In this document: positions 1-58,609 of the stretch, in pieces
Numbering within the stretch: position 1 is the first letter of the stretch
Layout of the letters: each line of letters starts with the position of its first letter
Assembly (NCBI GenBank): GCA_012960515.1
Contig: DUBD01000169.1
Location: forward strand, 10,730 to 69,338
Direction of reading: 5' to 3'
Length of the DNA: 58,609 nt
Source: Bacteroidota bacterium
GTDB taxonomy: Bacteria > Bacteroidota > Rhodothermia > Rhodothermales > Rubricoccaceae
Notes under the pieces: generated by a model
Databases searched by the model: none
Seen by the model: the letters and a program-made list of their open reading frames with translations, nothing else
Told to the model about the DNA's origin: nothing
Translations under genes and position numbers: made by a program

Positions 1-130
1 AAGGCGGCGCGGGAGACGGCGGCGCTGACGCAGCGGCAGCAGCAGCAGCACAGCGACGCCGCGACGGCGGCGGAGCGCGGCGCCGCAGGTCCGCTGGGCG
101 ACGACACTCGCGGCGGCCGGGCTGCCGCTC

Positions 131-949
131 GTGCTCGGCTTCCAATTCGCGCCGTCCGATTCCTCCGGCCGGTTCACGTTCTGGGCGGTGGAGGCGCACG
201 CGGCGCAGGGACTCTACGAGGACAACGACATCTGCTCGTCCTCGCTGTGGGAGTACCGGACGGCTGGCGCGGGCTTCGCGCACGTCACCGTGGACCCGGA
301 CCGCCGGTTCTCGCGCGAGGTCGGCGTGAGGCTCTACGGCGGCTCGCAGCAGTCCGCATACGATGTCGTGCGCTACGACGAGGAGGGGATGCCGATGGAG
401 CCCGCGCGCATCGACGGGCAGCCGGTCTCGGTCCTCGCGCCGTACGTGCAGGTGGAGGGGCGCCACCTCGGCGGGCACCTCGGGCTCCAGGTCGGGCAGG
501 TCCCGCTCGGCGGCGACGAGTCCGACGACCCCGGCATCCTTCCGTCGTTCGGCGCGAGGCTCGGGCCGCGGCCGTTCCACTTCCACTTCGGCGTGCTGGA
601 TGGCCCGCACTTCGGCGCTCCGGCCGCGGCTGCCCACGTCGGCATCGGGACGGGCACGCTCACCTCGCGAGGGCAGGAGGTGCGGGTGCAGGGCGGCGTC
701 TCGGGCTCCGGCTACTACGTGAGCGGAGCGCTGCCGCTCGGCGACGTCCTGGTGGAGCCGATGGTGGCCCTCGGACCGGCGCAACTGCGCTACTCGGGTA
801 CGCAGGAGGAGACGGGCCACCGGGTCTATCAGGCCAGCCTCCGCGCCCGGTACCACCTCAGCTACGAGGCGGCGCCTGCGGGGAGGATCCCTGCGCTGCC
901 CGATTCCTTCGCGCTGCCGCCCGTCGCGCCCGACACCGCAGCGCAGTAG
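131..949 (+). CDS. Hypothetical beta-rich, probably exported protein (5' end uncertain)
   Basis: I do not recognise this protein. From a GTG at 131 it gives 272 residues with many alternating hydrophobic/polar stretches and Gly-rich turns, as in an outer-membrane or extracytoplasmic beta protein, and a Pro/Ala-rich tail. The true start is unclear. The frame stays open upstream to a TGA at 26-28 without an ATG, GTG or TTG. That upstream stretch would encode a hydrophobic, signal-like segment (WATTLAAAGLPLVLG), so the real N-terminus may lie further upstream across a frame break, or the gene may use a rare start. It ends about 60 bp before the convergent L,D-transpeptidase gene. Confidence 0.55.
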   Translation: MLGFQFAPSDSSGRFTFWAVEAHAAQGLYEDNDICSSSLWEYRTAGAGFAHVTVDPDRRFSREVGVRLYGGSQQSAYDVVRYDEEGMPMEPARIDGQPVSVLAPYVQVEGRHLGGHLGLQVGQVPLGGDESDDPGILPSFGARLGPRPFHFHFGVLDGPHFGAPAAAAHVGIGTGTLTSRGQEVRVQGGVSGSGYYVSGALPLGDVLVEPMVALGPAQLRYSGTQEETGHRVYQASLRARYHLSYEAAPAGRIPALPDSFALPPVAPDTAAQ

Positions 950-955
950 CCGCCC

Positions 956-1000
956 GCTGGCGGAGGGTCTCGGCGGGTTCGGCTCAGACCGTCCGCCAGC
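956..1000. terminator. Hairpin between convergent genes, built from GCTGGCGG copies
   Basis: Two facing copies of the window's iterated octamer form a stem of about 15 bp with one mismatch (956-970 against 986-1000) around a 15-nt loop. It sits in the 59-bp gap between two convergent genes, where a bidirectional terminator is expected. There is no T-run, so Rho-independent termination is not assured. Confidence 0.5.
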
Positions 1001-1008
1001 CGCCGGCG

Positions 1009-1827
1009 CTACGGCTCGATGATGACGGGCGTGCCCACCTGCACGACCTCCCAAAGATCGTCCATGTGCACGTTCCGCAGCGCGATGCAGCCGCGCGTCC
1101 ACGCGCGCTGGCGTCCGCTCCCGTTGCCGTGGATCTCGATGAGCCCGCCGAGGCGCGTGCCCTGGGGCGGCTCGCGGAACTCGCGGTGGGCCGCGAGGAT
1201 GGACTCGTACTCGCGCTGGGAGATCAGCCCCTCGTCCAGCCCACGGAGGGCGTGGACCGGCGTGGGGTAGGAGAGCACGAACGCGAGGTAGTAGTCGGAC
1301 TCCGGGTGCCGGCGCGTGACGTAGAAGGTGCCCTCGGGGATCTTGTGCTCCTCGCTCTCGGTGCGCGCGGCGCGGCGAATCTTGTCGCCCTCGGGCGTCG
1401 CCGAGACATCGGCGGGCATCGTCTTCCACAGCTCTGCGCCCCGGTAGACGTAGACCATCCGCTCGCTCTTGTCGATGCGGATCCAGAGGTTGGAGAGGGC
1501 CTCGTCGCGGACCCAGCCCTCCGTCTCGCCGTGCAGCACGCGCCGCCAGCCGTCGGGGTCGGGCTCGGAGAGCGAGCGGAGCGTGGAGCGGAGCGGGAGC
1601 GTGGCGAGGAGCGCGCCGCCGGGCTCCTTCCGCATGGGCTCGCCCGCGCGGACGGTGTAGTACGGCGGAGCCGTCTCGGGATCGGGCGAGAGCGCCGCCA
1701 GCCGGTCGCGCTCGGCGAAGGTGCGCGGGGCTGGCAGGAGGCTGTTGCCGTCGGCCTGGGCCTGCCCGGCCGGGACGCCCGCGAGCGCCCAGACGCAGGC
1801 CAGGACGAGAGAAAATCGGAGCGTCAT
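1009..1827 (-). CDS. L,D-transpeptidase (YkuD domain) with SH3-like domain
   Basis: Predicted periplasmic enzyme that forms 3-3 peptidoglycan cross-links or anchors proteins to the wall through a cysteine acyl-enzyme. The 272-residue product opens with a signal peptide ending near AGVPAGQAQA. An SH3b-like segment follows (about residues 55-110, YYTVRAGEPMRKEPGG to EGWVRDEAL). The YkuD domain occupies about residues 115-272. The active-site region has His in EIHGNGSG and Cys247 in WTRGCIAL; family members usually read S/T-H-G-C, so Arg replaces the common His just before Gly-Cys. The C-terminal NVHMDDLWEVVQVGTPVII matches family ends. It stands alone on the minus strand with a 92-bp gap to the HAD gene upstream. 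Confidence 0.88.
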   Translation of the reverse strand: MTLRFSLVLACVWALAGVPAGQAQADGNSLLPAPRTFAERDRLAALSPDPETAPPYYTVRAGEPMRKEPGGALLATLPLRSTLRSLSEPDPDGWRRVLHGETEGWVRDEALSNLWIRIDKSERMVYVYRGAELWKTMPADVSATPEGDKIRRAARTESEEHKIPEGTFYVTRRHPESDYYLAFVLSYPTPVHALRGLDEGLISQREYESILAAHREFREPPQGTRLGGLIEIHGNGSGRQRAWTRGCIALRNVHMDDLWEVVQVGTPVIIEP

Positions 1828-1919
1828 GTGGCGCGGAAGCTAGAAGTCGCGGCGGACCCACGCAACGCGCGGCGGCGGGAGATCGCGCGTTCGCTCCGCG
1901 CTGGCGGAAGGGTTCGGCG

Positions 1920-2729
1920 TCAGCTCGCGGAGCTGAAGACGCCGGGGGCCGCGACGACGGCCTCGACCGGGTTCACCCCGTTGGCCACGAGGCAGGCGAG
2001 GTACGCCTCGCCGACGCCCGCCAGCAGGTCGCCCGAGGTCACGGTGTCGGCGGCTGCCTGAGCGCTTACGTCCGCGTTGGCGGGCGCGAACCCGTGCCCC
2101 GCGGCTTCGAGCGCGCCCACGTCCCCGTCGCTGTCGCCGATGAAGGCGACCTCGGAGAGCTGGAGGCCGTCCTGCTCGGCCACCCAGGCGAGCGCCTGAG
2201 CCTTCGTCAGCGCGGCCGGGACCACGTCGATGGACCACGGCGTCGAGAACGGGTGGAGGTCCACGCCGGTCTCGTCCTTGAGCCGCGAGACGAACTCGTG
2301 GGCGGCGGGGAGGAAGCCCGCGCACTCGCCCTGGTTCGGGCTCACGATGCCCGCCTGCGCCCGCTTGCCGTAGTCGAGCGAGATGGCGGGGACGCTGGCG
2401 ACGATCTCGCGCAGGAAGAACTCCCGCATGCGATCCAGCGCCCGCTCCGTCGCAGCCGTGAGCGCGGGGTTCCACTCGATAGACGCGGCCGGGAGATCGA
2501 ACCGGCCGCCGCCGCTCTCGAACAGCGCAGGACCCGCGAGGCCGAGCGCCTGCGAGACGGCTTCCACATATGCATACGCCCGTCCCGAGCAGATCCCGAC
2601 GCGGGGCCACCGGTCGTCTTCTTCTGCACGGATGGCCCAGGCGCGAAGCCGAGCGAAGCCTGCGAGATCGAACGGGCGGTAGGGCTCCGAGAGGCAGCCG
2701 TCGATATCGGCCAGGAAGAGACGGATCAC
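1920..2729 (-). CDS. HAD-superfamily phosphatase (Cof/sugar-phosphatase type)
   Basis: A 269-residue haloacid-dehalogenase-fold hydrolase, expected to dephosphorylate a small phosphorylated metabolite in the cytoplasm. Motif I is LFLADIDGCL (nucleophile Asp7 and general acid Asp9). Motif IV is FIGDSDGDVGALEAAG near residue 195. The insert between them is large, as in class IIB (Cof-like) caps. Cys follows the DxDG of motif I where Thr or Val is common; this is tolerated in several HAD families. The substrate cannot be told from sequence. It sits downstream of the sulfatase gene on the same strand, separated by a strong hairpin, so probably a separate transcript. Confidence 0.85.
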   Translation of the reverse strand: MIRLFLADIDGCLSEPYRPFDLAGFARLRAWAIRAEEDDRWPRVGICSGRAYAYVEAVSQALGLAGPALFESGGGRFDLPAASIEWNPALTAATERALDRMREFFLREIVASVPAISLDYGKRAQAGIVSPNQGECAGFLPAAHEFVSRLKDETGVDLHPFSTPWSIDVVPAALTKAQALAWVAEQDGLQLSEVAFIGDSDGDVGALEAAGHGFAPANADVSAQAAADTVTSGDLLAGVGEAYLACLVANGVNPVEAVVAAPGVFSSAS

Positions 2730-2740
2730 AGAAGGAGAAG

Positions 2741-2771
2741 CAGGGCGCCCCGAAGGTGTCGGGACGCCCTG
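2741..2771 (-). terminator. Intrinsic terminator downstream of the sulfatase gene
   Basis: A 13-bp inverted repeat with one mismatch (2741-2753 against 2759-2771) around a 5-nt loop. On the minus strand it is followed by a pyrimidine-rich CTTCTCCTTCTG stretch. It lies directly after the stop codon of the sulfatase gene and before the HAD gene. Confidence 0.7.
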
Positions 2772-2808
2772 CGCGCGTCAAGCGAAGAGTGCGGGAGGGG
2801 CGCCAGCC

Positions 2809-4644
2809 TCACTCGTCCGGGTAGGCCGCGCGCACGCTCGCCCGCCACCTCGCCATCGCGTCCCCGATGGAGTCTCGCCGTGCCTCGGACCACGACTCTG
2901 CGAGGTCGTCCGTCTCCCCCGGGTCTCGCGCGAGGTCGTAGATCTCCATGTCCTCGCACGACCACCGGCAGACCGCCTTCCAGTTCCGCCAGCGCGCGGC
3001 GGTGGCGACGTGCTCGTGGTGGGAGGCGATGAACAACCACCGCGCGGGGTCGGGCGGGGAGAGAAGGGAGCGCCCGGGCAGCCTCGCGCCCGTCAGCCGG
3101 AGGCCGAGCGCGTCCGCGATCGTCGGGACCACGTCGGTCAGCTGGCGGGGGCCGTGGGCGCGTCCGGGTGCGATTCCGGGGCCGAGGAGGAGCGCCGGGA
3201 CGTGGAGGGCTTCCTGGTAGAGCCCGTCGCCGTGTGCGTAGAGCCCGTGTTCGCCGAACGCCTGCCCGTGGTCGCCGACGACGAGCAGGAGCGTGGAGTC
3301 CATCGCGCCGGTGGCTCGGAGGCCGCGGACGAGACGCCCGAGCGCGCGGTCGGAGTGGGCGACGGCGTCGAGGTAGTGGGCGTGGCGTGGGGCGTCCGAT
3401 AGGGCGTGATGCGGGGCGCCGGGCGGGACGACGTAGGGGTAGTGCCCGGAGAGGGTCAGGAACGTGAGGAAGAAGGGCGTGCCCTCGCGGTGGCGCTCGC
3501 TGGCCCACTCGAGGGCCGGGGTGACCGCGTCGAAGTCGTCCACGCCGAGCGCGCGGCGTTCGAGCTGGCGCGCGCCCCGCTGGCGGAGGGCCTCGGCGCC
3601 GAGCATGGCGTCGAAGCCGAGGTTCTGGAGGATGACGTCCTTGCGCTCGTAGCGGAGCCAGGCCGGGGACGCGAACAGCGAGCGGTAGCCGTGCGGTCGC
3701 AGGAGGTCCGGCACCCCGACCGCCGGGAGCCCGCCGGGGACGTTCGCGCGGAGGCGCGTCTCCGGGCTCGGGAAGACGCCCGAGAGCATCGCGCCGACCG
3801 TCTTGTTGGTGTACGGCGTCATGGCGAGCATCTCCTCGACCACGAGCCCGCGGGCCGCGAGGGAGTCCAGCGTGGGCGTGGGCGCCGGGCCGCCCCACGG
3901 GCCGGTGGAGGCTGCACGGACGGATTCCAGGATGACGAGGACAACGTTGAGTCGCCGCGTCTCGGGGGTCGCCTGTGCCTCCGTCGAACGCGCCTCGAAG
4001 GCCGGGGGCGGGAGGTCCGTGATCTCGCCCCAGGGCGCCGGCGGTGGCCGTTCCAGTAGACGGGCATACTCTCCGCCCGCGCCGACGGGCACCGCCAGCG
4101 CGAGCGCGGCCACCCCCACCATCGCGCCGGTCCGCCCGCTCGCGCCCCGCTGGCGGTCCACCCAGGCGCGGACGGGCGCACGGCGTAGCACGAGCGCCAC
4201 GGCAGCGACGAGCGCGAAGGGGAATGCGAGCAGCGCGATGCGGTCGGGCGAGAGCTCTGCCGCCACGACGCCGGCCAGGCTCGCACTGTCACTGGAGCCC
4301 GCGTGCGCGGCGAGCACCTCGGGGTCGAGCGGCAGGCCGAACGCGTCGGCGTATCCGTATTGGAACACCGCGGCGACTCCCACACCCACGATGAACGCTG
4401 CGAGGGCGACGCGCGCGACACGGCGGGCCCACCCCTGGAGGTGACTGAGCGCGATCGCCGCGACGAGGCTCACTGCCAGCAAGACGCCCACATCGGCGAG
4501 AGCCACGCTCAGGGCTCCGGCGCCGTCCAGACTTCGCGGCGCGCGCCAGCCGGCCAGCCGGAGCCCGCCTACGAACACCGCCAGCGGGCCGGCGAGGAGC
4601 CCGACGCGGAGGGCGGCGTCACGGGAAACGGGAGGGGCGGGCAC
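2809..4644 (-). CDS. Membrane-anchored sulfatase / LTA-synthase-like phosphotransferase
   Basis: A 611-residue protein with about four to five hydrophobic membrane segments in the first 230 residues, then an extracytoplasmic alkaline-phosphatase-fold domain. The domain opens with NVVLVILESVRA, typical of the metal site of LtaS/OpgB/EptA-like enzymes. The candidate Thr nucleophile lies in TPYTNKTVGAML, and metal ligands include VVGDHGQAFGEHGLYAHG. The family transfers phosphoglycerol or phosphoethanolamine, or hydrolyses sulfate or phosphate esters; the substrate is unknown. I chose the GTG at 4644 because it precedes the first membrane segment and has GGAGGA upstream. A much longer frame extends to 5403 but runs across the flavin-reductase gene and is not credible. 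Probably co-transcribed with that gene. Confidence 0.8.
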   Translation of the reverse strand: MPAPPVSRDAALRVGLLAGPLAVFVGGLRLAGWRAPRSLDGAGALSVALADVGVLLAVSLVAAIALSHLQGWARRVARVALAAFIVGVGVAAVFQYGYADAFGLPLDPEVLAAHAGSSDSASLAGVVAAELSPDRIALLAFPFALVAAVALVLRRAPVRAWVDRQRGASGRTGAMVGVAALALAVPVGAGGEYARLLERPPPAPWGEITDLPPPAFEARSTEAQATPETRRLNVVLVILESVRAASTGPWGGPAPTPTLDSLAARGLVVEEMLAMTPYTNKTVGAMLSGVFPSPETRLRANVPGGLPAVGVPDLLRPHGYRSLFASPAWLRYERKDVILQNLGFDAMLGAEALRQRGARQLERRALGVDDFDAVTPALEWASERHREGTPFFLTFLTLSGHYPYVVPPGAPHHALSDAPRHAHYLDAVAHSDRALGRLVRGLRATGAMDSTLLLVVGDHGQAFGEHGLYAHGDGLYQEALHVPALLLGPGIAPGRAHGPRQLTDVVPTIADALGLRLTGARLPGRSLLSPPDPARWLFIASHHEHVATAARWRNWKAVCRWSCEDMEIYDLARDPGETDDLAESWSEARRDSIGDAMARWRASVRAAYPDE

Positions 4645-4694
4645 GGTCCGGGGAGAGCGGGCGGAAGCTATTCCTCCGCCACGCCCGCAGCAGG

Positions 4695-5237
4695 TCAGAC
4701 CTCGTCCCCCACGCCCCGGTACGAGCGCCGGAAGTAGAGCAGGGGGCCAGCATCCCGCCCCGGGATCCGTTCCACGACGTGCCCTACCTGAAGCGTGTGG
4801 TCGCCCGCCTCCATCTGGCCACTCGGGCGGCAGAGCAGGATGCCGAGCGTGTCTGCCAGCAGGGGGAGGCCGAGCGGGGTGCGCGTGTGTGCCACGCCGT
4901 CCAGCTGGGCGTCCAGGTCGGGGACGGCGAAGCGGGAGGCGAGGGACGCCTGATCCTCCGCGAGGAGGTGGACCGCGAAGCTGGGTGCCGTCTGGAGCGC
5001 CTCGTGGAAGCGGGTGCCGTGCGTCACGTTGAACGTTACGAGGGGCGGCGCGAGGCTGGCGCTGGCGAAGGAGCCGATGGTCGCGCCCCGCGGGCCGCCC
5101 GCGCCCACGCACGTCACGATGACGACGGGGGAGGCGAAGTCTCGGAGCGCGTGGCGGAGGCCCTCTCCGTCGATGGGGACGGATTCCGGGTGGGCGGGAG
5201 CCTGGTCGGCCGGGGCTGGATCTTCGAGGGGAGTCAT
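4695..5237 (-). CDS. Flavin reductase-like (FMN-binding split barrel) protein
   Basis: A 180-residue protein of the flavin reductase domain family, which binds FMN and often supplies reduced flavin to a monooxygenase. Visible features are LRHALRDFASPVVIVTC at the start of the barrel, RGATIGSFASASLAPPLVTF (the core of the flavin site), a stretch with HLLAEDQASLASRFA, and an HTLQVGHVVERI segment near the C-terminus followed by LLYFRRSYRGVG. The ATG at 5237 was chosen because upstream sequence in the same frame looks like read-through of non-coding DNA. It precedes the sulfatase gene by 50 bp on the same strand and is divergent from the subtilase gene. The partner oxygenase is not in the window. 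Confidence 0.82.
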   Translation of the reverse strand: MTPLEDPAPADQAPAHPESVPIDGEGLRHALRDFASPVVIVTCVGAGGPRGATIGSFASASLAPPLVTFNVTHGTRFHEALQTAPSFAVHLLAEDQASLASRFAVPDLDAQLDGVAHTRTPLGLPLLADTLGILLCRPSGQMEAGDHTLQVGHVVERIPGRDAGPLLYFRRSYRGVGDEV

Positions 5238-5430
5238 GCCGGGCGTACCCGTCAGGAAGGACAGGGATTCCGCCCCGCAGGCTGGGCCAGGCGGGGGGGC
5301 GGGGCAACCGGTTGTCGTTGCACGTCCTACGGACTGCCGCCACGGGGTCCGACAAGGGGGCGCGGGGCGCGCTTCTGGTGCGAGCGACGCGGCCAGGGGA
5401 CACTGGAGCACCCCGTTTCCCCCTCTCCCC

Positions 5431-8202
5431 ATGACCCTCTCGCTACCGCTTCGCCTGACCCGAGCGCTCGTCCTGCTGGCGCTCGCCCTCGCCGCGCCGC
5501 TGGCCTTCGCCCAGGGCATCGTCGGCTCCACGCTTCAGGACGCTCTCGCGAGCGCCGGCGCGCTCGATCGCCTGGAGGTCGTCGTCACGTACGACCAGGA
5601 CGGGCCGCTCACGGCGCTCCAGCGGGACGCCCTCGGCGCGCTCGGCATCACCACGGCGCGCACGTTCGAGAGTCTCCCCATGGCCGGCGCCCTCGCCACG
5701 CCGACGCAGATCGCCAGTCTGGCGGGCCTGCCGGGTGTCGCCTCGGTCTGGCTCAATGAGGAACTCACCTACTACAACGACGGCTCGCGCCAGATCACGG
5801 GCGTGGACCGCCTCCGCACGGACGCCGGGATGCGCACGTCGCAGGGCCTCCCGTACTCCGGCCAGGGCGTGACGGTCGTCGTCAACGATTCCGGCATCGA
5901 CGCCACGCACGCGGACCTCCCGTACGGGTCCAAGGTGGTGGAGAACGTGCAGGCGGTCACGAACCTGAACGCTCTCTCCGGGCTCCTCCCGATCACGTAC
6001 CTGGAGGGCCAGCCGAACACGGACACAAACTCCGGACACGGCACCCACGTCGCTGGCACGGTGGCCGGGACCGGCTCGCGTTCCGGTGGGCTGTACGAGG
6101 GTGTCGCGCCCGGCGCGGACCTCATCGGTTACGGCTCCGGCGCTGCCATCGCGATTCTCGACGGCCTGGGCGGGTTCGATTACGCCATCACGCACCAGTT
6201 CTCGTTCGACAACCCCATCCGCGTCATCACCAACTCCTGGGGATCCGACGGCGAGTTTGCGCCGGAGAGCCCCGTCGTGCAGGCCAGCTACCGCGCGTAC
6301 CAGCGCGGGATCGTGACGCTGTTCGCGGCCAGCAACAGCGGGCCGGGCGAGGACACGCACAACATCTACGCGCAGGCCCCGTGGGTGCTCTCCAGCGGCG
6401 CGGGCGACAAGCTCGGCGCGCTGGCGGACTTCTCCTCCCGCGGCAAGAAGGGCGAGGGCTACACCTTCCAGACGCCGGACGGCGAGACCTGGGAGTACCG
6501 CAACGACGTCACCGTGGTGGCGCCGGGCGTGGACATCATTTCCACCCGCGCCGTGACCAACCTGTCGTCGAACGGCGGCGACGCCGACCTGGAGGTGATC
6601 GCCCCCGCGCACCTCCCGTTCTACACGATGATCTCGGGCACGTCCATGGCGACGCCCCACGTGGCCGGCATCGTCGCGCTGATGCTGGAGGCGGACCCGA
6701 CGCTGGACCCGCTGGAGGTCAAGAGCATCCTGCAGCGGACCGCGACCAACATGCCTGGCCGTGAGGCCTGGGAGGTGGGCACCGGCTACGTCAACGCGCA
6801 CGCCGCCGTCGCGGAGGTGCTGGGGTACGACGTCGGGGACCGCGCGTCCTTCGCGAACGCCACCCGCGACTTCAACGCCGAGGCCCTCACCCGGGACGCC
6901 GGCGGGTTCGACGTGGACCTCGACTTCTCCCCGGTGGGGGAGACGGACGAGCACCGCTTTACGGTGGGCGAGGACATCTCGCTCGTGAAGGCACGCGCCG
7001 TCGTCTCGGAGAACACCATCGCGCTCGTGCTCATCTCGCCGACGGGCAAGCGCTACGGCTCCGGGATCACGCTGCCCCTCCTGGGCGAGATCGCCGGCGT
7101 GAGCGCGCCGGGCGAGCCGGGTGAATGGACCGTGACGGTCCGCGGCATCGGCTCCGTCTCCGGCGTCGGCGTGGACCCGCTCGGGATCACGAACGGCGTG
7201 GCGCTCCCCGGCACCGTGGAGGCCCGCGTGGAGTTCGTGGCCGTGGACGGCTTCGACGGGCTGGCGGACATCGCCGGCCATCCGGCGGAGGGCTTCATCA
7301 AAGCCGGCATCGTGAACCAGCTGTTCGACGGCTTCGAGGACGGCACCTTCCGGCCCGACGACCGCCTCCGCCAGCGCGACCTCGCGACCTACCTCACGAT
7401 GGGCGCGGGCATCCGCCAGCCGGCACGCCTCGCGGACCGCGAGCAGATCGCGCCGAGCGCGGTGATGCAGACGGGCGCGGCGCTGAAGGACCGCGACGGC
7501 GTCTTCCCGGGCGTCATGCGGGACTACGCCGGCAACCGGAAGGTCGTCCGCGCGGAGCTGGCGTACACGCTCGTCGCGGCCCTCGGGCTCCACGGCCCCG
7601 CCGCGGACTACACCGGCGACGTGGCCGTGGCCTACGACGGCGACCGCATCGTGCTGGACGACAGCGACGACATCCCCGCCGAGCTTCGCGGCTACGTGCA
7701 GCTGGCGCTGGACGCCGGGCTGATGACCGCCGAGTTCGGCATCCGCCAGGGACGGTTCGACCCGTTCCCGACCATCACCGCGCGGTTCAACCCGACCGAC
7801 GCCGTGACCCGCGGGGAGTACGCCGCCGCCGCCGTCCGCCTCGCCGACGCCTATGACGCGGCCGACCCGGACGCCTTCGACGCGCCCGAGGAGGGCGGCC
7901 CGCTGGGTCTGCCCGGTCTTCCGGGGCTCCAGACGGTCGCGGAGCTGACGCTGGACGCCAACTCGCCGAACCCGGTGGCGACCTCCACGCGCATCGCCTT
8001 CAGCACGGCGCAGAGCGGCCCCGTCACCCTCGCCGTCTACGACCTCTTGGGTCGCGAGGTGAGCCGGCTCGTGGATGGCTCTCTGGATGCGGGCCAGCAC
8101 CAGGCCACGCTCGACGCGAGCGACCTCGCGGCCGGCACGTACCTCTACCGTCTGACCGCAGGTGGGGAGACCCTCGTGCGGCAGATGACGGTCGTCCGTT
8201 GA
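5431..8202 (+). CDS. Secreted subtilisin-like serine protease with SLH-like repeats and T9SS sorting domain
   Basis: A 923-residue S8 peptidase. The signal peptide ends about residue 24 (AAPLAFAQ) and an inhibitor-I9-like propeptide spans about 35-115. The catalytic triad is Asp153 (VVVNDSGIDATH), His203 (SGHGTHVAGT) and Ser405 (SGTSMATPHVAG), with the oxyanion Asn in ITNSWGSDG. A P-domain-like beta region (about 480-610) follows. Two SLH-like segments are visible, one near 620 (VNQLFDGFEDGTFRPDDRL) and a second near 740-810. The last 80 residues are a Por/T9SS C-terminal domain: SPNPVATSTRIAF, YDLLGREV and LAAGTYLYRL. The start at 5431 begins a classic signal peptide. The combination implies export by Sec, then T9SS, and attachment to the cell surface. 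Confidence 0.9.
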   Translation: MTLSLPLRLTRALVLLALALAAPLAFAQGIVGSTLQDALASAGALDRLEVVVTYDQDGPLTALQRDALGALGITTARTFESLPMAGALATPTQIASLAGLPGVASVWLNEELTYYNDGSRQITGVDRLRTDAGMRTSQGLPYSGQGVTVVVNDSGIDATHADLPYGSKVVENVQAVTNLNALSGLLPITYLEGQPNTDTNSGHGTHVAGTVAGTGSRSGGLYEGVAPGADLIGYGSGAAIAILDGLGGFDYAITHQFSFDNPIRVITNSWGSDGEFAPESPVVQASYRAYQRGIVTLFAASNSGPGEDTHNIYAQAPWVLSSGAGDKLGALADFSSRGKKGEGYTFQTPDGETWEYRNDVTVVAPGVDIISTRAVTNLSSNGGDADLEVIAPAHLPFYTMISGTSMATPHVAGIVALMLEADPTLDPLEVKSILQRTATNMPGREAWEVGTGYVNAHAAVAEVLGYDVGDRASFANATRDFNAEALTRDAGGFDVDLDFSPVGETDEHRFTVGEDISLVKARAVVSENTIALVLISPTGKRYGSGITLPLLGEIAGVSAPGEPGEWTVTVRGIGSVSGVGVDPLGITNGVALPGTVEARVEFVAVDGFDGLADIAGHPAEGFIKAGIVNQLFDGFEDGTFRPDDRLRQRDLATYLTMGAGIRQPARLADREQIAPSAVMQTGAALKDRDGVFPGVMRDYAGNRKVVRAELAYTLVAALGLHGPAADYTGDVAVAYDGDRIVLDDSDDIPAELRGYVQLALDAGLMTAEFGIRQGRFDPFPTITARFNPTDAVTRGEYAAAAVRLADAYDAADPDAFDAPEEGGPLGLPGLPGLQTVAELTLDANSPNPVATSTRIAFSTAQSGPVTLAVYDLLGREVSRLVDGSLDAGQHQATLDASDLAAGTYLYRLTAGGETLVRQMTVVR

Positions 8203-8227
8203 TTGGGGAGACTGGATGGACCGCAGC

Positions 8228-8255
8228 GGGCGGGATGGCAGCAGCCGTCCCGCCC
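8228..8255. terminator. Bidirectional terminator between subtilase and ogt
   Basis: An 8-bp perfect stem plus three further pairs (8228-8238 against 8245-8255) around a 6-nt loop, in the 60-bp gap between two convergent genes. It is followed on the plus strand by GTCTGTGTT. The position serves both genes. Confidence 0.7.
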
Positions 8256-8262
8256 GTCTGTG

Positions 8263-8733
8263 TTAGAACAGCTCGCGCTGGCGCGATTCGAGCGCCAACA
8301 GCGCACGCTTGCGGTGCAGCCCGCCCGCGTACCCCGTCAGCGATCCATCCGCCCCGATCACGCGGTGGCATGGGACCACCACCGCGAGTGGGTTCTGCCC
8401 GTTCGCCGCGCCGACGGCCTGTGCGCCGCCAGGCTGCCCGAGCGCTCGCGCCAGCTCGCCGTAGCTCCGCGTCTCGCCGTGGGGGATGCGGAGCAGCTCG
8501 GCCCAGACCGCACGCTGGAACGGCGTGCCCGCCGGGCGCAGCGGGAGGTCGAACGCGGTCCGGCCGCCGCTGAAGTACTCCGCCAGCTGGCGGGCCGCCT
8601 CGGCGAGGGCGTCGGGGGCCGGGCGCGCGTCCGGGGGCGGATCGGCGTCGAAGGCGATGGACGTGAGGGCGCCGTCGTCGTCCGCGAGGAGGAGCGCGGG
8701 ACCGAGCGGCGTTTCTGCGATGTGGTAGATCAC
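8263..8733 (-). CDS. ogt: Methylated-DNA--protein-cysteine S-methyltransferase
   Basis: A 156-residue suicide repair protein that removes alkyl groups from O6 of guanine. The C-terminal catalytic domain shows TPFQRAVWAELLRIPHGET, SYGELARALGQPGGAQAVG, then the active site VVPCHRVIG with acceptor Cys122, and the closing TGYAGGLHRKRALLALE. The N-terminal ribonuclease-like domain is shorter and variable, as usual. The GTG start at 8733 overlaps the TGA of the upstream ArsR gene (GTGA), implying translational coupling. There is no Ada-type transcription-activator domain, so regulation may instead come from the coupled ArsR protein; that is inference. Confidence 0.93.
   Translation of the reverse strand: MIYHIAETPLGPALLLADDDGALTSIAFDADPPPDARPAPDALAEAARQLAEYFSGGRTAFDLPLRPAGTPFQRAVWAELLRIPHGETRSYGELARALGQPGGAQAVGAANGQNPLAVVVPCHRVIGADGSLTGYAGGLHRKRALLALESRQRELF
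8580..8593. repeat. 14-bp palindrome CCGCCAGCTGGCGG
   Basis: A perfect palindrome made of two overlapping copies of the iterated octamer GCTGGCGG, inside ogt, where the coding strand reads Arg-Gln-Leu-Ala. The same 14-mer recurs at 28886-28899. Confidence 0.8.
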
Positions 8734-9032
8734 GACGCCTCGCGGAGCGTCCCGCACACGAGCAGGCAGAGTCCCGGGATGGACGGGTCCGTCACGCGGT
8801 AGACGGAGTAGATCCCCTCGCGCCGAGAGCCCACGAGGTCGGCCTCCGCCAGCAGACGGAGGTGCTTGGACGTGTTCTGGTGGCTCTGGTCGGCGGCCTC
8901 CGCGAGTTCCTGTACGGTCGCCTCGCCGCGCTCCAGGAGCACGTTGAGCAGGCGGAGGCGGACGGGGTCGCCGAGCAGGCGGAAGCGCATCGCGGCGCCT
9001 TCCAGGAGGGAGTCGGGGACGGGTGCGTTCAT
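8730..9032 (-). CDS. ArsR-family transcriptional regulator
   Basis: A 100-residue winged helix-turn-helix regulator. The ArsR core is visible: AMRFRLLGDPVRLRLLNVLL (helix 1-2), TVQELAEAADQSHQNTSKHL (recognition helix), and the wing LVGSRREGIYSVYRV. There is no CxC metal-binding pair in the recognition helix, so an arsenic or cadmium sensor of the classic type is unlikely. A single Cys pair near the C-terminus (LCLLVCG) could have a sensing role, but this is unproven. The gene overlaps the start of ogt and is divergent from flgF, with 165 bp between them. Confidence 0.88.
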   Translation of the reverse strand: MNAPVPDSLLEGAAMRFRLLGDPVRLRLLNVLLERGEATVQELAEAADQSHQNTSKHLRLLAEADLVGSRREGIYSVYRVTDPSIPGLCLLVCGTLREAS

Positions 9033-9155
9033 GGCGCGAGGATACGGCCGGAGGCGCGGGCTGAGGCTCGAACGGCGGGGAACGATTTGCCGATCCGCAG
9101 GAAGCCCCTGCCGGGCACGAGGCGCCGAATCGCGGATTCCGAGGGTTCTGGAGCG

Positions 9156-9171
9156 TGGCAGGACACTTGGA
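9156..9171 (+). promoter_or_regulatory. Sigma-54-type promoter of the flgF operon
   Basis: TGGCAGG-N4-TTGG against the consensus TGGCACG-N4-TTGC, ending 27 nt before the flgF start codon. It shares TGGCA-N-G-N4-T-N-GGAC with the element before flgB. The window encodes a sigma-54 activator, which makes the reading plausible. Confidence 0.65.
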
Positions 9172-9197
9172 CAGGGGCGGGCACACCCCCACGCCCC

Positions 9198-9920
9198 ATG
9201 CTCCTCCGTCTCCAGAACGCCGCGGCCTCCATGAGCGAGCTGGCCCAGCGCCAGGACCGCGTCGCGAACAACCTCGCGAACGTCAACACGGTCGGCTACA
9301 AGCGCGACCGCGCGTTCGCCCAGGCGCTCGACGAGCGCATCGACGCGGACGGCGCGCCCCGCAGCCTCCGCGATTCCGGCCAGTGGGCCGACCTCTCGGG
9401 TGGCGCGATGGTGGAGACGGGCAACCCCCTCGACCTCGCCATCGCGGGCGACGGCTTCTTCCAGGTCCGCACGCCGGACGGGCAGACCCGCCTCACCCGC
9501 GCCGGCGAGTTCCTCCTCGATGCCGACGGCGTCGTGCGCTCGCCCAGCGGCCTCGAACTCCTCGGCACCGACGGCCAGCCGATCACCCTCCCGCCCTCCG
9601 GCGGCGAGATCGCGATTCACGCGAGCGGAGAGATCCGCATCGGCGGAGTTCGTGCGGGCGAGGTCGGCGTGGTGACCGTCGCGGACCCCGCGGCGCTCGT
9701 CCGGCTGGACGGCGCGACGTGGGACACCGCCGGCCAAGCGACGGCGCCAGCCGCTGGCGCTCGCGTTCAGCAAGGCATGCTGGAGTCTGCCAACGTGGAC
9801 CCCCTCGCGGAAATGACCGAGCTCATCGCGCACGTCCGCCTCTTCGAGAGCCAGCAGAAGTCCCTCCAAACCACAGACGAGGTCCTCGGCGCTGCGACGC
9901 GAGACCTCGGCACGTTCTAA
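9198..9920 (+). CDS. flgF: Flagellar proximal rod protein FlgF
   Basis: A 240-residue rod protein exported through the flagellar secretion system. The N-terminal rod signature is MSELAQRQDRVANNLANVNT followed by VGYKRDR. The central part has LDLAIAGDGFFQVRTPDG and LTRAGEFLLDADGVV, and the C-terminus has QGMLESANVDPLAEMTELI, the conserved helix of rod/hook proteins. Length fits FlgF and it directly precedes flgG. First gene of the flgF-flgL run, behind a sigma-54-like element. The spacing to flgG is 5 bp. Confidence 0.9.
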   Translation: MLLRLQNAAASMSELAQRQDRVANNLANVNTVGYKRDRAFAQALDERIDADGAPRSLRDSGQWADLSGGAMVETGNPLDLAIAGDGFFQVRTPDGQTRLTRAGEFLLDADGVVRSPSGLELLGTDGQPITLPPSGGEIAIHASGEIRIGGVRAGEVGVVTVADPAALVRLDGATWDTAGQATAPAAGARVQQGMLESANVDPLAEMTELIAHVRLFESQQKSLQTTDEVLGAATRDLGTF

Positions 9921-9925
9921 CCGCC

Positions 9926-10708
9926 ATGCTCCGCGCACTCCGTACTGCCGCCCTCGGCATGAGCGCTCAACAGACGAGCGTCGACAACACGGCGAACAAC
10001 CTCGCCAACGCCAACACGACGGGCTTCAAGAAGGCGCGCGTGGCCTTCCAGGACCTCCTCTACCAGCGGGTCCGCGCCGCCGGCGGCCAGGGCGAGTCCG
10101 CGCCCCCCAGCGCGCTCCAGCTCGGGCACGGCGCCGTCGCCGTCGCCACGGGAGGCACGTTTACGCAGGGCGGGATGAGCGAGACCGGCAACGCGCTGGA
10201 CTTCGCGATCAACGGCGCTGGCTTCTTCCAGATCCAGATGCCGGACGGCACGGCGGCCTACACCCGCGATGGCACCTTCTCCGTCACGGCGGACGGCCAG
10301 CTCGTGACCCAGAGCGGGTTCGCGCTGGAGCCCAGCATCGACGTGCCGCCGGACGCCCTCGGCGTGGAGGTCCGCGCGGATGGCACCGTCTACGCCCGGA
10401 TGTCCGGAGAGGCCGAGCCCTTCGAACTCGGCCAGATCGAGCTGGCGCGCTTCCAGAACCCCGCCGGCCTCCGCGCGACGGGCGGCAACCGCTACGAGGC
10501 GACCGAGGCCAGCGGCCAGCCCATTCTCGCGCCCCCCGGCATGGACGGCGTGGGCACGCTGCATCAGGGCTTCCTCGAGGCCTCCAACGTGGACGTGGTG
10601 CAGGAGATGGTGGACCTCATCGCCAGCCAGCGCGCCTACGAGCTCAACTCCAAGATGGTCCAGGCGAGCGAGGAGATGCTCCAGGTCGCCAACAACGTCA
10701 AGCGATGA
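9926..10708 (+). CDS. flgG: Flagellar distal rod protein FlgG
   Basis: A 260-residue distal rod protein, the typical FlgG length. The N-terminus reads MLRALRTAALGMSAQQTSVD followed by NTANNLANANTTGFKKAR, which is diagnostic. Further motifs are GNALDFAINGAGFFQIQMPD, YTRDGTFSVTADGQLVTQSG, and the C-terminal GFLEASNVDVVQEMVDLI and YELNSKMVQASEEML. It builds the rod section that crosses the periplasm inside the P and L rings encoded just downstream. Its TGA overlaps the flgA start (ATGA), so the two are probably translationally coupled. Confidence 0.96.
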   Translation: MLRALRTAALGMSAQQTSVDNTANNLANANTTGFKKARVAFQDLLYQRVRAAGGQGESAPPSALQLGHGAVAVATGGTFTQGGMSETGNALDFAINGAGFFQIQMPDGTAAYTRDGTFSVTADGQLVTQSGFALEPSIDVPPDALGVEVRADGTVYARMSGEAEPFELGQIELARFQNPAGLRATGGNRYEATEASGQPILAPPGMDGVGTLHQGFLEASNVDVVQEMVDLIASQRAYELNSKMVQASEEMLQVANNVKR

Positions 10709-11382
10709 TCCTCGCGCTCCTCCTTCTCTTCGCCCTCGCGCCCGCGGACGAGCACGCGGTGGCCCTCGCCGCCGAGGCCGCGCTCGTGGAGGCGTGGCCG
10801 GACGCCGCCAGCGGCGCGACCGTGGAGGTCGTGCAGCTGAGCCCCGGCGTGCGCGAGGCGGAAGGAGAGCTCCGCGTCCGCTTCCCCCGCGAAGTTCGTC
10901 CCGAAGGCCGCGTCGGCACCGACGTGGACGTGCGCCGTCCCGATGGGGCGTGGGAGCGCGCCGGGTGGGCCTACCTGTCCGTCCGCTGGTCCGCCGTCGC
11001 CCTCGTGCCCGTCCGCGACATCGCGCGCGGCGAAACGATCACCGCAGCCGACGTCCGTCGCGAACGCCTGCCCCGTGCGGAGATCCCCGGCCGCCCGCTG
11101 GCGCTCGACGTGATCGAGGCCGGGGAGTGGACGGCGCGGCGCCCGCTCCGCGCCGGCGCCCCGCTCACCTCCCGCGACGTGGAGCGCCCGCCGGTCGTCT
11201 CGCTCGGGGAGTCCGTGCGGGTGCTGTACGTCCGCGGCGGCCTCCGCTTCTGGCTCGATGGCGAGGCCCGCGGGCCCGGCGCCCCAGGCGACCTCATCGA
11301 CGTGTACTGCTCCACCACCCGCGCCACCTACCGTGTTCGCCTGCTCGGCCCTGGAGAAGGGGAGTGGGTGAGCACCCACTGA
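10705..11382 (+). CDS. flgA: Flagellar P-ring assembly chaperone FlgA
   Basis: A 225-residue periplasmic chaperone for FlgI. It starts with a short hydrophobic signal-like segment (MILALLLLFALAPADE). An SAF domain follows, with VPVRDIARGETITAADVRRE and LRAGAPLTSRDVERP, and the C-terminal beta region has VYCSTTRATYRVRLLG. The position between flgG and flgH/flgI agrees with the role. The signal peptide is weak for its class: the hydrophobic core is fine but there is no basic n-region. Overlaps flgG by 4 nt and is followed 3 nt later by flgH. Confidence 0.88.
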   Translation: MILALLLLFALAPADEHAVALAAEAALVEAWPDAASGATVEVVQLSPGVREAEGELRVRFPREVRPEGRVGTDVDVRRPDGAWERAGWAYLSVRWSAVALVPVRDIARGETITAADVRRERLPRAEIPGRPLALDVIEAGEWTARRPLRAGAPLTSRDVERPPVVSLGESVRVLYVRGGLRFWLDGEARGPGAPGDLIDVYCSTTRATYRVRLLGPGEGEWVSTH

Positions 11383-11385
11383 CCG

Positions 11386-12048
11386 ATGCTCCGTACGCTC
11401 CTCCTGCTCTGTCTCGCGCTCCCGGCCGCCGCCCAGGACGCTCCCACTACCGCCGCGCCAGACGCCGCCAGCGGGCCGCGCCGGATCGTCTCGCTCTACT
11501 CGGACCTCCGCGCGATGTCCACCGGCGACCTCCTCACGGTCGTGCTGGAAGAGCGGACCTCCGCGCGCCGCACGACGACCTCCTCCGAACAGACCGAGAC
11601 CGCCTACGGCGGCAGCGCCTCCGTCTCGCCGACGCTCGGCGGCACGTTCTCGCTCGGCGGCGACTTCGCGCGGCGCTCCGGCGAAGACAGCCGGACGGTC
11701 CAGAGCGACCTCCTCGTGGGCACGCTCACGGCGCGGGTCGTCGGCGTGGACCCGGCGGGCAACCTCCTCGTGGAGGGCGAGCGCCAGCTGGACGTGGACG
11801 GCACGACGCACATCCTCCAGGTCTCCGGCCTGGTCCGCCCGCAGGACGTGGGGCCGTCCAACTCCGTGCTCTCGCACCAGATCGCGGACGCCCGCGTGGC
11901 CTACCGCACCGAGGGCGGGGGCGGCCTCCCGTTCCTCAGCTCCAAGCTCCTCACCACGATCGGCGCCGCGGCCGTGCTCATCGGCGCGGTCGTGCTCGGC
12001 AGCAGCCTGAGCGGCAGCGCCGGCGACGCCCTCCCGACCGGCGAGTAA
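11386..12048 (+). CDS. flgH: Flagellar L-ring protein FlgH
   Basis: A 220-residue outer-membrane ring protein. Family features are SLYSDLRAMSTGDLLTVVL, ERTSARRTTTSSEQ, FSLGGDFARRSGEDSRTVQS, GNLLVEGERQLDVDG, QVSGLVRPQDVGPSNSVLS and QIADARVAYRTEG. Two things are odd. The signal peptide ends AAAQ without a lipobox Cys in the right place (the only nearby Cys is residue 9, inside the hydrophobic core). The usual short C-terminus is replaced by a hydrophobic helix (LLTTIGAAAVLIGAVVLGSS) plus a polar tail. Either the L ring is held by this helix instead of a lipid, or the helix has another role. Confidence 0.9.
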   Translation: MLRTLLLLCLALPAAAQDAPTTAAPDAASGPRRIVSLYSDLRAMSTGDLLTVVLEERTSARRTTTSSEQTETAYGGSASVSPTLGGTFSLGGDFARRSGEDSRTVQSDLLVGTLTARVVGVDPAGNLLVEGERQLDVDGTTHILQVSGLVRPQDVGPSNSVLSHQIADARVAYRTEGGGGLPFLSSKLLTTIGAAAVLIGAVVLGSSLSGSAGDALPTGE

Positions 12049-12050
12049 TC

Positions 12051-13169
12051 ATGCGCACGACCGTCCTCCTCGTTCTCGCCGTCCTGCTGGCGGTGCCCGC
12101 CGCCGGCCAGACGCCCGCCGCGCAGCAGGGTGTCCGGATCAAAGACCTCGTCGTGCCCGCGGGCGCGGTGCCGGTCCAACTCCTCGGCTACGGCATCGTG
12201 GTCGGGCTGGACCGCACCGGCGACCGGGCGCGAGGCCGCAACGGTGCGCCCTACACCGTGCAGAGCATCGCGAACATGCTGGAGCGGTTCGGCATCGCCG
12301 TGGACCCCGCGACGCTCGGCACGCGCAACGCCGCCGCCGTCATGGTCACCGCCACCCTGGACCCGTTCGCGGGGCCGGGCTCGGCCGTGGACGTGACCGT
12401 GGCTGCGCTGGGCGACGCGCGCTCGCTCTCGGGCGGCGTGCTGCTCCAGACGCCGTTGCAGGACATGGCCTCCGGCGGGGAGGTGGTCGCGCTCGCCCAG
12501 GGCCCCGTGCTGACGGGGACGCTCCAGGCCTCGGCCGCCGGCTCCACCACGCGGACCGGCCCTACGAACACGGGCCGTGTGCCCGGCGGGGGTGCCGTCA
12601 TCCGCGCCGCCAGCGCCACGTTCCCGACCGACGTGCTGGACCTCTCCCTCCGCCGCCCGGACTTCTCGACCGCCGCCGCCATCGCGGCCTCCATCAACGG
12701 GCAGTTCCCCGGCAGCGCGACAGCGCTGCACGCCGGTGCCGTCCGCGTCGAGGTGCCGCCGGAGGTCGGGGCCGTGGGGATGATGGCCGCGCTCGACGGG
12801 CTGGCGGCGCGCGTGGACGCCCCCGCGCGCGTGGTGGTCAACGAGCGGACCGGCACCATCGTGGCCGGGGGCGCGGTGCGCATCTCCGAGGTCATGATCA
12901 CCTACGGGGCGCTGACCATCTCGACGCAGGTGGACCCCGTGATCTCGCAGCCGAACCCGCTCGGCGATGGCGAGACCGTCCAGACGCGCGTCGGCTCCGC
13001 GCAGATCGACGCCGCGCCCGTCCGCTCCGTCGTCCTCCCGCCCAGCGCCGACGTCGCCGAGCTGGCGGCGGCCCTCAACGAGCTGGGGCTCTCCGCCCGC
13101 GACGTGATCGCGGTGTTCCAGGCCATCGACCGAGCCGGCGCCCTCCAGGGCGAGCTCGTCGTCCTCTAG
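12051..13169 (+). CDS. flgI: Flagellar P-ring protein FlgI
   Basis: A 372-residue periplasmic ring protein of normal length. The signal peptide ends near VPAAGQ. The mature start has VRIKDLVVPAGAVPVQLLGY and GIVVGLDRTGD, then SIANMLERFGIAVDP, NAAAVMVTATLDPFAGPGS, VDVTVAALGDARSLSGGVLL and the C-terminal half with VVVNERTGTIVAGGAVRIS. It forms the bushing around the FlgG rod in the peptidoglycan layer, showing that the organism has a Gram-negative envelope. Separated by 2 nt from flgH and followed by the flgJ-like gene. Confidence 0.96.
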   Translation: MRTTVLLVLAVLLAVPAAGQTPAAQQGVRIKDLVVPAGAVPVQLLGYGIVVGLDRTGDRARGRNGAPYTVQSIANMLERFGIAVDPATLGTRNAAAVMVTATLDPFAGPGSAVDVTVAALGDARSLSGGVLLQTPLQDMASGGEVVALAQGPVLTGTLQASAAGSTTRTGPTNTGRVPGGGAVIRAASATFPTDVLDLSLRRPDFSTAAAIAASINGQFPGSATALHAGAVRVEVPPEVGAVGMMAALDGLAARVDAPARVVVNERTGTIVAGGAVRISEVMITYGALTISTQVDPVISQPNPLGDGETVQTRVGSAQIDAAPVRSVVLPPSADVAELAAALNELGLSARDVIAVFQAIDRAGALQGELVVL

Positions 13170-13180
13170 CCCATCGCGCG

Positions 13181-13615
13181 ATGACCGTGTCTCCGCTCGC
13201 CGCCTCGGCGCCCACCCCTTCCGCCAGCCGCTCCGCCACCTCTCCCGAGGAGGCCGCCGAGCAGTTCGAGGCCGTCCTCACCCGCCAGTTCGTCCAGGTC
13301 ATGACCAAAGACCTCTTCGACGAGGAGGGCGAGGGGATGCTGTCCGGGCAGGCGGACCTCCAGCGCGATACGCTCACGGACGCGCTCACGCAGCACCTCA
13401 CGGACGCCGGGACGCTCGGCATCGCGGACCTCCTCCTCACAGCGTGGGGCGAGTCCGCTCCGCCGGAAGCCCCCGCCGACCGCTCCCCGTCTCCCGCGAC
13501 AGCCGAATCCGGCGGCACAGCCCCGTTCCGTTCTCGCGAGATGACGATGGAAGAGGCCCTCCGGACCTACGCGCCGGCTGCACAGCGGCCCGCATCGCTC
13601 GATTCTACCCAGTAG
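13181..13615 (+). CDS. flgJ: Rod-binding protein (FlgJ N-terminal domain only)
   Basis: A 144-residue protein matching only the rod-cap half of FlgJ. The segment EEAAEQFEAVLTRQFVQVMT followed by LFDEEGEGMLSG and the amphipathic region to LGIADLLL match the rod-binding domain. The muramidase half of gammaproteobacterial FlgJ is absent, so wall clearance for rod growth must come from another enzyme; none lies nearby. The C-terminus is a Pro/Ser-rich tail. It follows flgI, as in many phyla that have this short form. Confidence 0.82.
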   Translation: MTVSPLAASAPTPSASRSATSPEEAAEQFEAVLTRQFVQVMTKDLFDEEGEGMLSGQADLQRDTLTDALTQHLTDAGTLGIADLLLTAWGESAPPEAPADRSPSPATAESGGTAPFRSREMTMEEALRTYAPAAQRPASLDSTQ

Positions 13616-13626
13616 CTGCCGACGCC

Positions 13627-14052
13627 ATGACGACTCCTCTCACGAGCGCCTTCGAAGCCGAGCGGGACGCCCTCCTCGCCGTCGCGACCTCCGCGCGCGC
13701 GCAGGTGGACGCGCTGGCGGAAGGCCCCGACGCGTTCGAAGCCGCCGTCTCGGCCACGCTCGACGCCGTCTCGGACCTCGACGCCTGCCAGCGCCGCCGC
13801 CAGCGGCACGCGGCCGACCCCACCTCCGGCGACGTGGACCCCGCCGCCCGCGAGGCGCTGGAGTCCGCCGCCGCAGACGCACAGCACGCCTGCGATGTGC
13901 TCGCGTTCGCGCTCCGGCACGCCGCCGCGCTCGGGCGGGACCTCCTCCGGGTCGGGCACGAGTCCGAGCCCCTCGGCCAGGTCTACACCGCCCGGGGTGC
14001 CGTGGCGGCTACGGGTCGGGCGGTCCGCCCCCTCGGCACGCGCCTCCCATGA
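13627..14052 (+). CDS. flgN: Probable FlgN export chaperone for FlgK/FlgL
   Basis: A 141-residue, highly helical, Ala-rich protein immediately before flgK and flgL, which are the clients of FlgN. It has the expected length, coiled heptad-like Leu/Ala spacing and a C-terminal region ending in LGQVYTARGAVAATGR, where FlgN proteins commonly have a Tyr-x-x-x-Gly stretch. Sequence motifs are weak, so the call rests mostly on position and size. Its TGA overlaps the flgK ATG (ATGA). It could also be a different flagellar chaperone. Confidence 0.65.
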   Translation: MTTPLTSAFEAERDALLAVATSARAQVDALAEGPDAFEAAVSATLDAVSDLDACQRRRQRHAADPTSGDVDPAAREALESAAADAQHACDVLAFALRHAAALGRDLLRVGHESEPLGQVYTARGAVAATGRAVRPLGTRLP

Positions 14053-15416
14053 GTCTCTCCAACCTCTACCTCACCGGCCGCCGTGGTCTCCTCGCCGCCC
14101 AGGCAGGGACGAACGTGGCCGGGCAGAACCTCGCGAACGTTGAGACGCCGGGGTACTCCCGCCGGACGCTCCGCCTCTCGACGGACCCCATCCCACGAGG
14201 CGGCATCGTGTTCCACGGCGTCGCGCCGGGCGCTGGCGGCGGCGTGGGGGTGACCTCGCTGGACCGCCTCCGCAGCGCCATCATGGATGACGCCGTGCGC
14301 GATGCGCGAGCGGGGGAGGGCGGTGCTGACGAAAGCGCCCGCCTCCTCGCGTCGTTCGAGGCGCGCCTCGCGCCGGACAGCGGCGGCGGCTTGCTGGGCG
14401 CGCTGGACTCCTTCTACGCCTCCTGGTCAGACGTGGCCGCCGCGCCCACGGATTCCGGCCGTCGCGACGTGCTGCTCGCCTCGGCCCGCGCGATGGTCCA
14501 GGCTGTGCAGACCGCCAGCGGGCGGATGGACGCCGTCGCGGCCTCCACGCAGGGCGAGCTCCAGACGGCCGTCGGCGAGGTGAACGACCTGCTGAGCGAG
14601 ATCGCCAGCTTGAACGCGCAGGCCCGCGCGGCGCACGCCACCGGCGCCGAGGCGCACGACGTGCTGGATCAGCGGGACCAACTCCTCGACCAGCTCTCCA
14701 GCTTCGTCCCCGCCCAGGTGCGCCCGCAGGACGACGGGACCGTGACCGTCACCGTGGCGGGCATGATCGGCGTCCAGGGCGAGACCTCGGAGGCCTTCGA
14801 GCTCCGGCTGCCGCCCGAGACGGACCAGCCGCAGGTGTTCGCGGCCGGCGCCCGCCACCCGCTCCGCCTCGACGCGCTGGCGGGAGGGCGCGTCGGTGCC
14901 CAACTCGGACTGCTCAACGACGCCATCCCGGCGGCACGCGAGAGTCTGGACGCCCTCGTCGCCGAGGTCGTCGGCTCCGTCAACGCCGCCCACGTGCAGG
15001 GCGAGGGGCTGGACGGCCAGACCGGCCGCACGTTCTTCGATCCCACGGGGACGAACGCGGACTCGTTCGCGCTCAGTGCGGACCTCACGAGCGGCGACGC
15101 CATCGCGGCGGGAACGGCAGGGGCCGGGCCGGGCGATGCGGCCGTCGCCAACGCGATCGTGGACGGCAGCGCCTCGGCCACGGCCACCCTCACGGACCTC
15201 CTCACCGACATAGGCACGCGGACGCAGAACGCTTCCGCCGCCGCAGAAGCCAACGCGGCGGTCGCCGCTCACACGGAGGCCCTTCGCGATGGCATCTCGA
15301 GCGTCTCCACGGACGAGGAGATGACCAACCTCATCCGCTACCAGCAGGCCTACGCGGCCTCCGCGCGCGTCATCGAGACGGCCAACACCCTCTTCGACTC
15401 GCTCCTCTCGATCTAA
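14049..15416 (+). CDS. flgK: Hook-filament junction protein FlgK (HAP1)
   Basis: A 455-residue hook-associated protein. The N-terminus has LTGRRGLLAAQAGTNVAGQN then LANVETPGYSRRTLRL, the hallmark of FlgK. The region GALDSFYASWSDVAAAPTDS and the segment with IASLNAQARAAHATGAEAHD followed by LDQRDQLLDQLS are also typical. The C-terminus has SVSTDEEMTNLIRYQQAYAA and VIETANTLFDSLLSI. It joins hook and filament together with FlgL, which follows 5 nt later. Overlap with the upstream flgN-like gene suggests coupled production of chaperone and client. Confidence 0.95.
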   Translation: MSLSNLYLTGRRGLLAAQAGTNVAGQNLANVETPGYSRRTLRLSTDPIPRGGIVFHGVAPGAGGGVGVTSLDRLRSAIMDDAVRDARAGEGGADESARLLASFEARLAPDSGGGLLGALDSFYASWSDVAAAPTDSGRRDVLLASARAMVQAVQTASGRMDAVAASTQGELQTAVGEVNDLLSEIASLNAQARAAHATGAEAHDVLDQRDQLLDQLSSFVPAQVRPQDDGTVTVTVAGMIGVQGETSEAFELRLPPETDQPQVFAAGARHPLRLDALAGGRVGAQLGLLNDAIPAARESLDALVAEVVGSVNAAHVQGEGLDGQTGRTFFDPTGTNADSFALSADLTSGDAIAAGTAGAGPGDAAVANAIVDGSASATATLTDLLTDIGTRTQNASAAAEANAAVAAHTEALRDGISSVSTDEEMTNLIRYQQAYAASARVIETANTLFDSLLSI

Positions 15417-15421
15417 TCGCC

Positions 15422-16315
15422 ATGCCGAGCCCGCTCCATTCCGTCGTCGGACGCTCCCTGACCCAGATCGGCGTGGACCGCGCCCTCCCACGCACGCGCG
15501 CTCAGGTGGACGACCTCCGCGAGCAGCTGGCGACGGGGCTCCGCGTGCGCCGCGCCTCCGACGATCCGGGCAGCTACGGCCAGGCGCGGCGGCTGGAACA
15601 GGTGGAGAGCCGCCTGACTCAGGTGGAGCGCGGGCTCGGGCTGGCGGACCTCTGGTCCAACCGGACGCAGGACGAGCTAGACGCCGTCTCGACGCTCTTC
15701 GCGGAGGCCTACGAGACCGGCCTTCGCGCCGCGAACGGCGTGGTGGACCTCGAACCGCTGGCGGCCAAGACCGAGTCGCTCCGAAGCGAGGTGATCGACC
15801 GGCTCAACGCCCAGAGCGACGGCGAGTACCTCTTCGCGGGAAACCAGACGCGGACGCAACCGCTCCAGGCAGACGGCACGCTCGCCGCGGGCGACTTCTC
15901 CGGACAGCGCGAGCGCGAGATCGCGCCCGGCATCACGCTCGCCGTCAACATCCCCGGCAGCGACGCTTTGATGATCGACGGAGAGGCCGCGCCTGCGCGT
16001 CTCCAGGCGCTCGCGGACGCGATCCGTGGCGGCGACCCGACGGTCATCCGAGACGCGCTCGAATCCGTGGGTGCCGGGCGCGATCACTACATCGACCTCG
16101 GCGCTCGTGCCGGGACCACCGCGCAACGGCTGGACGCCGCCCGTTCCGGGCTGGAGGCTCAGAAGCTCTACACCGCCGAGGCCCGCTCCGAGGCGGAGGA
16201 CGCGGACGTGGTGGAGGTCCTCGGCGCGCTGGAGCGCCAGCAAGCGGCGCTGGAGGCCGCCCTCCGTGCGACCGCCGCGTCCATTCAGCCGTCGCTGATG
16301 GACTACCTCCGGTAG
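15422..16315 (+). CDS. flgL: Hook-filament junction protein FlgL (HAP3)
   Basis: A 297-residue flagellin-like junction protein. The N-terminal helix has DDLREQLATGLRVRRASDDP, matching the flagellin/FlgL pattern (QLATGKRV..ASDDP). Then come VESRLTQVERGLGLADLWSN and the FlgL-specific SDGEYLFAGNQTRTQPL. The C-terminal helix is EAEDADVVEVLGALERQQAA. Last gene of the flgF-led run; the next gene, fliC, lies 425 bp away with its own leader. No clear terminator is seen right after the stop codon. Confidence 0.93.
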   Translation: MPSPLHSVVGRSLTQIGVDRALPRTRAQVDDLREQLATGLRVRRASDDPGSYGQARRLEQVESRLTQVERGLGLADLWSNRTQDELDAVSTLFAEAYETGLRAANGVVDLEPLAAKTESLRSEVIDRLNAQSDGEYLFAGNQTRTQPLQADGTLAAGDFSGQREREIAPGITLAVNIPGSDALMIDGEAAPARLQALADAIRGGDPTVIRDALESVGAGRDHYIDLGARAGTTAQRLDAARSGLEAQKLYTAEARSEAEDADVVEVLGALERQQAALEAALRATAASIQPSLMDYLR

Positions 16316-16740
16316 CGGAGGGCACCGAGTCGGCCGAGCGCGAGGCGGGAGGGGCGTCCGCGCCATACGTCGTGCAGAGGTGGGCCGCGCGCTGGCGGAC
16401 GGTCCGAACGAGCGGAAGGGGGCGTGTCGAGGGGCGCGAGCGGGTGAGAGGAAAGGCCTCGGACTCGCGCGGGACCCGCCGTGCGTCCCCGTCGCCGCCC
16501 GGTTCATCGCGCTGGTGAGAGCCGCCGCCAGCGGGGCGGGAGGGAAGGGCGTTGCACAGGGTTCCCGGTCGGGACCCGTTGAGACGGGCTGAGTGTCATG
16601 CTCGCGTACCGGATTCTCGGTCGATACGGCGATTCGAGAGAAAAGCGGCGGCCGGGGTGGACGGCAGGCGGTGGGGATCGAAAACGGAAGCAGGTCGGAT
16701 GTGCCGGCCGCCAGAACCAACCGCCCCCCGGGTACCTCTC
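16316..16740 (+). other. Non-coding leader region of the flagellin gene
   Basis: 425 bp with no convincing gene. It holds two copies of the iterated octamer (16391-16398 plus, 16525-16532 minus), a weak sigma-54-like element at 16541-16556, and small hairpins (for example CCCGT-TGAG-ACGGG near 16575) in what would be a 5' untranslated region of about 170 nt. No sigma-28 box of the kind seen before fliS and flgM is present. Confidence 0.6.
16541..16556 (+). promoter_or_regulatory. Weak sigma-54-like element upstream of fliC
   Basis: AGGGAAG-N4-TTGCA keeps the GG-N10-GC spacing and a perfect -12 TTGCA, but only 4 of 7 bases of the -24 element. Use would give a leader of about 170 nt before the flagellin start at 16741. 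Confidence 0.3.
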
Positions 16741-17940
16741 ATGTCCTTCCGCGTCAACACCAACGTCCAGGCGATGCGCTCGTTCGCGGCGCTGAACTCG
16801 ACCAACGAGGAGATCGGCGTCCGCCAGATGCGCCTCGCCACCGGCAGCCGCCTCAACCGTGCCGAGGATGACACGGCCGGCTACACCATCTCCAAGAAGC
16901 TCCAGGCCAAGACCCGCGGCCAGGCGCAGGCGCTCTCCAACATCGGCGACGCCAAGAACATGCTGACCGTCGCCGAGGGCAGCCTCTCCTCCGTCCAGGA
17001 CATCCTGATGACGATGAAGGAGAAGGCCGTGCAGGCCGCCAACGACACGATGGGCAGCGACGAGCGCGACGCCATCTCGACGCAGCTCACCGCCCTCCGC
17101 GATGAGATCGAGGACGTCCTCGGCAACACGGAGTTCAACGGCACGAAGCTCTTCGACGGTGACGGCGGCGCGTCCCGCAGCTTCTCCTTCCAGGTCGGCG
17201 ACACGCAGAACGACAGCTTCGGCGTCAGCGTGGACAAGCTCGACGCCACCGAGCTCGGCATCGGCGGCGGGGCCGCGGCCGCGCAGCTGGACTACGGCCA
17301 GAACTGGGGCAACGGCTCCAACTTCGCCGTCGTGGACTCCGCCATGGGGACCTACGCCGGTGGCCCGGACTCCTTCTCCTTCGAGGTCGTGAGCAAGGAC
17401 AACACCGGTGGCTCCGAGTCCGTCACCTTCCGCGTGACCGATCGCGCTGGCAACTCCCAGGACTACGTCTACGACGCCACGAGCGGCGGCGCGGCGGGCC
17501 TGGACACCAGCGGCGCGGGCCTCATCGAGGGCCTCCAGGTCAACTTCGGCGACGCCAGCGGCACCGCCGTCAACGCCTCCGCCGAGTCCACCGGCTTCTT
17601 CGAGGTCGGCGACACGTTCAGCATCGACGTGACCTCCGGCTCGATCGACGTCAGCGACGCCGCTGCGGCCCGTGGCACGATCGGCTCCATCGACAGCGCG
17701 ATCTCGAAGGTCAGCGAGCAGATGTCCACCATCGGCGACTCGCAGTCCCGCCTCACCTTCAAGGCGGACAACCTCGAGACCTCGAAGACGAACTACGAGG
17801 CCGCTCGCAGCCGGATCGAGGACGCGGACTTCGCGCAGGAGCAGATGAACATCGTCAAGCTCCAGATCCTGCAGCAGACGGGCTCCGCTTCCTTCGCGCA
17901 GGCCAACGCCGCGCCCCAGTCCGTCCTCTCGCTCTTCTAG
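16741..17940 (+). CDS. fliC: Flagellin (filament subunit)
   Basis: A 399-residue flagellin. The conserved N-terminal D0/D1 region has FRVNTNVQAMRSFAALNSTN, RLATGSRLNRAEDDTAGYTI, LSNIGDAKNMLTVAEGSLSS and a segment with NTEFNGTKLFDGDGG. The variable D2/D3 part (about residues 155-300) is Gly/Ser/Asp-rich. The C-terminal D1/D0 has SRLTFKADNLETSKTNYEAA, RSRIEDADFAQEQMNIVKLQ and ILQQTGSASFAQANAAPQSV. The exporter and TLR5-type contact surfaces look complete. It is a single copy in this window, sits alone between a long leader and a strong terminator, and uses more AAG and AAC codons than its neighbours, fitting high expression. Confidence 0.98.
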   Translation: MSFRVNTNVQAMRSFAALNSTNEEIGVRQMRLATGSRLNRAEDDTAGYTISKKLQAKTRGQAQALSNIGDAKNMLTVAEGSLSSVQDILMTMKEKAVQAANDTMGSDERDAISTQLTALRDEIEDVLGNTEFNGTKLFDGDGGASRSFSFQVGDTQNDSFGVSVDKLDATELGIGGGAAAAQLDYGQNWGNGSNFAVVDSAMGTYAGGPDSFSFEVVSKDNTGGSESVTFRVTDRAGNSQDYVYDATSGGAAGLDTSGAGLIEGLQVNFGDASGTAVNASAESTGFFEVGDTFSIDVTSGSIDVSDAAAARGTIGSIDSAISKVSEQMSTIGDSQSRLTFKADNLETSKTNYEAARSRIEDADFAQEQMNIVKLQILQQTGSASFAQANAAPQSVLSLF

Positions 17941-18004
17941 AGCGAGCGCCGAGCCGGGCCTTCCTGAGGACCCTGTTCTGGCGGCCGACGCAGGCCCGCG
18001 CTCC

Positions 18005-18042
18005 GCGGCCCGCCGTCCCCACCGGCGGCGGGCCGCTTTTTT
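18005..18042 (+). terminator. Intrinsic terminator of fliC
   Basis: An 11-bp perfect stem (18005-18015 against 18026-18036) followed by six T residues at 18037-18042. It is the clearest intrinsic terminator on the plus strand of the window and separates flagellin from fliS. Confidence 0.92.
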
Positions 18043-18054
18043 CTGGCCGCCCCC

Positions 18055-18081
18055 TAAACGCTTCTTCCCACCGCTCGATCC
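18055..18081 (+). promoter_or_regulatory. Sigma-28 (FliA) promoter of fliS-fliD
   Basis: TAAA (18055-18058), 15 nt, CTCGATCC (18074-18081). The enteric consensus is TAAA-N15-GCCGATAA, and the CGAT core sits at the exact spacing. The element before flgM has the same -35, spacing and full -10 octamer. fliA is encoded at 44603. Confidence 0.72.
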
Positions 18082-18102
18082 TCCGAGTACGCTCCGCCTC
18101 CC

Positions 18103-18420
18103 ATGACCTCCGCTTCGCGCCAGTACCACGCCCAGGCCGTCCTCGCTGCTTCCCCCGTGGAGCTCATCGACAAGCTGTACGGCCTCGGCATCGCGGCCGC
18201 CCACCGGGGCGACGCGCCGCACGTCCGCCGCGTACTGACCGAGCTCGTGACCGCGCTCGACGAAGAGCGGGGCGGCGAGCTGGCGACGCGCCTCCGCGAC
18301 CTCTACGAGTACGCACTGCGCGAGTCCGCCACGGGCAACCTGGAGCCCACCATCTCCGTCCTGACCGGCCTGCGCGAGACGTGGCGCGAGGCCTTCCTCA
18401 CCCCCGCCGCCGCGGCGTGA
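18103..18420 (+). CDS. fliS: Flagellin chaperone FliS
   Basis: A 105-residue helical chaperone that binds the flagellin C-terminus and prevents early polymerisation. Family features are YHAQAVLAASPVELIDKLYG near the N-terminus (usually ..A.p.eLi.mLydg) and the helix LRDLYEYALRESATGNLEPT, matching the LYxYxxxxLxxAN motif. It is slightly shorter than the usual 120-130 residues. It lies just after fliC and 4 nt before fliD, behind a sigma-28 box, so it should be made with the late filament genes. Confidence 0.88.
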   Translation: MTSASRQYHAQAVLAASPVELIDKLYGLGIAAAHRGDAPHVRRVLTELVTALDEERGGELATRLRDLYEYALRESATGNLEPTISVLTGLRETWREAFLTPAAAA

Positions 18421-18424
18421 GCCC

Positions 18425-19885
18425 ATGACCGCCAACCTCTCGTCGCTGTACAACGCGAGCTCGCTCTACGAGCAGCTCATCAACCAGGTGATGCAGATCG
18501 AGTCGCAGCCGCGGCTCAAGCTCAGCGCCGCCAAGAGCGACGAGACCATCTACAAGGCGGTCCTCAGCGACTTCGACAGCCGCGTGTCTGCGCTCCACTC
18601 CCGGCTGGAAGGCATGGCGGACCCCTTCCGCTCGCCGTTCGCCGCGATGACAGCCACGGCCGGGGACGGCTTCTCCGCCGAGGCCTCGGACGAGGCGGCC
18701 GCCGGAGAGCACCGCGTGCGCGTGCTCCGCCTCGCGGCAGCGGACACCCGCCTCTCGCGGCAGTACGCCTCGGCGGCCACGGACCTCTCGTCCAGCCTGG
18801 GCGCCAGCGCGCGGACGCTGACCGTCGGCATCGCGCAGCCGGACGGCTCCGTGGTGGACCTGGACGTGTCCTACGCCCCGCCCGAGGGCGCCACGAACGC
18901 CGACGTGCTCGCCGGCATCTCCGCCGCCATCAACAGCGCCGTGGAAGCGGCCGAGGACGACGGCACGCTGGAAGAGGGCACCGGCGCCCGCTCGACGCTT
19001 ATCCGCGAGTCCGGCACCCACGCCCGCCTCTCGCTCCGCAGCGACGCGACGGGCTACGGCAACAAGCTCGCGATCTCCGGAGACCCCGACCTGCTGGCGG
19101 CGCTCGAGATCGGCAACGAATCGGTGCGCGCTGGGACGGGCGGCGGCGCCGTCTACGATGTGGGCACGGATGCCGCGTCCTCCGCGCTCAGTGCGTCGTT
19201 CGAGTTGGACGGCCTCACGATCTACCGCGATTCGAACACCGTCAGCGACGCCCTGGACGGCGTCACCTTCACGCTGAAGGCGCCGGGAGAGGAGAGCCGC
19301 CTCACGGTCGCGCCCGACGCCAGCTCGATGCGCAAGGAGATCGACGCGTTCGTGAAGGACTACAACTCGCTCATCACCTTCCTCAACCAGAAGTCGGCCG
19401 TGGACCCGGACTCGGGCAACCGCGGGGCGTTCGCGGGCGATGCCGGCGTCAACGCCCTCCGCTTTGGTCTCCGGACCGACGCCACCGGCACGATGGAAGG
19501 CGCACTCAGCGGCCTCGCGGCACTCGGCATCGAGACCAAGCGCGACGGCACGCTCACGATCGCCGACGAGAGCGCGCTCACGGACGCGCTGGCCTCGTCT
19601 CCCGCTGCCGTCGCCGCCGTCTTCGATGGAGAAGACGGGATCGTCTCCCGGATGTCCACGCGGCTCGATAGCCTCCTCGGCTCGGACGGTGTGATCGCCT
19701 CGCGCCAGAAGGCGACCGAGCAACGGATCGACCGGATCGGCGACCAGATCGAGCGCTGGGACTCCCGGCTGGCCGCGCGTGAGTCCTCGCTCCGGGACCA
19801 GTTCAACATGCTGCAGGAGGTGCTGGCCCAGGTCGAGAGCCAGCAGAGCTCCCTCGCCTACTACTCGACGGGCGGCTACTACTAG
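18425..19885 (+). CDS. fliD: Flagellar filament cap protein FliD (HAP2)
   Basis: A 486-residue cap protein. The N-terminal FliD domain has LINQVMQIESQPRLKLSAAK, FDSRVSALHSRLEGMADPF and HRVRVLRLAAADTRLSRQYA. The central region carries DLDVSYAPPEGATNADVLAG and LDGVTFTLKAPGEESRLTVA. The C-terminal part has DAFVKDYNSLITFLNQKSAV and the coiled tail RIGDQIERWDSRLAARESSL with QFNMLQEVLAQVESQQSSL. Length and order are normal for FliD. Its TAG stop is the first triplet of a 164-bp palindromic element. Confidence 0.95.
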   Translation: MTANLSSLYNASSLYEQLINQVMQIESQPRLKLSAAKSDETIYKAVLSDFDSRVSALHSRLEGMADPFRSPFAAMTATAGDGFSAEASDEAAAGEHRVRVLRLAAADTRLSRQYASAATDLSSSLGASARTLTVGIAQPDGSVVDLDVSYAPPEGATNADVLAGISAAINSAVEAAEDDGTLEEGTGARSTLIRESGTHARLSLRSDATGYGNKLAISGDPDLLAALEIGNESVRAGTGGGAVYDVGTDAASSALSASFELDGLTIYRDSNTVSDALDGVTFTLKAPGEESRLTVAPDASSMRKEIDAFVKDYNSLITFLNQKSAVDPDSGNRGAFAGDAGVNALRFGLRTDATGTMEGALSGLAALGIETKRDGTLTIADESALTDALASSPAAVAAVFDGEDGIVSRMSTRLDSLLGSDGVIASRQKATEQRIDRIGDQIERWDSRLAARESSLRDQFNMLQEVLAQVESQQSSLAYYSTGGYY

Positions 19886-20046
19886 GCTCTGACTGGCGAA
19901 TCCAGATCGGCCTACACGCGGCCCCGGAGCCGTCCCGCCGCGTCGCGCTCCATCGCCGTAGCTCGCGCTACGTCTGCTTCACGCTCCTCGCGGGCCGCCC
20001 CCGGTCCTCGCGTTCGGCCTCGCTCCGAATCACCAGACAGAGCCTA
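19883..20046. repeat. 164-bp imperfect palindrome between fliD and the fliT-like gene
   Basis: The two ends are imperfect inverted repeats (19883-19901 against 20028-20046, 16 of 19 matching). Similarity between the arms continues inward, including GGCC, ACGCG, CCGG and CCCG blocks. The exact centre (19964/19965) is a perfect GTAGC-TCGC-GCTAC hairpin at 19958-19971. The symmetry about one point over the whole length argues for a single folded element: a MITE-like or REP-like insertion, or a large RNA hairpin. No open frame lies inside it. Confidence 0.75.
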
Positions 20047-20056
20047 GACTTCCACG

Positions 20057-20416
20057 ATGCCGACTCCGACCGACACCCTCCGCGCGATCCTCGCCTCCGG
20101 CCACGCAGCCGAAGAGGCCCTCGCCTCGGCGGATCTCCCCGGCGCGCTGGCGGCTCTTTCGGAGCGGCGTCAGCACCTCGACGCGCTCACGTCGGCAGCC
20201 CCCGCCACGGGGCACGAGGCCGCCGGCCTCCTCGCCGAGGTCCACCGTCAGAGCGACCGCCTCCGGACGGGCGCCGCCGAACGCCTCCGCTCCACCGAGG
20301 ACGCCCTCCGCCAGGCGGGCGCCGTCAGCCGCGCACACGGCCGGTACCAGACGGGCCCCGCCAGCGCACACGTGCTCGATACCGCCCCGCGCGGAGGAAT
20401 CTCGGGAGCTCGCTAA
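20057..20416 (+). CDS. fliT: FliT-like small flagellar protein
   Basis: A 119-residue, mostly helical protein after fliD, where the FliD chaperone FliT normally lies. The pattern ALASADLPGALAALSERRQH followed by LDAL resembles the FliT helix in which an R..LL..L motif sits between two helices. The rest is Ala/Arg-rich coiled-coil-like sequence and a Gly-rich tail. Sequence support is modest, so position carries most weight. Its stop codon TAA (20414-20416) is part of the -35 box of the flgM promoter. Confidence 0.55.
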   Translation: MPTPTDTLRAILASGHAAEEALASADLPGALAALSERRQHLDALTSAAPATGHEAAGLLAEVHRQSDRLRTGAAERLRSTEDALRQAGAVSRAHGRYQTGPASAHVLDTAPRGGISGAR

Positions 20417-20440
20417 ACGGACGGCGCTGCCGCTCGATCC
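20414..20440 (+). promoter_or_regulatory. Sigma-28 (FliA) promoter of flgM
   Basis: TAAA (20414-20417), 15 nt, CTCGATCC (20433-20440). It is the same -35, spacing and -10 as before fliS; both also share CG after TAAA and CCG just before the -10. The gene behind it encodes FlgM, a known sigma-28-dependent gene in other bacteria. Confidence 0.75.
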
Positions 20441-20467
20441 TAGGGGTACAGCGCTGTCTCCACCGCC

Positions 20468-20818
20468 ATGAACATCCGCCCGACCTCCCCCTACGCCACG
20501 CCTGCCGCTGAGGTCGGCGGTGTGCGCGCCGAGGCGAACGCGACGTCCGGCCGGACGTCTTCCTCTCCCGCGCCGCCCGCTGGCGCCGATTCCGAGGACC
20601 GCGTGGAACTGTCTGCACAGGGCCGTGAGGCCGCCCAAGCGAGCGCCCTCGCTCGCGCATCCGACCCCGACCTGGAGGCAGCCCGCGTGGGACTCCGCGC
20701 CCAGCCCGAGATCAGTCCGGCCCGCGTGCAAGAGCTCCGGGAGGCCATCGCGGACGGCGCGTACGATACGCCTGAGGCGATCGACGCGATTGCAGGCGCG
20801 CTGACCCGGCGGCTCTAG
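20468..20818 (+). CDS. flgM: Anti-sigma-28 factor FlgM
   Basis: A 116-residue protein with the FlgM layout. A disordered, Ser/Pro/Ala-rich N-terminal half is followed by DRVELSAQGREAAQASAL and the C-terminal sigma-binding helices ARVQELREAIADGAYDTPEA then IDAIAGALTRRL, matching the family pattern (..v..Lr.aIa.GtY.vd...iA..ll). It should hold FliA inactive until it is exported through the finished hook. The N-terminus is the usual export region. Preceded by a sigma-28 box. Its stop overlaps the fleR stop on the other strand within a CTAG. Confidence 0.85.
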   Translation: MNIRPTSPYATPAAEVGGVRAEANATSGRTSSSPAPPAGADSEDRVELSAQGREAAQASALARASDPDLEAARVGLRAQPEISPARVQELREAIADGAYDTPEAIDAIAGALTRRL

Positions 20819-22227
20819 CCGGCCGCGCGCTCGTCGAGGAAGCCCTCCTCGCGGTAGCGCTTGAGCTTGTTGCGGATGGTCCGGTCGCTGATGCCGAGCC
20901 GGTCCGCCGCCTGGACCTGATTGCCGCCGCTCTCCTCCAGCGCCTGGAGAATCATCTCGCGCTCCATCTCGTCTAGCGTGACGACCGCGCGAGGCCGTGG
21001 CGCGAGGCCGCCCGGCGCCGCCGTCGCGTCCGCCAGCAGGGCGTGGTCCACGTCGCTCACGTCGATCTCCGTCCGCTCCGCGGAGAGCACCACGCCCCGG
21101 TGGATGAGGTTTTCCAACTGGCGGACGTTGCCCGGCCAGTCGGAGTCCTGGAGCCGCGCTTGCAGCGCGTCGGAGAGCGTCTTCGTGCCGAAGCCGTAGA
21201 GCTCGCAGTACTTCTCGACGAACCGTCGCGCGAGGAGGAGCACGTCGTCCCCGCGGTCGCGGAGCGGGGGGATGGTGACGGGGAACACCGCGAGGCGGTG
21301 GTAGAGGTCGTCCCGGAACTGTCCGGTTTCGATGGCCTCCGCCACGTTCCGGTTCGTCGTCGCCACCACGCGCACGTCCACGCGCTTGGGCTTCGGCGTG
21401 CCGACGGCCTGGACCTCGCCCTCCTGGAGCACGCGGAGGAGCTTGGCCTGCACGGCCGGCTCCACCTCGGTGACCTCGTCCAGCAGAAGGGTGCCGCCGT
21501 CGGCCTCCTCGAACACGCCCACGTGATGGTCGATCGCGCCGGTGAACGACCCTTTCCGGTGCCCGAACAGCGCGCTCTCCACGAGCTCGCGGGGGAGGTT
21601 CGCGCAGTTGATCGCGACGAACGGGCCGGAGCGGCCGCTCTGCTCGTGGAGGTAGCGGGAGAGGACCTCCTTGCCGGTCCCGCTCTCGCCGTGGATGAAC
21701 ACGGGCGCCTGGCTCCGCGCGACGGTCTCCGCCAGTTCGCGGAGCCGGACGATGCTCGGGTGCTCGCCCACGAAACGAGGCCCCTGCTTCTTCTTGGCCG
21801 CGCCCGAGGCTTTCGGTTTGGAGGCGGGCGCCGCCTCACGGCGCGCCTCGCGGCGCGCGTCGATCTGCTCGCGCACGCGGTCCGCCAGCGCGTCCACGGC
21901 GAACGGCTTGGGCAGGTAGTCCACGGCGCCGTTTCCCATCGCCATCACGGCGTGCTGGACGCTCGCGTGCCCCGTTAGCATAACGGCCGGCAGGTCCGGG
22001 TAGTTCTCGCGCACGTGCGCGAGAAGCTCGAACCCGTCCATGTTCGGCATCTGGTAGTCCGTGAGCAAAAGGTCGAACTCCTTCTCCCGCAGCCGCTCCA
22101 CGGCTTCGATGGCATCGCCAACGCTTTCGACCTCAAATCCGCGCCGCGTGAGGACTCGCGATACGACCGTACGAAGGGGGAGCTCGTCGTCCGCGAGGAG
22201 GACGCGAGGGGGGGCCTGCTCGGGCAT
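20815..22227 (-). CDS. fleR: Sigma-54-dependent flagellar response regulator (FleR/FlgR/FlbD type)
   Basis: A 470-residue NtrC-family activator. The receiver domain (about 8-120) has acidic residues Asp13/Asp14, phospho-acceptor Asp57 in LLLTDYQMPNMDG and a Lys in YLPKPFA. The AAA+ domain (about 150-385) has Walker A GESGTGKE and the sigma-54 contact loop GSFTGA, a common variant of GAFTGA. It also has GGTLLLDEVTEVEPAVQAKL and the arginine-finger region. The Fis-type helix-turn-helix is EREMILQALEESGGNQVQAA with RLGISDRTIRNKLKRY. The ATG at 22227 was chosen because the receiver fold begins just after it. No partner histidine kinase gene is in the window. It is divergent from flgB and probably activates the -24/-12 promoters listed here. 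Confidence 0.93.
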   Translation of the reverse strand: MPEQAPPRVLLADDELPLRTVVSRVLTRRGFEVESVGDAIEAVERLREKEFDLLLTDYQMPNMDGFELLAHVRENYPDLPAVMLTGHASVQHAVMAMGNGAVDYLPKPFAVDALADRVREQIDARREARREAAPASKPKASGAAKKKQGPRFVGEHPSIVRLRELAETVARSQAPVFIHGESGTGKEVLSRYLHEQSGRSGPFVAINCANLPRELVESALFGHRKGSFTGAIDHHVGVFEEADGGTLLLDEVTEVEPAVQAKLLRVLQEGEVQAVGTPKPKRVDVRVVATTNRNVAEAIETGQFRDDLYHRLAVFPVTIPPLRDRGDDVLLLARRFVEKYCELYGFGTKTLSDALQARLQDSDWPGNVRQLENLIHRGVVLSAERTEIDVSDVDHALLADATAAPGGLAPRPRAVVTLDEMEREMILQALEESGGNQVQAADRLGISDRTIRNKLKRYREEGFLDERAAG

Positions 22228-22443
22228 GTGGGAGGGAGTGAACAGGAAAACGGGAGGCCGGGGCGCAGCGCCGGGGATTCGCTGCGGCCGGGCGCCCAAA
22301 GTAGCACCGGACCTCGCCAGCGTTAGGGGAGGCCACGGAACGCACGGCGGGGGAGAGGCAAGGGATTCCGGCGCGGACGGTCGTTCCTTCCGTCTCGATC
22401 CGGGACGGGAGGCGTCAGGCTCCGTCCTACGCGCTGGCGGCGG

Positions 22444-22460
22444 TTGGCACGGGGTTGGGA
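22444..22460 (+). promoter_or_regulatory. Sigma-54-type promoter of the flgB operon
   Basis: TTGGCACG is a perfect -24 element; N4 and then TGGGA form a weaker -12. It ends 30 nt before the flgB start and aligns column by column with the flgF element (TGGCA-N-G-N4-T-N-GGAC). Confidence 0.62.
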
Positions 22461-22489
22461 CCAGCGGGCGCAACCACCGACCTCGCCCC

Positions 22490-22822
22490 GTGACGACCCC
22501 CTCTCTCCGGCTCCTTCAGAACGCGATGCAGGCCTACTCCGCGCGTCTGCAGGGCCTCGCGTCGAACGTCGCGAACCTGGATACGCCGGGGTACCGGCGC
22601 ATCTCGGTCTCGTTCGAGGACGAACTACAGGACGCGCGGCGGAGCGGGAACGCCGACCCCGGCACGCTCACCGCGGAGGTCTCCGTGGAGGACCGGCCCG
22701 CCCAGCTCGAAGACGAGCTGATGGAACTGGCCGATACGCAGATGCGCTCTCAATTGGCGTCTCGCGCGCTCCACGAGCACTTTTCCCGCGTCCGCACGGG
22801 CATCACCGGTCGCGCGCTCTAG
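22490..22822 (+). CDS. flgB: Flagellar proximal rod protein FlgB
   Basis: A 110-residue rod protein starting at GTG 22490. Key parts are LLQNAMQAYSARLQGLASNV then ANLDTPGYRRISVSFEDEL, the rod signature in which FlgB has N.AN.dTPgyk. The C-terminal helix is TQMRSQLASRALHEHFSRVR. It is shorter than the usual 130-140 residues, mainly in the middle. It opens the large rod/MS-ring/export/hook operon behind a sigma-54 element. Separated by 3 nt from flgC. Confidence 0.9.
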   Translation: MTTPSLRLLQNAMQAYSARLQGLASNVANLDTPGYRRISVSFEDELQDARRSGNADPGTLTAEVSVEDRPAQLEDELMELADTQMRSQLASRALHEHFSRVRTGITGRAL

Positions 22823-22825
22823 TCC

Positions 22826-23323
22826 ATGCTGTCTCCCACACGGACGCTCAGCCCCTTCCAGACCGCCGCGCGAGGGCTGGAGGCCCAGCGCATCGCGATG
22901 GGCGTGGCGACGGAGAACATCGCCAACGCCACCACCAGCCGGACGGAAGACGGGACGGCGTACCGCGCCAAGCGGGCCGTCCACGAGTCAGCGACGGGTC
23001 CGGGCTCGTTCCGCTCGCTCCTGCTCCAGCGGCGGCTCGATCTGGACGTGCCCAACGGGCGGCACCTCGCCGGCTCCCCGCTCCGCACCTCGTCCGGCCG
23101 CGCCGACCTCGGTCCCCGGACGGAGGTCGTGGAGTCCGAGGGCGAGCGGCTCGAGTACGACCCTGAGCACCCGCACGCAGACGAGAACGGGTATGTCCAC
23201 TACCCCGACATCAACGTCGTGGAGGAGATGGCGCGGATGATCTCCGCGAACCGGGTCTATGAGGCCAATCTCTCCACGGTCAAGGCGACGAAAGAAATGA
23301 TCAAGCGCTCGCTCGAAATCTGA
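22826..23323 (+). CDS. flgC: Flagellar proximal rod protein FlgC
   Basis: A 165-residue rod protein. The N-terminal half has FQTAARGLEAQRIAMGVATE then NIANATTSRTEDGTAYRAKR, a slightly degenerate version of the rod signature. The C-terminal half is highly conserved: YDPEHPHADENGYVHYPDIN followed by VVEEMARMISANRVYEANLS, and ATKEMIKRSLEI. Length and neighbours are normal for FlgC. The small unknown gene downstream begins 2 nt after its stop codon. Confidence 0.93.
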   Translation: MLSPTRTLSPFQTAARGLEAQRIAMGVATENIANATTSRTEDGTAYRAKRAVHESATGPGSFRSLLLQRRLDLDVPNGRHLAGSPLRTSSGRADLGPRTEVVESEGERLEYDPEHPHADENGYVHYPDINVVEEMARMISANRVYEANLSTVKATKEMIKRSLEI

Positions 23324-23325
23324 GT

Positions 23326-23541
23326 ATGACCATCCGCACGTCCCCCTACGTCCAGGCCCCCGTGGCCCCCCGCCGCGCCTCGCTGGCAGCGGCGCCCGCC
23401 CCAGCTCTCTCCGCCAACGAAGCCGACCGGATCACGGCGGCCTTCCCGGAGAAGCCCGCCGTCGTGCAGCGCCTCTACGGTGCCGACCGGAACGTCCGCC
23501 AGCCCGCGGCGCTCGGCACGCGGCTGGACCTCTCGGCTTAG
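23326..23541 (+). CDS. Small conserved-looking protein of unknown function between flgC and fliE
   Basis: A 71-residue protein that I cannot assign. An Ala/Pro-rich N-terminus precedes a more ordered C-terminal stretch: ALSANEADRITAAFPEKPAV, VQRLYG, and a final ALGTRLDLSA. The tight packing (2 nt after flgC, 13 nt before fliE) inside a long operon suggests that it is real and flagellar. It has no signal peptide and no membrane segment. It might be a small rod or export accessory, but that is inference only. Confidence 0.6.
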   Translation: MTIRTSPYVQAPVAPRRASLAAAPAPALSANEADRITAAFPEKPAVVQRLYGADRNVRQPAALGTRLDLSA

Positions 23542-23554
23542 CCTCGCGCGACCG

Positions 23555-23890
23555 ATGCTGACCTCCGTCACCGCGCTCGCGTCTCGCGCCGCCGCCGCTC
23601 AGGCCCCCGCCACCGGCCCCGTCCGCGTGGGCGTGGCAGGGGAGGGCCGCCGCGCAGGAGGCCCGGACGGCCCCGCCTTCTCGGACACGCTCCGCGACGC
23701 CGTGGACTCCGTGGATCAGGCGCAGAAGGCCGCCGATGGGCAGGTGGAGGCGTTCGTCGCGGGCGAGACGGACAACGTCCACGACGTGATGATCGCGCTC
23801 AACCAGGCCGAGCTCCACTTCCAACTCCTCACCGAAGTCCGCAACAAGCTCCTGGAAGGGTACCAGGAGATCATGCGGATGCAGGTCTGA
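23555..23890 (+). CDS. fliE: MS-ring/rod adaptor FliE
   Basis: A 111-residue export-gate/rod adaptor. The family C-terminal half is clear: FSDTLRDAVDSVDQAQKAAD, VEAFVAGETDNVHDVMIALN and QAELHFQLLTEVRNKLLEGY followed by QEIMRMQV. The N-terminal third is Ala/Gly-rich linker. The ATG at 23555 gives the normal FliE length. Sits between the unknown 71-residue gene and fliF (16-nt gap), the usual neighbour. Confidence 0.93.
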   Translation: MLTSVTALASRAAAAQAPATGPVRVGVAGEGRRAGGPDGPAFSDTLRDAVDSVDQAQKAADGQVEAFVAGETDNVHDVMIALNQAELHFQLLTEVRNKLLEGYQEIMRMQV

Positions 23891-23906
23891 TCCCCTCTGA
23901 CCTCCG

Positions 23907-25541
23907 ATGACCGGTCCCCTCGCTCCCGCCGTCCGCGCGTTCAACCAGCTGCCGCTCCAGCGGCGCGTTCTGCTGGGGGGCGTCGTCCTAGGCTCCCTCG
24001 TCGCGATGCTGCTGCTCGCGCGATGGGCGGCCGCGCCGGACTACGCGCTGCTCTTCGGCAACCTCTCCGCGACGGACGCCGGCGGCATCGTGGAGCAGAT
24101 CGAGGGCGAAGGGATCGCGTACGATCTCCGCGACGGGGGGACCTCGGTGTACGTGCCGAAGGAGGAGGTCTACGGCCTCCGCCTCCGGCTGGCGTCCGCC
24201 GGCGCCGTGCCCGACGGCCCCGCCGGCTACGAGCTGTTCGACGGCGGCACGCTCGGCATGACCGACTTCATGCAGCGGCTGAACGTGAAGCGGGCGCTCG
24301 AAGGCGAGCTGGCGCGGACGATCGGCGCGCTCAAGCAGGTGCAGAGCGCGCGTGTGCACCTCGTGCTGCCGGAGCGGAGCGCTTTCCGCGATCAGCAGGT
24401 CTCGCCGAGCGCGTCCGTGGTCCTCTCGATGGGGAGCCCTCTGGGCGCGGATCAGGTGGCCGGCATCGCCGCGCTCGTGGCGGGCGCCGTGGAAGGCATG
24501 ACCCCCTCGGACGTGACCGTGCTCGACGCGGCGGGGCGGATGCTGACCGGCCCCGAGGGCATGGGCGGCGAGTCCGGCCTGACGAGCGCGCAGCTCCGGA
24601 TGCGTCAGGAGATCGAGTCGCACCTCGTGGAAGCGGGGCAGTCCATGCTGGACCGGATGCTCGGCCCCGGCCGCGCCGTCGTCCGCGTCTCGGCAGACCT
24701 CGACCTCTCGCGCAAGGAGTCTGAAACGCAGGAAGTGGACCCCGAGGCTCAGGTGCTCATCTCCGAGGAGCGGCAGGAGGAAGTGGGGCAGGGGACCGGC
24801 GCCACCGCCAGCGTCCGCAACTACGACATCACGCGCCGCACGATCCGCGAGCAGCAGGAGGCCGGAGGCGTCCGCCGCCTGACGGTTTCCGTCCTGCTGG
24901 ACGAGGCCGCGCCCGCCGTGGACGTGGCCACACCGAAAGAGTCCGGCGCCACGCCGTTCACCGACGCGCAGCTCGGGCAGATCGAGTCGCTCGTCAAGAA
25001 CGCCGTCGGCTTCGACGAGGGGCGTGGCGACCGGTTTGCCGTCCAGCAAATCCGCTTCAACGACTCCGCCGTGCCGTTCGCGGAGGAGGCGCAGGCGCAG
25101 CAGCGCGCCGAGCTCATCTCGCTGGCCGCCCGCTACGGCGTGATCGTGCTGGCGCTGTTCCTGGCCTACCGGCTGCTCCGCCGCCTCGCGGACCGTCTCC
25201 AGGAACCCGCCCCCTCGCCCTTCCAGATCGACGCGCTCGCGTCCGACCCGCTGGCGGATCTCCTGCCCGAGCCGACCGCTTCCGCTGCGGCCCTCGGCGC
25301 GACGGAGCCTGCGGACGACGACGAGCCCGCGACCGTCATCGAGTCGGTCAGTGACGGGGTCTACGCCGAGAAGCTCTCGGACGAGGCCCGCCTGCACCTC
25401 GCGGACTCCGTCGACTTGCTCAGCCACATCGCAGAGACCATCGACACGCGCCCGGACGAGGCCGTGGAGGTGGTCCGGGCCTGGCTCCGCGAGGACGCCG
25501 AGGCCGACGCCGCGCTCTCCTCCCAGGCTCCCCGCTCATGA
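23907..25541 (+). CDS. fliF: Flagellar MS-ring protein FliF
   Basis: A 544-residue inner-membrane ring protein. The first membrane helix is about residues 22-42 (VLLGGVVLGSLVAMLLLARW). The ring-building motifs follow: DYALLFGNLSATDAGGIVEQ, LRLRLASAGAVPDGPAGYEL, FMQRLNVKRALEGELARTIG and VQSARVHLVLPERSAFRDQQ, then VLDAAGRMLTG. The second membrane helix is about 403-422 (AARYGVIVLALFLAYRLLRR). The C-terminal tail that binds FliG ends with ETIDTRPDEAVEVVRAWLRE. Its TGA overlaps the fliG ATG by 4 nt. Confidence 0.96.
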   Translation: MTGPLAPAVRAFNQLPLQRRVLLGGVVLGSLVAMLLLARWAAAPDYALLFGNLSATDAGGIVEQIEGEGIAYDLRDGGTSVYVPKEEVYGLRLRLASAGAVPDGPAGYELFDGGTLGMTDFMQRLNVKRALEGELARTIGALKQVQSARVHLVLPERSAFRDQQVSPSASVVLSMGSPLGADQVAGIAALVAGAVEGMTPSDVTVLDAAGRMLTGPEGMGGESGLTSAQLRMRQEIESHLVEAGQSMLDRMLGPGRAVVRVSADLDLSRKESETQEVDPEAQVLISEERQEEVGQGTGATASVRNYDITRRTIREQQEAGGVRRLTVSVLLDEAAPAVDVATPKESGATPFTDAQLGQIESLVKNAVGFDEGRGDRFAVQQIRFNDSAVPFAEEAQAQQRAELISLAARYGVIVLALFLAYRLLRRLADRLQEPAPSPFQIDALASDPLADLLPEPTASAAALGATEPADDDEPATVIESVSDGVYAEKLSDEARLHLADSVDLLSHIAETIDTRPDEAVEVVRAWLREDAEADAALSSQAPRS

Positions 25542-26539
25542 CCGCCCCCGCCCTCTCCGGTGCCCAGCGCGCCGCCGTGCTCGCCGTCGCGCTCGGCGTC
25601 GAGACCTCCAGCAAGCTGATCCCCGGGCTCTCGGACGCCGAGGCCGAGCGCGTGACCGTCGAGATCGCGCGGCTGCAGAGCGTCCCGAGCGAGACCGTCG
25701 AAGCCGTCTTGAAGGAGTTCTACCTGGACGCGAGCCGCCTGGGCACGGCGTCTCTCGCGAAAGGCGGGCTCGCCGCCGCGCGGGAGCTCATCACCTCCGG
25801 CTTCGAGGAGCCCCGTGCGACGCCGTTGCTCCACCGCGTGGAGGCCGCGACCGAGGGCACGGGCTTCGATCTCGCTCGCCGCGCCGAGCCCGCCCGGCTG
25901 GCGGCGTTCATCGCCGGGGAGCACCCGCAGACGGCTGCCCTCGTCCTCTCCCGCCTGGAAGCGCGCCCCGCCGCCGACGTCCTCACGCGCCTCCCCGCGG
26001 AGTCCCGCGCAGACATCATCCGCCGGCTCTCGTCGCTCGGCACGCCCAGCCCCGAGGCGCTGCGCTCTCTCGACGAAGCCCTCCGCCAGTCGCTCGGGCC
26101 GCAGCCGGAAGCGAGCGGCGGCGCCAAGAAAGCCGCCGACATCCTCACGCAGGCCAGCCGCGAGGCGAGCAAGTCCGTGCTGGAGGCCCTCCAGGCGCAG
26201 GACCCCACGCTCGCCTCCGAGATCGAAACGCTCATCTTCACCTTCGACGACCTCGTGGGCTTGAGTGATCGCGCCCTCGGCCGCGTGCTCTCGGGCGTGG
26301 ACCAGAGCGTCCTCGCGCTCGCCCTCCGCGGCACCGAGGTCGCCTTCCAGGAGCGCGTCTTCGGAGCCATCAGCGAGCGCGTCGGGGCCGCCGTTCGAGA
26401 AGAGATGGAGCTCGCCGCGCCTGCCAGGGTCAGCGACGTGGAGGACGCGCAGCGGACCATCGCGGAGGCCGCCCTCGCGCTCGCTGAGAGCGGCGAGATC
26501 GAGGTGGGCGCGACGGAGAGCGCCGCCACCACGATCTGA
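25538..26539 (+). CDS. fliG: Flagellar switch protein FliG
   Basis: A 333-residue C-ring protein that contacts FliF and the MotA stator. The N-domain has SGAQRAAVLAVALGVETSSK. The middle domain has FIAGEHPQTAALVLSRLEAR. The motor domain has SEIETLIFTFDDLVGLSDRA with LGRVLSGVDQSVLALALRG and ERVGAAVREEMELAAPARVS. The acidic and basic residues of the torque helix are kept (FDDLVGLSDRALGRVLSGVD). Length is normal. The stop and the fliH start share bases (TGATG). No loss of key residues is seen. Confidence 0.95.
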   Translation: MTAPALSGAQRAAVLAVALGVETSSKLIPGLSDAEAERVTVEIARLQSVPSETVEAVLKEFYLDASRLGTASLAKGGLAAARELITSGFEEPRATPLLHRVEAATEGTGFDLARRAEPARLAAFIAGEHPQTAALVLSRLEARPAADVLTRLPAESRADIIRRLSSLGTPSPEALRSLDEALRQSLGPQPEASGGAKKAADILTQASREASKSVLEALQAQDPTLASEIETLIFTFDDLVGLSDRALGRVLSGVDQSVLALALRGTEVAFQERVFGAISERVGAAVREEMELAAPARVSDVEDAQRTIAEAALALAESGEIEVGATESAATTI

Positions 26540-27204
26540 TGAGCGCGGTTCTCCCCGACCCCCAGCCGTACCACTTCACGGCGTTCGACGCGGGGCTGGA
26601 GTCCTCGCCCGCGCCCCCCGCCAACGGGGCGGACGCGGGTGACGATCCCTCGCCCGCTCCCGACGCCGCCGACGAGGTCCGCGCCGAGCTCCAACCCCGC
26701 CTCGACGCGCTGGCGGCCGAGGTCGCCGCCCTCGAAGCCGAGCGGGACGCGCTCCGCGCCGAGCTCGACGCGGCCCGGTCCGAGGCCGAGGCCGCCCAGA
26801 CAGTCCGCGAGGCCAGCGACCGGGTCTCGCTTCTCTGGACCGAGACGCTGGCGGCCCTGGAGCCCCGCCTCGCCGCGCTGGCGGTGGACGTCGCCGAGCG
26901 CGTGCTGGCGGCGCCGCTGACCGCCGAGGCCCGCGCCGCCGCAGACCGCGCCATCGCGGACGCCGTGGACCGCCTCGCGGCGGACTGCCCGGTGACCGTC
27001 CGGCTGCACCCTGTGGACCTCCTTCACCTCCAGGAATCCGGCCTCGCGGACACCCTCTCCGCAACGCACCCCCGCCTCCGCTGGGAGCCGGATGCCGCAC
27101 TCGCGCAGGGGGACTGGACCGCCGCCTCCGAGGATGCCGAGATCCACCGCATCGCCGCGGCCACCTTCGCCGACCTCAAGGACCACCTCGGCCTGACGAC
27201 GTGA
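26539..27204 (+). CDS. fliH: Flagellar export stator FliH
   Basis: A 221-residue negative regulator and peripheral stalk of the FliI ATPase. The N-terminus has the short FTAFDAG-like peptide that docks on FliN/FlhA in relatives. An Ala/Glu/Leu coiled coil follows (about 50-95), and the C-terminal globular domain has AALAVDVAERVLAAPLTAEA, VTVRLHPVDLLHL and DAALAQGDWTAASEDAEIHR. Low sequence identity is usual for this family; order and overlap with fliG and fliI support the call. Overlaps fliI by GTGA. Confidence 0.88.
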   Translation: MSAVLPDPQPYHFTAFDAGLESSPAPPANGADAGDDPSPAPDAADEVRAELQPRLDALAAEVAALEAERDALRAELDAARSEAEAAQTVREASDRVSLLWTETLAALEPRLAALAVDVAERVLAAPLTAEARAAADRAIADAVDRLAADCPVTVRLHPVDLLHLQESGLADTLSATHPRLRWEPDAALAQGDWTAASEDAEIHRIAAATFADLKDHLGLTT

Positions 27205-28529
27205 GCTATCTCGAGCACGCCCTGCGCGAAGTCCAGACCGCCCCGCTCGGTCCCACCGCCTACGGCCGCGTGCGCACCGCGACGGGCATCGTCGTGGAGG
27301 CGACGGGCATGGACGCCGCGATCGGCGACACCTGCGTGATCGGTGAGCCCGGCACGTCCGCGGTCTCTGCCGAGGTCATCGGCGTGCGGGGCGCGCTGAC
27401 GGTCCTGATGCCGCTCGGCGACGCGACCGGCCTCCGCGCCGGCAGCCTCGTCCGCAAAGCCTCCCGCCCGGACACCGTCCGCGTCGGGCCCTCGCTGCTC
27501 GGCCGCGTGATCGACGCCAGCGGGACGCCGCTCGACGGAGGTCCCCCGCTCACGCTCTCCGCCGAGCGGGCCGTCCGCGCCGAGCCGCCCCCGCCGCTGG
27601 AGCGCCAGCTCATCGACGAGCCGTTCCACACCGGCGTCCGCGCCATCGACGCTATGCTGACCCTCGCGCGAGGGCAGAGGGTCGGCATCTTCGCGGGGTC
27701 TGGCGTGGGCAAGAGCACGCTGCTCGGCACCATCGCGGCGCACTCCTCCGCCAGCGTCAACGTAATCGCGCTCATCGGCGAGCGGGGCCGCGAGGTCCGC
27801 GAGTTCGTGCACGACACGCTCGGCCCCGAGGGGCTGGCGCGCTCGGTCGTCGTCGCGGTGACGGGCGACCAGGCCGCGCTCGCCCGCGTTCGCGGCGCGA
27901 TGGTGGCGACCGCCATCGCGGAGCACTTCCGGGACGAAGGGCACGACGTGCTCCTCATGATGGACTCCGTGACGCGCGTGGCGCAGGCCCAGCGCGAGAT
28001 CGGGCTGGCCGCCGGCGAGCCGCCGACGACGCGCGGCTACACCCCGAGCGTCTTTGCGCTCCTGCCGCGCCTGTTGGAGCGAGCGGGGCCGGGCGCGACG
28101 GGCACCATCACCGGCCTCTACACCGTCCTCGTGGATGGCGGCGACCTGGACGAGCCCGTCGCCGATGCGACGCGCGGCATCCTGGACGGCCACATCGTGC
28201 TCTCCCGCAAGCTGGCGGACGCCGGCCACTTCCCCGCGATCGACGTGCCCGCGAGCGTTAGCCGCGTGATGGGCCGCGTAGCCTCGCCCGAGGCCGTCCG
28301 CACCGCCCGCGAGGCCCGCGCGCTCATCTCCACCTATCGCGAGGTGGAGCCGCTCGTCCGCGTCGGCGCCTTCGAGCGGGGCCGCGATCCGGACGCCGAC
28401 CGTGCCGTGGCGCTCCAACCCGCCCTCAACGCCTTCCTCCGCCAGTCGCCCGAGGAGGCGGACGTGGAGGACGCCGCCGACCGGCTCCACGACCTGCTCG
28501 GCGAGCGGGCTGGCGCGGCGCTTGCATAA
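27201..28529 (+). CDS. fliI: Flagellar export ATPase FliI
   Basis: A 442-residue F1-beta-like ATPase that unfolds export substrates. Walker A is GIFAGSGVGKSTLLG with Lys171; Walker B lies in the stretch HDVLLMMDSVTRVAQAQREI. Other family segments are IALIGERGREVREFVHDTLG, GEPPTTRGYTPSVFALLPRL and DGHIVLSRKLADAGHFPAID. The GTG start at 27201 overlaps the fliH stop. Length and all nucleotide-binding motifs are complete. A 66-bp gap separates it from fliJ, the first break in the operon's tight packing, but no promoter is evident there. Confidence 0.97.
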   Translation: MSYLEHALREVQTAPLGPTAYGRVRTATGIVVEATGMDAAIGDTCVIGEPGTSAVSAEVIGVRGALTVLMPLGDATGLRAGSLVRKASRPDTVRVGPSLLGRVIDASGTPLDGGPPLTLSAERAVRAEPPPPLERQLIDEPFHTGVRAIDAMLTLARGQRVGIFAGSGVGKSTLLGTIAAHSSASVNVIALIGERGREVREFVHDTLGPEGLARSVVVAVTGDQAALARVRGAMVATAIAEHFRDEGHDVLLMMDSVTRVAQAQREIGLAAGEPPTTRGYTPSVFALLPRLLERAGPGATGTITGLYTVLVDGGDLDEPVADATRGILDGHIVLSRKLADAGHFPAIDVPASVSRVMGRVASPEAVRTAREARALISTYREVEPLVRVGAFERGRDPDADRAVALQPALNAFLRQSPEEADVEDAADRLHDLLGERAGAALA

Positions 28530-28595
28530 CGGGAGGAGGAGCCCTCGCACCCTGCACAGGGCGCCCAGACGCCCTCTCGACCCGACAAACCTTCC

Positions 28596-29042
28596 ATGAC
28601 CGGCAGCCGTTTCCGCTTCTCCCTCGATCCCGTCCTCGACGGACACGCTCGCTCGGTCGAATCCGCGCAGCGGGCGCTGGCGGACGCCATCCGTGCCACG
28701 GCCCAGGCCCAGCGCGCGGTGGAAGCCGCCGCCGCCGCGTTGGACGCGTCCAGCCAGGCAGGCGAGGGGGGAGGTCCGGCCTGGCGCCTCCAGGCGTCGG
28801 CCCGTCACCGGGACGCTGCCCGCACCGATCACTCGCGGGCGCTCCAGGCCCTCGCTCGCGTCCAGGACGCCGAGGCCCGCGCGCGCCGCCAGCTGGCGGC
28901 GGCCGTCCGCAAGCACGAGGCGCTCTCCGCGGTCCGCGAGGAAGCCGAGGCCGCGCACCGTGCCTCTGCCATGCGCGCCGAGCTCACTGTTCTCGACGAT
29001 CTCGCCGCGTCCCGCCACACCAGCCTCTCCATGGGACGATGA
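28596..29042 (+). CDS. fliJ: Flagellar export coiled-coil protein FliJ
   Basis: A 148-residue coiled-coil protein, the right length and position (after fliI) for FliJ, the gamma-like stalk of the export ATPase. The opening FRFSLDPVLDGHARSVESAQ fits the FliJ pattern (F.f.L..vL..r...e...a), and the rest is an uninterrupted Ala/Arg/Glu helix to residue 130. It contains one CCGCCAGCTGGCGG palindrome at 28886-28899 in frame Arg-Gln-Leu-Ala. Its TGA overlaps the motE-like start. Confidence 0.85.
   Translation: MTGSRFRFSLDPVLDGHARSVESAQRALADAIRATAQAQRAVEAAAAALDASSQAGEGGGPAWRLQASARHRDAARTDHSRALQALARVQDAEARARRQLAAAVRKHEALSAVREEAEAAHRASAMRAELTVLDDLAASRHTSLSMGR
28886..28899. repeat. 14-bp palindrome CCGCCAGCTGGCGG
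   Basis: Second copy of the perfect 14-mer found in ogt, here inside fliJ (frame Arg-Gln-Leu-Ala). Confidence 0.8.
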
Positions 29043-29545
29043 AGGCCGGGCTCACCGTTCTCGCGATCGTCGCCGTGGTGGCCGCGGCAGGTGGCGGCTT
29101 CCTCTACGGCCGCACGCAGACGCCCGCCCCGGAGGCCGCGGAGCGCACTGGCGCTCCCAGCGATTCCACGCAGGCGGACCTGGAGCCCATGCGCCAGGAG
29201 ATCACGCGGCTGCTCGATCGGTTGGCAGCGGCGGAGGGGCAGGCGGACTCGCTCCGAGCCCAGCTCGCTGTTCATCAGGAGGAATCGGAGGCCCGGACGC
29301 AGAGCGCGTCGGGGCTAGCGAGCACGCTCTCCAAGCTCGAAGACGACGCCCTCAGCGACGTCATCCAGAAGCTGGATGGGCGCTCGTTCGTCCAGCTCTA
29401 CGAAGCCGCGTCGGCCCGGAATCAGGCCCGGCTCCTCGCCGCGCTGACGCCGGATCAGGCCGCCTCGTTCGTGCGCTATCAGCTCCCCGGCGGCCCCGCC
29501 CGCGCTCGCGCCGCGACCGTCTCCGACACCACACAGGCAGGATGA
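29039..29545 (+). CDS. motE: MotE-like flagellar chaperone (MgtE N-terminal-like domain)
   Basis: A 168-residue protein with an N-terminal membrane helix (about 4-24, LTVLAIVAVVAAAGGGFLYG), then a periplasmic coiled coil (about 50-100), and a short MgtE-N/MotE-like helical domain (ALSDVIQKLDGRSFVQLYEA, NQARLLAALTPDQAASFVRY). In alphaproteobacteria MotE stabilises the stator/MotC, and similar proteins often follow fliJ. Function here is inferred from fold and position. Overlaps both neighbours by 4 nt. Confidence 0.75.
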   Translation: MKAGLTVLAIVAVVAAAGGGFLYGRTQTPAPEAAERTGAPSDSTQADLEPMRQEITRLLDRLAAAEGQADSLRAQLAVHQEESEARTQSASGLASTLSKLEDDALSDVIQKLDGRSFVQLYEAASARNQARLLAALTPDQAASFVRYQLPGGPARARAATVSDTTQAG

Positions 29546-30795
29546 TGACGCGGCTCCTCCTCGACGTTCTCTCGGTTCCGATTGCCCCATCGGGGGGGCG
29601 AGCCCCCGTACCGGAGTCGCCCTTCGGCGACATCCTCCGGGACGCGACCGCCACCTTGAGCGAGTCCCCTGAGGAGTCGGGCGCGGAGACTTTGGCAGAG
29701 GGCACCGGCGAGGAGTCCGTCTCCGAGGAGTCGCGCGCCGAGGGCACGCCGTTGCAGTCGCCCCAGAGCTGGGGTACGGCAGAGCCCCTCGTGGCGCATC
29801 GCCCCCGTTCCACGGGCGGTGACGGGACCCCGGGCCCAGCACCTGATGACGTGACCGACCCGGCTGCCCCCGACGCGCCGTCTCTCCAACGCCTCGCCCC
29901 GCTGGCGCCTGCGCTCGCCGAGGCCACCCGCCAGCCGGACGGGGAGGCCCCGGCGGAGGAGCCCGCGTCCGATCAGTCCGCTCCCAGCGATGCAGGGACG
30001 GAGGACGCTGCGGGCCTCGCGACGGACGCTGAGCGCCACGCCGCTCCTCTTCCAGGAGCCATCCGCGCGACGGGAAACCGTGGCACGTCGGAGCCGGACC
30101 CGCTGCCACCCGCTCGCACGGAGGCGCCGGACGCCCCCACTTCGCGCGAGGGCACCGGGCAGACTTCCGAGGCACGCGCGATGGAGTCACAGGACGCCGC
30201 GACGCGCACGATGGCTGAGCCGCGCCTCGCCTCAGTCTCCGCCCCGGACTCGGTGGCGCCACCGGCCGCAGACCTCCCGGAGGCTCCGCCTGCAGACTCC
30301 GCTACCGCCGACCCCGTGCCGGTGCCCGAGTCGGCTCCGCGGGCCGAGGCCCCGACTCCCGACGTGGCCCGGTCCGAGGCCGCGCGCCCGCAGGCGTCCG
30401 TCCCCTCGCGGCTGGCGGCGATGCTCCGCACGAGCGACCTCGCGGCCGCTCTCGCCGCCAAGCGAGGCATCGACGTGTCGCTAGGAGACGGGGGGCGGGT
30501 CCGGCTCCAGGCCGACCGCCACGAGGGGCGGCTCGTGCTCGATCTCCAGTTCTCGGACCCCGCGACGCAGGCCCTCGCGCTCGCCCACGCGGACCTCCTC
30601 ACAGACGCCGCCGAGGCTCGTCTCGCGGAGCCCGTCTCCCTTCGCATGGACGGACAGCCGATGGACTCCGGCGACGGCCGCCGGCCGAACCGTCCCCCCA
30701 CGCCTTCCCCGGGCTCCCGCGCCGCCGAGCGTGAAGCCCCATCCCCCGATGCTCCCGCGCCGCCTCCAGCGGACCGCCGGGAGTGGGTCGGGTAG
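29542..30795 (+). CDS. fliK: Probable hook-length control protein FliK
   Basis: A 417-residue protein with a long disordered Pro/Ala/Glu/Ser-rich region (about 10-290), as in the secreted ruler part of FliK. A structured C-terminal region follows, with [40 protein letters not shown] and an LVLDL core followed by LRMDG, resembling the Flg_hook (FliK C-terminal) domain. Position between motE and flgD, and the composition, support the call; identity is weak, as usual for FliK. Two adjacent ATGs (29542, 29545) both overlap the motE stop. Confidence 0.75.
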
Positions 30796-30806
30796 CCCCC
30801 GCGCGT

Positions 30807-31562
30807 ATGTCGCCCATCACCGCCCTCACGTCCACGACCGCCGCCAGCCCGACAGGCGCGGCCTCGTCCGGCTCCGCGCTGGGCAAGGACGAGTTCCTCC
30901 AGTTGCTCGTGGCACAGCTTCGCAACCAGGACCCGTCGAGCCCGCAGGACGGCCACGAGTTCGCCGCGCAGCTCGCACAGTTCTCGTCCGTGGAGCAGCT
31001 CACCAACCTCAACCAGACGCTGGCTGCCCAGGGCTCCCAGCTGGCGGCGCTCTCCGGCGCCCTCGGGGAGATTGAGGCGGGGCAGAGCGCGATGGCGCAG
31101 GAGCTCTCGGCGCGCATGAACCTCCAGGCTGCCGCTGGCCTCGTGGGGCGCTCGGTGCGGGTGGAGGACGCCGCGCTGGAGTGGAGCGGGGAGGGGAACG
31201 CCCCCTTCCAGGTCCACCTGGGCGCCGCCGCCCGCGAGGTCGAGATCACCGTGCGGGATGCCGATGGCGAGGTCGTGCGCACGATCCGGACGGGCGCCCT
31301 CGGCGCGGGCACCCACGCGCTCAGCTGGGACGGTGCCCTCTCCGATGGCTCGCAGGCGCCCGCCGGCGACTACAGCCTGGAGGTCTCCGCCACCGGCCCC
31401 ACGGGCGCTGCCGTGGAGGCGGCCCCGGTCTCCGGCGGCCTCGTGGACCGCGTCACCGTCGAGTCCGGCCGCGTCATGCTCTGGATCGGCGGCCGCCCGA
31501 TGCCCTTCGGGTCGCTGGTCTCCATCGAGCCCGACGCCGCCACGTTTACCCGCCTTCCCTAA
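30807..31562 (+). CDS. flgD: Hook assembly scaffold FlgD
   Basis: A 251-residue hook cap protein. The N-terminal export and cap region has [40 protein letters not shown] and [20 protein letters not shown], which is diagnostic. The C-terminal FnIII/tudor-like part includes [40 protein letters not shown] and [16 protein letters not shown] prefer the ATG at 30807; an ATG at 30783 would overlap fliK and add eight unlikely residues. Followed by an 88-bp gap before flgE. Confidence 0.94.
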
Positions 31563-31650
31563 CCGCTTCCCGAGGCCGTCCGCTCGCATCCCGCGACCCG
31601 GACGCCCCGGCCGCTGCCGCCCGGAGAGGCGGTGTCATCCCCCAACCCCC

Positions 31651-32872
31651 ATGATCCGTTCCCTTCGCACTGGCATTACCGGCCTCCGGAGCAACCAGCT
31701 CCGCCTGGACGTCATCGGCAACAACATCTCCGGCGTGAACACCGTCGGGTTCAAGCGGAGCCGCGTGCTCTTCCAGGACGCCCTCACGCAACGCATCGCG
31801 ACGGGGGGGCAGCTCCACGGGCCCAACGCGACGAACCCGTCGTACGTCGGCCACGGGGTCGCGGTGGGCGCGGTGGATCAGGTCTGGTCCCAGGGGGCCT
31901 TCGAGTACACGAACCTCCCGACGGACCTCGCGATCGCGGGCGACGGCTTCTTCATCGCCGGGACGCCGCAGGGCAACGTGCTCACCCGCGCGGGCGCGTT
32001 CTCCTTCGATGCGGACGGCTACCTCGTGAGCCCCTCCGGCCTCCGGATCCAGGGCTGGTCCGCCGGCCCCGACGGTGCCATCCACACCGGCGAACTTGGC
32101 GACGTGCGGATCAACCCGAGCATGACCTCGCCCGCCACGCGCACCTCGGAGATGACCGTCGAGGGCAACCTCTCCGCGGATCGCGAGGTCGGCGCGGATG
32201 ACCCGCTCACGATGTCGTCCGTCATCTACGACGGCACCGGGCGCGCGCACACCGTCGTGCTGAGCATGGAGAAGACGGCGGAAGGGGATCGAGGGCGACC
32301 CGGCCATCACGCTGATCGACCCCGACGATGCCGCCAGCTGGCCGGCGCCGCTCACCTTCGACGAGGACGGCAACCTGACGGGTGGCGGCTCGATCGCGCT
32401 CTCCGGGGCGTTCCCGGACGGCAGCGCGCTCAGCATCGACCTCGATTTCTCCGGCCTCACGCAGTACGGCGGCTCCTCCACCGCGACCGTCGCGCAGCAG
32501 GACGGCCGCCCCGCGGGCGACCTCGTGGACTACGGGTTCGACCAGACCGGCACCCTCGTGCTCGCGTTCTCGAACGGGGAGCGGATGGAGGCCGCGCAGC
32601 TGGCGCTCGGGATGGTCTCCAATCCGGACGGGCTGGACGTGGTCGGCGACGGCTACTACATGAGCACGGTCGCCTCCGGCGATCTCCGGATCGGCCGAGC
32701 GGGGAGCGAGGTGCCCGGCGGGATCGTCGCGGGCGCTCTCGAAGGCAGCAACGTGGACCTCGCCGAGGAGTTCACGGACATGATCGTGGCGCAGCGAGGC
32801 TACCAGGCCAGCGCGCGGATCGTGACCACCTCGGACGAGCTGTTGCAGGAGACGGTCTCGCTGAAGCGGTAG
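31651..32872 (+). pseudogene. flgE: Hook protein FlgE, frameshifted in this sequence
   Basis: The hook subunit gene is present but split between two frames. The first part (from ATG 31651) has LRTGITGLRSNQLRLDVIGN, NNISGVNTVGFKRSRVLFQD, LAIAGDGFFIAGTPQGN and SSVIYDGTGRAHTVVLSMEK. After about 32287 the FlgE sequence continues one base later, as IEGDPAITLIDPDDAASWPA, and runs to the conserved end GALEGSNVDLAEEFTDMIVA and ASARIVTTSDELLQETVSLK. Removing one G from the GGGG at 32284-32287 restores one frame of about 406 residues. A real loss would abolish the hook, so a sequence error is likely; a phase-variable or decayed gene is the alternative. Confidence 0.88.
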
Positions 32873-32890
32873 GCGCCCTCGCGTTCGGAT

Positions 32891-32924
32891 GGCGGCCCCG
32901 GAGCACTCGCGCGCCGGGGCCGCC
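32891..32924 (+). terminator. Strong hairpin after flgE
   Basis: An 11-bp perfect GC stem (32891-32901 against 32914-32924) with a 12-nt loop, 18 bp after the flgE stop. No T-run follows (CGCCATTAAATGG), so termination may be weak or the hairpin may protect the 3' end. Confidence 0.65.
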
Positions 32925-33037
32925 GCCATTAAATGGCCCGTCGGCATGGGGCGCGAAGGTTCCGGCTGGAGGAGGTGACGCTTCGCGGGTGGACGCCGCC
33001 AGCGGGCGTTCGATCTCAGGGGTGAGCCCTCCCTCTC

Positions 33038-33823
33038 ATGGAAAAAAGCACCCCCATCGGTCTCGTCGCCGGCTTCGGCCTCGTGTTCGGCGCCATCTTC
33101 CTCGGCGACGGCTGGCAGACGTTTTTCGACCCCAAGTCGCTCATGATCGTCGTGGGCGGGACGCTCTCCGGCCTCCTCGTCTCGTTCACCATCGACGAGG
33201 TGAAGCAGAGCCTGGCGTCTATGAAGGCACTCTTCGGATATCAGGCGCCCGAGTACGACGAGCTGGCGGATGCCTTGCTCGAGTACGCGAAGGTGGCCCG
33301 CCGCGACGGCCCGCTGGCGCTCGACGCCAAGCTGGATGAGGTGGACGACGACATGCTGAAGATGGCCATCGAGATGGCCGTGGACGGCGTCGCGCCCTCG
33401 CGAGCGGAAGCGGTGCTGCGAACCCGAATGACCGAGGCCGCCTCGGCCCCGGCGCTGCTCGTCAAGTTCCTCAACAAGGCCGGCATGTACGCGCCGGCGT
33501 TCGGCATGGTGGGCACGCTGATCGGGCTCATCCAGATGCTCCAGAACCTCAGCGACCCGACGGCGATCGGCCCGGCGATGGCCGTGGCCATGATCACGAC
33601 GTTCTACGGCGCGCTCCTCGCCAACCTCGTCTTCCTCCCGATGGCCGCGAAGGCACAGAGCCAGATCGCGATGTCGGCCAAAGGGCACGAGATGATCCGC
33701 ATCGCCACGCTCGGGATCCTCGCCAACGAGGCCCCCGGCGCCATCGGCCAGCAGCTCCGCCAGTTCACCGGCGGTAAGGCCGAGCCGGCCGCGGCTCCGA
33801 CCCCGCTCCGCAAAGCCGCCTGA
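33038..33823 (+). CDS. motA: Flagellar motor stator subunit MotA
   Basis: A 261-residue membrane protein of the MotA/PomA family with four membrane helices. Visible parts are GLVAGFGLVFGAIFLG, SLMIVVGGTLSGLLVSFTID, FGMVGTLIGLIQMLQNLSDP and MITTFYGALLANLVFLPMAA, with the cytoplasmic loop between helices 2 and 3 carrying charged residues for FliG. The helix pattern looks like PomA/short MotA rather than enteric MotA, which could mean sodium coupling in a marine host; the ion cannot be told from sequence. Lies 165 bp after flgE behind a hairpin; a separate promoter is likely but not clear. Confidence 0.94.
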   Translation: MEKSTPIGLVAGFGLVFGAIFLGDGWQTFFDPKSLMIVVGGTLSGLLVSFTIDEVKQSLASMKALFGYQAPEYDELADALLEYAKVARRDGPLALDAKLDEVDDDMLKMAIEMAVDGVAPSRAEAVLRTRMTEAASAPALLVKFLNKAGMYAPAFGMVGTLIGLIQMLQNLSDPTAIGPAMAVAMITTFYGALLANLVFLPMAAKAQSQIAMSAKGHEMIRIATLGILANEAPGAIGQQLRQFTGGKAEPAAAPTPLRKAA

Positions 33824-33826
33824 TCC

Positions 33827-34600
33827 GTGGATCCCACGCTTCCCCCCGGCCTCGCCGACGACGACGAACCCACGGCGCCATTCTGGATGGCGACATTCAG
33901 CGACATGGTGACGCTGCTGCTCGCCTTCTTCGTCATGCTCGTGGCCATGTCCGAGGTGGAGGTCAAGAAGTTCGAGGAGGCCCTGAGCTACTTCACCGGC
34001 CGTCGCGGCATTCTCCAGGAAGAGGGGCTCATGCCCGGCATCATGGGCGTCCTCGGAGAGGAGGAGGTGGAGATCCAGGAGAGGCGGTACGAGGACCTCG
34101 CGCGGTACGTCCACGAGCAGGGGCTCACCGACGCCGTGGAGGTGGACCTCACCGCGCACGGCATCCGCGTCACCTTCGTGGACTCCATCGCGTTCGCCTC
34201 CGGCTCCGCCGCGCTGGCGCCCTCCGCGCGCGACATCCTCGGCCGGGTAGGCGCCGCCGCCCGGGCGGCCTCGGGCGTGGAAGTGGAGGGCCACACCGAT
34301 GACCAGCCCATCGGGACGGCGGCGTACCCCTCCAACTGGGAGCTCTCCGCCGCCCGCGCCGCCAGCGTGGTCCGGTTCCTCCTGGAGCAGCCCGGTGCGC
34401 TCCCCGCGCAGGACTACCGCGCCGTGGGCTACGGCGAGTTCCACCCGCGCGATTCCAACGACACCCCCGCCGGACGGCTCCGCAACCGGCGGATCGCCAT
34501 CCTGCTCCGTTCCCGCCCCCTCGCGGACTCCAACGCACTCCCCAACTCGGGCCCGATCGAACTCCCGTTCCCGACCGGCGCCCCGACCCTCGACTCATGA
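33827..34600 (+). CDS. motB: Flagellar motor stator subunit MotB (OmpA-like)
   Basis: A 257-residue stator protein with a GTG start. The short N-terminus leads to the single membrane helix FWMATFSDMVTLLLAFFVML, in which Asp26 is the ion-binding residue. The plug/linker region follows. The C-terminal OmpA-like peptidoglycan-binding domain has FASGSAALAPSARDILGRVG, VEVEGHTDDQPIGTAAYPSN and WELSAARAASVVRFLL with GRLRNRRIAILLR. It anchors MotA to the wall. Starts 3 nt after motA and overlaps fliL (ATGA), forming a stator operon. Confidence 0.95.
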   Translation: MDPTLPPGLADDDEPTAPFWMATFSDMVTLLLAFFVMLVAMSEVEVKKFEEALSYFTGRRGILQEEGLMPGIMGVLGEEEVEIQERRYEDLARYVHEQGLTDAVEVDLTAHGIRVTFVDSIAFASGSAALAPSARDILGRVGAAARAASGVEVEGHTDDQPIGTAAYPSNWELSAARAASVVRFLLEQPGALPAQDYRAVGYGEFHPRDSNDTPAGRLRNRRIAILLRSRPLADSNALPNSGPIELPFPTGAPTLDS

Positions 34601-35049
34601 AGCGCCTCGTCCCCGTCGTCCTGACCCTCGTCGCCGTCGTCGCGAGCGCCATCGGCGTGTTCACGCAGCGTGACCGCATCGAGCAGATGCTCGGCGGGGC
34701 GCCCCCGGCCGCGGCCGTCACCGAGGTGGAGCCCCCCGTGGAGTTCGGCCAGTTCGCGGAGATGGAGGGCATCGTCATCAACCCGAGGGACTCGAACGGC
34801 CGCCGCTACCTCATGGCGAAGATCGGCGTGGAGGCCGAGAGCGAGAAGACGCTGACGCGGCTCGAAGAGCTCGGCCCCGCTGCTCGCGACGCGATCCTGA
34901 CCATCCTCGCATCCCAGTCCTCCCAGCAGCTCAGCGACATCACGCGCCGCGACTCGCTCAAGCAGGAGGTCCGGGGCGCGCTCAACGGGCTGCTGGGCGA
35001 CGACGGCTCCGTCTCGCGGATCTACTTCACGCAGTTCGTCCTGCAGTAG
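34597..35049 (+). CDS. fliL: Flagellar basal-body-associated protein FliL
   Basis: A 150-residue protein with one N-terminal membrane helix (about 4-22) and a periplasmic stomatin-like domain: EGIVINPRDSNGRRYLMAKI, GPAARDAILTILASQSSQQL and RDSLKQEVRGALNGLL. In other bacteria FliL forms a ring around the stator and raises torque. The C-terminus IYFTQFVLQ is typical (y.t.fv.Q). Overlaps motB by 4 nt; the fliM promoter follows directly. Confidence 0.92.
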   Translation: MKRLVPVVLTLVAVVASAIGVFTQRDRIEQMLGGAPPAAAVTEVEPPVEFGQFAEMEGIVINPRDSNGRRYLMAKIGVEAESEKTLTRLEELGPAARDAILTILASQSSQQLSDITRRDSLKQEVRGALNGLLGDDGSVSRIYFTQFVLQ

Positions 35050-35059
35050 CGGAGTCGTC

Positions 35060-35075
35060 TGGCCCGACTCTTGCG
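35060..35075 (+). promoter_or_regulatory. Sigma-54-type promoter of fliMN
   Basis: TGGCCCG-N4-TTGC matches 6 of 7 plus 4 of 4 consensus positions at correct spacing. It ends 26 nt before the fliM ATG, the same geometry as flgF, flgB and fliO. Confidence 0.75.
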
Positions 35076-35100
35076 AGGGGTCCGTCGAACCGCTCTCCCC

Positions 35101-35997
35101 ATGTCCGACCCCAGCTTCATCGTCCGCGCCGACCGCGAGAAGGGCGCCCCCGCTCCGTACGATTTCCGCCGCCCGCAAGTGGTTTCGGACCGTCAGGCCG
35201 GGGCCGTCCGCCGCGCGCACGATGGGTGGGCGAAGGCGCTGGCGGAACCCCTTGCCGCCGGGCTCGGAACGGACCTCACGGTGGAGGCGCAGCCGACGGC
35301 GGAAGTGCTGGCCGTGGACTTCGTCCGCAGCCGCGCCGTCCCCGGCGCGTTCTACCTGCTCCGGCTCGGGACCGCCCTGGAGGGCGTGACACTCGCGTTG
35401 GACGTGTCCCCCGCGCTGGCGCACGCGCTTGTCGAGCGCGAGCTCGGTGGGGGAGGGGCTCCCGCCCTGGGGAGCGCCACGCGCCCGCTGACGGCGTTCG
35501 AGGCTCGGTTGCTCCAATCGCGGTTGCTGCCGCTGTTCTCCCGCGCGTTCGAGGCCGCCTGGCACCGGCCGATCTCGCTGCTCGGGTTCGACCCGGACCC
35601 CAGGCGGCTTTCCTTCGTGGAGCCCCAGACGCCCGTCCTCGTCGGCGCCTTCGAGGTGGCGATCGGGGAGGCTCGCGAGACGATCACGCTCGCCTACCCG
35701 GCCGCGGAGGTCCGCTCGCTCCTCACCGACGCGGCCGACGACCGCCAGCCGCTGGCGGCGGGCCCGGCCGTGCTCGACGACCTCCCGGTGGAGGTCCGCG
35801 CGGAGTTCGGCCGCGTGCAGCTCTCCGTGGAGGACCTCCTCCGCCTCGCGCCGGGAGACGTGCTCCCGCTCCACCGCCTCCCCGACTCGCCCGTGGCCGT
35901 TGAGGCCGGCGCCGGGCTCCGGTTCGAGGCCGACCCCGGCCGGAACGGCCCGAGCCTCGCGCTCCGCATCCTCACCCCCCCGCACCCCCTCCGATGA
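35101..35997 (+). CDS. fliM: Flagellar switch protein FliM lacking the N-terminal CheY-docking motif
   Basis: A 298-residue C-ring protein. The middle domain is recognisable: APYDFRRPQVVSDRQ (usual YDF.RPDR), then LALDVSPALAHALVERELGG with the GGGG loop and LTAFEARLLQSRLLPLFSRA. The C-terminal SpoA/FliN-like domain has LPVEVRAEFGRVQLSVEDLL and LRLAPGDVLPLHRL. The first 15 residues do not contain the L-S-Q-x-E-I-D-A-L-L peptide to which phosphorylated CheY binds. The start is fixed by the promoter at 35060-35075; an ATG at 35071 would lie within it. Overlaps fliN by 4 nt. Contains a 17-bp octamer palindrome. Confidence 0.9.
   Translation: MSDPSFIVRADREKGAPAPYDFRRPQVVSDRQAGAVRRAHDGWAKALAEPLAAGLGTDLTVEAQPTAEVLAVDFVRSRAVPGAFYLLRLGTALEGVTLALDVSPALAHALVERELGGGGAPALGSATRPLTAFEARLLQSRLLPLFSRAFEAAWHRPISLLGFDPDPRRLSFVEPQTPVLVGAFEVAIGEARETITLAYPAAEVRSLLTDAADDRQPLAAGPAVLDDLPVEVRAEFGRVQLSVEDLLRLAPGDVLPLHRLPDSPVAVEAGAGLRFEADPGRNGPSLALRILTPPHPLR
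35742..35758. repeat. 17-bp palindrome CCGCCAGC-C-GCTGGCGG
   Basis: Perfect 8-bp inverted repeat of the iterated octamer with a one-base spacer, inside fliM (frame Arg-Gln-Pro-Leu-Ala). Confidence 0.85.
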
Positions 35998-36356
35998 ACG
36001 ACGTGTCCGCCCCCGCGATGCCTCCCGCTGCCGCACCTGCCCCCACGCCCGCGGAGGCGCTCGCCCCGCAGGCCGCTGCGCCGCAGGCGCCCGCACCGGC
36101 CTCCGGGATGCCTCGCACCTCGCCTGCGCTCGACGCGCTCGGGAGCGTGATGCTGGACGTGACGGTGGAGCTAGGCCGCTGCCGGATGCCGCTGAGCGAG
36201 GTGGCGGCGCTGGACGTGGGGAGCGTCGTCGAACTGGAGGCGCGCGCGGGGGAGCCGCTCCCTGTCCTCGTCAACGGCCGCGTCGTGGCCTACGGGGAGC
36301 CGGTCGTGGTGGATGGGCAGATGGCGCTGCGGGTGATCTCCGTAGGGGCTCGGTAG
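35994..36356 (+). CDS. fliN: Flagellar switch protein FliN
   Basis: A 120-residue C-ring protein. A Pro/Ala-rich N-terminal extension (about residues 1-42) precedes the SpoA domain: VMLDVTVELGRCRMPLSEVA, LDVGSVVELEARAGEPLPVL, VNGRVVAYGEPVVVDGQMAL and RVISV. This matches FliN closely. It forms the lower C ring and docks FliH-FliI. It overlaps fliM (ATGA) and is followed by a short gap holding the fliO promoter. Confidence 0.94.
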   Translation: MNDVSAPAMPPAAAPAPTPAEALAPQAAAPQAPAPASGMPRTSPALDALGSVMLDVTVELGRCRMPLSEVAALDVGSVVELEARAGEPLPVLVNGRVVAYGEPVVVDGQMALRVISVGAR

Positions 36357-36359
36357 GGG

Positions 36360-36375
36360 TGGCACCGTTTTCGCC
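36360..36375 (+). promoter_or_regulatory. Sigma-54-type promoter of fliOPQR
   Basis: TGGCACC-N4-TCGC matches 6 of 7 and 3 of 4 consensus positions and ends 28 nt before the fliO ATG. Same geometry as the flgF, flgB and fliM elements. Confidence 0.68.
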
Positions 36376-36402
36376 AGACGGTGGGAGACCCTCCGCTCTC
36401 CC

Positions 36403-37230
36403 ATGTCTGGCGTCTCCACCTTCTTGCGCTCCCGCTCCGTCGATCCCGCCCCGCTGAAGCGAGCAGGGCTTCTGACGGTCCTTCTGATCGCCCTCGTGGC
36501 CGCCTCGCGGTGGATGGGCCCCGCCGCGATGGAGCGCCCGGCAGACTCCGGGCAGCGGCAAACGGGTCCGGCGCTGGCGGAAGGCGTTTCCGCCCCGAGC
36601 CGGTCGTCCCTGCCGGGCGGCGTCGCGCTGCTCTCGATTGTGCTGGTGGGCGGCGGACTGGCGGCGCTCGTCGCCAGCCGACGGCGCGGAGGGCGCGAGG
36701 CGACGCCCACCGAAATGGAGGTGTTGGAAACGCTCTCCCTCGGTCCCGGTCAGAGCCTTCGGCTCGTCGCCTGCGGCCGCGAGGTGCTCCTGTTCAGCGT
36801 GACCGGAGAGGGCGCCCAGTTCGTCCGCCAGTGGGACCGCGCCACGTTTGATGGGAGCGTAGACCTGCGCGAGGCGGCGGGGGAGGGGACGCCGCCCGCC
36901 GCGGAGGTTGTGCCCGATGCCGCCCCCAGCGCGGAGACGCCGCGAGTCGCAGAGGTGGCTCCCCCCGAACCGACGCCCGCCGAGGCCCCAAGCCCTCCGC
37001 CGCCGACCTCCCGGTGGATCGTGCCGACGCCTCCCGCCGCCGCTCCGCCCGTCCGCCAGCCCGCGGCGCCCGTCCCGCTGGCGGGGCGCACGGACGAGGC
37101 CGAGCCTGCGCCCACCGAGTCGGTCCTGCCGCAGTTCGCGGCGCCGGCCGAGCCCGCCCCAGCTCCGACCCTGTCGGAAGCGCCGGCCTTCGCGACCGTT
37201 CTCCGCCAGTTCGCCGCCGCCCATGCGTAG
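36403..37230 (+). CDS. fliO: Flagellar export-gate assembly protein FliO
   Basis: A 275-residue protein with an N-terminal membrane helix (about 20-36), a second hydrophobic helix (about 70-86, VALLSIVLVGGGLAALVA), and a small cytoplasmic domain typical of FliO: EVLETLSLGPGQSLRLVACG and REVLLFSVTGEGAQFV. A long Pro/Ala/Glu-rich tail follows (about 155-275), which is unusual in length. FliO helps assemble the FliP/FliR core. Overlaps fliP by 8 nt. Confidence 0.85.
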   Translation: MSGVSTFLRSRSVDPAPLKRAGLLTVLLIALVAASRWMGPAAMERPADSGQRQTGPALAEGVSAPSRSSLPGGVALLSIVLVGGGLAALVASRRRGGREATPTEMEVLETLSLGPGQSLRLVACGREVLLFSVTGEGAQFVRQWDRATFDGSVDLREAAGEGTPPAAEVVPDAAPSAETPRVAEVAPPEPTPAEAPSPPPPTSRWIVPTPPAAAPPVRQPAAPVPLAGRTDEAEPAPTESVLPQFAAPAEPAPAPTLSEAPAFATVLRQFAAAHA

Positions 37231-38131
37231 CGCCCTCGTCCTTCTGGCGGCCGCGCTGCTCGCGCTCGGTGCGCAGGCACAGCCCGCGGGACTCTCCGCG
37301 GACGACCTCGCCGCCGCCCAGGCCGCGACCAACCAGGCCGTCGCGAACGCGGAGGCGGAGCAGGCCGCCGGCATCGCGCCCCAGGTGCCGACCGAGGCGC
37401 CCGCGCTTCCTGGCGCGCCCGCGCCCGCTCAGGCCGCGCCCTCCCAGCGGCTCGCGCCGCCCTCGTCCTCGCCCATTCCGGGCCTGACGGTCTCGCGCGA
37501 CGGCGAGTACGCGCTGCCGATCCAGCTCCTGCTGGCGCTGACCGTCCTCACGCTCGCGCCGAGCATCCTCATCCTCATGACCAGCTTTACGCGGCTGGTC
37601 GTGGTGTTCTCGATCCTCCGCACCGCGCTCGGGCTCCAGCAGAGCCCGCCGACGCCGGTCATCATCGGGCTCTCGCTGTTCCTGACGTTCTTCGTCATGC
37701 ACCCGGTGTTCGAGGAGGTGGACCAGAACGCGCTCCAGCCCTACCTCTCGGGCGCGCTGGATCAGCAGTCCGCGATGGAGATCGCGTCCACCCCCATCCG
37801 CGGGTTCATGCTGGAGCAGGTCCGCGAGAAGGACCTACTGCTGTTCATGGACCTCGGCGGGATCGACGCGGTGGCGACGCGCGACGACGTGCCGTTCCAC
37901 GTGCTCGTGCCGGCCTTCGTGATCAGCGAGCTGCGCGTGGCCTTCCAGATCGGGTTCATGCTGTTCCTGCCGTTCCTGGTCGTGGACCTCATCGTGGCGA
38001 GCGTGCTCATGTCGATGGGCATGATGATGCTGCCGCCGGTGATGATCTCGCTGCCCATCAAGCTCCTCCTCTTCGTGCTGACGGACGGGTGGTACCTCAT
38101 CGTGGAGTCCGTCGTCCGCGGATACCTCTAA
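37223..38131 (+). CDS. fliP: Flagellar export-gate protein FliP
   Basis: A 302-residue integral membrane protein of the export pore. A cleavable signal peptide (to about residue 20, LGAQAQP) and an Ala/Pro-rich spacer precede the core. The core has YALPIQLLLALTVLTLAPSI, LILMTSFTRLVVVFSILRTA, LGLQQSPPTPVIIGLSLFLT and FHVLVPAFVISELRVAFQIG with IPFLVVDLIVAS-like FLPFLVVDLIVAS. The end SMGMMMLPPVMISLPIKLLL is diagnostic. It starts inside the end of fliO. All conserved gate segments are present. Confidence 0.97.
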   Translation: MRSALVLLAAALLALGAQAQPAGLSADDLAAAQAATNQAVANAEAEQAAGIAPQVPTEAPALPGAPAPAQAAPSQRLAPPSSSPIPGLTVSRDGEYALPIQLLLALTVLTLAPSILILMTSFTRLVVVFSILRTALGLQQSPPTPVIIGLSLFLTFFVMHPVFEEVDQNALQPYLSGALDQQSAMEIASTPIRGFMLEQVREKDLLLFMDLGGIDAVATRDDVPFHVLVPAFVISELRVAFQIGFMLFLPFLVVDLIVASVLMSMGMMMLPPVMISLPIKLLLFVLTDGWYLIVESVVRGYL

Positions 38132-38165
38132 GCCCGCTCGCCCGAGCCGCCAGCGCCCCGTTGCC

Positions 38166-38435
38166 ATGAGCCCCGACGTCGCCCTCCACTGGATCCAGCA
38201 GGCCCTCGTGCTCACGCTGACCGTCGCCTCGCCCCTCCTCGGGGTGGCGCTGGGGGTGGGCGTGGTGGTGAGCCTGTTCCAGGCCCTCACCTCCATCCAG
38301 GAGATGACGCTCAGCTCCATCCCGAAGATGGCCGCCGTCGCGCTCGTGCTCCTCGTGCTCTCGCCCTGGATGCTGCAGCTGCTGACGGACTTCGCGACGG
38401 AGGTCTTCCAGGCGACGGCCCTCGTCTCGGACTGA
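38166..38435 (+). CDS. fliQ: Flagellar export-gate protein FliQ
   Basis: An 89-residue protein with two membrane helices, the normal FliQ size. Conserved parts are LTVASPLLGVALGVGVVVSL and FQALTSIQEMTLSSIPKMAA, matching the strongly conserved Q-x-x-T-x-I-x-E/Q-x-T-L-x-F/S-x-P-K pattern, then LVLLVLSPWMLQLLTDF. Forms the pore with FliP and FliR. Lies 34 bp after fliP and 46 bp before fliR. Confidence 0.96.
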   Translation: MSPDVALHWIQQALVLTLTVASPLLGVALGVGVVVSLFQALTSIQEMTLSSIPKMAAVALVLLVLSPWMLQLLTDFATEVFQATALVSD

Positions 38436-38481
38436 TGCGCGGGGCGTCCCTCCCAGCTGGCGGCGCGCGAGCGCAGGCGCG

Positions 38482-39252
38482 GTGTTCCTGAGCCCGGAGC
38501 ACCTCCTGCGCGTGCTGTTCGTGTTCGCGCGCGTGAGTGGGCTGGCGTTCTCGGCGCCCGTCTTCGGGCACAAAAGCGTGCCGGTCCTCACGCGTGTGCT
38601 GCTGAGCGCGCTGCTGGCCTTCGTGCTGGCGGGGTTCTCGACGACACCGCTTCCTGCCCACGCGCTGCATCCGGTCGGGTTCATGCTGATCGCCGGTCGC
38701 GAGGTGGTGACGGGGCTCTTGCTCGGGTACGCCGTCCGCTTCGTGTTCTGGGCGGTGGAGTTCGCCGGCGAGGCCATCGGGTTTCAGATGAGCCTCAGCC
38801 TCGCGCAAGCGTACGACCCCATGAGCGGGGGCACGGTGAACCCGCTCGGGCGTGCCATCGGGCTGTCGTTCCTGCTCTTGTTCGTGCTGCTGGACGGGCC
38901 GCAACAGGTCGTCGTCGGCCTCGCGACCTCGTTCGACGCGATCCCTCTGGGCGGGGGACAGGTGGCGGCCGGCGGCCCGCTGTTGCTGAGTTGGACGGGC
39001 GCGTTCTTCTCCACGTCCGTCCGGCTGGCGATGCCGTTCCTCGTGGCGCTCTTCCTCGCGGACGTGGGGCTGGGCGTGTTCTCGCGCGTGGTCCCGCAGG
39101 CGGACCTCTTCTCCATCAGCCTGCCGCTCAAGCTGCTGGCGGGCTTCGCCATCGCGATCGTGTTCCTGTCGTCGCTGTTCCCGCTCGCGCCGGGGCTCTT
39201 CGACGGCGCCCAGGCACAGATGCGCGAGATGGTCCGGGCGCTCGCGCCGTAG
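38482..39252 (+). CDS. fliR: Flagellar export-gate protein FliR
   Basis: A 256-residue integral membrane protein with about six hydrophobic segments, starting at GTG 38482. Recognisable segments are LLRVLFVFARVSGLAFSAPV, LIAGREVVTGLLLGYAVRFV, FAGEAIGFQMSLSLAQAYDP and FSTSVRLAMPFLVALFLADV with GVFSRVVPQADLFSISLPLK. These are typical of FliR (export gate core). Order fliP-fliQ-fliR is the universal one. The gene is followed by a 145-bp gap with the flhB promoter. Confidence 0.95.
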   Translation: MFLSPEHLLRVLFVFARVSGLAFSAPVFGHKSVPVLTRVLLSALLAFVLAGFSTTPLPAHALHPVGFMLIAGREVVTGLLLGYAVRFVFWAVEFAGEAIGFQMSLSLAQAYDPMSGGTVNPLGRAIGLSFLLLFVLLDGPQQVVVGLATSFDAIPLGGGQVAAGGPLLLSWTGAFFSTSVRLAMPFLVALFLADVGLGVFSRVVPQADLFSISLPLKLLAGFAIAIVFLSSLFPLAPGLFDGAQAQMREMVRALAP

Positions 39253-39369
39253 CCACTCAGCGCCGCCGAGCACCGCCGCCAGCCGGGGGCGGGAAGGCGA
39301 GGCCGGTCGTGCGGAAAAGGCTGCCGCGCCGATACGGCCGGATGCGCCCTGACGGCGCCCTGGGCAGGC

Positions 39370-39385
39370 TGGCACGGCCCGTGCA
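39370..39385 (+). promoter_or_regulatory. Sigma-54-type promoter of the flhB operon
   Basis: TGGCACG is a perfect -24 element, then N4 and GTGCA as -12. It ends only 13 nt before the flhB ATG, so the transcript would be almost leaderless, unlike the other four. The element lies in the fliR-flhB gap. Confidence 0.62.
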
Positions 39386-39397
39386 CAGCCCCGCGGC

Positions 39398-40474
39398 ATG
39401 AGCGACGCTCCCGACCGTAGCGAGAAACAGTTTGACCCGACGCCTCGGCGCCTGGCGAAGGCGCGCGAGGACGGGCAGGTGTTCCGCTCCCGGGAGTTCG
39501 GGTCGGTCGCCCTGCTGGCGGTCGCGGCCGGCGTGATCGGGCTGGGGGCGGGGCCCGCGATGGGCGTGCTCCGCGGCCTCACCGCCCGCGTCTACACCGA
39601 CGCCGGGCAGGTCGTGCTCACGCCGCACTCCGTGCAAGGCATCGTGCTGGAGCTCGGCGCGGACGTGCTGCTCATCCTCGGGCCGCTGTTCGTGGCGGTC
39701 ACGGTCGTGGCGGTCGGCGTCAACGTGGCGCAGTCGGGGTGGGTGTTCTCGCCCAAAGCCTTGCAGCCCAAGGGAAACCGGATCTCGCCCGCACAGGGCG
39801 CGAAGCGGCTCTTCTCCTCGAAGGGGCTGTTCGAGCTGGTCAAGGCCCTCGCGAAGGTGGCCATCGTGGGGCCGGTCGTCTACGCGACGGTCCAGACCTG
39901 GATGCCGGAGATCCTCGCGCTCCACCTCGTCCCGTTCGAGGCGGCCTTCCCGAAGGCGGGGACCTGGACGCTCCTCCTCCTCACGCAGATGCTCCTCGCG
40001 CTCGGCCTGCTGGCGGGGGCGGACTTCGCGTTCGAGAAGTGGAAGTACACGCAGGACCTCAAGATGACGCGCCAGGAGGTCAAGGACGAGGCGAAGGACA
40101 GCGAGGGCGACGCCCAGTTCAAGGCCCGCCGCCGCCAGATCGCCCGCGAGCGCGCCAGCCGCCCGCGCCTGGACCACGCCATCCTCAAGGCAGACGTCGT
40201 CATCACCAACCCGACGCACTACGCCGTCGCGCTCGCCTACAGCCCGGAGACCGGGCCGGCACCGGTCGTCCTCGCGAAGGGCATGCGGAAGCGGGCGCTC
40301 GCGATCAAAGCCCTCGCCGCCGAGCACGGCGTCCCGACCGTCGAGAACGTCCCGCTCGCTCGCGCGCTGCACGCCAGCGTGGAGGAAGGCGCCCCCATCG
40401 ACGAATCCCTGTACACGGCGGTCGCCGCCGTCCTGGCCGAGGTCTACCGCCTCCGCGGCACCCTCCCGTCCTAG
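39398..40474 (+). CDS. flhB: Flagellar export switch protein FlhB
   Basis: A 358-residue protein with four membrane helices and a cytoplasmic autocleaving domain. The N-terminus has SEKQFDPTPRRLAKAREDGQ and VFRSREFGSV, typical of the family. The cytoplasmic linker is MTRQEVKDEAKDSEGDAQFK, and the cleavage site is VVITNPTHYAVAL with Asn271-Pro272-Thr273-His274. Cleavage switches export from rod/hook to filament substrates. Begins the flhB-flhA-flhF-flhG-orf-fliA run; 3 nt to flhA. Confidence 0.97.
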   Translation: MSDAPDRSEKQFDPTPRRLAKAREDGQVFRSREFGSVALLAVAAGVIGLGAGPAMGVLRGLTARVYTDAGQVVLTPHSVQGIVLELGADVLLILGPLFVAVTVVAVGVNVAQSGWVFSPKALQPKGNRISPAQGAKRLFSSKGLFELVKALAKVAIVGPVVYATVQTWMPEILALHLVPFEAAFPKAGTWTLLLLTQMLLALGLLAGADFAFEKWKYTQDLKMTRQEVKDEAKDSEGDAQFKARRRQIARERASRPRLDHAILKADVVITNPTHYAVALAYSPETGPAPVVLAKGMRKRALAIKALAAEHGVPTVENVPLARALHASVEEGAPIDESLYTAVAAVLAEVYRLRGTLPS

Positions 40475-40477
40475 CCC

Positions 40478-42535
40478 ATGTCCGCCGCCACGCTCGCGCC
40501 CCCCGCCCCGACGCCCCGGCTCAACGCCGAGGTGGCCGCCGCAGCGGGCCTCGTCCTCGTTCTGCTCGTGATGGTGGTGCCCCTGCCGGGGTTCCTGCTG
40601 GACCTGCTCCTGGCCACCAACATCGCGATCAGCCTGGGCATCCTGCTGACGGCGTTCTACGCCGAGCGCCCGCTCGACTTCGGCATCTTCCCGGGCCTCC
40701 TGCTCGTGACGACGCTGTTCCGGCTCTCGCTGAACGTCGCCAGCACGCGGCTCATCCTGGGCACGGCGCAGGCGGGCTCGCTGATCGAGGCGTTCGGGCA
40801 GTTCGTCGTGAGCGGCAACTACGTGGTGGGCGTCATCGTCTTCCTCGTGCTCGTGCTCATCAACTTCGTGGTCATCACGAAAGGCTCGGGCCGCATCGCG
40901 GAAGTGGGGGCGCGGTTCACCCTGGACGCGCTGCCCGGCAAGCAGATGGCCATCGACGCGGACCTGAACGCCGGCCTGCTGGATGAAGCCGAGGCCCGCC
41001 GCCGCCGTGAGGAGGTCTCCCGCGAGGCGGACTTCTACGGCGCGATGGACGGCGCGAGCAAGTTCGTCCGCGGAGACGCGATGGCAGGGCTCGTCATCAC
41101 CGCGATCAACATCGTAGGCGGGCTCATCATCGGCGTGATGCAGCTCGGGATGGGACCGGCCGAGGCGGCGGAAACCTTCGTGCTGCTCTCCATCGGCGAC
41201 GGGCTGGTGAGCCAGATCCCGGCGCTCCTCATCTCCACGGCCGCCGGCCTCATCGTGAGCCGCGCCTCGGGCGAGGGCAACCTCTCCGCCGACGCGCGTG
41301 CGCAGCTGCTCGGCAAGCCGGGCCCGCTCTACGTCACGGGCGGCTTCCTCTTCCTGCTGGGCGTGCTCCCCGGCCTGCCGTTGCTCCCGTTCTGGGGGCT
41401 GGGCGCCGGCGCCATCGCCATCGGCCGGAGGCGGGAGCGCGAGGCGGCAGCGCCCGCCCCCGAGCCGGAGGCCCCGGCCCCCGCGCCCGAACCCGAGCCG
41501 TCCGATCTCCTGATGGTGGACCCGCTGGAGCTGGAGATCGGCTATGGGCTGATCGGGCTCGTGGACCCCAACCAGGGCGGCGACCTCCTCGAACGCGTCA
41601 AGCTCATCCGCCGCCAGCTGGCGACCGAGATGGGCATCGTCGTGCCGCCCGTGCGCGTCCGCGACAACGCCGCGCTGGGCGCGAACGCGTACGTCGTCAA
41701 GCTCCGCGGCAACCCCGTGGCGGAGGGCGAGGCCCTGCCGGGCTACGTCCTCGCGCTGCTCACGCACCCGGACGACGAGGTGCCCTCCGGCATCCGCACG
41801 AAGGACCCGACGTTCGGGTTGGACGCCGTCTGGGTGCCCGCGCGGAGCGAGGGGGAGGCCGAGCGCCTCGGGCTCGCCACCGTGGAGGCGCCCGCTGTGA
41901 TCGCGACGCACCTGCTGGAGACGCTGCGGAAGCACGCGCACGCGCTCCTCACGCGGCAGGACACGCGGGCCCTGCTGGACAAGGTGGCGGAGAGCGCGCC
42001 CGCTCTCGTCGGCGAGCTCGTGCCGGACCAGCTCGGGCTGGGCCAGGTGCAGCGCGTGTTCAAGAAGCTGCTGCAGGAGCGCGTGCCCATCCGCGACCTC
42101 GTGACCATCCTGGAGGCCCTCGCGGACCGGGCGCCCTCGACCAAGAATCCCGACGTGCTCACGGAGTTCGCGCGCGCCGCGCTGGCGGCCACCATCACGC
42201 AGCACGTCGCCGATCTGGAAGGGCGGGTGCACGCGGTGGTGCTGGACCCCTCTCTGGAACAGCACTTGCTCAAGAAGGCAGAAACGGGTGAGCTCAACCC
42301 GCAGACGCTCGGCCTCGAACCCGAGCGAGCGGTCCTGCTCCAGCAGGAAGCTGAGCGCCACCTGGCTCCTCTGATTGCCTCCGGCCGCGCGCCGGTCCTG
42401 CTCACCTCGCCCGTGCTCCGCGCCACGCTCTTCGCCTTCCTGGACCCCGCGCTCCCCGATGTGAGCGTGCTCTCGTACCAGGACCTCGTGGCGCAGGCGC
42501 ACGTGGAGGTGGCCGGCGAAATCGTCCTGCAGTAG
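40478..42535 (+). CDS. flhA: Flagellar export-gate protein FlhA
   Basis: A 685-residue export-gate protein with about eight membrane helices in the first half and a large cytoplasmic ring domain. Diagnostic parts are FGIFPGLLLVTTLFRLSLNV, ASTRLILG, FTLDALPGKQMAIDADLNAG (the FHIPEP-type core), DFYGAMDGASKFVRGDAMAG, GDGLVSQIPALLISTAAGLI and, in the C-domain, VPIRDLVTILEALADRAPST. Essential gate residues such as the conserved charged Asp of the FHIPEP loop are kept. Lies directly before flhF. Confidence 0.97.
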   Translation: MSAATLAPPAPTPRLNAEVAAAAGLVLVLLVMVVPLPGFLLDLLLATNIAISLGILLTAFYAERPLDFGIFPGLLLVTTLFRLSLNVASTRLILGTAQAGSLIEAFGQFVVSGNYVVGVIVFLVLVLINFVVITKGSGRIAEVGARFTLDALPGKQMAIDADLNAGLLDEAEARRRREEVSREADFYGAMDGASKFVRGDAMAGLVITAINIVGGLIIGVMQLGMGPAEAAETFVLLSIGDGLVSQIPALLISTAAGLIVSRASGEGNLSADARAQLLGKPGPLYVTGGFLFLLGVLPGLPLLPFWGLGAGAIAIGRRREREAAAPAPEPEAPAPAPEPEPSDLLMVDPLELEIGYGLIGLVDPNQGGDLLERVKLIRRQLATEMGIVVPPVRVRDNAALGANAYVVKLRGNPVAEGEALPGYVLALLTHPDDEVPSGIRTKDPTFGLDAVWVPARSEGEAERLGLATVEAPAVIATHLLETLRKHAHALLTRQDTRALLDKVAESAPALVGELVPDQLGLGQVQRVFKKLLQERVPIRDLVTILEALADRAPSTKNPDVLTEFARAALAATITQHVADLEGRVHAVVLDPSLEQHLLKKAETGELNPQTLGLEPERAVLLQQEAERHLAPLIASGRAPVLLTSPVLRATLFAFLDPALPDVSVLSYQDLVAQAHVEVAGEIVLQ

Positions 42536-42553
42536 CGCGAGAGCCTGATTCCG

Positions 42554-43630
42554 ATGACCGTCAAATCGATCTCCGGTCCCACCATCCCCGAGGCCCTGGC
42601 CGACGCGCGCCGCATCTTCGGGGCGGAGGTGGTCCTGTTGCAGGCGGAGCCCGCAGCGCCCGGCCAGCCCGCCCGCGTGACCGTCGCCTTCGATGCCGAC
42701 GCGAGCGCACGACCCTCCGCGGCCCCCGCGACGGAAGCCGCTCCGGCGCCTCGGGTGTACGGCTACGGCGCTCGCCGTGCGGCGCCCGCTCCGCCTTCCG
42801 CACCGGAACCGATTGCCTCGCCTCCGGCGGAAGCTGCCGCGCCGGTCGTCCCCGAGCCGAACGCCCGCCAGCGCCGCGTGCGCGAGGTGCTCCGCGCGCT
42901 GGAGCGCCAGGCGCAGACGCCCGCCCTCGAAATCGGGTTGCCCGACGCGCCAGCGTCCGAGCGCCCTTCCTGCGTGACCAGCGCTCCCACGCCTTCGCCG
43001 CGCCCGTTCGCGGCCTCCGCCAGTCGGCCGCGCGTTCTCGTGTTCGTCGGCCCGGCCGGGGCGGGGAAGACCTCGCTGATGCTCCGCCTGGGGCTCCAGC
43101 CACGCACACTCGGCGCGCGCCAGGCCGCCGCCCTCGTCGTCCCGACCGAGCCTGTCCCGCTCGTGGATCCCATCGACGTGCTCTGGCACCGGGGAATTCC
43201 GGCCGCGGAGATCCGCGAGGCCGCCGATGTGGCGCCTGCCTGCGACCTCCTCGCCGGGGCCGACCTCCTGCTCGTGGATACGCCGCCGCTCCCACTCAAC
43301 GAAGCGGACGCGCGGACGCACCTCCACCGGCTCGGCACGCTGCTCGCGCCGCTGGGCGAGGTGGAGGTCGTCTTCGTGCTGGACGCGACTCGCTCCGCCG
43401 ACACCCTGTCCGCGGACCGCGTCCGCGCCTTCGGCCTCGCGCCGGATGCCCTCGCGCTGACCCGCACGGAAGAGGCCGCGCCGGGTGCCGCCCGCGCCTG
43501 GGCCGACCGCCTGCCCTGGCCCCTCCGTCTCCTCTCGAGCGGTCCCGATCTCGGTGACCTCCAGGCGCCGCCCGCTGGCGCCCGCCAGACCGCTCCCCCC
43601 GTTGCCCGTCTAGACCCGTGCCTGACGTGA
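42554..43630 (+). CDS. flhF: Divergent FlhF (SRP-type GTPase for flagellar placement)
   Basis: A 358-residue protein with the FlhF layout: an N-terminal B domain (KSISGPTIPEALADARRIFG followed by AEVVLLQ), a Pro/Ala linker (about 45-130) and an NG-like domain. The P-loop at residues 166-173 is GPAGAGKT. The expected Walker B/G3 DTAGR is replaced by LLLVDTPPLPLNEADA, and the G4 TKxD motif reads ALTRTEEA. GTP hydrolysis may therefore be weak or lost. Position between flhA and flhG gives strong support for FlhF. Its end overlaps flhG by 13 nt. Confidence 0.82.
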   Translation: MTVKSISGPTIPEALADARRIFGAEVVLLQAEPAAPGQPARVTVAFDADASARPSAAPATEAAPAPRVYGYGARRAAPAPPSAPEPIASPPAEAAAPVVPEPNARQRRVREVLRALERQAQTPALEIGLPDAPASERPSCVTSAPTPSPRPFAASASRPRVLVFVGPAGAGKTSLMLRLGLQPRTLGARQAAALVVPTEPVPLVDPIDVLWHRGIPAAEIREAADVAPACDLLAGADLLLVDTPPLPLNEADARTHLHRLGTLLAPLGEVEVVFVLDATRSADTLSADRVRAFGLAPDALALTRTEEAAPGAARAWADRLPWPLRLLSSGPDLGDLQAPPAGARQTAPPVARLDPCLT

Positions 43631-44397
43631 CCTCTCACCATCCGCTCCCGCCCGGCTCCGCGCCCGTCCTCGCCGTTGTGAGCGGGAAAGGCGGCGTGGG
43701 CAAAAGCACGCTAGCCGTCAACCTCGCCGAGACGTTCGCGGCCCAGGGCTGCGCCGTCGCGCTCCTGGACGCCGACCTCGGGACGGGCTCGTGCGCGACG
43801 CTCATGAACGAGACGCCCGCCGCGACGGCCATCGCCAGCGCCTCGGGCGTGGTCCCGGTGGACCGCGTTCTGACCGTCACCGCCTCGGGCGTGACGCTGG
43901 CGGCTGGCGGCACGCTTCCGCCGGACCTCACCTTCGCGCACGTCCAGCCCGCGCTGGACGAGACGCTGCGCGAGCTGGCCGCCACCCACGACCTCGTGAT
44001 CGTGGACGCGCCCGCCGGGCTCGGCGCCGAGGTCCGCTGGTCGCTGGACCGCGCCGACGCCGCGCTGCTCGTGCTCGTCGGCGAGCCGACCTCCGTTAAG
44101 GGGGCCTACACCCTCGCGAAGATGGTCTGGGGAGCCGTGCCGGACTACCCGTTGCTCTCCGTCGTCAACGCCGCCGATACGGAGTCCGAGGCTCAGGAAG
44201 CTGCGGCCCGGTTCTCCGAGTTGACGGCTCAGTTCCTCGGGCACGAGCCCATCCCGCTGGGGTGGGTGCCGTACAGCCCGCACGTTCGCGCCGCCGTCTC
44301 GAAGCAGACCCCCGCCGTGCGGCTTTCCGGCTCCGTCCGTGCCGCGTTCACCACGCTCAGCACGGGCCTCCGTGATCTGGCGCTGCTCCCGATCTAA
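43618..44397 (+). CDS. flhG: FlhG/YlxH MinD-like ATPase controlling flagellar number
   Basis: A 259-residue P-loop ATPase starting at GTG 43618. The deviant Walker A is VSGKGGVGKSTLAVNLAETF (Lys24 and Lys29), followed by VALLDADLGTGSCATLM and the Walker B region HDLVIVDAPAGLGAEV. Further segments are VLVGEPTSVKGAYTLAKMVW and LLSVVNAADTESEAQEA. The family has a role in setting flagellar number with FlhF; some members also influence the sigma-54 activator. The usual C-terminal amphipathic membrane helix is weak. Ends 2 nt before the small membrane gene. Confidence 0.92.
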   Translation: MPDVTSHHPLPPGSAPVLAVVSGKGGVGKSTLAVNLAETFAAQGCAVALLDADLGTGSCATLMNETPAATAIASASGVVPVDRVLTVTASGVTLAAGGTLPPDLTFAHVQPALDETLRELAATHDLVIVDAPAGLGAEVRWSLDRADAALLVLVGEPTSVKGAYTLAKMVWGAVPDYPLLSVVNAADTESEAQEAAARFSELTAQFLGHEPIPLGWVPYSPHVRAAVSKQTPAVRLSGSVRAAFTTLSTGLRDLALLPI

Positions 44398-44399
44398 CC

Positions 44400-44606
44400 G
44401 TGACGCAGGACGCCGCCCACCTCACCGCTCTCCTGGCCGCGCTGGCCACGTTCGTCCTCCACGATGGGGGAGGAGACGCCGCCGTGCGCGCGGGCGCCGT
44501 CGCAGTGGGGACGTACGGGGTGGTGTCGCTCGTGCCGCTGCTCGTCCGCCGCCTGCTCGCCTCCTCGACCGTGTCCCCGCTCCGTTCGCCCTCCGAGCCC
44601 TCATGA
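44400..44606 (+). CDS. Small membrane protein between flhG and fliA, unknown function
   Basis: A 68-residue protein starting at GTG 44400. It has two hydrophobic stretches, an Ala-rich segment (AHLTALLAALATFVL) and a second (AGAVAVGTYGVVSLVPLLVR), with a Ser/Pro-rich tail. It starts 2 nt after flhG and overlaps fliA by ATGA, so it is firmly inside the operon. I cannot assign it. It may be a small accessory of the flagellar regulator or a membrane anchor; no evidence decides. Confidence 0.55.
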   Translation: MTQDAAHLTALLAALATFVLHDGGGDAAVRAGAVAVGTYGVVSLVPLLVRRLLASSTVSPLRSPSEPS

Positions 44607-45358
44607 CGTCCGACCTCCAGACTCTCGTGGATCGCCACGTCGCGGACCGATCGCCCGCCAGCCGCGAGGCCGCCGTGCTGGCGGCCCTCCCGCTGGTCCG
44701 CTCCATCCTGGGCAAGATCTCGGCGCCGGACCACCCGCTCGCGAGCGACGAGGACCTGGAAAGCGTGGGCCTGACCGGCCTTCTAGACTCCCTCGACGCC
44801 TACGACCCGTCGCACGGGACGCGCTTCACGACCTACGCATACGTCCGCATCCGGGGCGCGATCGTGGACTACCTCCGCTCCATCGACGTGCTCTCGCAGA
44901 AGAAGCGGGAGCAGATGTGGGAGGCCTCGCAGGCCGCCGAGCGGCTCCGCCAGCGGCTCGGGGACGAGCCCGCGGACTGGCAGATCGCGGACGAGCTGGG
45001 CATCTCCTCGCGGGACTACGACGCGCTCCTCGCGCAGGCCAACCTCCGCTTCGCGCTCGGCCTGGAGGACCCGACGGGCGCTGACGACGAGGGCCTCCGT
45101 TTCACCGACGTGCTCGAAGACGAGGCCGCGGCGGACGCCTTCCGCGAGAGCGAGGACGCGATGACGTTCGAGATCGTGCGCGAGCTGCTGGCGGCGTTGC
45201 CCTCGCGCGAGCGCGCCATCGTGGCGCTGCACTACTTCGAGGGGCTGACGCTGGGCGAGGTGGGTCGCGTGGTCGGGCTCTCGAAGGGGCGCGTGTCGCA
45301 GATCCTGGGCCGTGTGCGGCTGCAGATCGCGGCCCGCCTGGAGCCAGTCGCGGCGTAG
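44603..45358 (+). CDS. fliA: Flagellar sigma factor FliA (sigma-28)
   Basis: A 251-residue sigma-70-family factor. Region 2 has LESVGLTGLLDSLDAYDPSH, GTRFTTYAYVRIRGAIVDYL and RSIDVLSQKKREQMWEASQA, the strongly conserved FliA/WhiG core. Region 3 has LGDEPADWQIADELGISSRD. Region 4 has PSRERAIVALHYFEGLTLGE with VGRVVGLSKGRVSQILGRVR. It should direct the TAAA-N15-CTCGATCC promoters before fliS and flgM, and be held by FlgM. Last gene of the flagellar block. It overlaps the small gene upstream. Confidence 0.96.
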   Translation: MTSDLQTLVDRHVADRSPASREAAVLAALPLVRSILGKISAPDHPLASDEDLESVGLTGLLDSLDAYDPSHGTRFTTYAYVRIRGAIVDYLRSIDVLSQKKREQMWEASQAAERLRQRLGDEPADWQIADELGISSRDYDALLAQANLRFALGLEDPTGADDEGLRFTDVLEDEAAADAFRESEDAMTFEIVRELLAALPSRERAIVALHYFEGLTLGEVGRVVGLSKGRVSQILGRVRLQIAARLEPVAA

Positions 45359-45360
45359 CA

Positions 45361-45398
45361 CAAAAAAAACCGGCCGCTGCGGAAGGCAACGGCCGGCG
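45361..45398 (-). terminator. Intrinsic terminator of the tRNA-Val gene
   Basis: On the minus strand, CCGGCCG, a 14-nt loop and CGGCCGG are followed by eight T residues. On the plus strand the A-run precedes the hairpin, so it does not serve fliA. Confidence 0.85.
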
Positions 45399-45401
45399 GG
45401 G

Positions 45402-45475
45402 TGGGTCCTACTGGATTTGAACCAGTGACCTCTGCCATGTCAAGACAGCGCTCTAACCAACTGAGCTAAGGACCC
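45402..45475 (-). tRNA. tRNA-Val (anticodon GAC)
   Basis: A complete cloverleaf on the minus strand: acceptor GGGTCCT/AGGACCC, D-arm GCTC...GAGC, anticodon stem CTGTC/GGCAG with loop TTGACAT (anticodon GAC), and T-arm with GGTTCAAATCC. Discriminator base A; the CCA end is not encoded. Confidence 0.97.
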
Positions 45476-45788
45476 GTGGGGCTCCTCGTGCGAGGGCTGC
45501 GAAGATAGAGCGGTTCGGGAAGCGGGGGCAAGGCGGTGGGGAGCTTCGGCTGTGAAAGGAGCGTGCGGAACGCCGGACATGTGCACCATGGGTTCAGAAC
45601 TACCCCCGGCCCGGGTCTCCCGCCCGGCCGCCGCCGCCGCCAGCGGCTGGCGGTAGCGCCGAGGATGGGCGATGGGCGGAGGGAGCCGCCCGCCCGCGTG
45701 ACATTCCGCCCCTCTGATTCGGGCGCGCTCCAGCGCCCAGCGGGGGGGGGACGCCGTTTGGGATCCGCCTCCCAACGACCCCTCTCAG
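45476..45788. other. Non-coding gap around the tRNA promoter and the nitroreductase-like gene
   Basis: 313 bp without a gene. It should hold the tRNA promoter (minus strand, near 45480-45530) and, on the plus strand, the promoter of the 45789 gene; no strong consensus is seen for either. It contains the 17-bp octamer palindrome at 45637-45653. Confidence 0.5.
45637..45653. repeat. 17-bp palindrome CCGCCAGC-G-GCTGGCGG, intergenic
   Basis: Perfect 8-bp inverted repeat of the iterated octamer with a one-base spacer, here between genes, so not explained by protein sequence. Confidence 0.88.
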
Positions 45789-46187
45789 ATGTACTCCCTC
45801 ACCACCCGATACCCCGCCGCGCCCTGTGGCCTGGCCGACGTGCTGGAGCGCGCGGCTCGCGAGGCAGAGGCCGTCCCCGGCGCCTACGCGTCGGCGCCTT
45901 GGCGCTTTCTCGCCGCCTCACCGGCCGCGGCGGCGCTCCTGGAGGGCCGCGAACCGAGCGCCGAGGGCTGGGACGACCGGTGGGTGATCGTGGTGTGCCA
46001 CCGCGGCGACGCCGTCGGGCACGTCAAGGAGCGGGCCTACACGGCGGTGCAGCGCTACCTCCTGTCCCTCGCAGCCGAGGGCGTGGAGGCCACGTGGATG
46101 GGCGCAGGCCTGCCGATGGGACTGGACCAGAACGTGGAGGTGAAGCCCGGAGAGGACGTGATCGGCGTAATTCGAGTCGCGGGCTGA
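45789..46187 (+). CDS. Short nitroreductase-like protein
   Basis: A 132-residue protein resembling part of the nitroreductase (FMN-dependent oxidoreductase) family. It has YASAPWRFLAASPAAAALLE (compare the family's sNqPWrF), VIVVCHRGDAVGHVKERAYT, an AVQRYLLSLAAEGVEATWMG helix and a final GEDVIGVIRVAG. The N-terminal R-R-S-x-R-x-F loop that binds the FMN phosphate is missing and the length is well under the usual 170-220. It may be a degenerate or non-FMN member. The next gene starts 68 bp on, on the same strand. Confidence 0.6.
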   Translation: MYSLTTRYPAAPCGLADVLERAAREAEAVPGAYASAPWRFLAASPAAAALLEGREPSAEGWDDRWVIVVCHRGDAVGHVKERAYTAVQRYLLSLAAEGVEATWMGAGLPMGLDQNVEVKPGEDVIGVIRVAG

Positions 46188-46255
46188 ATCCGTCGTTGGA
46201 GGGGGATCCCCTCAGGGAGAGGGCGGCGCTACGTTTCGACGTCGCCTCCTCCTCT

Positions 46256-48052
46256 ATGCGTTGTCTCCGCCTCGTCCTGCTGGCGCTTCTTCCGAGCGTC
46301 GCCCTCGCGCAGGACGCCTCACTGGACACCACCGCCGTCCCGGCGGATTCGCTCGCGCTGCCCGCGGATTCTGCCGCGGTGCTCTCAGACTCGGCGCGGG
46401 CCGTCGTGGACTCCGCTGCCGTCGCCGCGCTGACGGACACGACCACCACCGTCGCGGCTGTGCTGGGGGAGGGCGTCGGCGTGGACCTCTTTGGTCGGAC
46501 GCTGTTCGAGGTGTGGGGCGGATTGGGGGATCTGAGCGTGGAGGCGCGGGCGGACCGGTTGTCGGCCCGGCTGGGCGAGTTCGCTCGCGCGAGCGAACTG
46601 GCGCCGGACGCGCTACGGATCGTGGAGGGCCAGACGCTCACGAGCATCCAGGCGGGGACGTGGATCGTGATGAGCGTAACCGAGGAGGACGCGCGTGGGC
46701 TGGGGATGTCTCGTCAGGAGGCCGCGGTCTTCTACCGCCAGCAGATCGTGGACGGCGTGGAGCGGCACCGCGAGCAGGCCACGCTCCGCGGCCTGCTCCG
46801 CAGCGCGGCCCTCACCGTCGGCTTGCTGATCGTGCTGATCGCGGCGTTGCGGGCATTGGGGTGGGCGTTCGCGTGGATGGACCGGCGGACCGCGGCGGCG
46901 CGGCGCCTTCTCGTGCGGCCGGTGCGGATCGGGACGTTCGAGGTCGTCGGGCGCGATCAGGTCTCGCGGATGGGGCGGGCCGTGGCCGGCCTCGCGCGGC
47001 TGGCGCTCTCGCTCGTGCTCGTCTACGTCTTCCTCACGACCGCCTTCGGTCTGTTCCCCTGGACGCAGACGTGGAGCGAGAACCTCCTCGATGCCGCGCT
47101 CACGCCGCTCCGCCAGCTGGGCACGCTCCTCGTGGAGAGCGTGGACAACGTCATCGCGATCCTCGTGATCGTGCTCGTCGTGCGCTGGGCCATCCGGATC
47201 TCGGACTACCTCTTCCAGCAGATCGAGACCGGCGAGGTCCACCTCAACGGCTTCCACGCCGATCTCGCGGACCCGACGCGGAAGATCGCGAAGTTCTTCC
47301 TCGTGGTGATCGGGCTCGTGCTGGTCTACCCGTACACGCCCATCGCGAACAGCATCGCGTTCCAGGGGCTGACGGTGTTCTTCGGCCTCCTGATCTCGCT
47401 CGGCTCGTCGTCGGCCATCTCCAACATGGTGGCGGGCGTGGTGCTCACCTACACCCGCGCCTTCCGCGTGGGCGACCGCGTCAAAGTGGGGGACACCTTC
47501 GGTGACGTGGTGGAGAAAACGTTCCTCGTGACCCGCATCCGGACGCCGAAGAATGAGGACATCTCGGTCCCCAACGCGACCGTGCTGAGCAACCACATTG
47601 TCAACTACTCCGTGATGGCGCGCGAGGGCAGCGGCGTCATCCTCCACACCACCGTCACGCTCGGCTACGACCTCCCGTGGCCAGACGCACACCGCCTCCT
47701 GATCCAGGCCGCGAAGGACACGGCGGGAGTGGAGGCGGAGCCGCCGCCGTTCGTGCTTCAGACCTCGCTCGGCGACTTCTCCGTGGCCTACCAGCTCAAC
47801 GCGTACACACGCGAGGTCACGCGGATGGCGCGGCTCTACAGCGACCTCCACCAGCACATCCAGGACCGCTTCGCGGAGGCCGAGGTCGAGATCCTCAGCC
47901 CCGTCTACCACGCCCGCCGCGATGGGCCCTCCACGGTCCCGGACGTGGTGGCGGTGCAGAATGCCCGCGCCCGGGCCCAGGCCACCGCCCCCGTCCTGCC
48001 CAGCGACGGTGCTGATCTCGCCCCGCCGCCCGACGAAGCCGCAGGCGCCTAG
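46256..48052 (+). CDS. MscS-family mechanosensitive ion channel with N-terminal extension
   Basis: A 598-residue membrane protein. The signal peptide (to about residue 19) is followed by an Asp/Ala-rich periplasmic region and several membrane helices. The MscS core has IAKFFLVVIGLVLVYPYTPI, QGLTVFFGLLISLGSSSAIS and NMVAGVVLTYTRAFRVGDRV, which includes the pore-lining helix and the start of the beta domain, then KVGDTFGDVVEKTFLVTRIR, TPKNEDISVPNATVLSNHIV. It opens under membrane tension to release osmolytes. It resembles large MscM-like members. The ATG at 46256 starts a clear signal peptide. Confidence 0.9.
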   Translation: MRCLRLVLLALLPSVALAQDASLDTTAVPADSLALPADSAAVLSDSARAVVDSAAVAALTDTTTTVAAVLGEGVGVDLFGRTLFEVWGGLGDLSVEARADRLSARLGEFARASELAPDALRIVEGQTLTSIQAGTWIVMSVTEEDARGLGMSRQEAAVFYRQQIVDGVERHREQATLRGLLRSAALTVGLLIVLIAALRALGWAFAWMDRRTAAARRLLVRPVRIGTFEVVGRDQVSRMGRAVAGLARLALSLVLVYVFLTTAFGLFPWTQTWSENLLDAALTPLRQLGTLLVESVDNVIAILVIVLVVRWAIRISDYLFQQIETGEVHLNGFHADLADPTRKIAKFFLVVIGLVLVYPYTPIANSIAFQGLTVFFGLLISLGSSSAISNMVAGVVLTYTRAFRVGDRVKVGDTFGDVVEKTFLVTRIRTPKNEDISVPNATVLSNHIVNYSVMAREGSGVILHTTVTLGYDLPWPDAHRLLIQAAKDTAGVEAEPPPFVLQTSLGDFSVAYQLNAYTREVTRMARLYSDLHQHIQDRFAEAEVEILSPVYHARRDGPSTVPDVVAVQNARARAQATAPVLPSDGADLAPPPDEAAGA

Positions 48053-48087
48053 GCGGACCCCATCGCGCCGCCCAGCGTTCGGTTGGC

Positions 48088-48762
48088 ATGCCTGAGATTT
48101 CGCTCCACCACGCGCACCCCTGGGACGTCCCGCCGAAAGAGGCCGTCGAGATCCAGCGCCAGCTGGCGCCACTCGTGCGCGAGGCCCCGCTGGACTTCGA
48201 GGCCGTGCGGACCGTCGCCGGGCTGGACGTGAGCGTGCGCGATGACCGGGTCCGCGCTGCCGTCGTCGTCTACGACGTGCGCGCCCGCGAGGTGGTGGAG
48301 CACGCCATCTGGGAAGGCCCGACGCCGTTCCCGTACGTCCCCGGCCTGCTCTCCTTCCGCGAGGTGCCGGCCATCCTCCCCGCGCTCGAACGCCTCCGCC
48401 AGCGGCCCGACGTCTACATGCTGGATGCGCAGGGGCGGGCGCACCCCCGGCGCTTCGGGCTGGCGTGCCACCTCGGCGTGCTCCTGGACGCGCCCGCGCT
48501 GGGCGTCGCGAAGTCCATTCTGGTGGGGCGGCACGCCCCGCTGGCGGAGCCCAAGGGGAGCGCGCAGCCGCTCGTGCACAAAGACGAGACCGTCGGGCTG
48601 GCGCTGCGGACGCGCGAGCGGGTGAAGCCGGTCTACGTCTCCGTGGGCCATCGGATCACGCTGCGCGACGCCGGCCGGCTGGCGCTCGGGCTCGCCGAGA
48701 AATACAAGCTGCCGCAGCCGACGCACCTCGCGCACCGCCTGAGCTACCGGGGCTCCCTCTGA
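48088..48762 (+). CDS. nfi: Endonuclease V (deoxyinosine 3'-endonuclease)
   Basis: A 224-residue repair enzyme that cuts beside deoxyinosine in DNA. Key motifs are AGLDVSVRDDRVRAAVVVYD (with the metal-binding Asp of GLDVS), PYVPGLLSFREVPAILPALE (wedge with Pro-Tyr-x-Pro-Gly), LDAQGRAHPRRFGLACHLGV (second catalytic Asp and the His-Pro-R-R region), LGVAKSILVG and VKPVYVSVGHRITL. The length is normal. It follows the mscS gene by 35 bp on the same strand. Confidence 0.94.
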   Translation: MPEISLHHAHPWDVPPKEAVEIQRQLAPLVREAPLDFEAVRTVAGLDVSVRDDRVRAAVVVYDVRAREVVEHAIWEGPTPFPYVPGLLSFREVPAILPALERLRQRPDVYMLDAQGRAHPRRFGLACHLGVLLDAPALGVAKSILVGRHAPLAEPKGSAQPLVHKDETVGLALRTRERVKPVYVSVGHRITLRDAGRLALGLAEKYKLPQPTHLAHRLSYRGSL

Positions 48763-48822
48763 TCCCGCGCGCTGCGTCAAGAAATCGCGTCCGGGAGACC
48801 GCGCGCGTCCGCCGCGCGTTGG

Positions 48823-50373
48823 ATGCCCGTTATCCCCACCGATATGGAAGCCACCGTTAGCGCCGGCACCGACCGCCACGCCCCCATCCCCGAGGCCTTC
48901 GAGCACCCCCGCGGCCTCTTCTGCAACCGGACCCTCAACCTCCGCAACATCCAGGCGGTGGGGTACGACATGGACTACACGCTGGTCCACTACCACGTTG
49001 AGCTCTGGGAGGAGCGCGCCTACGCGTACGTCCGCCAGGGGCTGGCGGCGCGAGGCTGGCCGGTTCAGGACCTGGAGTTCGACCCGGCCCTCGTGATCCA
49101 GGGGCTGATCGTGGACACCGAGCGCGGCAACGTGGTCAAGGCGAACCGCTTCGGGTACATCAAGCGCGCGTACCACGGCACGAAGGAGATGGCCTACGGC
49201 GACATGCGCGATGCGTATCGGCGCACGCTCGTGGATCTCCATGCGCCCCGCTGGCGGTTCATGAACACGCTGTTCTCCATCTCCGAGGCCGGGATCTACC
49301 TCCAGCTCGTGGACCTGCTGGACGCCGGGAAGCTGCCCGAGCGGATCGGCTACGACGACCTCTACCGCATCGTCCGCCAGACGCTCGATGCCGCGCACGT
49401 GGAGGGCCTGCTCAAAGCGGAGATCCTCGCGGACCCGCAGCGCTTCGTGGACGACGACCCCGAGGTGCCGCTCGCGCTGCTGGACCAGAAGATGGCGGGC
49501 AAGAAGGGGCTCCTCATCACCAACTCGGACTGGGACTACGCCGCCCCGCTCCTCACCTACGCCTTCGACCCGCACCTGCCGGACGGCATGACCTGGCGCG
49601 ACCTCTTCGATCTCGCGATCGTCGGCGCGCGAAAGCCGGCCTTTTTCAACGAGACGGCCCCCGCCTTCGAAGTCGTCAGCGACGACGGCACGCTCCGGCC
49701 CGTCCGCGGCGCGCTGGAGGAAGGGCGGGCGTACGTCGGGGGGCACGCGGCGCTCGTCGAGGCCAGCCTCGGCATCCGGGGCGACCAGATCCTGTACGTG
49801 GGCGATCACGTGTGGGCCGATGTCCGCGCGAGCAAACGGCTCAACCGCTGGCGGACCGCGCTCGTGCTCCGCTCCCTCGAAGATGAGATCGAAGCGATGG
49901 AGTCGTTCGAGCCGCAGCAGGAGCGGCTCCGCACGCTGATGCGGCGGAAGGAGCGGCTGGAGGCCTACGCCTCGGCCATCCGCCTGGAGCGTCAGCGGAA
50001 CGTGGAGGGCTACGGCCCACAGACCGGCCGTGACCCCGACGCGCTCGACGAGGAGTTCCAGCACGTCCGCCAGGTGCTCGTGGAGCTGGACACCGAGATC
50101 GCCCCGCTGGCGGCGGCGTCCAGCCGGCTCGTCAACGAGAACTGGGGGCCCACCCTTCGCGCGGGGAACGACAAGAGCCTGCTCGCCTCTCAGCTGGAAG
50201 CCAGCGCCGACGTCTACACGGCGAGGGTCTCCAACTTCTTGCACTACACGCCGTTCGTGTACCTCCGCAGCCCGCGCGGGACGCTGCCGCACGACGCGGC
50301 CGCTCCTCAGGCGGAAGGTCTGGAACAGGCGGCCGACGCGATGGGCGTCGAGGATTTCGGCGAGGGATCGTAG
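48823..50373 (+). CDS. HAD-IG family 5'-nucleotidase (NT5C2-like)
   Basis: A 516-residue member of the HAD superfamily group that includes eukaryotic cytosolic purine 5'-nucleotidase. Motif I is VGYDMDYTLVHYH (Asp49 and Asp51), motif II/III lies near LLITNSDWDYAAPLLTYAF, and motif IV is ILYVGDHVWADVRASKR. The C-terminal third has coiled segments and ends with a YTPFVYLRSPRGTLPHD-type conserved stretch. The likely role is dephosphorylation of purine nucleotides; this is based on family only. An alternative start at 48844 (ATG) would remove seven residues. Confidence 0.88.
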   Translation: MPVIPTDMEATVSAGTDRHAPIPEAFEHPRGLFCNRTLNLRNIQAVGYDMDYTLVHYHVELWEERAYAYVRQGLAARGWPVQDLEFDPALVIQGLIVDTERGNVVKANRFGYIKRAYHGTKEMAYGDMRDAYRRTLVDLHAPRWRFMNTLFSISEAGIYLQLVDLLDAGKLPERIGYDDLYRIVRQTLDAAHVEGLLKAEILADPQRFVDDDPEVPLALLDQKMAGKKGLLITNSDWDYAAPLLTYAFDPHLPDGMTWRDLFDLAIVGARKPAFFNETAPAFEVVSDDGTLRPVRGALEEGRAYVGGHAALVEASLGIRGDQILYVGDHVWADVRASKRLNRWRTALVLRSLEDEIEAMESFEPQQERLRTLMRRKERLEAYASAIRLERQRNVEGYGPQTGRDPDALDEEFQHVRQVLVELDTEIAPLAAASSRLVNENWGPTLRAGNDKSLLASQLEASADVYTARVSNFLHYTPFVYLRSPRGTLPHDAAAPQAEGLEQAADAMGVEDFGEGS

Positions 50374-50400
50374 CTCCGCCCGAGCGGCGGTCTCCCCGCG

Positions 50401-52974
50401 CTACTCCTCCGCCAGCGCGGCGTGGCGGGCCGCCCGCCGGGAGTCGCCGCCCTGAGCGTGGAGAAGGCTCAGCGTCTCGTGCAGGGTCCGCCAGTCCAGG
50501 TCGTCCGGGCGGTCCAGGAGCGGCGTGGCCGCGCCCAGAAGCTGGCGCGCTTCCTCCCGCTGGCCGAGGGGGAGGAGGGTGGCGGCGAGGTGAAGCTGCG
50601 CCCGCGCGATGAGGCGGGGACGGTGAGACGCCACCCGCTGGCGCATGCTCAGCGCCTGACGAAGGAAGCGCTCCGATTCGCGGAACCGCCCCTGTAGCCG
50701 CCGCATCTTCCCCATCGCGACGAGCTGGTACGTGGTCCGCACGTGACCGCCGGGGAACGAGTTGTCGAGGATGCGGCGGGCTTCGTTGTAGTGCGTGAAG
50801 GCCGTGTCGTAGTCGCCGTCGAGCGCTTCCACGTAGCCCATGTTGTTGTGGCTGGCGGCGACCGTCTGATGATCCGTCCCGAGGATCTGCTTTCGGAGCG
50901 CGAGGCCGCGGTCGTAGTACGCGAGCGCGTCCGCCAGCCGGCCGTCGCGCCGGGCGGCGTGGCCGAGGTTCATGAGGGCGGTGGCCGCCTCGGGGTGCGC
51001 GCGGTCCAGGGTCTCCGCGAAGATGCGGTCGGCCTCGGTGAGCAGGCGGACGGCCTCGGAGCGGTCGTCTTCCGAGGCGAGGAGGGCAGCGCCGAGCAGC
51101 GTGAGGGTTTCGGCGAGGTGCGGGTGTGAGGGCCCGAGGCGGGCGCGGCGGATGCGGAGCGCCTCGCGCAACGGCAGCACGGCCGGTGCCTCCTGGCTGC
51201 TATAGACGAGCGAGGCTCCGTAGTCGTGGAGTGTGGCGGCGAGTGCGGGGTCGTCGGGCGGGAGGTGATCGCGCTGGATGGCGAGGGAGGCGCGGAGGAG
51301 AGAATCCGCGTGGGCGTACCCCAGGGCCACGGCCACGAAGCGCGCGCGCGTGCGGAGGGCGGTCGCGCGGTCCGCGGCGGAGCCCGAGCGCTCGGTCAGG
51401 AGAAGCGCCTCGGCGGAGAGGCTGTCGGCCGAGGGGTAGCGCTCCGTCCACAGCCGCATCTCGGCGAGCGTGAGAAGCGAACGGAGCAGCTCGGTGGGTC
51501 GCGTCGTGGGATCGGCGCGACGGAGGGCGAGGGCCTGAGCCGCGAGCGGATCGGCGGCTTCGTAGAGCGCGAGGCCCGCGTAGGCTCGCGCGGCGGCATC
51601 CAGGAGCGCGGGCGTAGCGGGATCGTCCGGGTCGGCCTGGATTCTCGCGACGCGGGCGTCGAGAAGCTCGCGCGCGGAGGCGCGGTCGCCGATCTCCGCA
51701 TCCGGGTTGTACGTGCGGAACACGTCGGCGAGGAAGGAGGCGGTGGCCTGGGCCTTCGCAGCCTCGCGCTGCGCCGCGTTCCGCTCGGCCGTGATCGCAG
51801 CGGTGTGGTACGCGCCGAGTGCCACCACGGCCAGCACGCCGAGCGCGGCGACGGCGACCGCCAGCCGGTTCCGGCGGACGAACCGGCCGAGGAGGTACCC
51901 GCCCCGCTGGCGGCGCGCCTCGACGGGCCGGTGCGCAAGGTGGCGGCGGAGGTCCGCGGCGAACGCCTCTGCGGTCGGGTACCGCTCCGAGGGCGTGGAG
52001 CTGAGCGCGCGCGCAAGGATGGCGTCCAGGTCGCCGCGCAGGGCGGAGCCGCGGGGGGCGACGTCAGAGGCTCGCTGGAGGACATGGCCGGCGGCGTCGC
52101 GCTCGGGGGTGTCGCCCGCCAGCAGCTCGAAGAGGAGCAGGCCCAGGGCGAACACGTCCGCGCTCGTGGTCGCTGGCTCGCCTGCGAGCTGCTCCGGTGC
52201 GGCGTACCGCGCCGTGTGAGGCTCGTCCGCCAGCGCCTGAACGCCCAACGCCACGGCGACCCCGAAGTCCAACACGCACGTCCGCGCGTTCCCGGTGCCG
52301 TCCGCCTCAACCACGACGTGCGGCGGCTTGAGGTCTCGGTGGACCACGAGGTGCCGGTGGGCGTGCGCGAGCGCGTCCAGCACCTGCAGGAACAGGCGGA
52401 TGCGGGCACGGGTGGAGAGCGCGTGCTGGTCCGCCCACTGCGTGATCGGGACGCCCTCGACATACTCCATCGCGAGCCACGGCTGCCCGTCGCGGAGCGT
52501 ACCTCCGTCGAAGAGCCGCGCGATTCCGGGGTGGTCCAGACCGGCGAGGAGCCGCCGCTCGGCGTCGAACCGGCGACGGAGTTCGTCGGCGGCCGGCCCG
52601 CTGGCGGGGCCTCCGCGCACGACCTTCAGCGCGACGGTCCGCTCGAAGAGGCCGTCGGCGCGTTCGGCGCGGTAGACCGTTCCCATCCCGCCCTCGCCGA
52701 TGCGCGCGCGGACGAGCCAGGGCCCCACATGTTGTCCCACGAGCGGGTCGCTCTCGCTGACGGCGTCCGCCAGCCGACGGACGGTCCCGCCGGCGTCCAC
52801 GGCAGGTTGTGTCAGGAAGGCACCCGCCGTGTCATACGCGCCCAGCAGGGTGAGCACCTCGCGGCGCGTCTCTGGGTCCAGGCGGCGGAGCAGGCGGCCC
52901 CGTTCAGGCTCGGGCGCGGCGAGCACCTCCGCCAGCCGAGTCTTGACGAGAGACCAGTGGGCGGGGTCGCTCAT
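50401..52974 (-). CDS. Ser/Thr protein kinase with TPR sensor region (kinase B)
   Basis: An 857-residue protein. The helical N-terminus (to about 80) is followed by a Pkn-type kinase domain: IGEGGMGTVYRAERADGLFE with VALKVV, catalytic loop VVHRDLKPPHVVVEADG and metal loop VLDFGVAVAL; catalytic residues are intact. A membrane helix follows (about 405-430, NRLAVAVAALGVLAVVALGA). The rest (about 450-857) consists of TPR repeats, for example ALAYYDRGLALRKQILGTDH and NMGYVEALDGDYDTAFTHYN. Its ATG overlaps the kinase A stop, so the two kinases are coupled. The substrate is unknown. Confidence 0.92.
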   Translation of the reverse strand: MSDPAHWSLVKTRLAEVLAAPEPERGRLLRRLDPETRREVLTLLGAYDTAGAFLTQPAVDAGGTVRRLADAVSESDPLVGQHVGPWLVRARIGEGGMGTVYRAERADGLFERTVALKVVRGGPASGPAADELRRRFDAERRLLAGLDHPGIARLFDGGTLRDGQPWLAMEYVEGVPITQWADQHALSTRARIRLFLQVLDALAHAHRHLVVHRDLKPPHVVVEADGTGNARTCVLDFGVAVALGVQALADEPHTARYAAPEQLAGEPATTSADVFALGLLLFELLAGDTPERDAAGHVLQRASDVAPRGSALRGDLDAILARALSSTPSERYPTAEAFAADLRRHLAHRPVEARRQRGGYLLGRFVRRNRLAVAVAALGVLAVVALGAYHTAAITAERNAAQREAAKAQATASFLADVFRTYNPDAEIGDRASARELLDARVARIQADPDDPATPALLDAAARAYAGLALYEAADPLAAQALALRRADPTTRPTELLRSLLTLAEMRLWTERYPSADSLSAEALLLTERSGSAADRATALRTRARFVAVALGYAHADSLLRASLAIQRDHLPPDDPALAATLHDYGASLVYSSQEAPAVLPLREALRIRRARLGPSHPHLAETLTLLGAALLASEDDRSEAVRLLTEADRIFAETLDRAHPEAATALMNLGHAARRDGRLADALAYYDRGLALRKQILGTDHQTVAASHNNMGYVEALDGDYDTAFTHYNEARRILDNSFPGGHVRTTYQLVAMGKMRRLQGRFRESERFLRQALSMRQRVASHRPRLIARAQLHLAATLLPLGQREEARQLLGAATPLLDRPDDLDWRTLHETLSLLHAQGGDSRRAARHAALAEE

Positions 52975-55382
52975 GCGGTGGCGCGTGCGAGGTGGTCCCG
53001 CGCGAGGCGCGCGGCGTCGCCTTCGAGGTGGGGGAGGGCGGCGCGGAGGTAGGGCACGGCCTCGGCGCGGCGGTCCAACTCCAGCAGGCACGCACCCAGC
53101 GCGGCCTCGGCCGTGGCGCGGTCCGCGTCGTACCCGTCGCGCTGGCGGTGGATGCCGACGGCCTCGCGGAGGGCGGGCTCCGCGTCTTCGAACCGCCGCG
53201 CCTTCATCCGCACCTGCCCGATCGCGACGAGGCCGTCCGCGATGTAGGGGTGCTCGGGCGGGAGTGTGGCCCGGTCGATGGCGTGGGCAGCCAGGAGGGA
53301 TTCCTCGGCCTCCCGAAGGCGGCCCGCGTCCTGTAGCGCCTCGCCTCGCCCGAACAGCGTGGTCGCGACGGAGGGGTGATCGTCGCCGAAGCTCTCGCGG
53401 TAGATGGAGAGCGCGGAGTCGAAGAGCGGGATCGCCTCGGGGTCGCCGCGGTCGTGGAGGAGGTTGGCGAGGTTGGACTGCGTGTTCGCCACGAGCGGGT
53501 GGCGGCCGAGGGCTTCCTGCCGGATCGTGAGGGCTTTGGCGTACTGCTCCGCCGCTTCGTCGGGCCGGTCGGCGGTGTAGTAGTAGGCGCCGAGGTTGTT
53601 GTGCGCTTGCGCCACGTCCAGGTGCCCGTTGCCGAAGGCGCGGAGGTTCATCGCGAGCGCTCGCTCGCCGAGTTCGATCGCCTCCGCCAGCGCGTCGGGG
53701 CGGTCCACGTCGGGGAGCACGAAGGCAAGGTTGTTGACGGCCTCGGCGATGTCCGGGTCGCCAGGGCGGTGGGTGGCCTCGGCTAGGGCGAGCGCTCGCC
53801 GGTAGTGGGTCTCCGCCTCGGCGTAGGCCCCGCGGAAGTAGTACGCGTTCGCGAGGGCGGAGTGCGCGTCGCCCGTGTGCTCGGTCGCCAGCCCGAGGGA
53901 GTCGTGGAGGGACACCGCTCGCTCGCCGAGGTCGAACGCGCGGTCGTACTCGCCGAGTTGGCCGAGGAGGTGGCTGAGGAGCGTCGCCAGCCGCGCCTGC
54001 AACTCGGGGCGGGGCGCGAGGCTGTCCACGGCGCTCGCGCCCCGCTGGACGAGGAAGGTGCGGACGGTCATGGAGTCCAACCGGTCCGCTTCGGCCGCGA
54101 AGGGGTCACGGTCGAACATCTCCATGAGGAGGTCCGTGACCTGGGCCGCGGTCTCCGCCTCAGTGCGCGCGCGGTCGCGTTCCCGCGCCAGGCTGGCGGC
54201 GTAGATCGCCGTGAGCGCGATGCCGAGGACCACCACGGCAGCGGTCGCGAGGACTCCGGCCCGATGCCGCGCGATGAACTTGCGCGCCCGGTAGGCCCGG
54301 CTCGGTGCACGCGCCGCGATGGGTTCGTCGGAGAGGAACCGTTGGAGGTCAGCGGCGAGGGCTTCGGCGGAGGCGTACCGCTCGGTCGGCGCTTTCCGGA
54401 GGGCCGTGAGGCAGATCGTGTCCAGATCGCGGCTCAGCCCCGGACGGGCCGAACTGGGCGCAGGTGGGGCGTCGTGGAGGATGGAGGTTTCAAGCGCGTG
54501 CCGGTCCTCCCTGTCGGGAAACGGTCGGGTCCCGGTCAGCACCTCGTAGAGCAGGAGGCCGAGCCCGTAGACGTCGGTGGCGGTCGTCGGCGGCTCGCCG
54601 CGGACCTGCTCTGGCGCGGCGTAGCTCAGCGTCATCGGCCGCCGTCCGTCCGCGCTCGTCAGGTCCAGGTCGGTGGTGGGGTCCAGAATCTTGGCGATCC
54701 CGAAGTCGAGGAGCACGGGCCGCAGGTCCCCGCTCGGCGTGCGCGTCACGAGCACGTTGCTCGGCTTGAGGTCGCGGTGAACCACGAGCGACTGGTGCGC
54801 GGTGTGGACCGCCTCCGCGACACCGATCACGAGTCGGACCCTGTCGCGGATCGAGAGCGCTTTCGCTACCTCCGTGATTGGTTCGCCTGCGACGTAGTCC
54901 ATCGCGATCCAGGGGCGCTCGTCTTCCACGCCCGCATCCAGCAGCCGCGCGATTCCGGGATGGCGGAGCCGCCCGAGGATCTGGCGCTCCGCTGCAAACC
55001 GGCCCAGGACGGCGTCCGTCCGCGCCCCCGCCCGCACCACCTTCAGCGCGACCTCCCGATCGAACAGCCCGTCGTCGCGGCGGGCGCGGTACACGTCCCC
55101 CATGCCTCCCTGCCCGATCCGCTCCTGCAACCGGTACGGGCCCACGCGCGATCCCTCCAGAGGGCCGGCGTCCAGGTCCACCTGGTCCAGGAAGTCACTC
55201 ACGCCGCCAGCCGCTGGCGGGCGCTCTAGAACGCCGGTTCCATCCTCGGCTGCGAGGAGGGCGGCGACATCCGATCGGAGCGACGGAGGGAGGCTGGCGA
55301 GAAACGCGGGGCGCTCGTCCGGCGGGAGGTGGAGGGCGTCGGCCAGTCCGTCCTTGACGGCGTTCCAGTGGGCGGGGTCCAT
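52971..55382 (-). CDS. Ser/Thr protein kinase with TPR sensor region (kinase A)
   Basis: An 803-residue protein very similar in layout to the next gene. The kinase domain has IGQGGMGDVYRARRDDGLFD with VALKVV (Lys114), VVHRDLKPSNVLVTRTPSG and LLDFGIAKIL. A membrane helix follows (about 370-395), then TPR repeats such as YAEAETHYRRALALAEATHR, LDVAQAHNNLGAYYYTADRP and LGACLLELDRRAEAVPYLRA. The pair probably arose by duplication. Located 46 bp after the sigma factor gene, suggesting that the sigma factor controls them or that the kinases act on it (inference). Confidence 0.92.
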   Translation of the reverse strand: MDPAHWNAVKDGLADALHLPPDERPAFLASLPPSLRSDVAALLAAEDGTGVLERPPAAGGVSDFLDQVDLDAGPLEGSRVGPYRLQERIGQGGMGDVYRARRDDGLFDREVALKVVRAGARTDAVLGRFAAERQILGRLRHPGIARLLDAGVEDERPWIAMDYVAGEPITEVAKALSIRDRVRLVIGVAEAVHTAHQSLVVHRDLKPSNVLVTRTPSGDLRPVLLDFGIAKILDPTTDLDLTSADGRRPMTLSYAAPEQVRGEPPTTATDVYGLGLLLYEVLTGTRPFPDREDRHALETSILHDAPPAPSSARPGLSRDLDTICLTALRKAPTERYASAEALAADLQRFLSDEPIAARAPSRAYRARKFIARHRAGVLATAAVVVLGIALTAIYAASLARERDRARTEAETAAQVTDLLMEMFDRDPFAAEADRLDSMTVRTFLVQRGASAVDSLAPRPELQARLATLLSHLLGQLGEYDRAFDLGERAVSLHDSLGLATEHTGDAHSALANAYYFRGAYAEAETHYRRALALAEATHRPGDPDIAEAVNNLAFVLPDVDRPDALAEAIELGERALAMNLRAFGNGHLDVAQAHNNLGAYYYTADRPDEAAEQYAKALTIRQEALGRHPLVANTQSNLANLLHDRGDPEAIPLFDSALSIYRESFGDDHPSVATTLFGRGEALQDAGRLREAEESLLAAHAIDRATLPPEHPYIADGLVAIGQVRMKARRFEDAEPALREAVGIHRQRDGYDADRATAEAALGACLLELDRRAEAVPYLRAALPHLEGDAARLARDHLARATA
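55204..55220. repeat. 17-bp palindrome CCGCCAGC-C-GCTGGCGG
   Basis: Perfect 8-bp inverted repeat with a one-base spacer inside kinase A, where the coding strand reads Pro-Ala-Ala-Gly-Gly, a different frame from the fliM copy. Confidence 0.85.
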
Positions 55383-55428
55383 GGCGGCGGGGGGACGCTA
55401 GTCATACGTCGGCGCGCGCGCCGGAGGC

Positions 55429-55995
55429 TCACCCCTCCGACATCGCGCGGTACAGCCAGGCGCGAGCGGCGGCCCATTCCCGCTTGACCGTGGTGGGGGA
55501 AACGCCGAGGGCTTCCGCCGTTTCCTCTACGGTGAGGCCCGCGAAGTAGCGGCACTCCACGACCCTCGCGGCCCGCGGGTCGAGCGTCTCGAACGTGCGG
55601 AGCGCTTCGTCGAGCGCGAGGATCTCGGTCGCAGGCTCGTCCGCCGCCGGCTCCCCGACGCGGTCCAGGGAGGTGGGGCGTTCGCCGCCGCCTCGTTTGA
55701 TTCGCCCCCGCTTCCGGGCATCGTCCACGACGACCTGCCGCATCGCGCGAGCGGCGGCAGAGAAGAAGTGCGCCCGGCCGTCGAAGGGCAGGCGGTCGCC
55801 GTCCACCAGCTTGAAGTACGCCTCGTGCACGAGAGCCGTGGTGTTGAGCGTGGCGTCCCGGCGGGAGCGCGAGCGGTGGACCTTCGCTAGCCGATGCAAC
55901 TCGTCATAGACGGCGGAGAGGAGGCGGTCAGCGGCGGCGGAATCGCCGGCGCGGGATTCCGCGAGGAGGGCCGTGACGTCGCCAGCAGGAGGCAT
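55429..55995 (-). CDS. ECF-like RNA polymerase sigma factor
   Basis: A 188-residue sigma factor of the ECF-like group often linked to Ser/Thr kinases. Region 2 has LLSAVYDELHRLAKVHRSRS, ALVHEAYFKLVDGDRLPFDG and RAHFFSAAARAMRQVVVDDA with RKRGRIKRGGGE. Region 4 has FETLDPRAARVVECRYFAGL and TVEETAEALGVSPTTVKREW. No dedicated anti-sigma gene follows; instead two kinase-TPR genes do. This suggests kinase-based control, which is inference. The operon begins here; upstream is a 239-bp gap with a terminator hairpin. Confidence 0.9.
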   Translation of the reverse strand: MPPAGDVTALLAESRAGDSAAADRLLSAVYDELHRLAKVHRSRSRRDATLNTTALVHEAYFKLVDGDRLPFDGRAHFFSAAARAMRQVVVDDARKRGRIKRGGGERPTSLDRVGEPAADEPATEILALDEALRTFETLDPRAARVVECRYFAGLTVEETAEALGVSPTTVKREWAAARAWLYRAMSEG

Positions 55996-56106
55996 CGGAG
56001 GGCGGGGGGACGGTCGAAGCTACCGGGCAGAGAGGGGGGTCTCAACCCATACGTCCTTCCGGGCGCGTGCGGACCGCCCCGCTGGCGGCGCCCGCCAGAC
56101 GCAACG

Positions 56107-56138
56107 CGGCCCCGCCCCGGAGATCCGGAGCGGGGCCG
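56107..56138 (-). terminator. Hairpin downstream of the OmpA-family gene
   Basis: An 8-bp perfect stem (56107-56114 against 56131-56138), with a second CCGG/CCGG pairing inside the loop. It lies about 100 bp after the minus-strand OmpA-family stop and before the sigma factor gene. No T-run, so only a probable terminator. Confidence 0.5.
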
Positions 56139-56234
56139 ACGCGCGGTGCGGGGATGTTCAGGCAGACCGCATCTTCCAGCCCCGTCGAGGGAGGGAGAGA
56201 GTCTTCCCCGCAGAACGCCCGCGCTGCCTGGAAC

Positions 56235-57550
56235 CTAGTAACGGTTCGAGGTGGGAGACTCGAGAAGCATTCGGAACCGCTCACAATCCATCGGGATGGA
56301 CTCCACGCGGCGGTTTCGGGCGCAGCCGAGGCCCGGATCTTCCTTGTCGCACGCGGGGACGGCCGTGCCGCGGTTGCGGATCTGCAGCCGGCTGGCGGCG
56401 ACGCCGCGCGAGAGGTAGTAGTCGTAGACGGCCTGGGCGCGGCGGCCGGCGAGCGCCATCCCGTACCGCTCCCCCTCGGAGGTGTCGGTGAAGCCGTCGA
56501 TGAAGACGCAGCAGGCGGGGTTGTCCATCAGTAGCTCCACGTTCTCGTCCAGGAGCGCACGGGCGCGGTCGGTCAGGGTGGAGGAGCCGTGCTCGAAGTA
56601 GATCGCGTTGAGCTCCACGAGGTCACAGACGAGGGGCTGCTCGACTGGGATCTCCTCGCGCTCGACGTAGACCGTCTCGCGCTCCACGATCACCTCGCGC
56701 TCGGGCGGGGCGGGGATGAACTCGCGGCGGGGGCCGCCGAAGCCGAACCGGAGACCGCCGGTGAAGAGCGCGGAGCCGAACCGCGTGTCAAACCGCTCGT
56801 CGCCATCGTCCTCGACGCAGTGGTCCTGCGTGGGGTCCTCCTCACAGGGCTTGGGCTCGCAGTGGGCCTGCGTGGGGTCTTCCTCGCACGGCTTCTCGTC
56901 CTCCGGACCGAAGGCGGCGGAGGCCAGGCCGCTCGCGCTGCCCACGGTCTACCAGCCACGTAGGTCAGCGGCGCGCGCGCGATGGTAGCTCGCCTCGCCG
57001 AAGAGGCCGAGGTTCTGCGAAAGGCGGAGGTCCACGCCCACGCCGAGGGGCAGAACGTAGGCCACGCGGTCACGGTCGAGCGCGTCGGCCACGTCGTCCT
57101 GGCCGAACGGGTCCGCGATGAGAGCGCCCAGACCGGAGAAGACGTACGGGACGGCGCTGGAGTAGCGCGGGTTGGTCAGCTTGAAGAGGAGGTCGCCTTC
57201 CAGGAGCAGCTGCTCGTTGGTGAGGAAGGGGTTGCCACCGCGGCGTGCGATCGCGCCGTCGTCGTCTGCGCCGATGTTGAGCAGGCCCACGAGTGCGCGT
57301 CCCGCCAGCTGGTCAGAGAAGGGGACTTCGAGAAAGGCCGTGACCGCGGGGTTGACCTCCGTGACGTTCTCCTGGTCAGCGGGTAGAGGACGTTCGGGCC
57401 GTTGTACAGGGACACGCCGCCACCGAGCCCGAAGCGGACGCCGGGACCGTCCGGCTCGGTGTCGTAGTAGGTGCCGATGACCTGCGCGGACGCGGAGCCG
57501 GCCGCGAGGACGAGGGCGAGGCAGAGTGCGGAGAGGAGTCGAGACAGCAT
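56235..57550 (-). pseudogene. OmpA-family outer-membrane protein, interrupted by a frameshift and an in-frame TAG
   Basis: The parts of one protein are visible in order. The signal peptide (MLSRLLSALCLALVLAAGSA) and first strand VRFGLGGGVSLYNGPNVLYP lie in one frame from 57550. After about 57377 the protein continues in another frame as DQENVTEVNPAVTAFLEVPF to FGEASYHRARAADLRGW. A TAG at 56949-56951 then interrupts it in the same frame, after which GSASGLASAAFG, Cys/Glu-rich repeats and the OmpA domain follow (LNAIYFEHGSSTLTDRARAL, FIDGFTDTSEGERYGMALAG, RRAQAVYDYYLSRGVAASRL). One missing G near 57377 would restore the first frame. Two lesions favour decay, but errors are possible. Confidence 0.85.
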
Positions 57551-57768
57551 GGGGGAAGGGGGCGGGAGGCGGGAGCCTCATCAGGGCGGGCGTTCGGCGG
57601 CCTCCGAAGGGAAAACCGGGCGGGACCTATGCCGCCAGAGTTTATTCCCTCATGACGGCAGGAAACTGTTCCGCCTGGGTGCAGGAAAGGGTGGCTGAGA
57701 CGGCCGTCTCATGCGTGCGTGGCTCCGCGAGCGCTCGTTTCTACTCTCAGCGTTCCGCAACCGGGCGG

Positions 57769-58476
57769 TTACAGCTCCGCGGTGGACCGGGCCGGGACCC
57801 ACCCCGTGGCATCGCCGAGGTGGACCTGCCGCCAGCCGCTGGCGGTGGCCTCCAGCAGGAGCACCTCGCCCTCTCGGACGCGGCCGACCTCCTCGGCCTC
57901 GGGGGTGGGCCGCGCGCGGGCTTCGACGGCGACGAGCGCGACGCCTCGCGGCGTCCCGGCGTCCCACACGGCGAGCGCGGCGAGCGCGACCGCCAGCAGG
58001 GCGAGAGGTGCGAGCGCGACCGCCCCCCAGCCGACCCAGCGGGACCGGCTCCGCCACCACCCGAAGCCAAGCGCCGCAGCGCCGAGGTACAGTAGCAGCG
58101 CCAGCCCAACGAGTGCCCCCGCACCGATCCGGCTCACGACCGTCCGCGCCGCTACGAACGGTGGGGGCACCGCCGGCGCTACTTGCCCCGAGAGGGCGTA
58201 CGCCTCGCGACGTGCGCTGGCGATCTCAGCATCGGCGGGGGAGAGGCGGTCGGCCCGTTCCAGCGCGAACACCGCCGGACCAGCTTCGCCTCGCGCCAGA
58301 TGGAGTCTGCCCAGCGCCAGGAGCGCCTCCGGGCTCGTCAAGTCGCCTGCGAGCGACTGGTCGAGCGCCGCGAGCGCGCCGGTTGTGTCTGCCTCGGCGG
58401 TAAGCTCCACCGACCGTTGGAAGAGCGCGTCTGGCGAGGTGGCCTGGAGCGCGAGGAGCAGCACGAGCGCCTTCAT
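57769..58476 (-). CDS. batE: BatE-like TPR / SH3 membrane protein
   Basis: A 235-residue protein. The signal peptide (to about residue 13) is followed by TPR-like helices (SVELTAEADTTGALAALDQS, LLALGRLHLARGEAGPAVFA). Two membrane segments come next (about 118-140 and 148-170), then a C-terminal SH3b domain (VAVEARARPTPEAEEVGRVR, GEVLLLEATASGWRQVHLGD with ATGWVPA). This order matches BatE of the Bacteroides aerotolerance (Bat) operon. Its ATG overlaps the stop of the upstream gene, probably batD. The function of Bat proteins is poorly known. Confidence 0.72.
   Translation of the reverse strand: MKALVLLLALQATSPDALFQRSVELTAEADTTGALAALDQSLAGDLTSPEALLALGRLHLARGEAGPAVFALERADRLSPADAEIASARREAYALSGQVAPAVPPPFVAARTVVSRIGAGALVGLALLLYLGAAALGFGWWRSRSRWVGWGAVALAPLALLAVALAALAVWDAGTPRGVALVAVEARARPTPEAEEVGRVREGEVLLLEATASGWRQVHLGDATGWVPARSTAEL
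57829..57845. repeat. 17-bp palindrome CCGCCAGC-C-GCTGGCGG
   Basis: Perfect 8-bp inverted repeat with a one-base spacer in batE, where the coding strand reads Ala-Ser-Gly-Trp-Arg, a third frame. Confidence 0.85.
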
Positions 58477-58609
58477 GACAAGACGGGGGCGAGGAGGGCA
58501 CGCACGCGCGCCTCGGCGTCCTTGGGCAGGGCGCCGCCGGCGAAGCGAGCACGCTCGACCTCTGCCAGGAGATGCCCCAGCGCGTCCGCGTCGATGCCGG
58601 ACTGGCGGG
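58473..58609 (-). CDS. C-terminal end of probable BatD (partial)
   Basis: Only the last 45 codons are in the window, running off its edge. They end with the helical RQSGIDADALGHLLAEVERA, RFAGGALPKDAEARVRALLA and PVLS, followed by TGA, which overlaps the batE ATG. BatD proteins end in a cytoplasmic helical tail of this kind, and batD-batE is the usual gene order, but the fragment is too short to be sure. Confidence 0.55.
   Translation of the reverse strand, partial: RQSGIDADALGHLLAEVERARFAGGALPKDAEARVRALLAPVLS

Follow-up and report, generated by a model that had tools for sequence, protein, structure and literature searches.

What is the long palindrome that follows fliD in this genome of the Rubricoccaceae, and how did it come to lie there? 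A preliminary description of the window (the whole stretch of 58,609 nucleotides analysed here) had placed three readings side by side: a MITE-like element, a REP-type repeat, or a large RNA structure that controls the late fliS-fliD-fliT transcript. We found that the 164-bp palindrome is real and spans 19883-20046, with its centre at 19964/19965 as originally placed. Between its outer 19-bp arms, 16 positions match; at that spacing, only one of 58,445 window positions attains this value. Over the whole length, 86 of the 164 positions are self-complementary, and several other window positions equal or exceed this value; the symmetry that had been called improbable by chance is improbable for the outer arms and not for the full interval. 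The central stem is perfect, as described, and measures 6 bp rather than 5 bp (CGTAGC at 19957-19962, GCTACG at 19967-19972). RNA folding, which had been proposed as a check, gave -72.4 kcal/mol compared with -60.6 +/- 3.7 kcal/mol for shuffled sequences (z -3.2), and 1 of 200 shuffles folded as well.

A similarity search of the genome that carries the window returned 39 matches, showing that the sequence is dispersed and not a single copy; full-length copies account for 16 of these and are 94-100% identical. The assembly consists of 298 contigs (3.88 Mb), several of which terminate within a copy, and we count about 30 copies in all. Aligned copies start with GGCTCTGTCYGG and finish with its complement, and TA stands immediately outside both ends in nearly all of them, which is the target-site duplication that had been suggested as a test. 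Beyond the TA, the left-hand base may be C, T or G and the right-hand base A or G, but the element's own G/C adjoining the TA is almost invariant, indicating that the duplication is the 2-bp TA and that the preferred target is CTAG (context C/T-TA-G/A). The outermost TA at each end of the palindrome is accordingly the duplication, and the element proper covers 160 bp. Internally deleted copies of 69, 80, 99 and 146 bp retain both ends. The same genome holds a second lineage with ends GGGCCTGTCTCG and a third with ends GGGTCCGTCATGTT (contig C217). Plasmid and phage collections gave no match. The features at the fliD locus are collected in the table.

Table. Features of the palindromic element and its neighbours (window positions)
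Feature	Position	Strand	Basis or remark
Palindromic MITE, lineage A, ends GGCTCTGTCYGG	19885..20044	.	160 bp; own-genome matches, ends and flanks, 24-copy alignment
Left TA of the target duplication; also the TA of the fliD TAG stop	19883..19884	.	TA flanks in nearly all copies
Right TA of the target duplication	20045..20046	.	Flanks of aligned copies
Left terminal inverted repeat GGCTCTGACTGGCGAATCC	19885..19903	+	One A where other copies show T
Right terminal inverted repeat, minus-strand reading GGCTCTGTCTGGTGATTC	20027..20044	-	One mismatch to the ends of the 917-bp IS, GGCTCTGTCTGGTGAATC
Conserved interior hairpin region, covariance model R1	19908..20020	-	Common to elements with unrelated ends; own copy 100 bits
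Central hairpin CGTAGC-TCGC-GCTACG	19957..19972	.	Site of the strongest compensatory changes
fliD	18425..19885	+	Pfam FliD_C 3e-51, FliD_N 2e-11; TAG stop abuts the element
Gene directly downstream of fliD, in the fliT position	20057..20416	+	No Pfam or NCBIfam match

Two local arrangements were seen among the copies. The copy L024 (C169:77291-77475) adjoins a smaller element-like stretch, GGCTCTGTCTCGCAAC...GGGATAGAGCC, and one TA is common to both. At L102 (G007:C5:16658), which holds a 127-bp element, the flanks would form a perfect 18-bp palindrome, GCGAGGCCTAGGCCTCGC, if joined at the TA.

At the fliD junction, the first two bases of the TAG stop codon (19883-19885) are the target TA, and the element supplies the G. 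The empty sites that had been sought in relatives exist: the gap between fliD and the next gene is 2 bp in genome G004 and 8 bp in genome G007, both without the element, whereas in the window it is 171 bp, nearly all of which is element. The C-terminus of FliD is intact, and the proteins of relatives end there too, give or take a few residues. A second insertion site, L016, is also empty in G004, with a gap reduced by roughly one element length. A single insertion into CTAG at the fliD stop would add 162 bp (the 160-bp element and one TA) to the space before the neighbouring gene, and the TAG stop would be retained because the first base of the element is G. The element may incidentally affect the transcript that carries fliD and the downstream gene. 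Terminal inverted repeats, a short target-site duplication, dispersed copies and empty sites are among the marks of a MITE, and these were found here.

Which transposase might move the element? A scan for its end sequence across 84,980 species genomes found two TA-flanked elements of 917 bp with nearly the same ends, L115 in a Gemmatimonadetes bacterium and L118 in a Planctomycetia bacterium. Both encode a transposase (DUF4096 and DDE) in two overlapping frames with an A-run at the frame change, and the fused L115 protein, with DUF4096 and DDE_Tnp_1 domains, matches the NCBIfam IS5 model NF033580 at 1e-83. The IS427 group of IS5 is described as having two ORFs and a 2-bp duplication (PMC3281130), and L115 and L118 fit the features given there: an IS5 transposase, two frames at an A-run, a 2-bp duplication and a length of about 0.85-0.9 kb. 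Within the order, family f13 contains IS5-type elements whose ends read GGCTCTGTCTGAGAATT. An intact partner transposase was not found in the element's own genome (fragmented, 298 contigs), where decayed IS5 remnants are present at C214 and C99, and at two TIR-like matches in G005 (L106, L108) there was no IS. Because the 917-bp IS5-family elements share nearly identical ends and TA flanks with the window element, which unlike IS427-group IS has no transposase of its own, an IS5/IS427-type transposase acting in trans is the likely mobiliser, as judged from ends in other phyla and families.

RUP and Correia/NEMIS are examples of bacterial MITEs that have TA termini and long stem-loops (review PMC2229807). 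They share with the window element a size of 100-200 bp, TA-terminal inverted repeats, high copy number and a long hairpin; they depend for movement on an IS transposase supplied in trans, and from sequence we infer the same here. RUP ends, however, tie that family to one IS (IS630-Spn1), whereas the present elements have an interior conserved across the order and ends that change from one IS5 or IS630 type to another.

This contrast emerged from weak BLAST matches elsewhere in the order, which are elements of nearly the same length (mostly 156-162 bp) with different ends. A covariance model, R1, built from the interior alone with the ends cut away (few effective sequences, rough E-values), detected such elements in 28 of the 245 class genomes, the richest having 23 copies. 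Among 296 genomes spread over the phylum, a search that doubles as a specificity control, matches appeared in two genomes outside the class. In all, the family counts about 130 members. The core averages 0.76 pairwise identity, compared with 0.51-0.54 for the ends. The end types of the superfamily include GGCTSTGTYTG, as well as GTGCTGCGTCAAG and GTGTCACGTCACG, with TA duplication; GAGACTGTTTGG and GAGTCTGTATG with TNA duplication; and further GAAGCTGTTCGG and AGTGCCTAACAAAACC. In genome G039 alone, the same interior is combined with at least five end types and different duplications. In G379, from another class of the phylum, two palindrome copies (L306 and L309) with ends TATACTTCACGCGG have an interior that resembles the core (48-53 bits; shuffle z 5.7 for L306), and they are possibly a distant branch of the family.

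The complete genome G015 links the superfamily to a second transposase type. A pattern search there revealed six pairs of the MITE end spaced 1216 bp apart. The four of these six elements that were read share their ends, and the one translated belongs to the IS630 family (HTH and DDE_3; NF033545), a superfamily other than IS5. The MITEs and this IS have a TA duplication in common, and the 15-base end TAGTGCTGCGTCAAG is identical between them at one IS end; only the terminal bases agree. This IS630 link was examined in one genome, G015. By R1, its IS630-type members score only 40-45 bits, yet they are supported by sequence shuffles: aligned without the covariance model, their interiors match those of IS5-type members at z 8.6-9.4 against dinucleotide shuffles, and the interior of a G045 member with IS630-like ends aligns at z 13.5. 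An autonomous IS sharing the MITE ends was thus found in G015 (IS630), while the element's own genome offered decayed IS5 fragments only, and similar ends were located in other phyla and in f13. For part of the end types, we infer end switching rather than slow divergence.

To see how the interior is maintained, we analysed covariation in a MAFFT alignment of 48 members held out from the model. Paired cells made up 84.7% compared with 63.6 +/- 0.8 in shuffles, and there were 302 double changes compared with 103; the signal was lost when the partner was slid by one base. In the central hairpin, the compensatory variants GTAGC/GCTAC, GATGC/GCATC, GAACC/GGTTC and GTATC/GATAC were observed. RNA evolution is expected to leave G-U cells clearly above A-C cells on one strand. 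At 22 well-paired positions, G-U and A-C cells numbered 32 and 26 (p 0.51), so the compensation looks to be DNA-level and not that of a functional RNA, and points to upkeep of the hairpin in DNA, for example by template switching from arm to arm. PMC8794818 describes template switching as able to create and maintain hairpins. The interior also contains conserved unpaired loops, GAAGCAG on one side and CGATGCAG on the other. These loops stay asymmetric and conserved though template switching alone would erase them, which makes selection likely.

We also examined the position of 26 own-genome copies relative to genes predicted with a codon-usage gene caller. A TAG stop built from the target TA and the element's first G is abutted by 24 of the 26; most of these genes are backed by Pfam, and many domains end near the stop. 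Twenty copies lie between convergent genes, six between tandem genes and none between divergent genes, a convergent excess over the 27% expected for 3' ends (p 2e-7). In a 615-kb own-genome background, half of the non-coding CTAG sites are at stops, and among the sites in convergent spacers this share is 70-78%; relative to CTAG in convergent spacers, stop abutment gave p 0.04-0.13. Targeting of TAG stop codons, considered on the strength of the 24 copies, faded against this background and in other genomes, and the gene-end location is largely explained by the occurrence of CTAG. In seven other genomes the convergent bias was not seen (13 of 50 intergenic copies, p 0.17), and selection against harmful insertions also predicts a convergent excess. 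A literature search on insertions at stop codons and on MITEs in Salinibacter and Rhodothermus returned nothing relevant.

A separate feature of this genome is the octamer GCTGGCGG, which occurs 114 times in the window on both strands and 1333 times in 615 kb of own-genome loci (2.17 per kb, 10 times the second-order Markov expectation) with little or no strand bias. Each of its one-base variants is at least 4 times rarer. Its density is 0.1-0.5 per kb in loci of G001, G004, G015, G039 and G046, and 1.6 per kb in G007 loci. A single base separates the octamer from E. coli Chi, and it is similar to iterated octamers of the HIP1 type.

Other explanations have to be weighed against these data. 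A REP/BIME-type repeat moved by a RAYT (Y1) transposase would, like the window element, be an extragenic imperfect palindrome present in many copies, and frequent location at gene 3' ends in this genome agrees with it. REP units, however, are 20-40 nt long, associate with a RAYT gene and make no target-site duplication, whereas the present unit is 160 bp with IS-type inverted ends and a duplication, and matches elements with DDE transposases; we regard the REP-type reading of the preliminary description as having next to no probability. It is also conceivable that no ends were switched, that one end co-evolved slowly with one transposase lineage and that the IS630-like ends are chance resemblances. 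The IS5-type ends do all fit a loose pattern and could form a gradual series, and the partner transposases with a family-model match, that of G015 excepted, all belong to NF033580. The variety of ends and duplications on one interior in G039, together with the 15 bases shared in G015 with a six-copy element of a different transposase superfamily, makes such gradual change unlikely.

The interior might instead be a functional structured RNA (a small RNA, regulatory leader or processing site) carried by the MITEs, with selection acting on the transcript. The strong covariation of the held-out members speaks for this, as do the conserved unpaired motifs and a consensus fold of -66.8 kcal/mol on the minus strand compared with -49.6 kcal/mol on the plus strand. 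The balance of G-U and A-C cells, by contrast, is unlike typical RNA evolution, tandem neighbours with and against the strand number 18:9, no Rfam 15 covariance model matched at E<=1, and a conserved gene context is absent, which leaves this explanation improbable. As to the proposed RNA structure dedicated to controlling the fliD transcript, about 25 unrelated genes precede the same element and the compensatory changes lack a G-U preference, both of which speak against it. That the element is mainly a transcription terminator or 3'-end stabiliser, kept for its benefit and acting here between fliD and the downstream gene, would agree with the stop-abutting and convergent positions. But those positions follow mostly from CTAG availability, are equally predicted by selection against harmful insertions and show no convergent bias in the seven other genomes, and a U tract is absent; we judge a terminator role still more improbable than a functional RNA. 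The MITE-like reading was borne out by the dispersed copies, the inverted repeats, the TA duplication, the absence from orthologous fliD junctions and the IS5-family-like ends. The best explanation, and in our judgement a probable one, is a non-autonomous palindromic MITE with an IS5/IS427-type mobiliser, belonging to an order-wide superfamily with a conserved interior and exchanged ends.

MITEs are normally defined by their ends, which the transposase reads, and their interiors drift freely. A conserved interior with changing ends is the reverse of this behaviour, and in the open-licence literature we found no description of such a family. We propose a mechanism in which template switching during replication, between the arms of the long imperfect hairpin, would transfer an alteration of either end to its counterpart. 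Both ends would thus change together, making recognition by another transposase possible. The asymmetric interior loops would resist homogenisation as a DNA-level site needed for spread, probably under selection. Tentatively, and with rather less assurance than for the MITE itself, the family may be an ancient lineage of palindromic mini-transposons that owes its survival to changes of its ends, in which a conserved hairpin cassette hopped between at least two transposase superfamilies (IS5 and IS630) and the palindrome served as a copying device keeping the ends identical. If so, the pairing of a conserved interior with replaceable ends would account for the persistence of non-autonomous elements after their parent transposons are gone. 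The palindromic form seen in many MITEs would gain a possible function, namely arm-to-arm correction that keeps the ends matched. It would also serve as a warning that compensatory base changes, which are commonly accepted as proof of structured RNA, can arise at the level of DNA.
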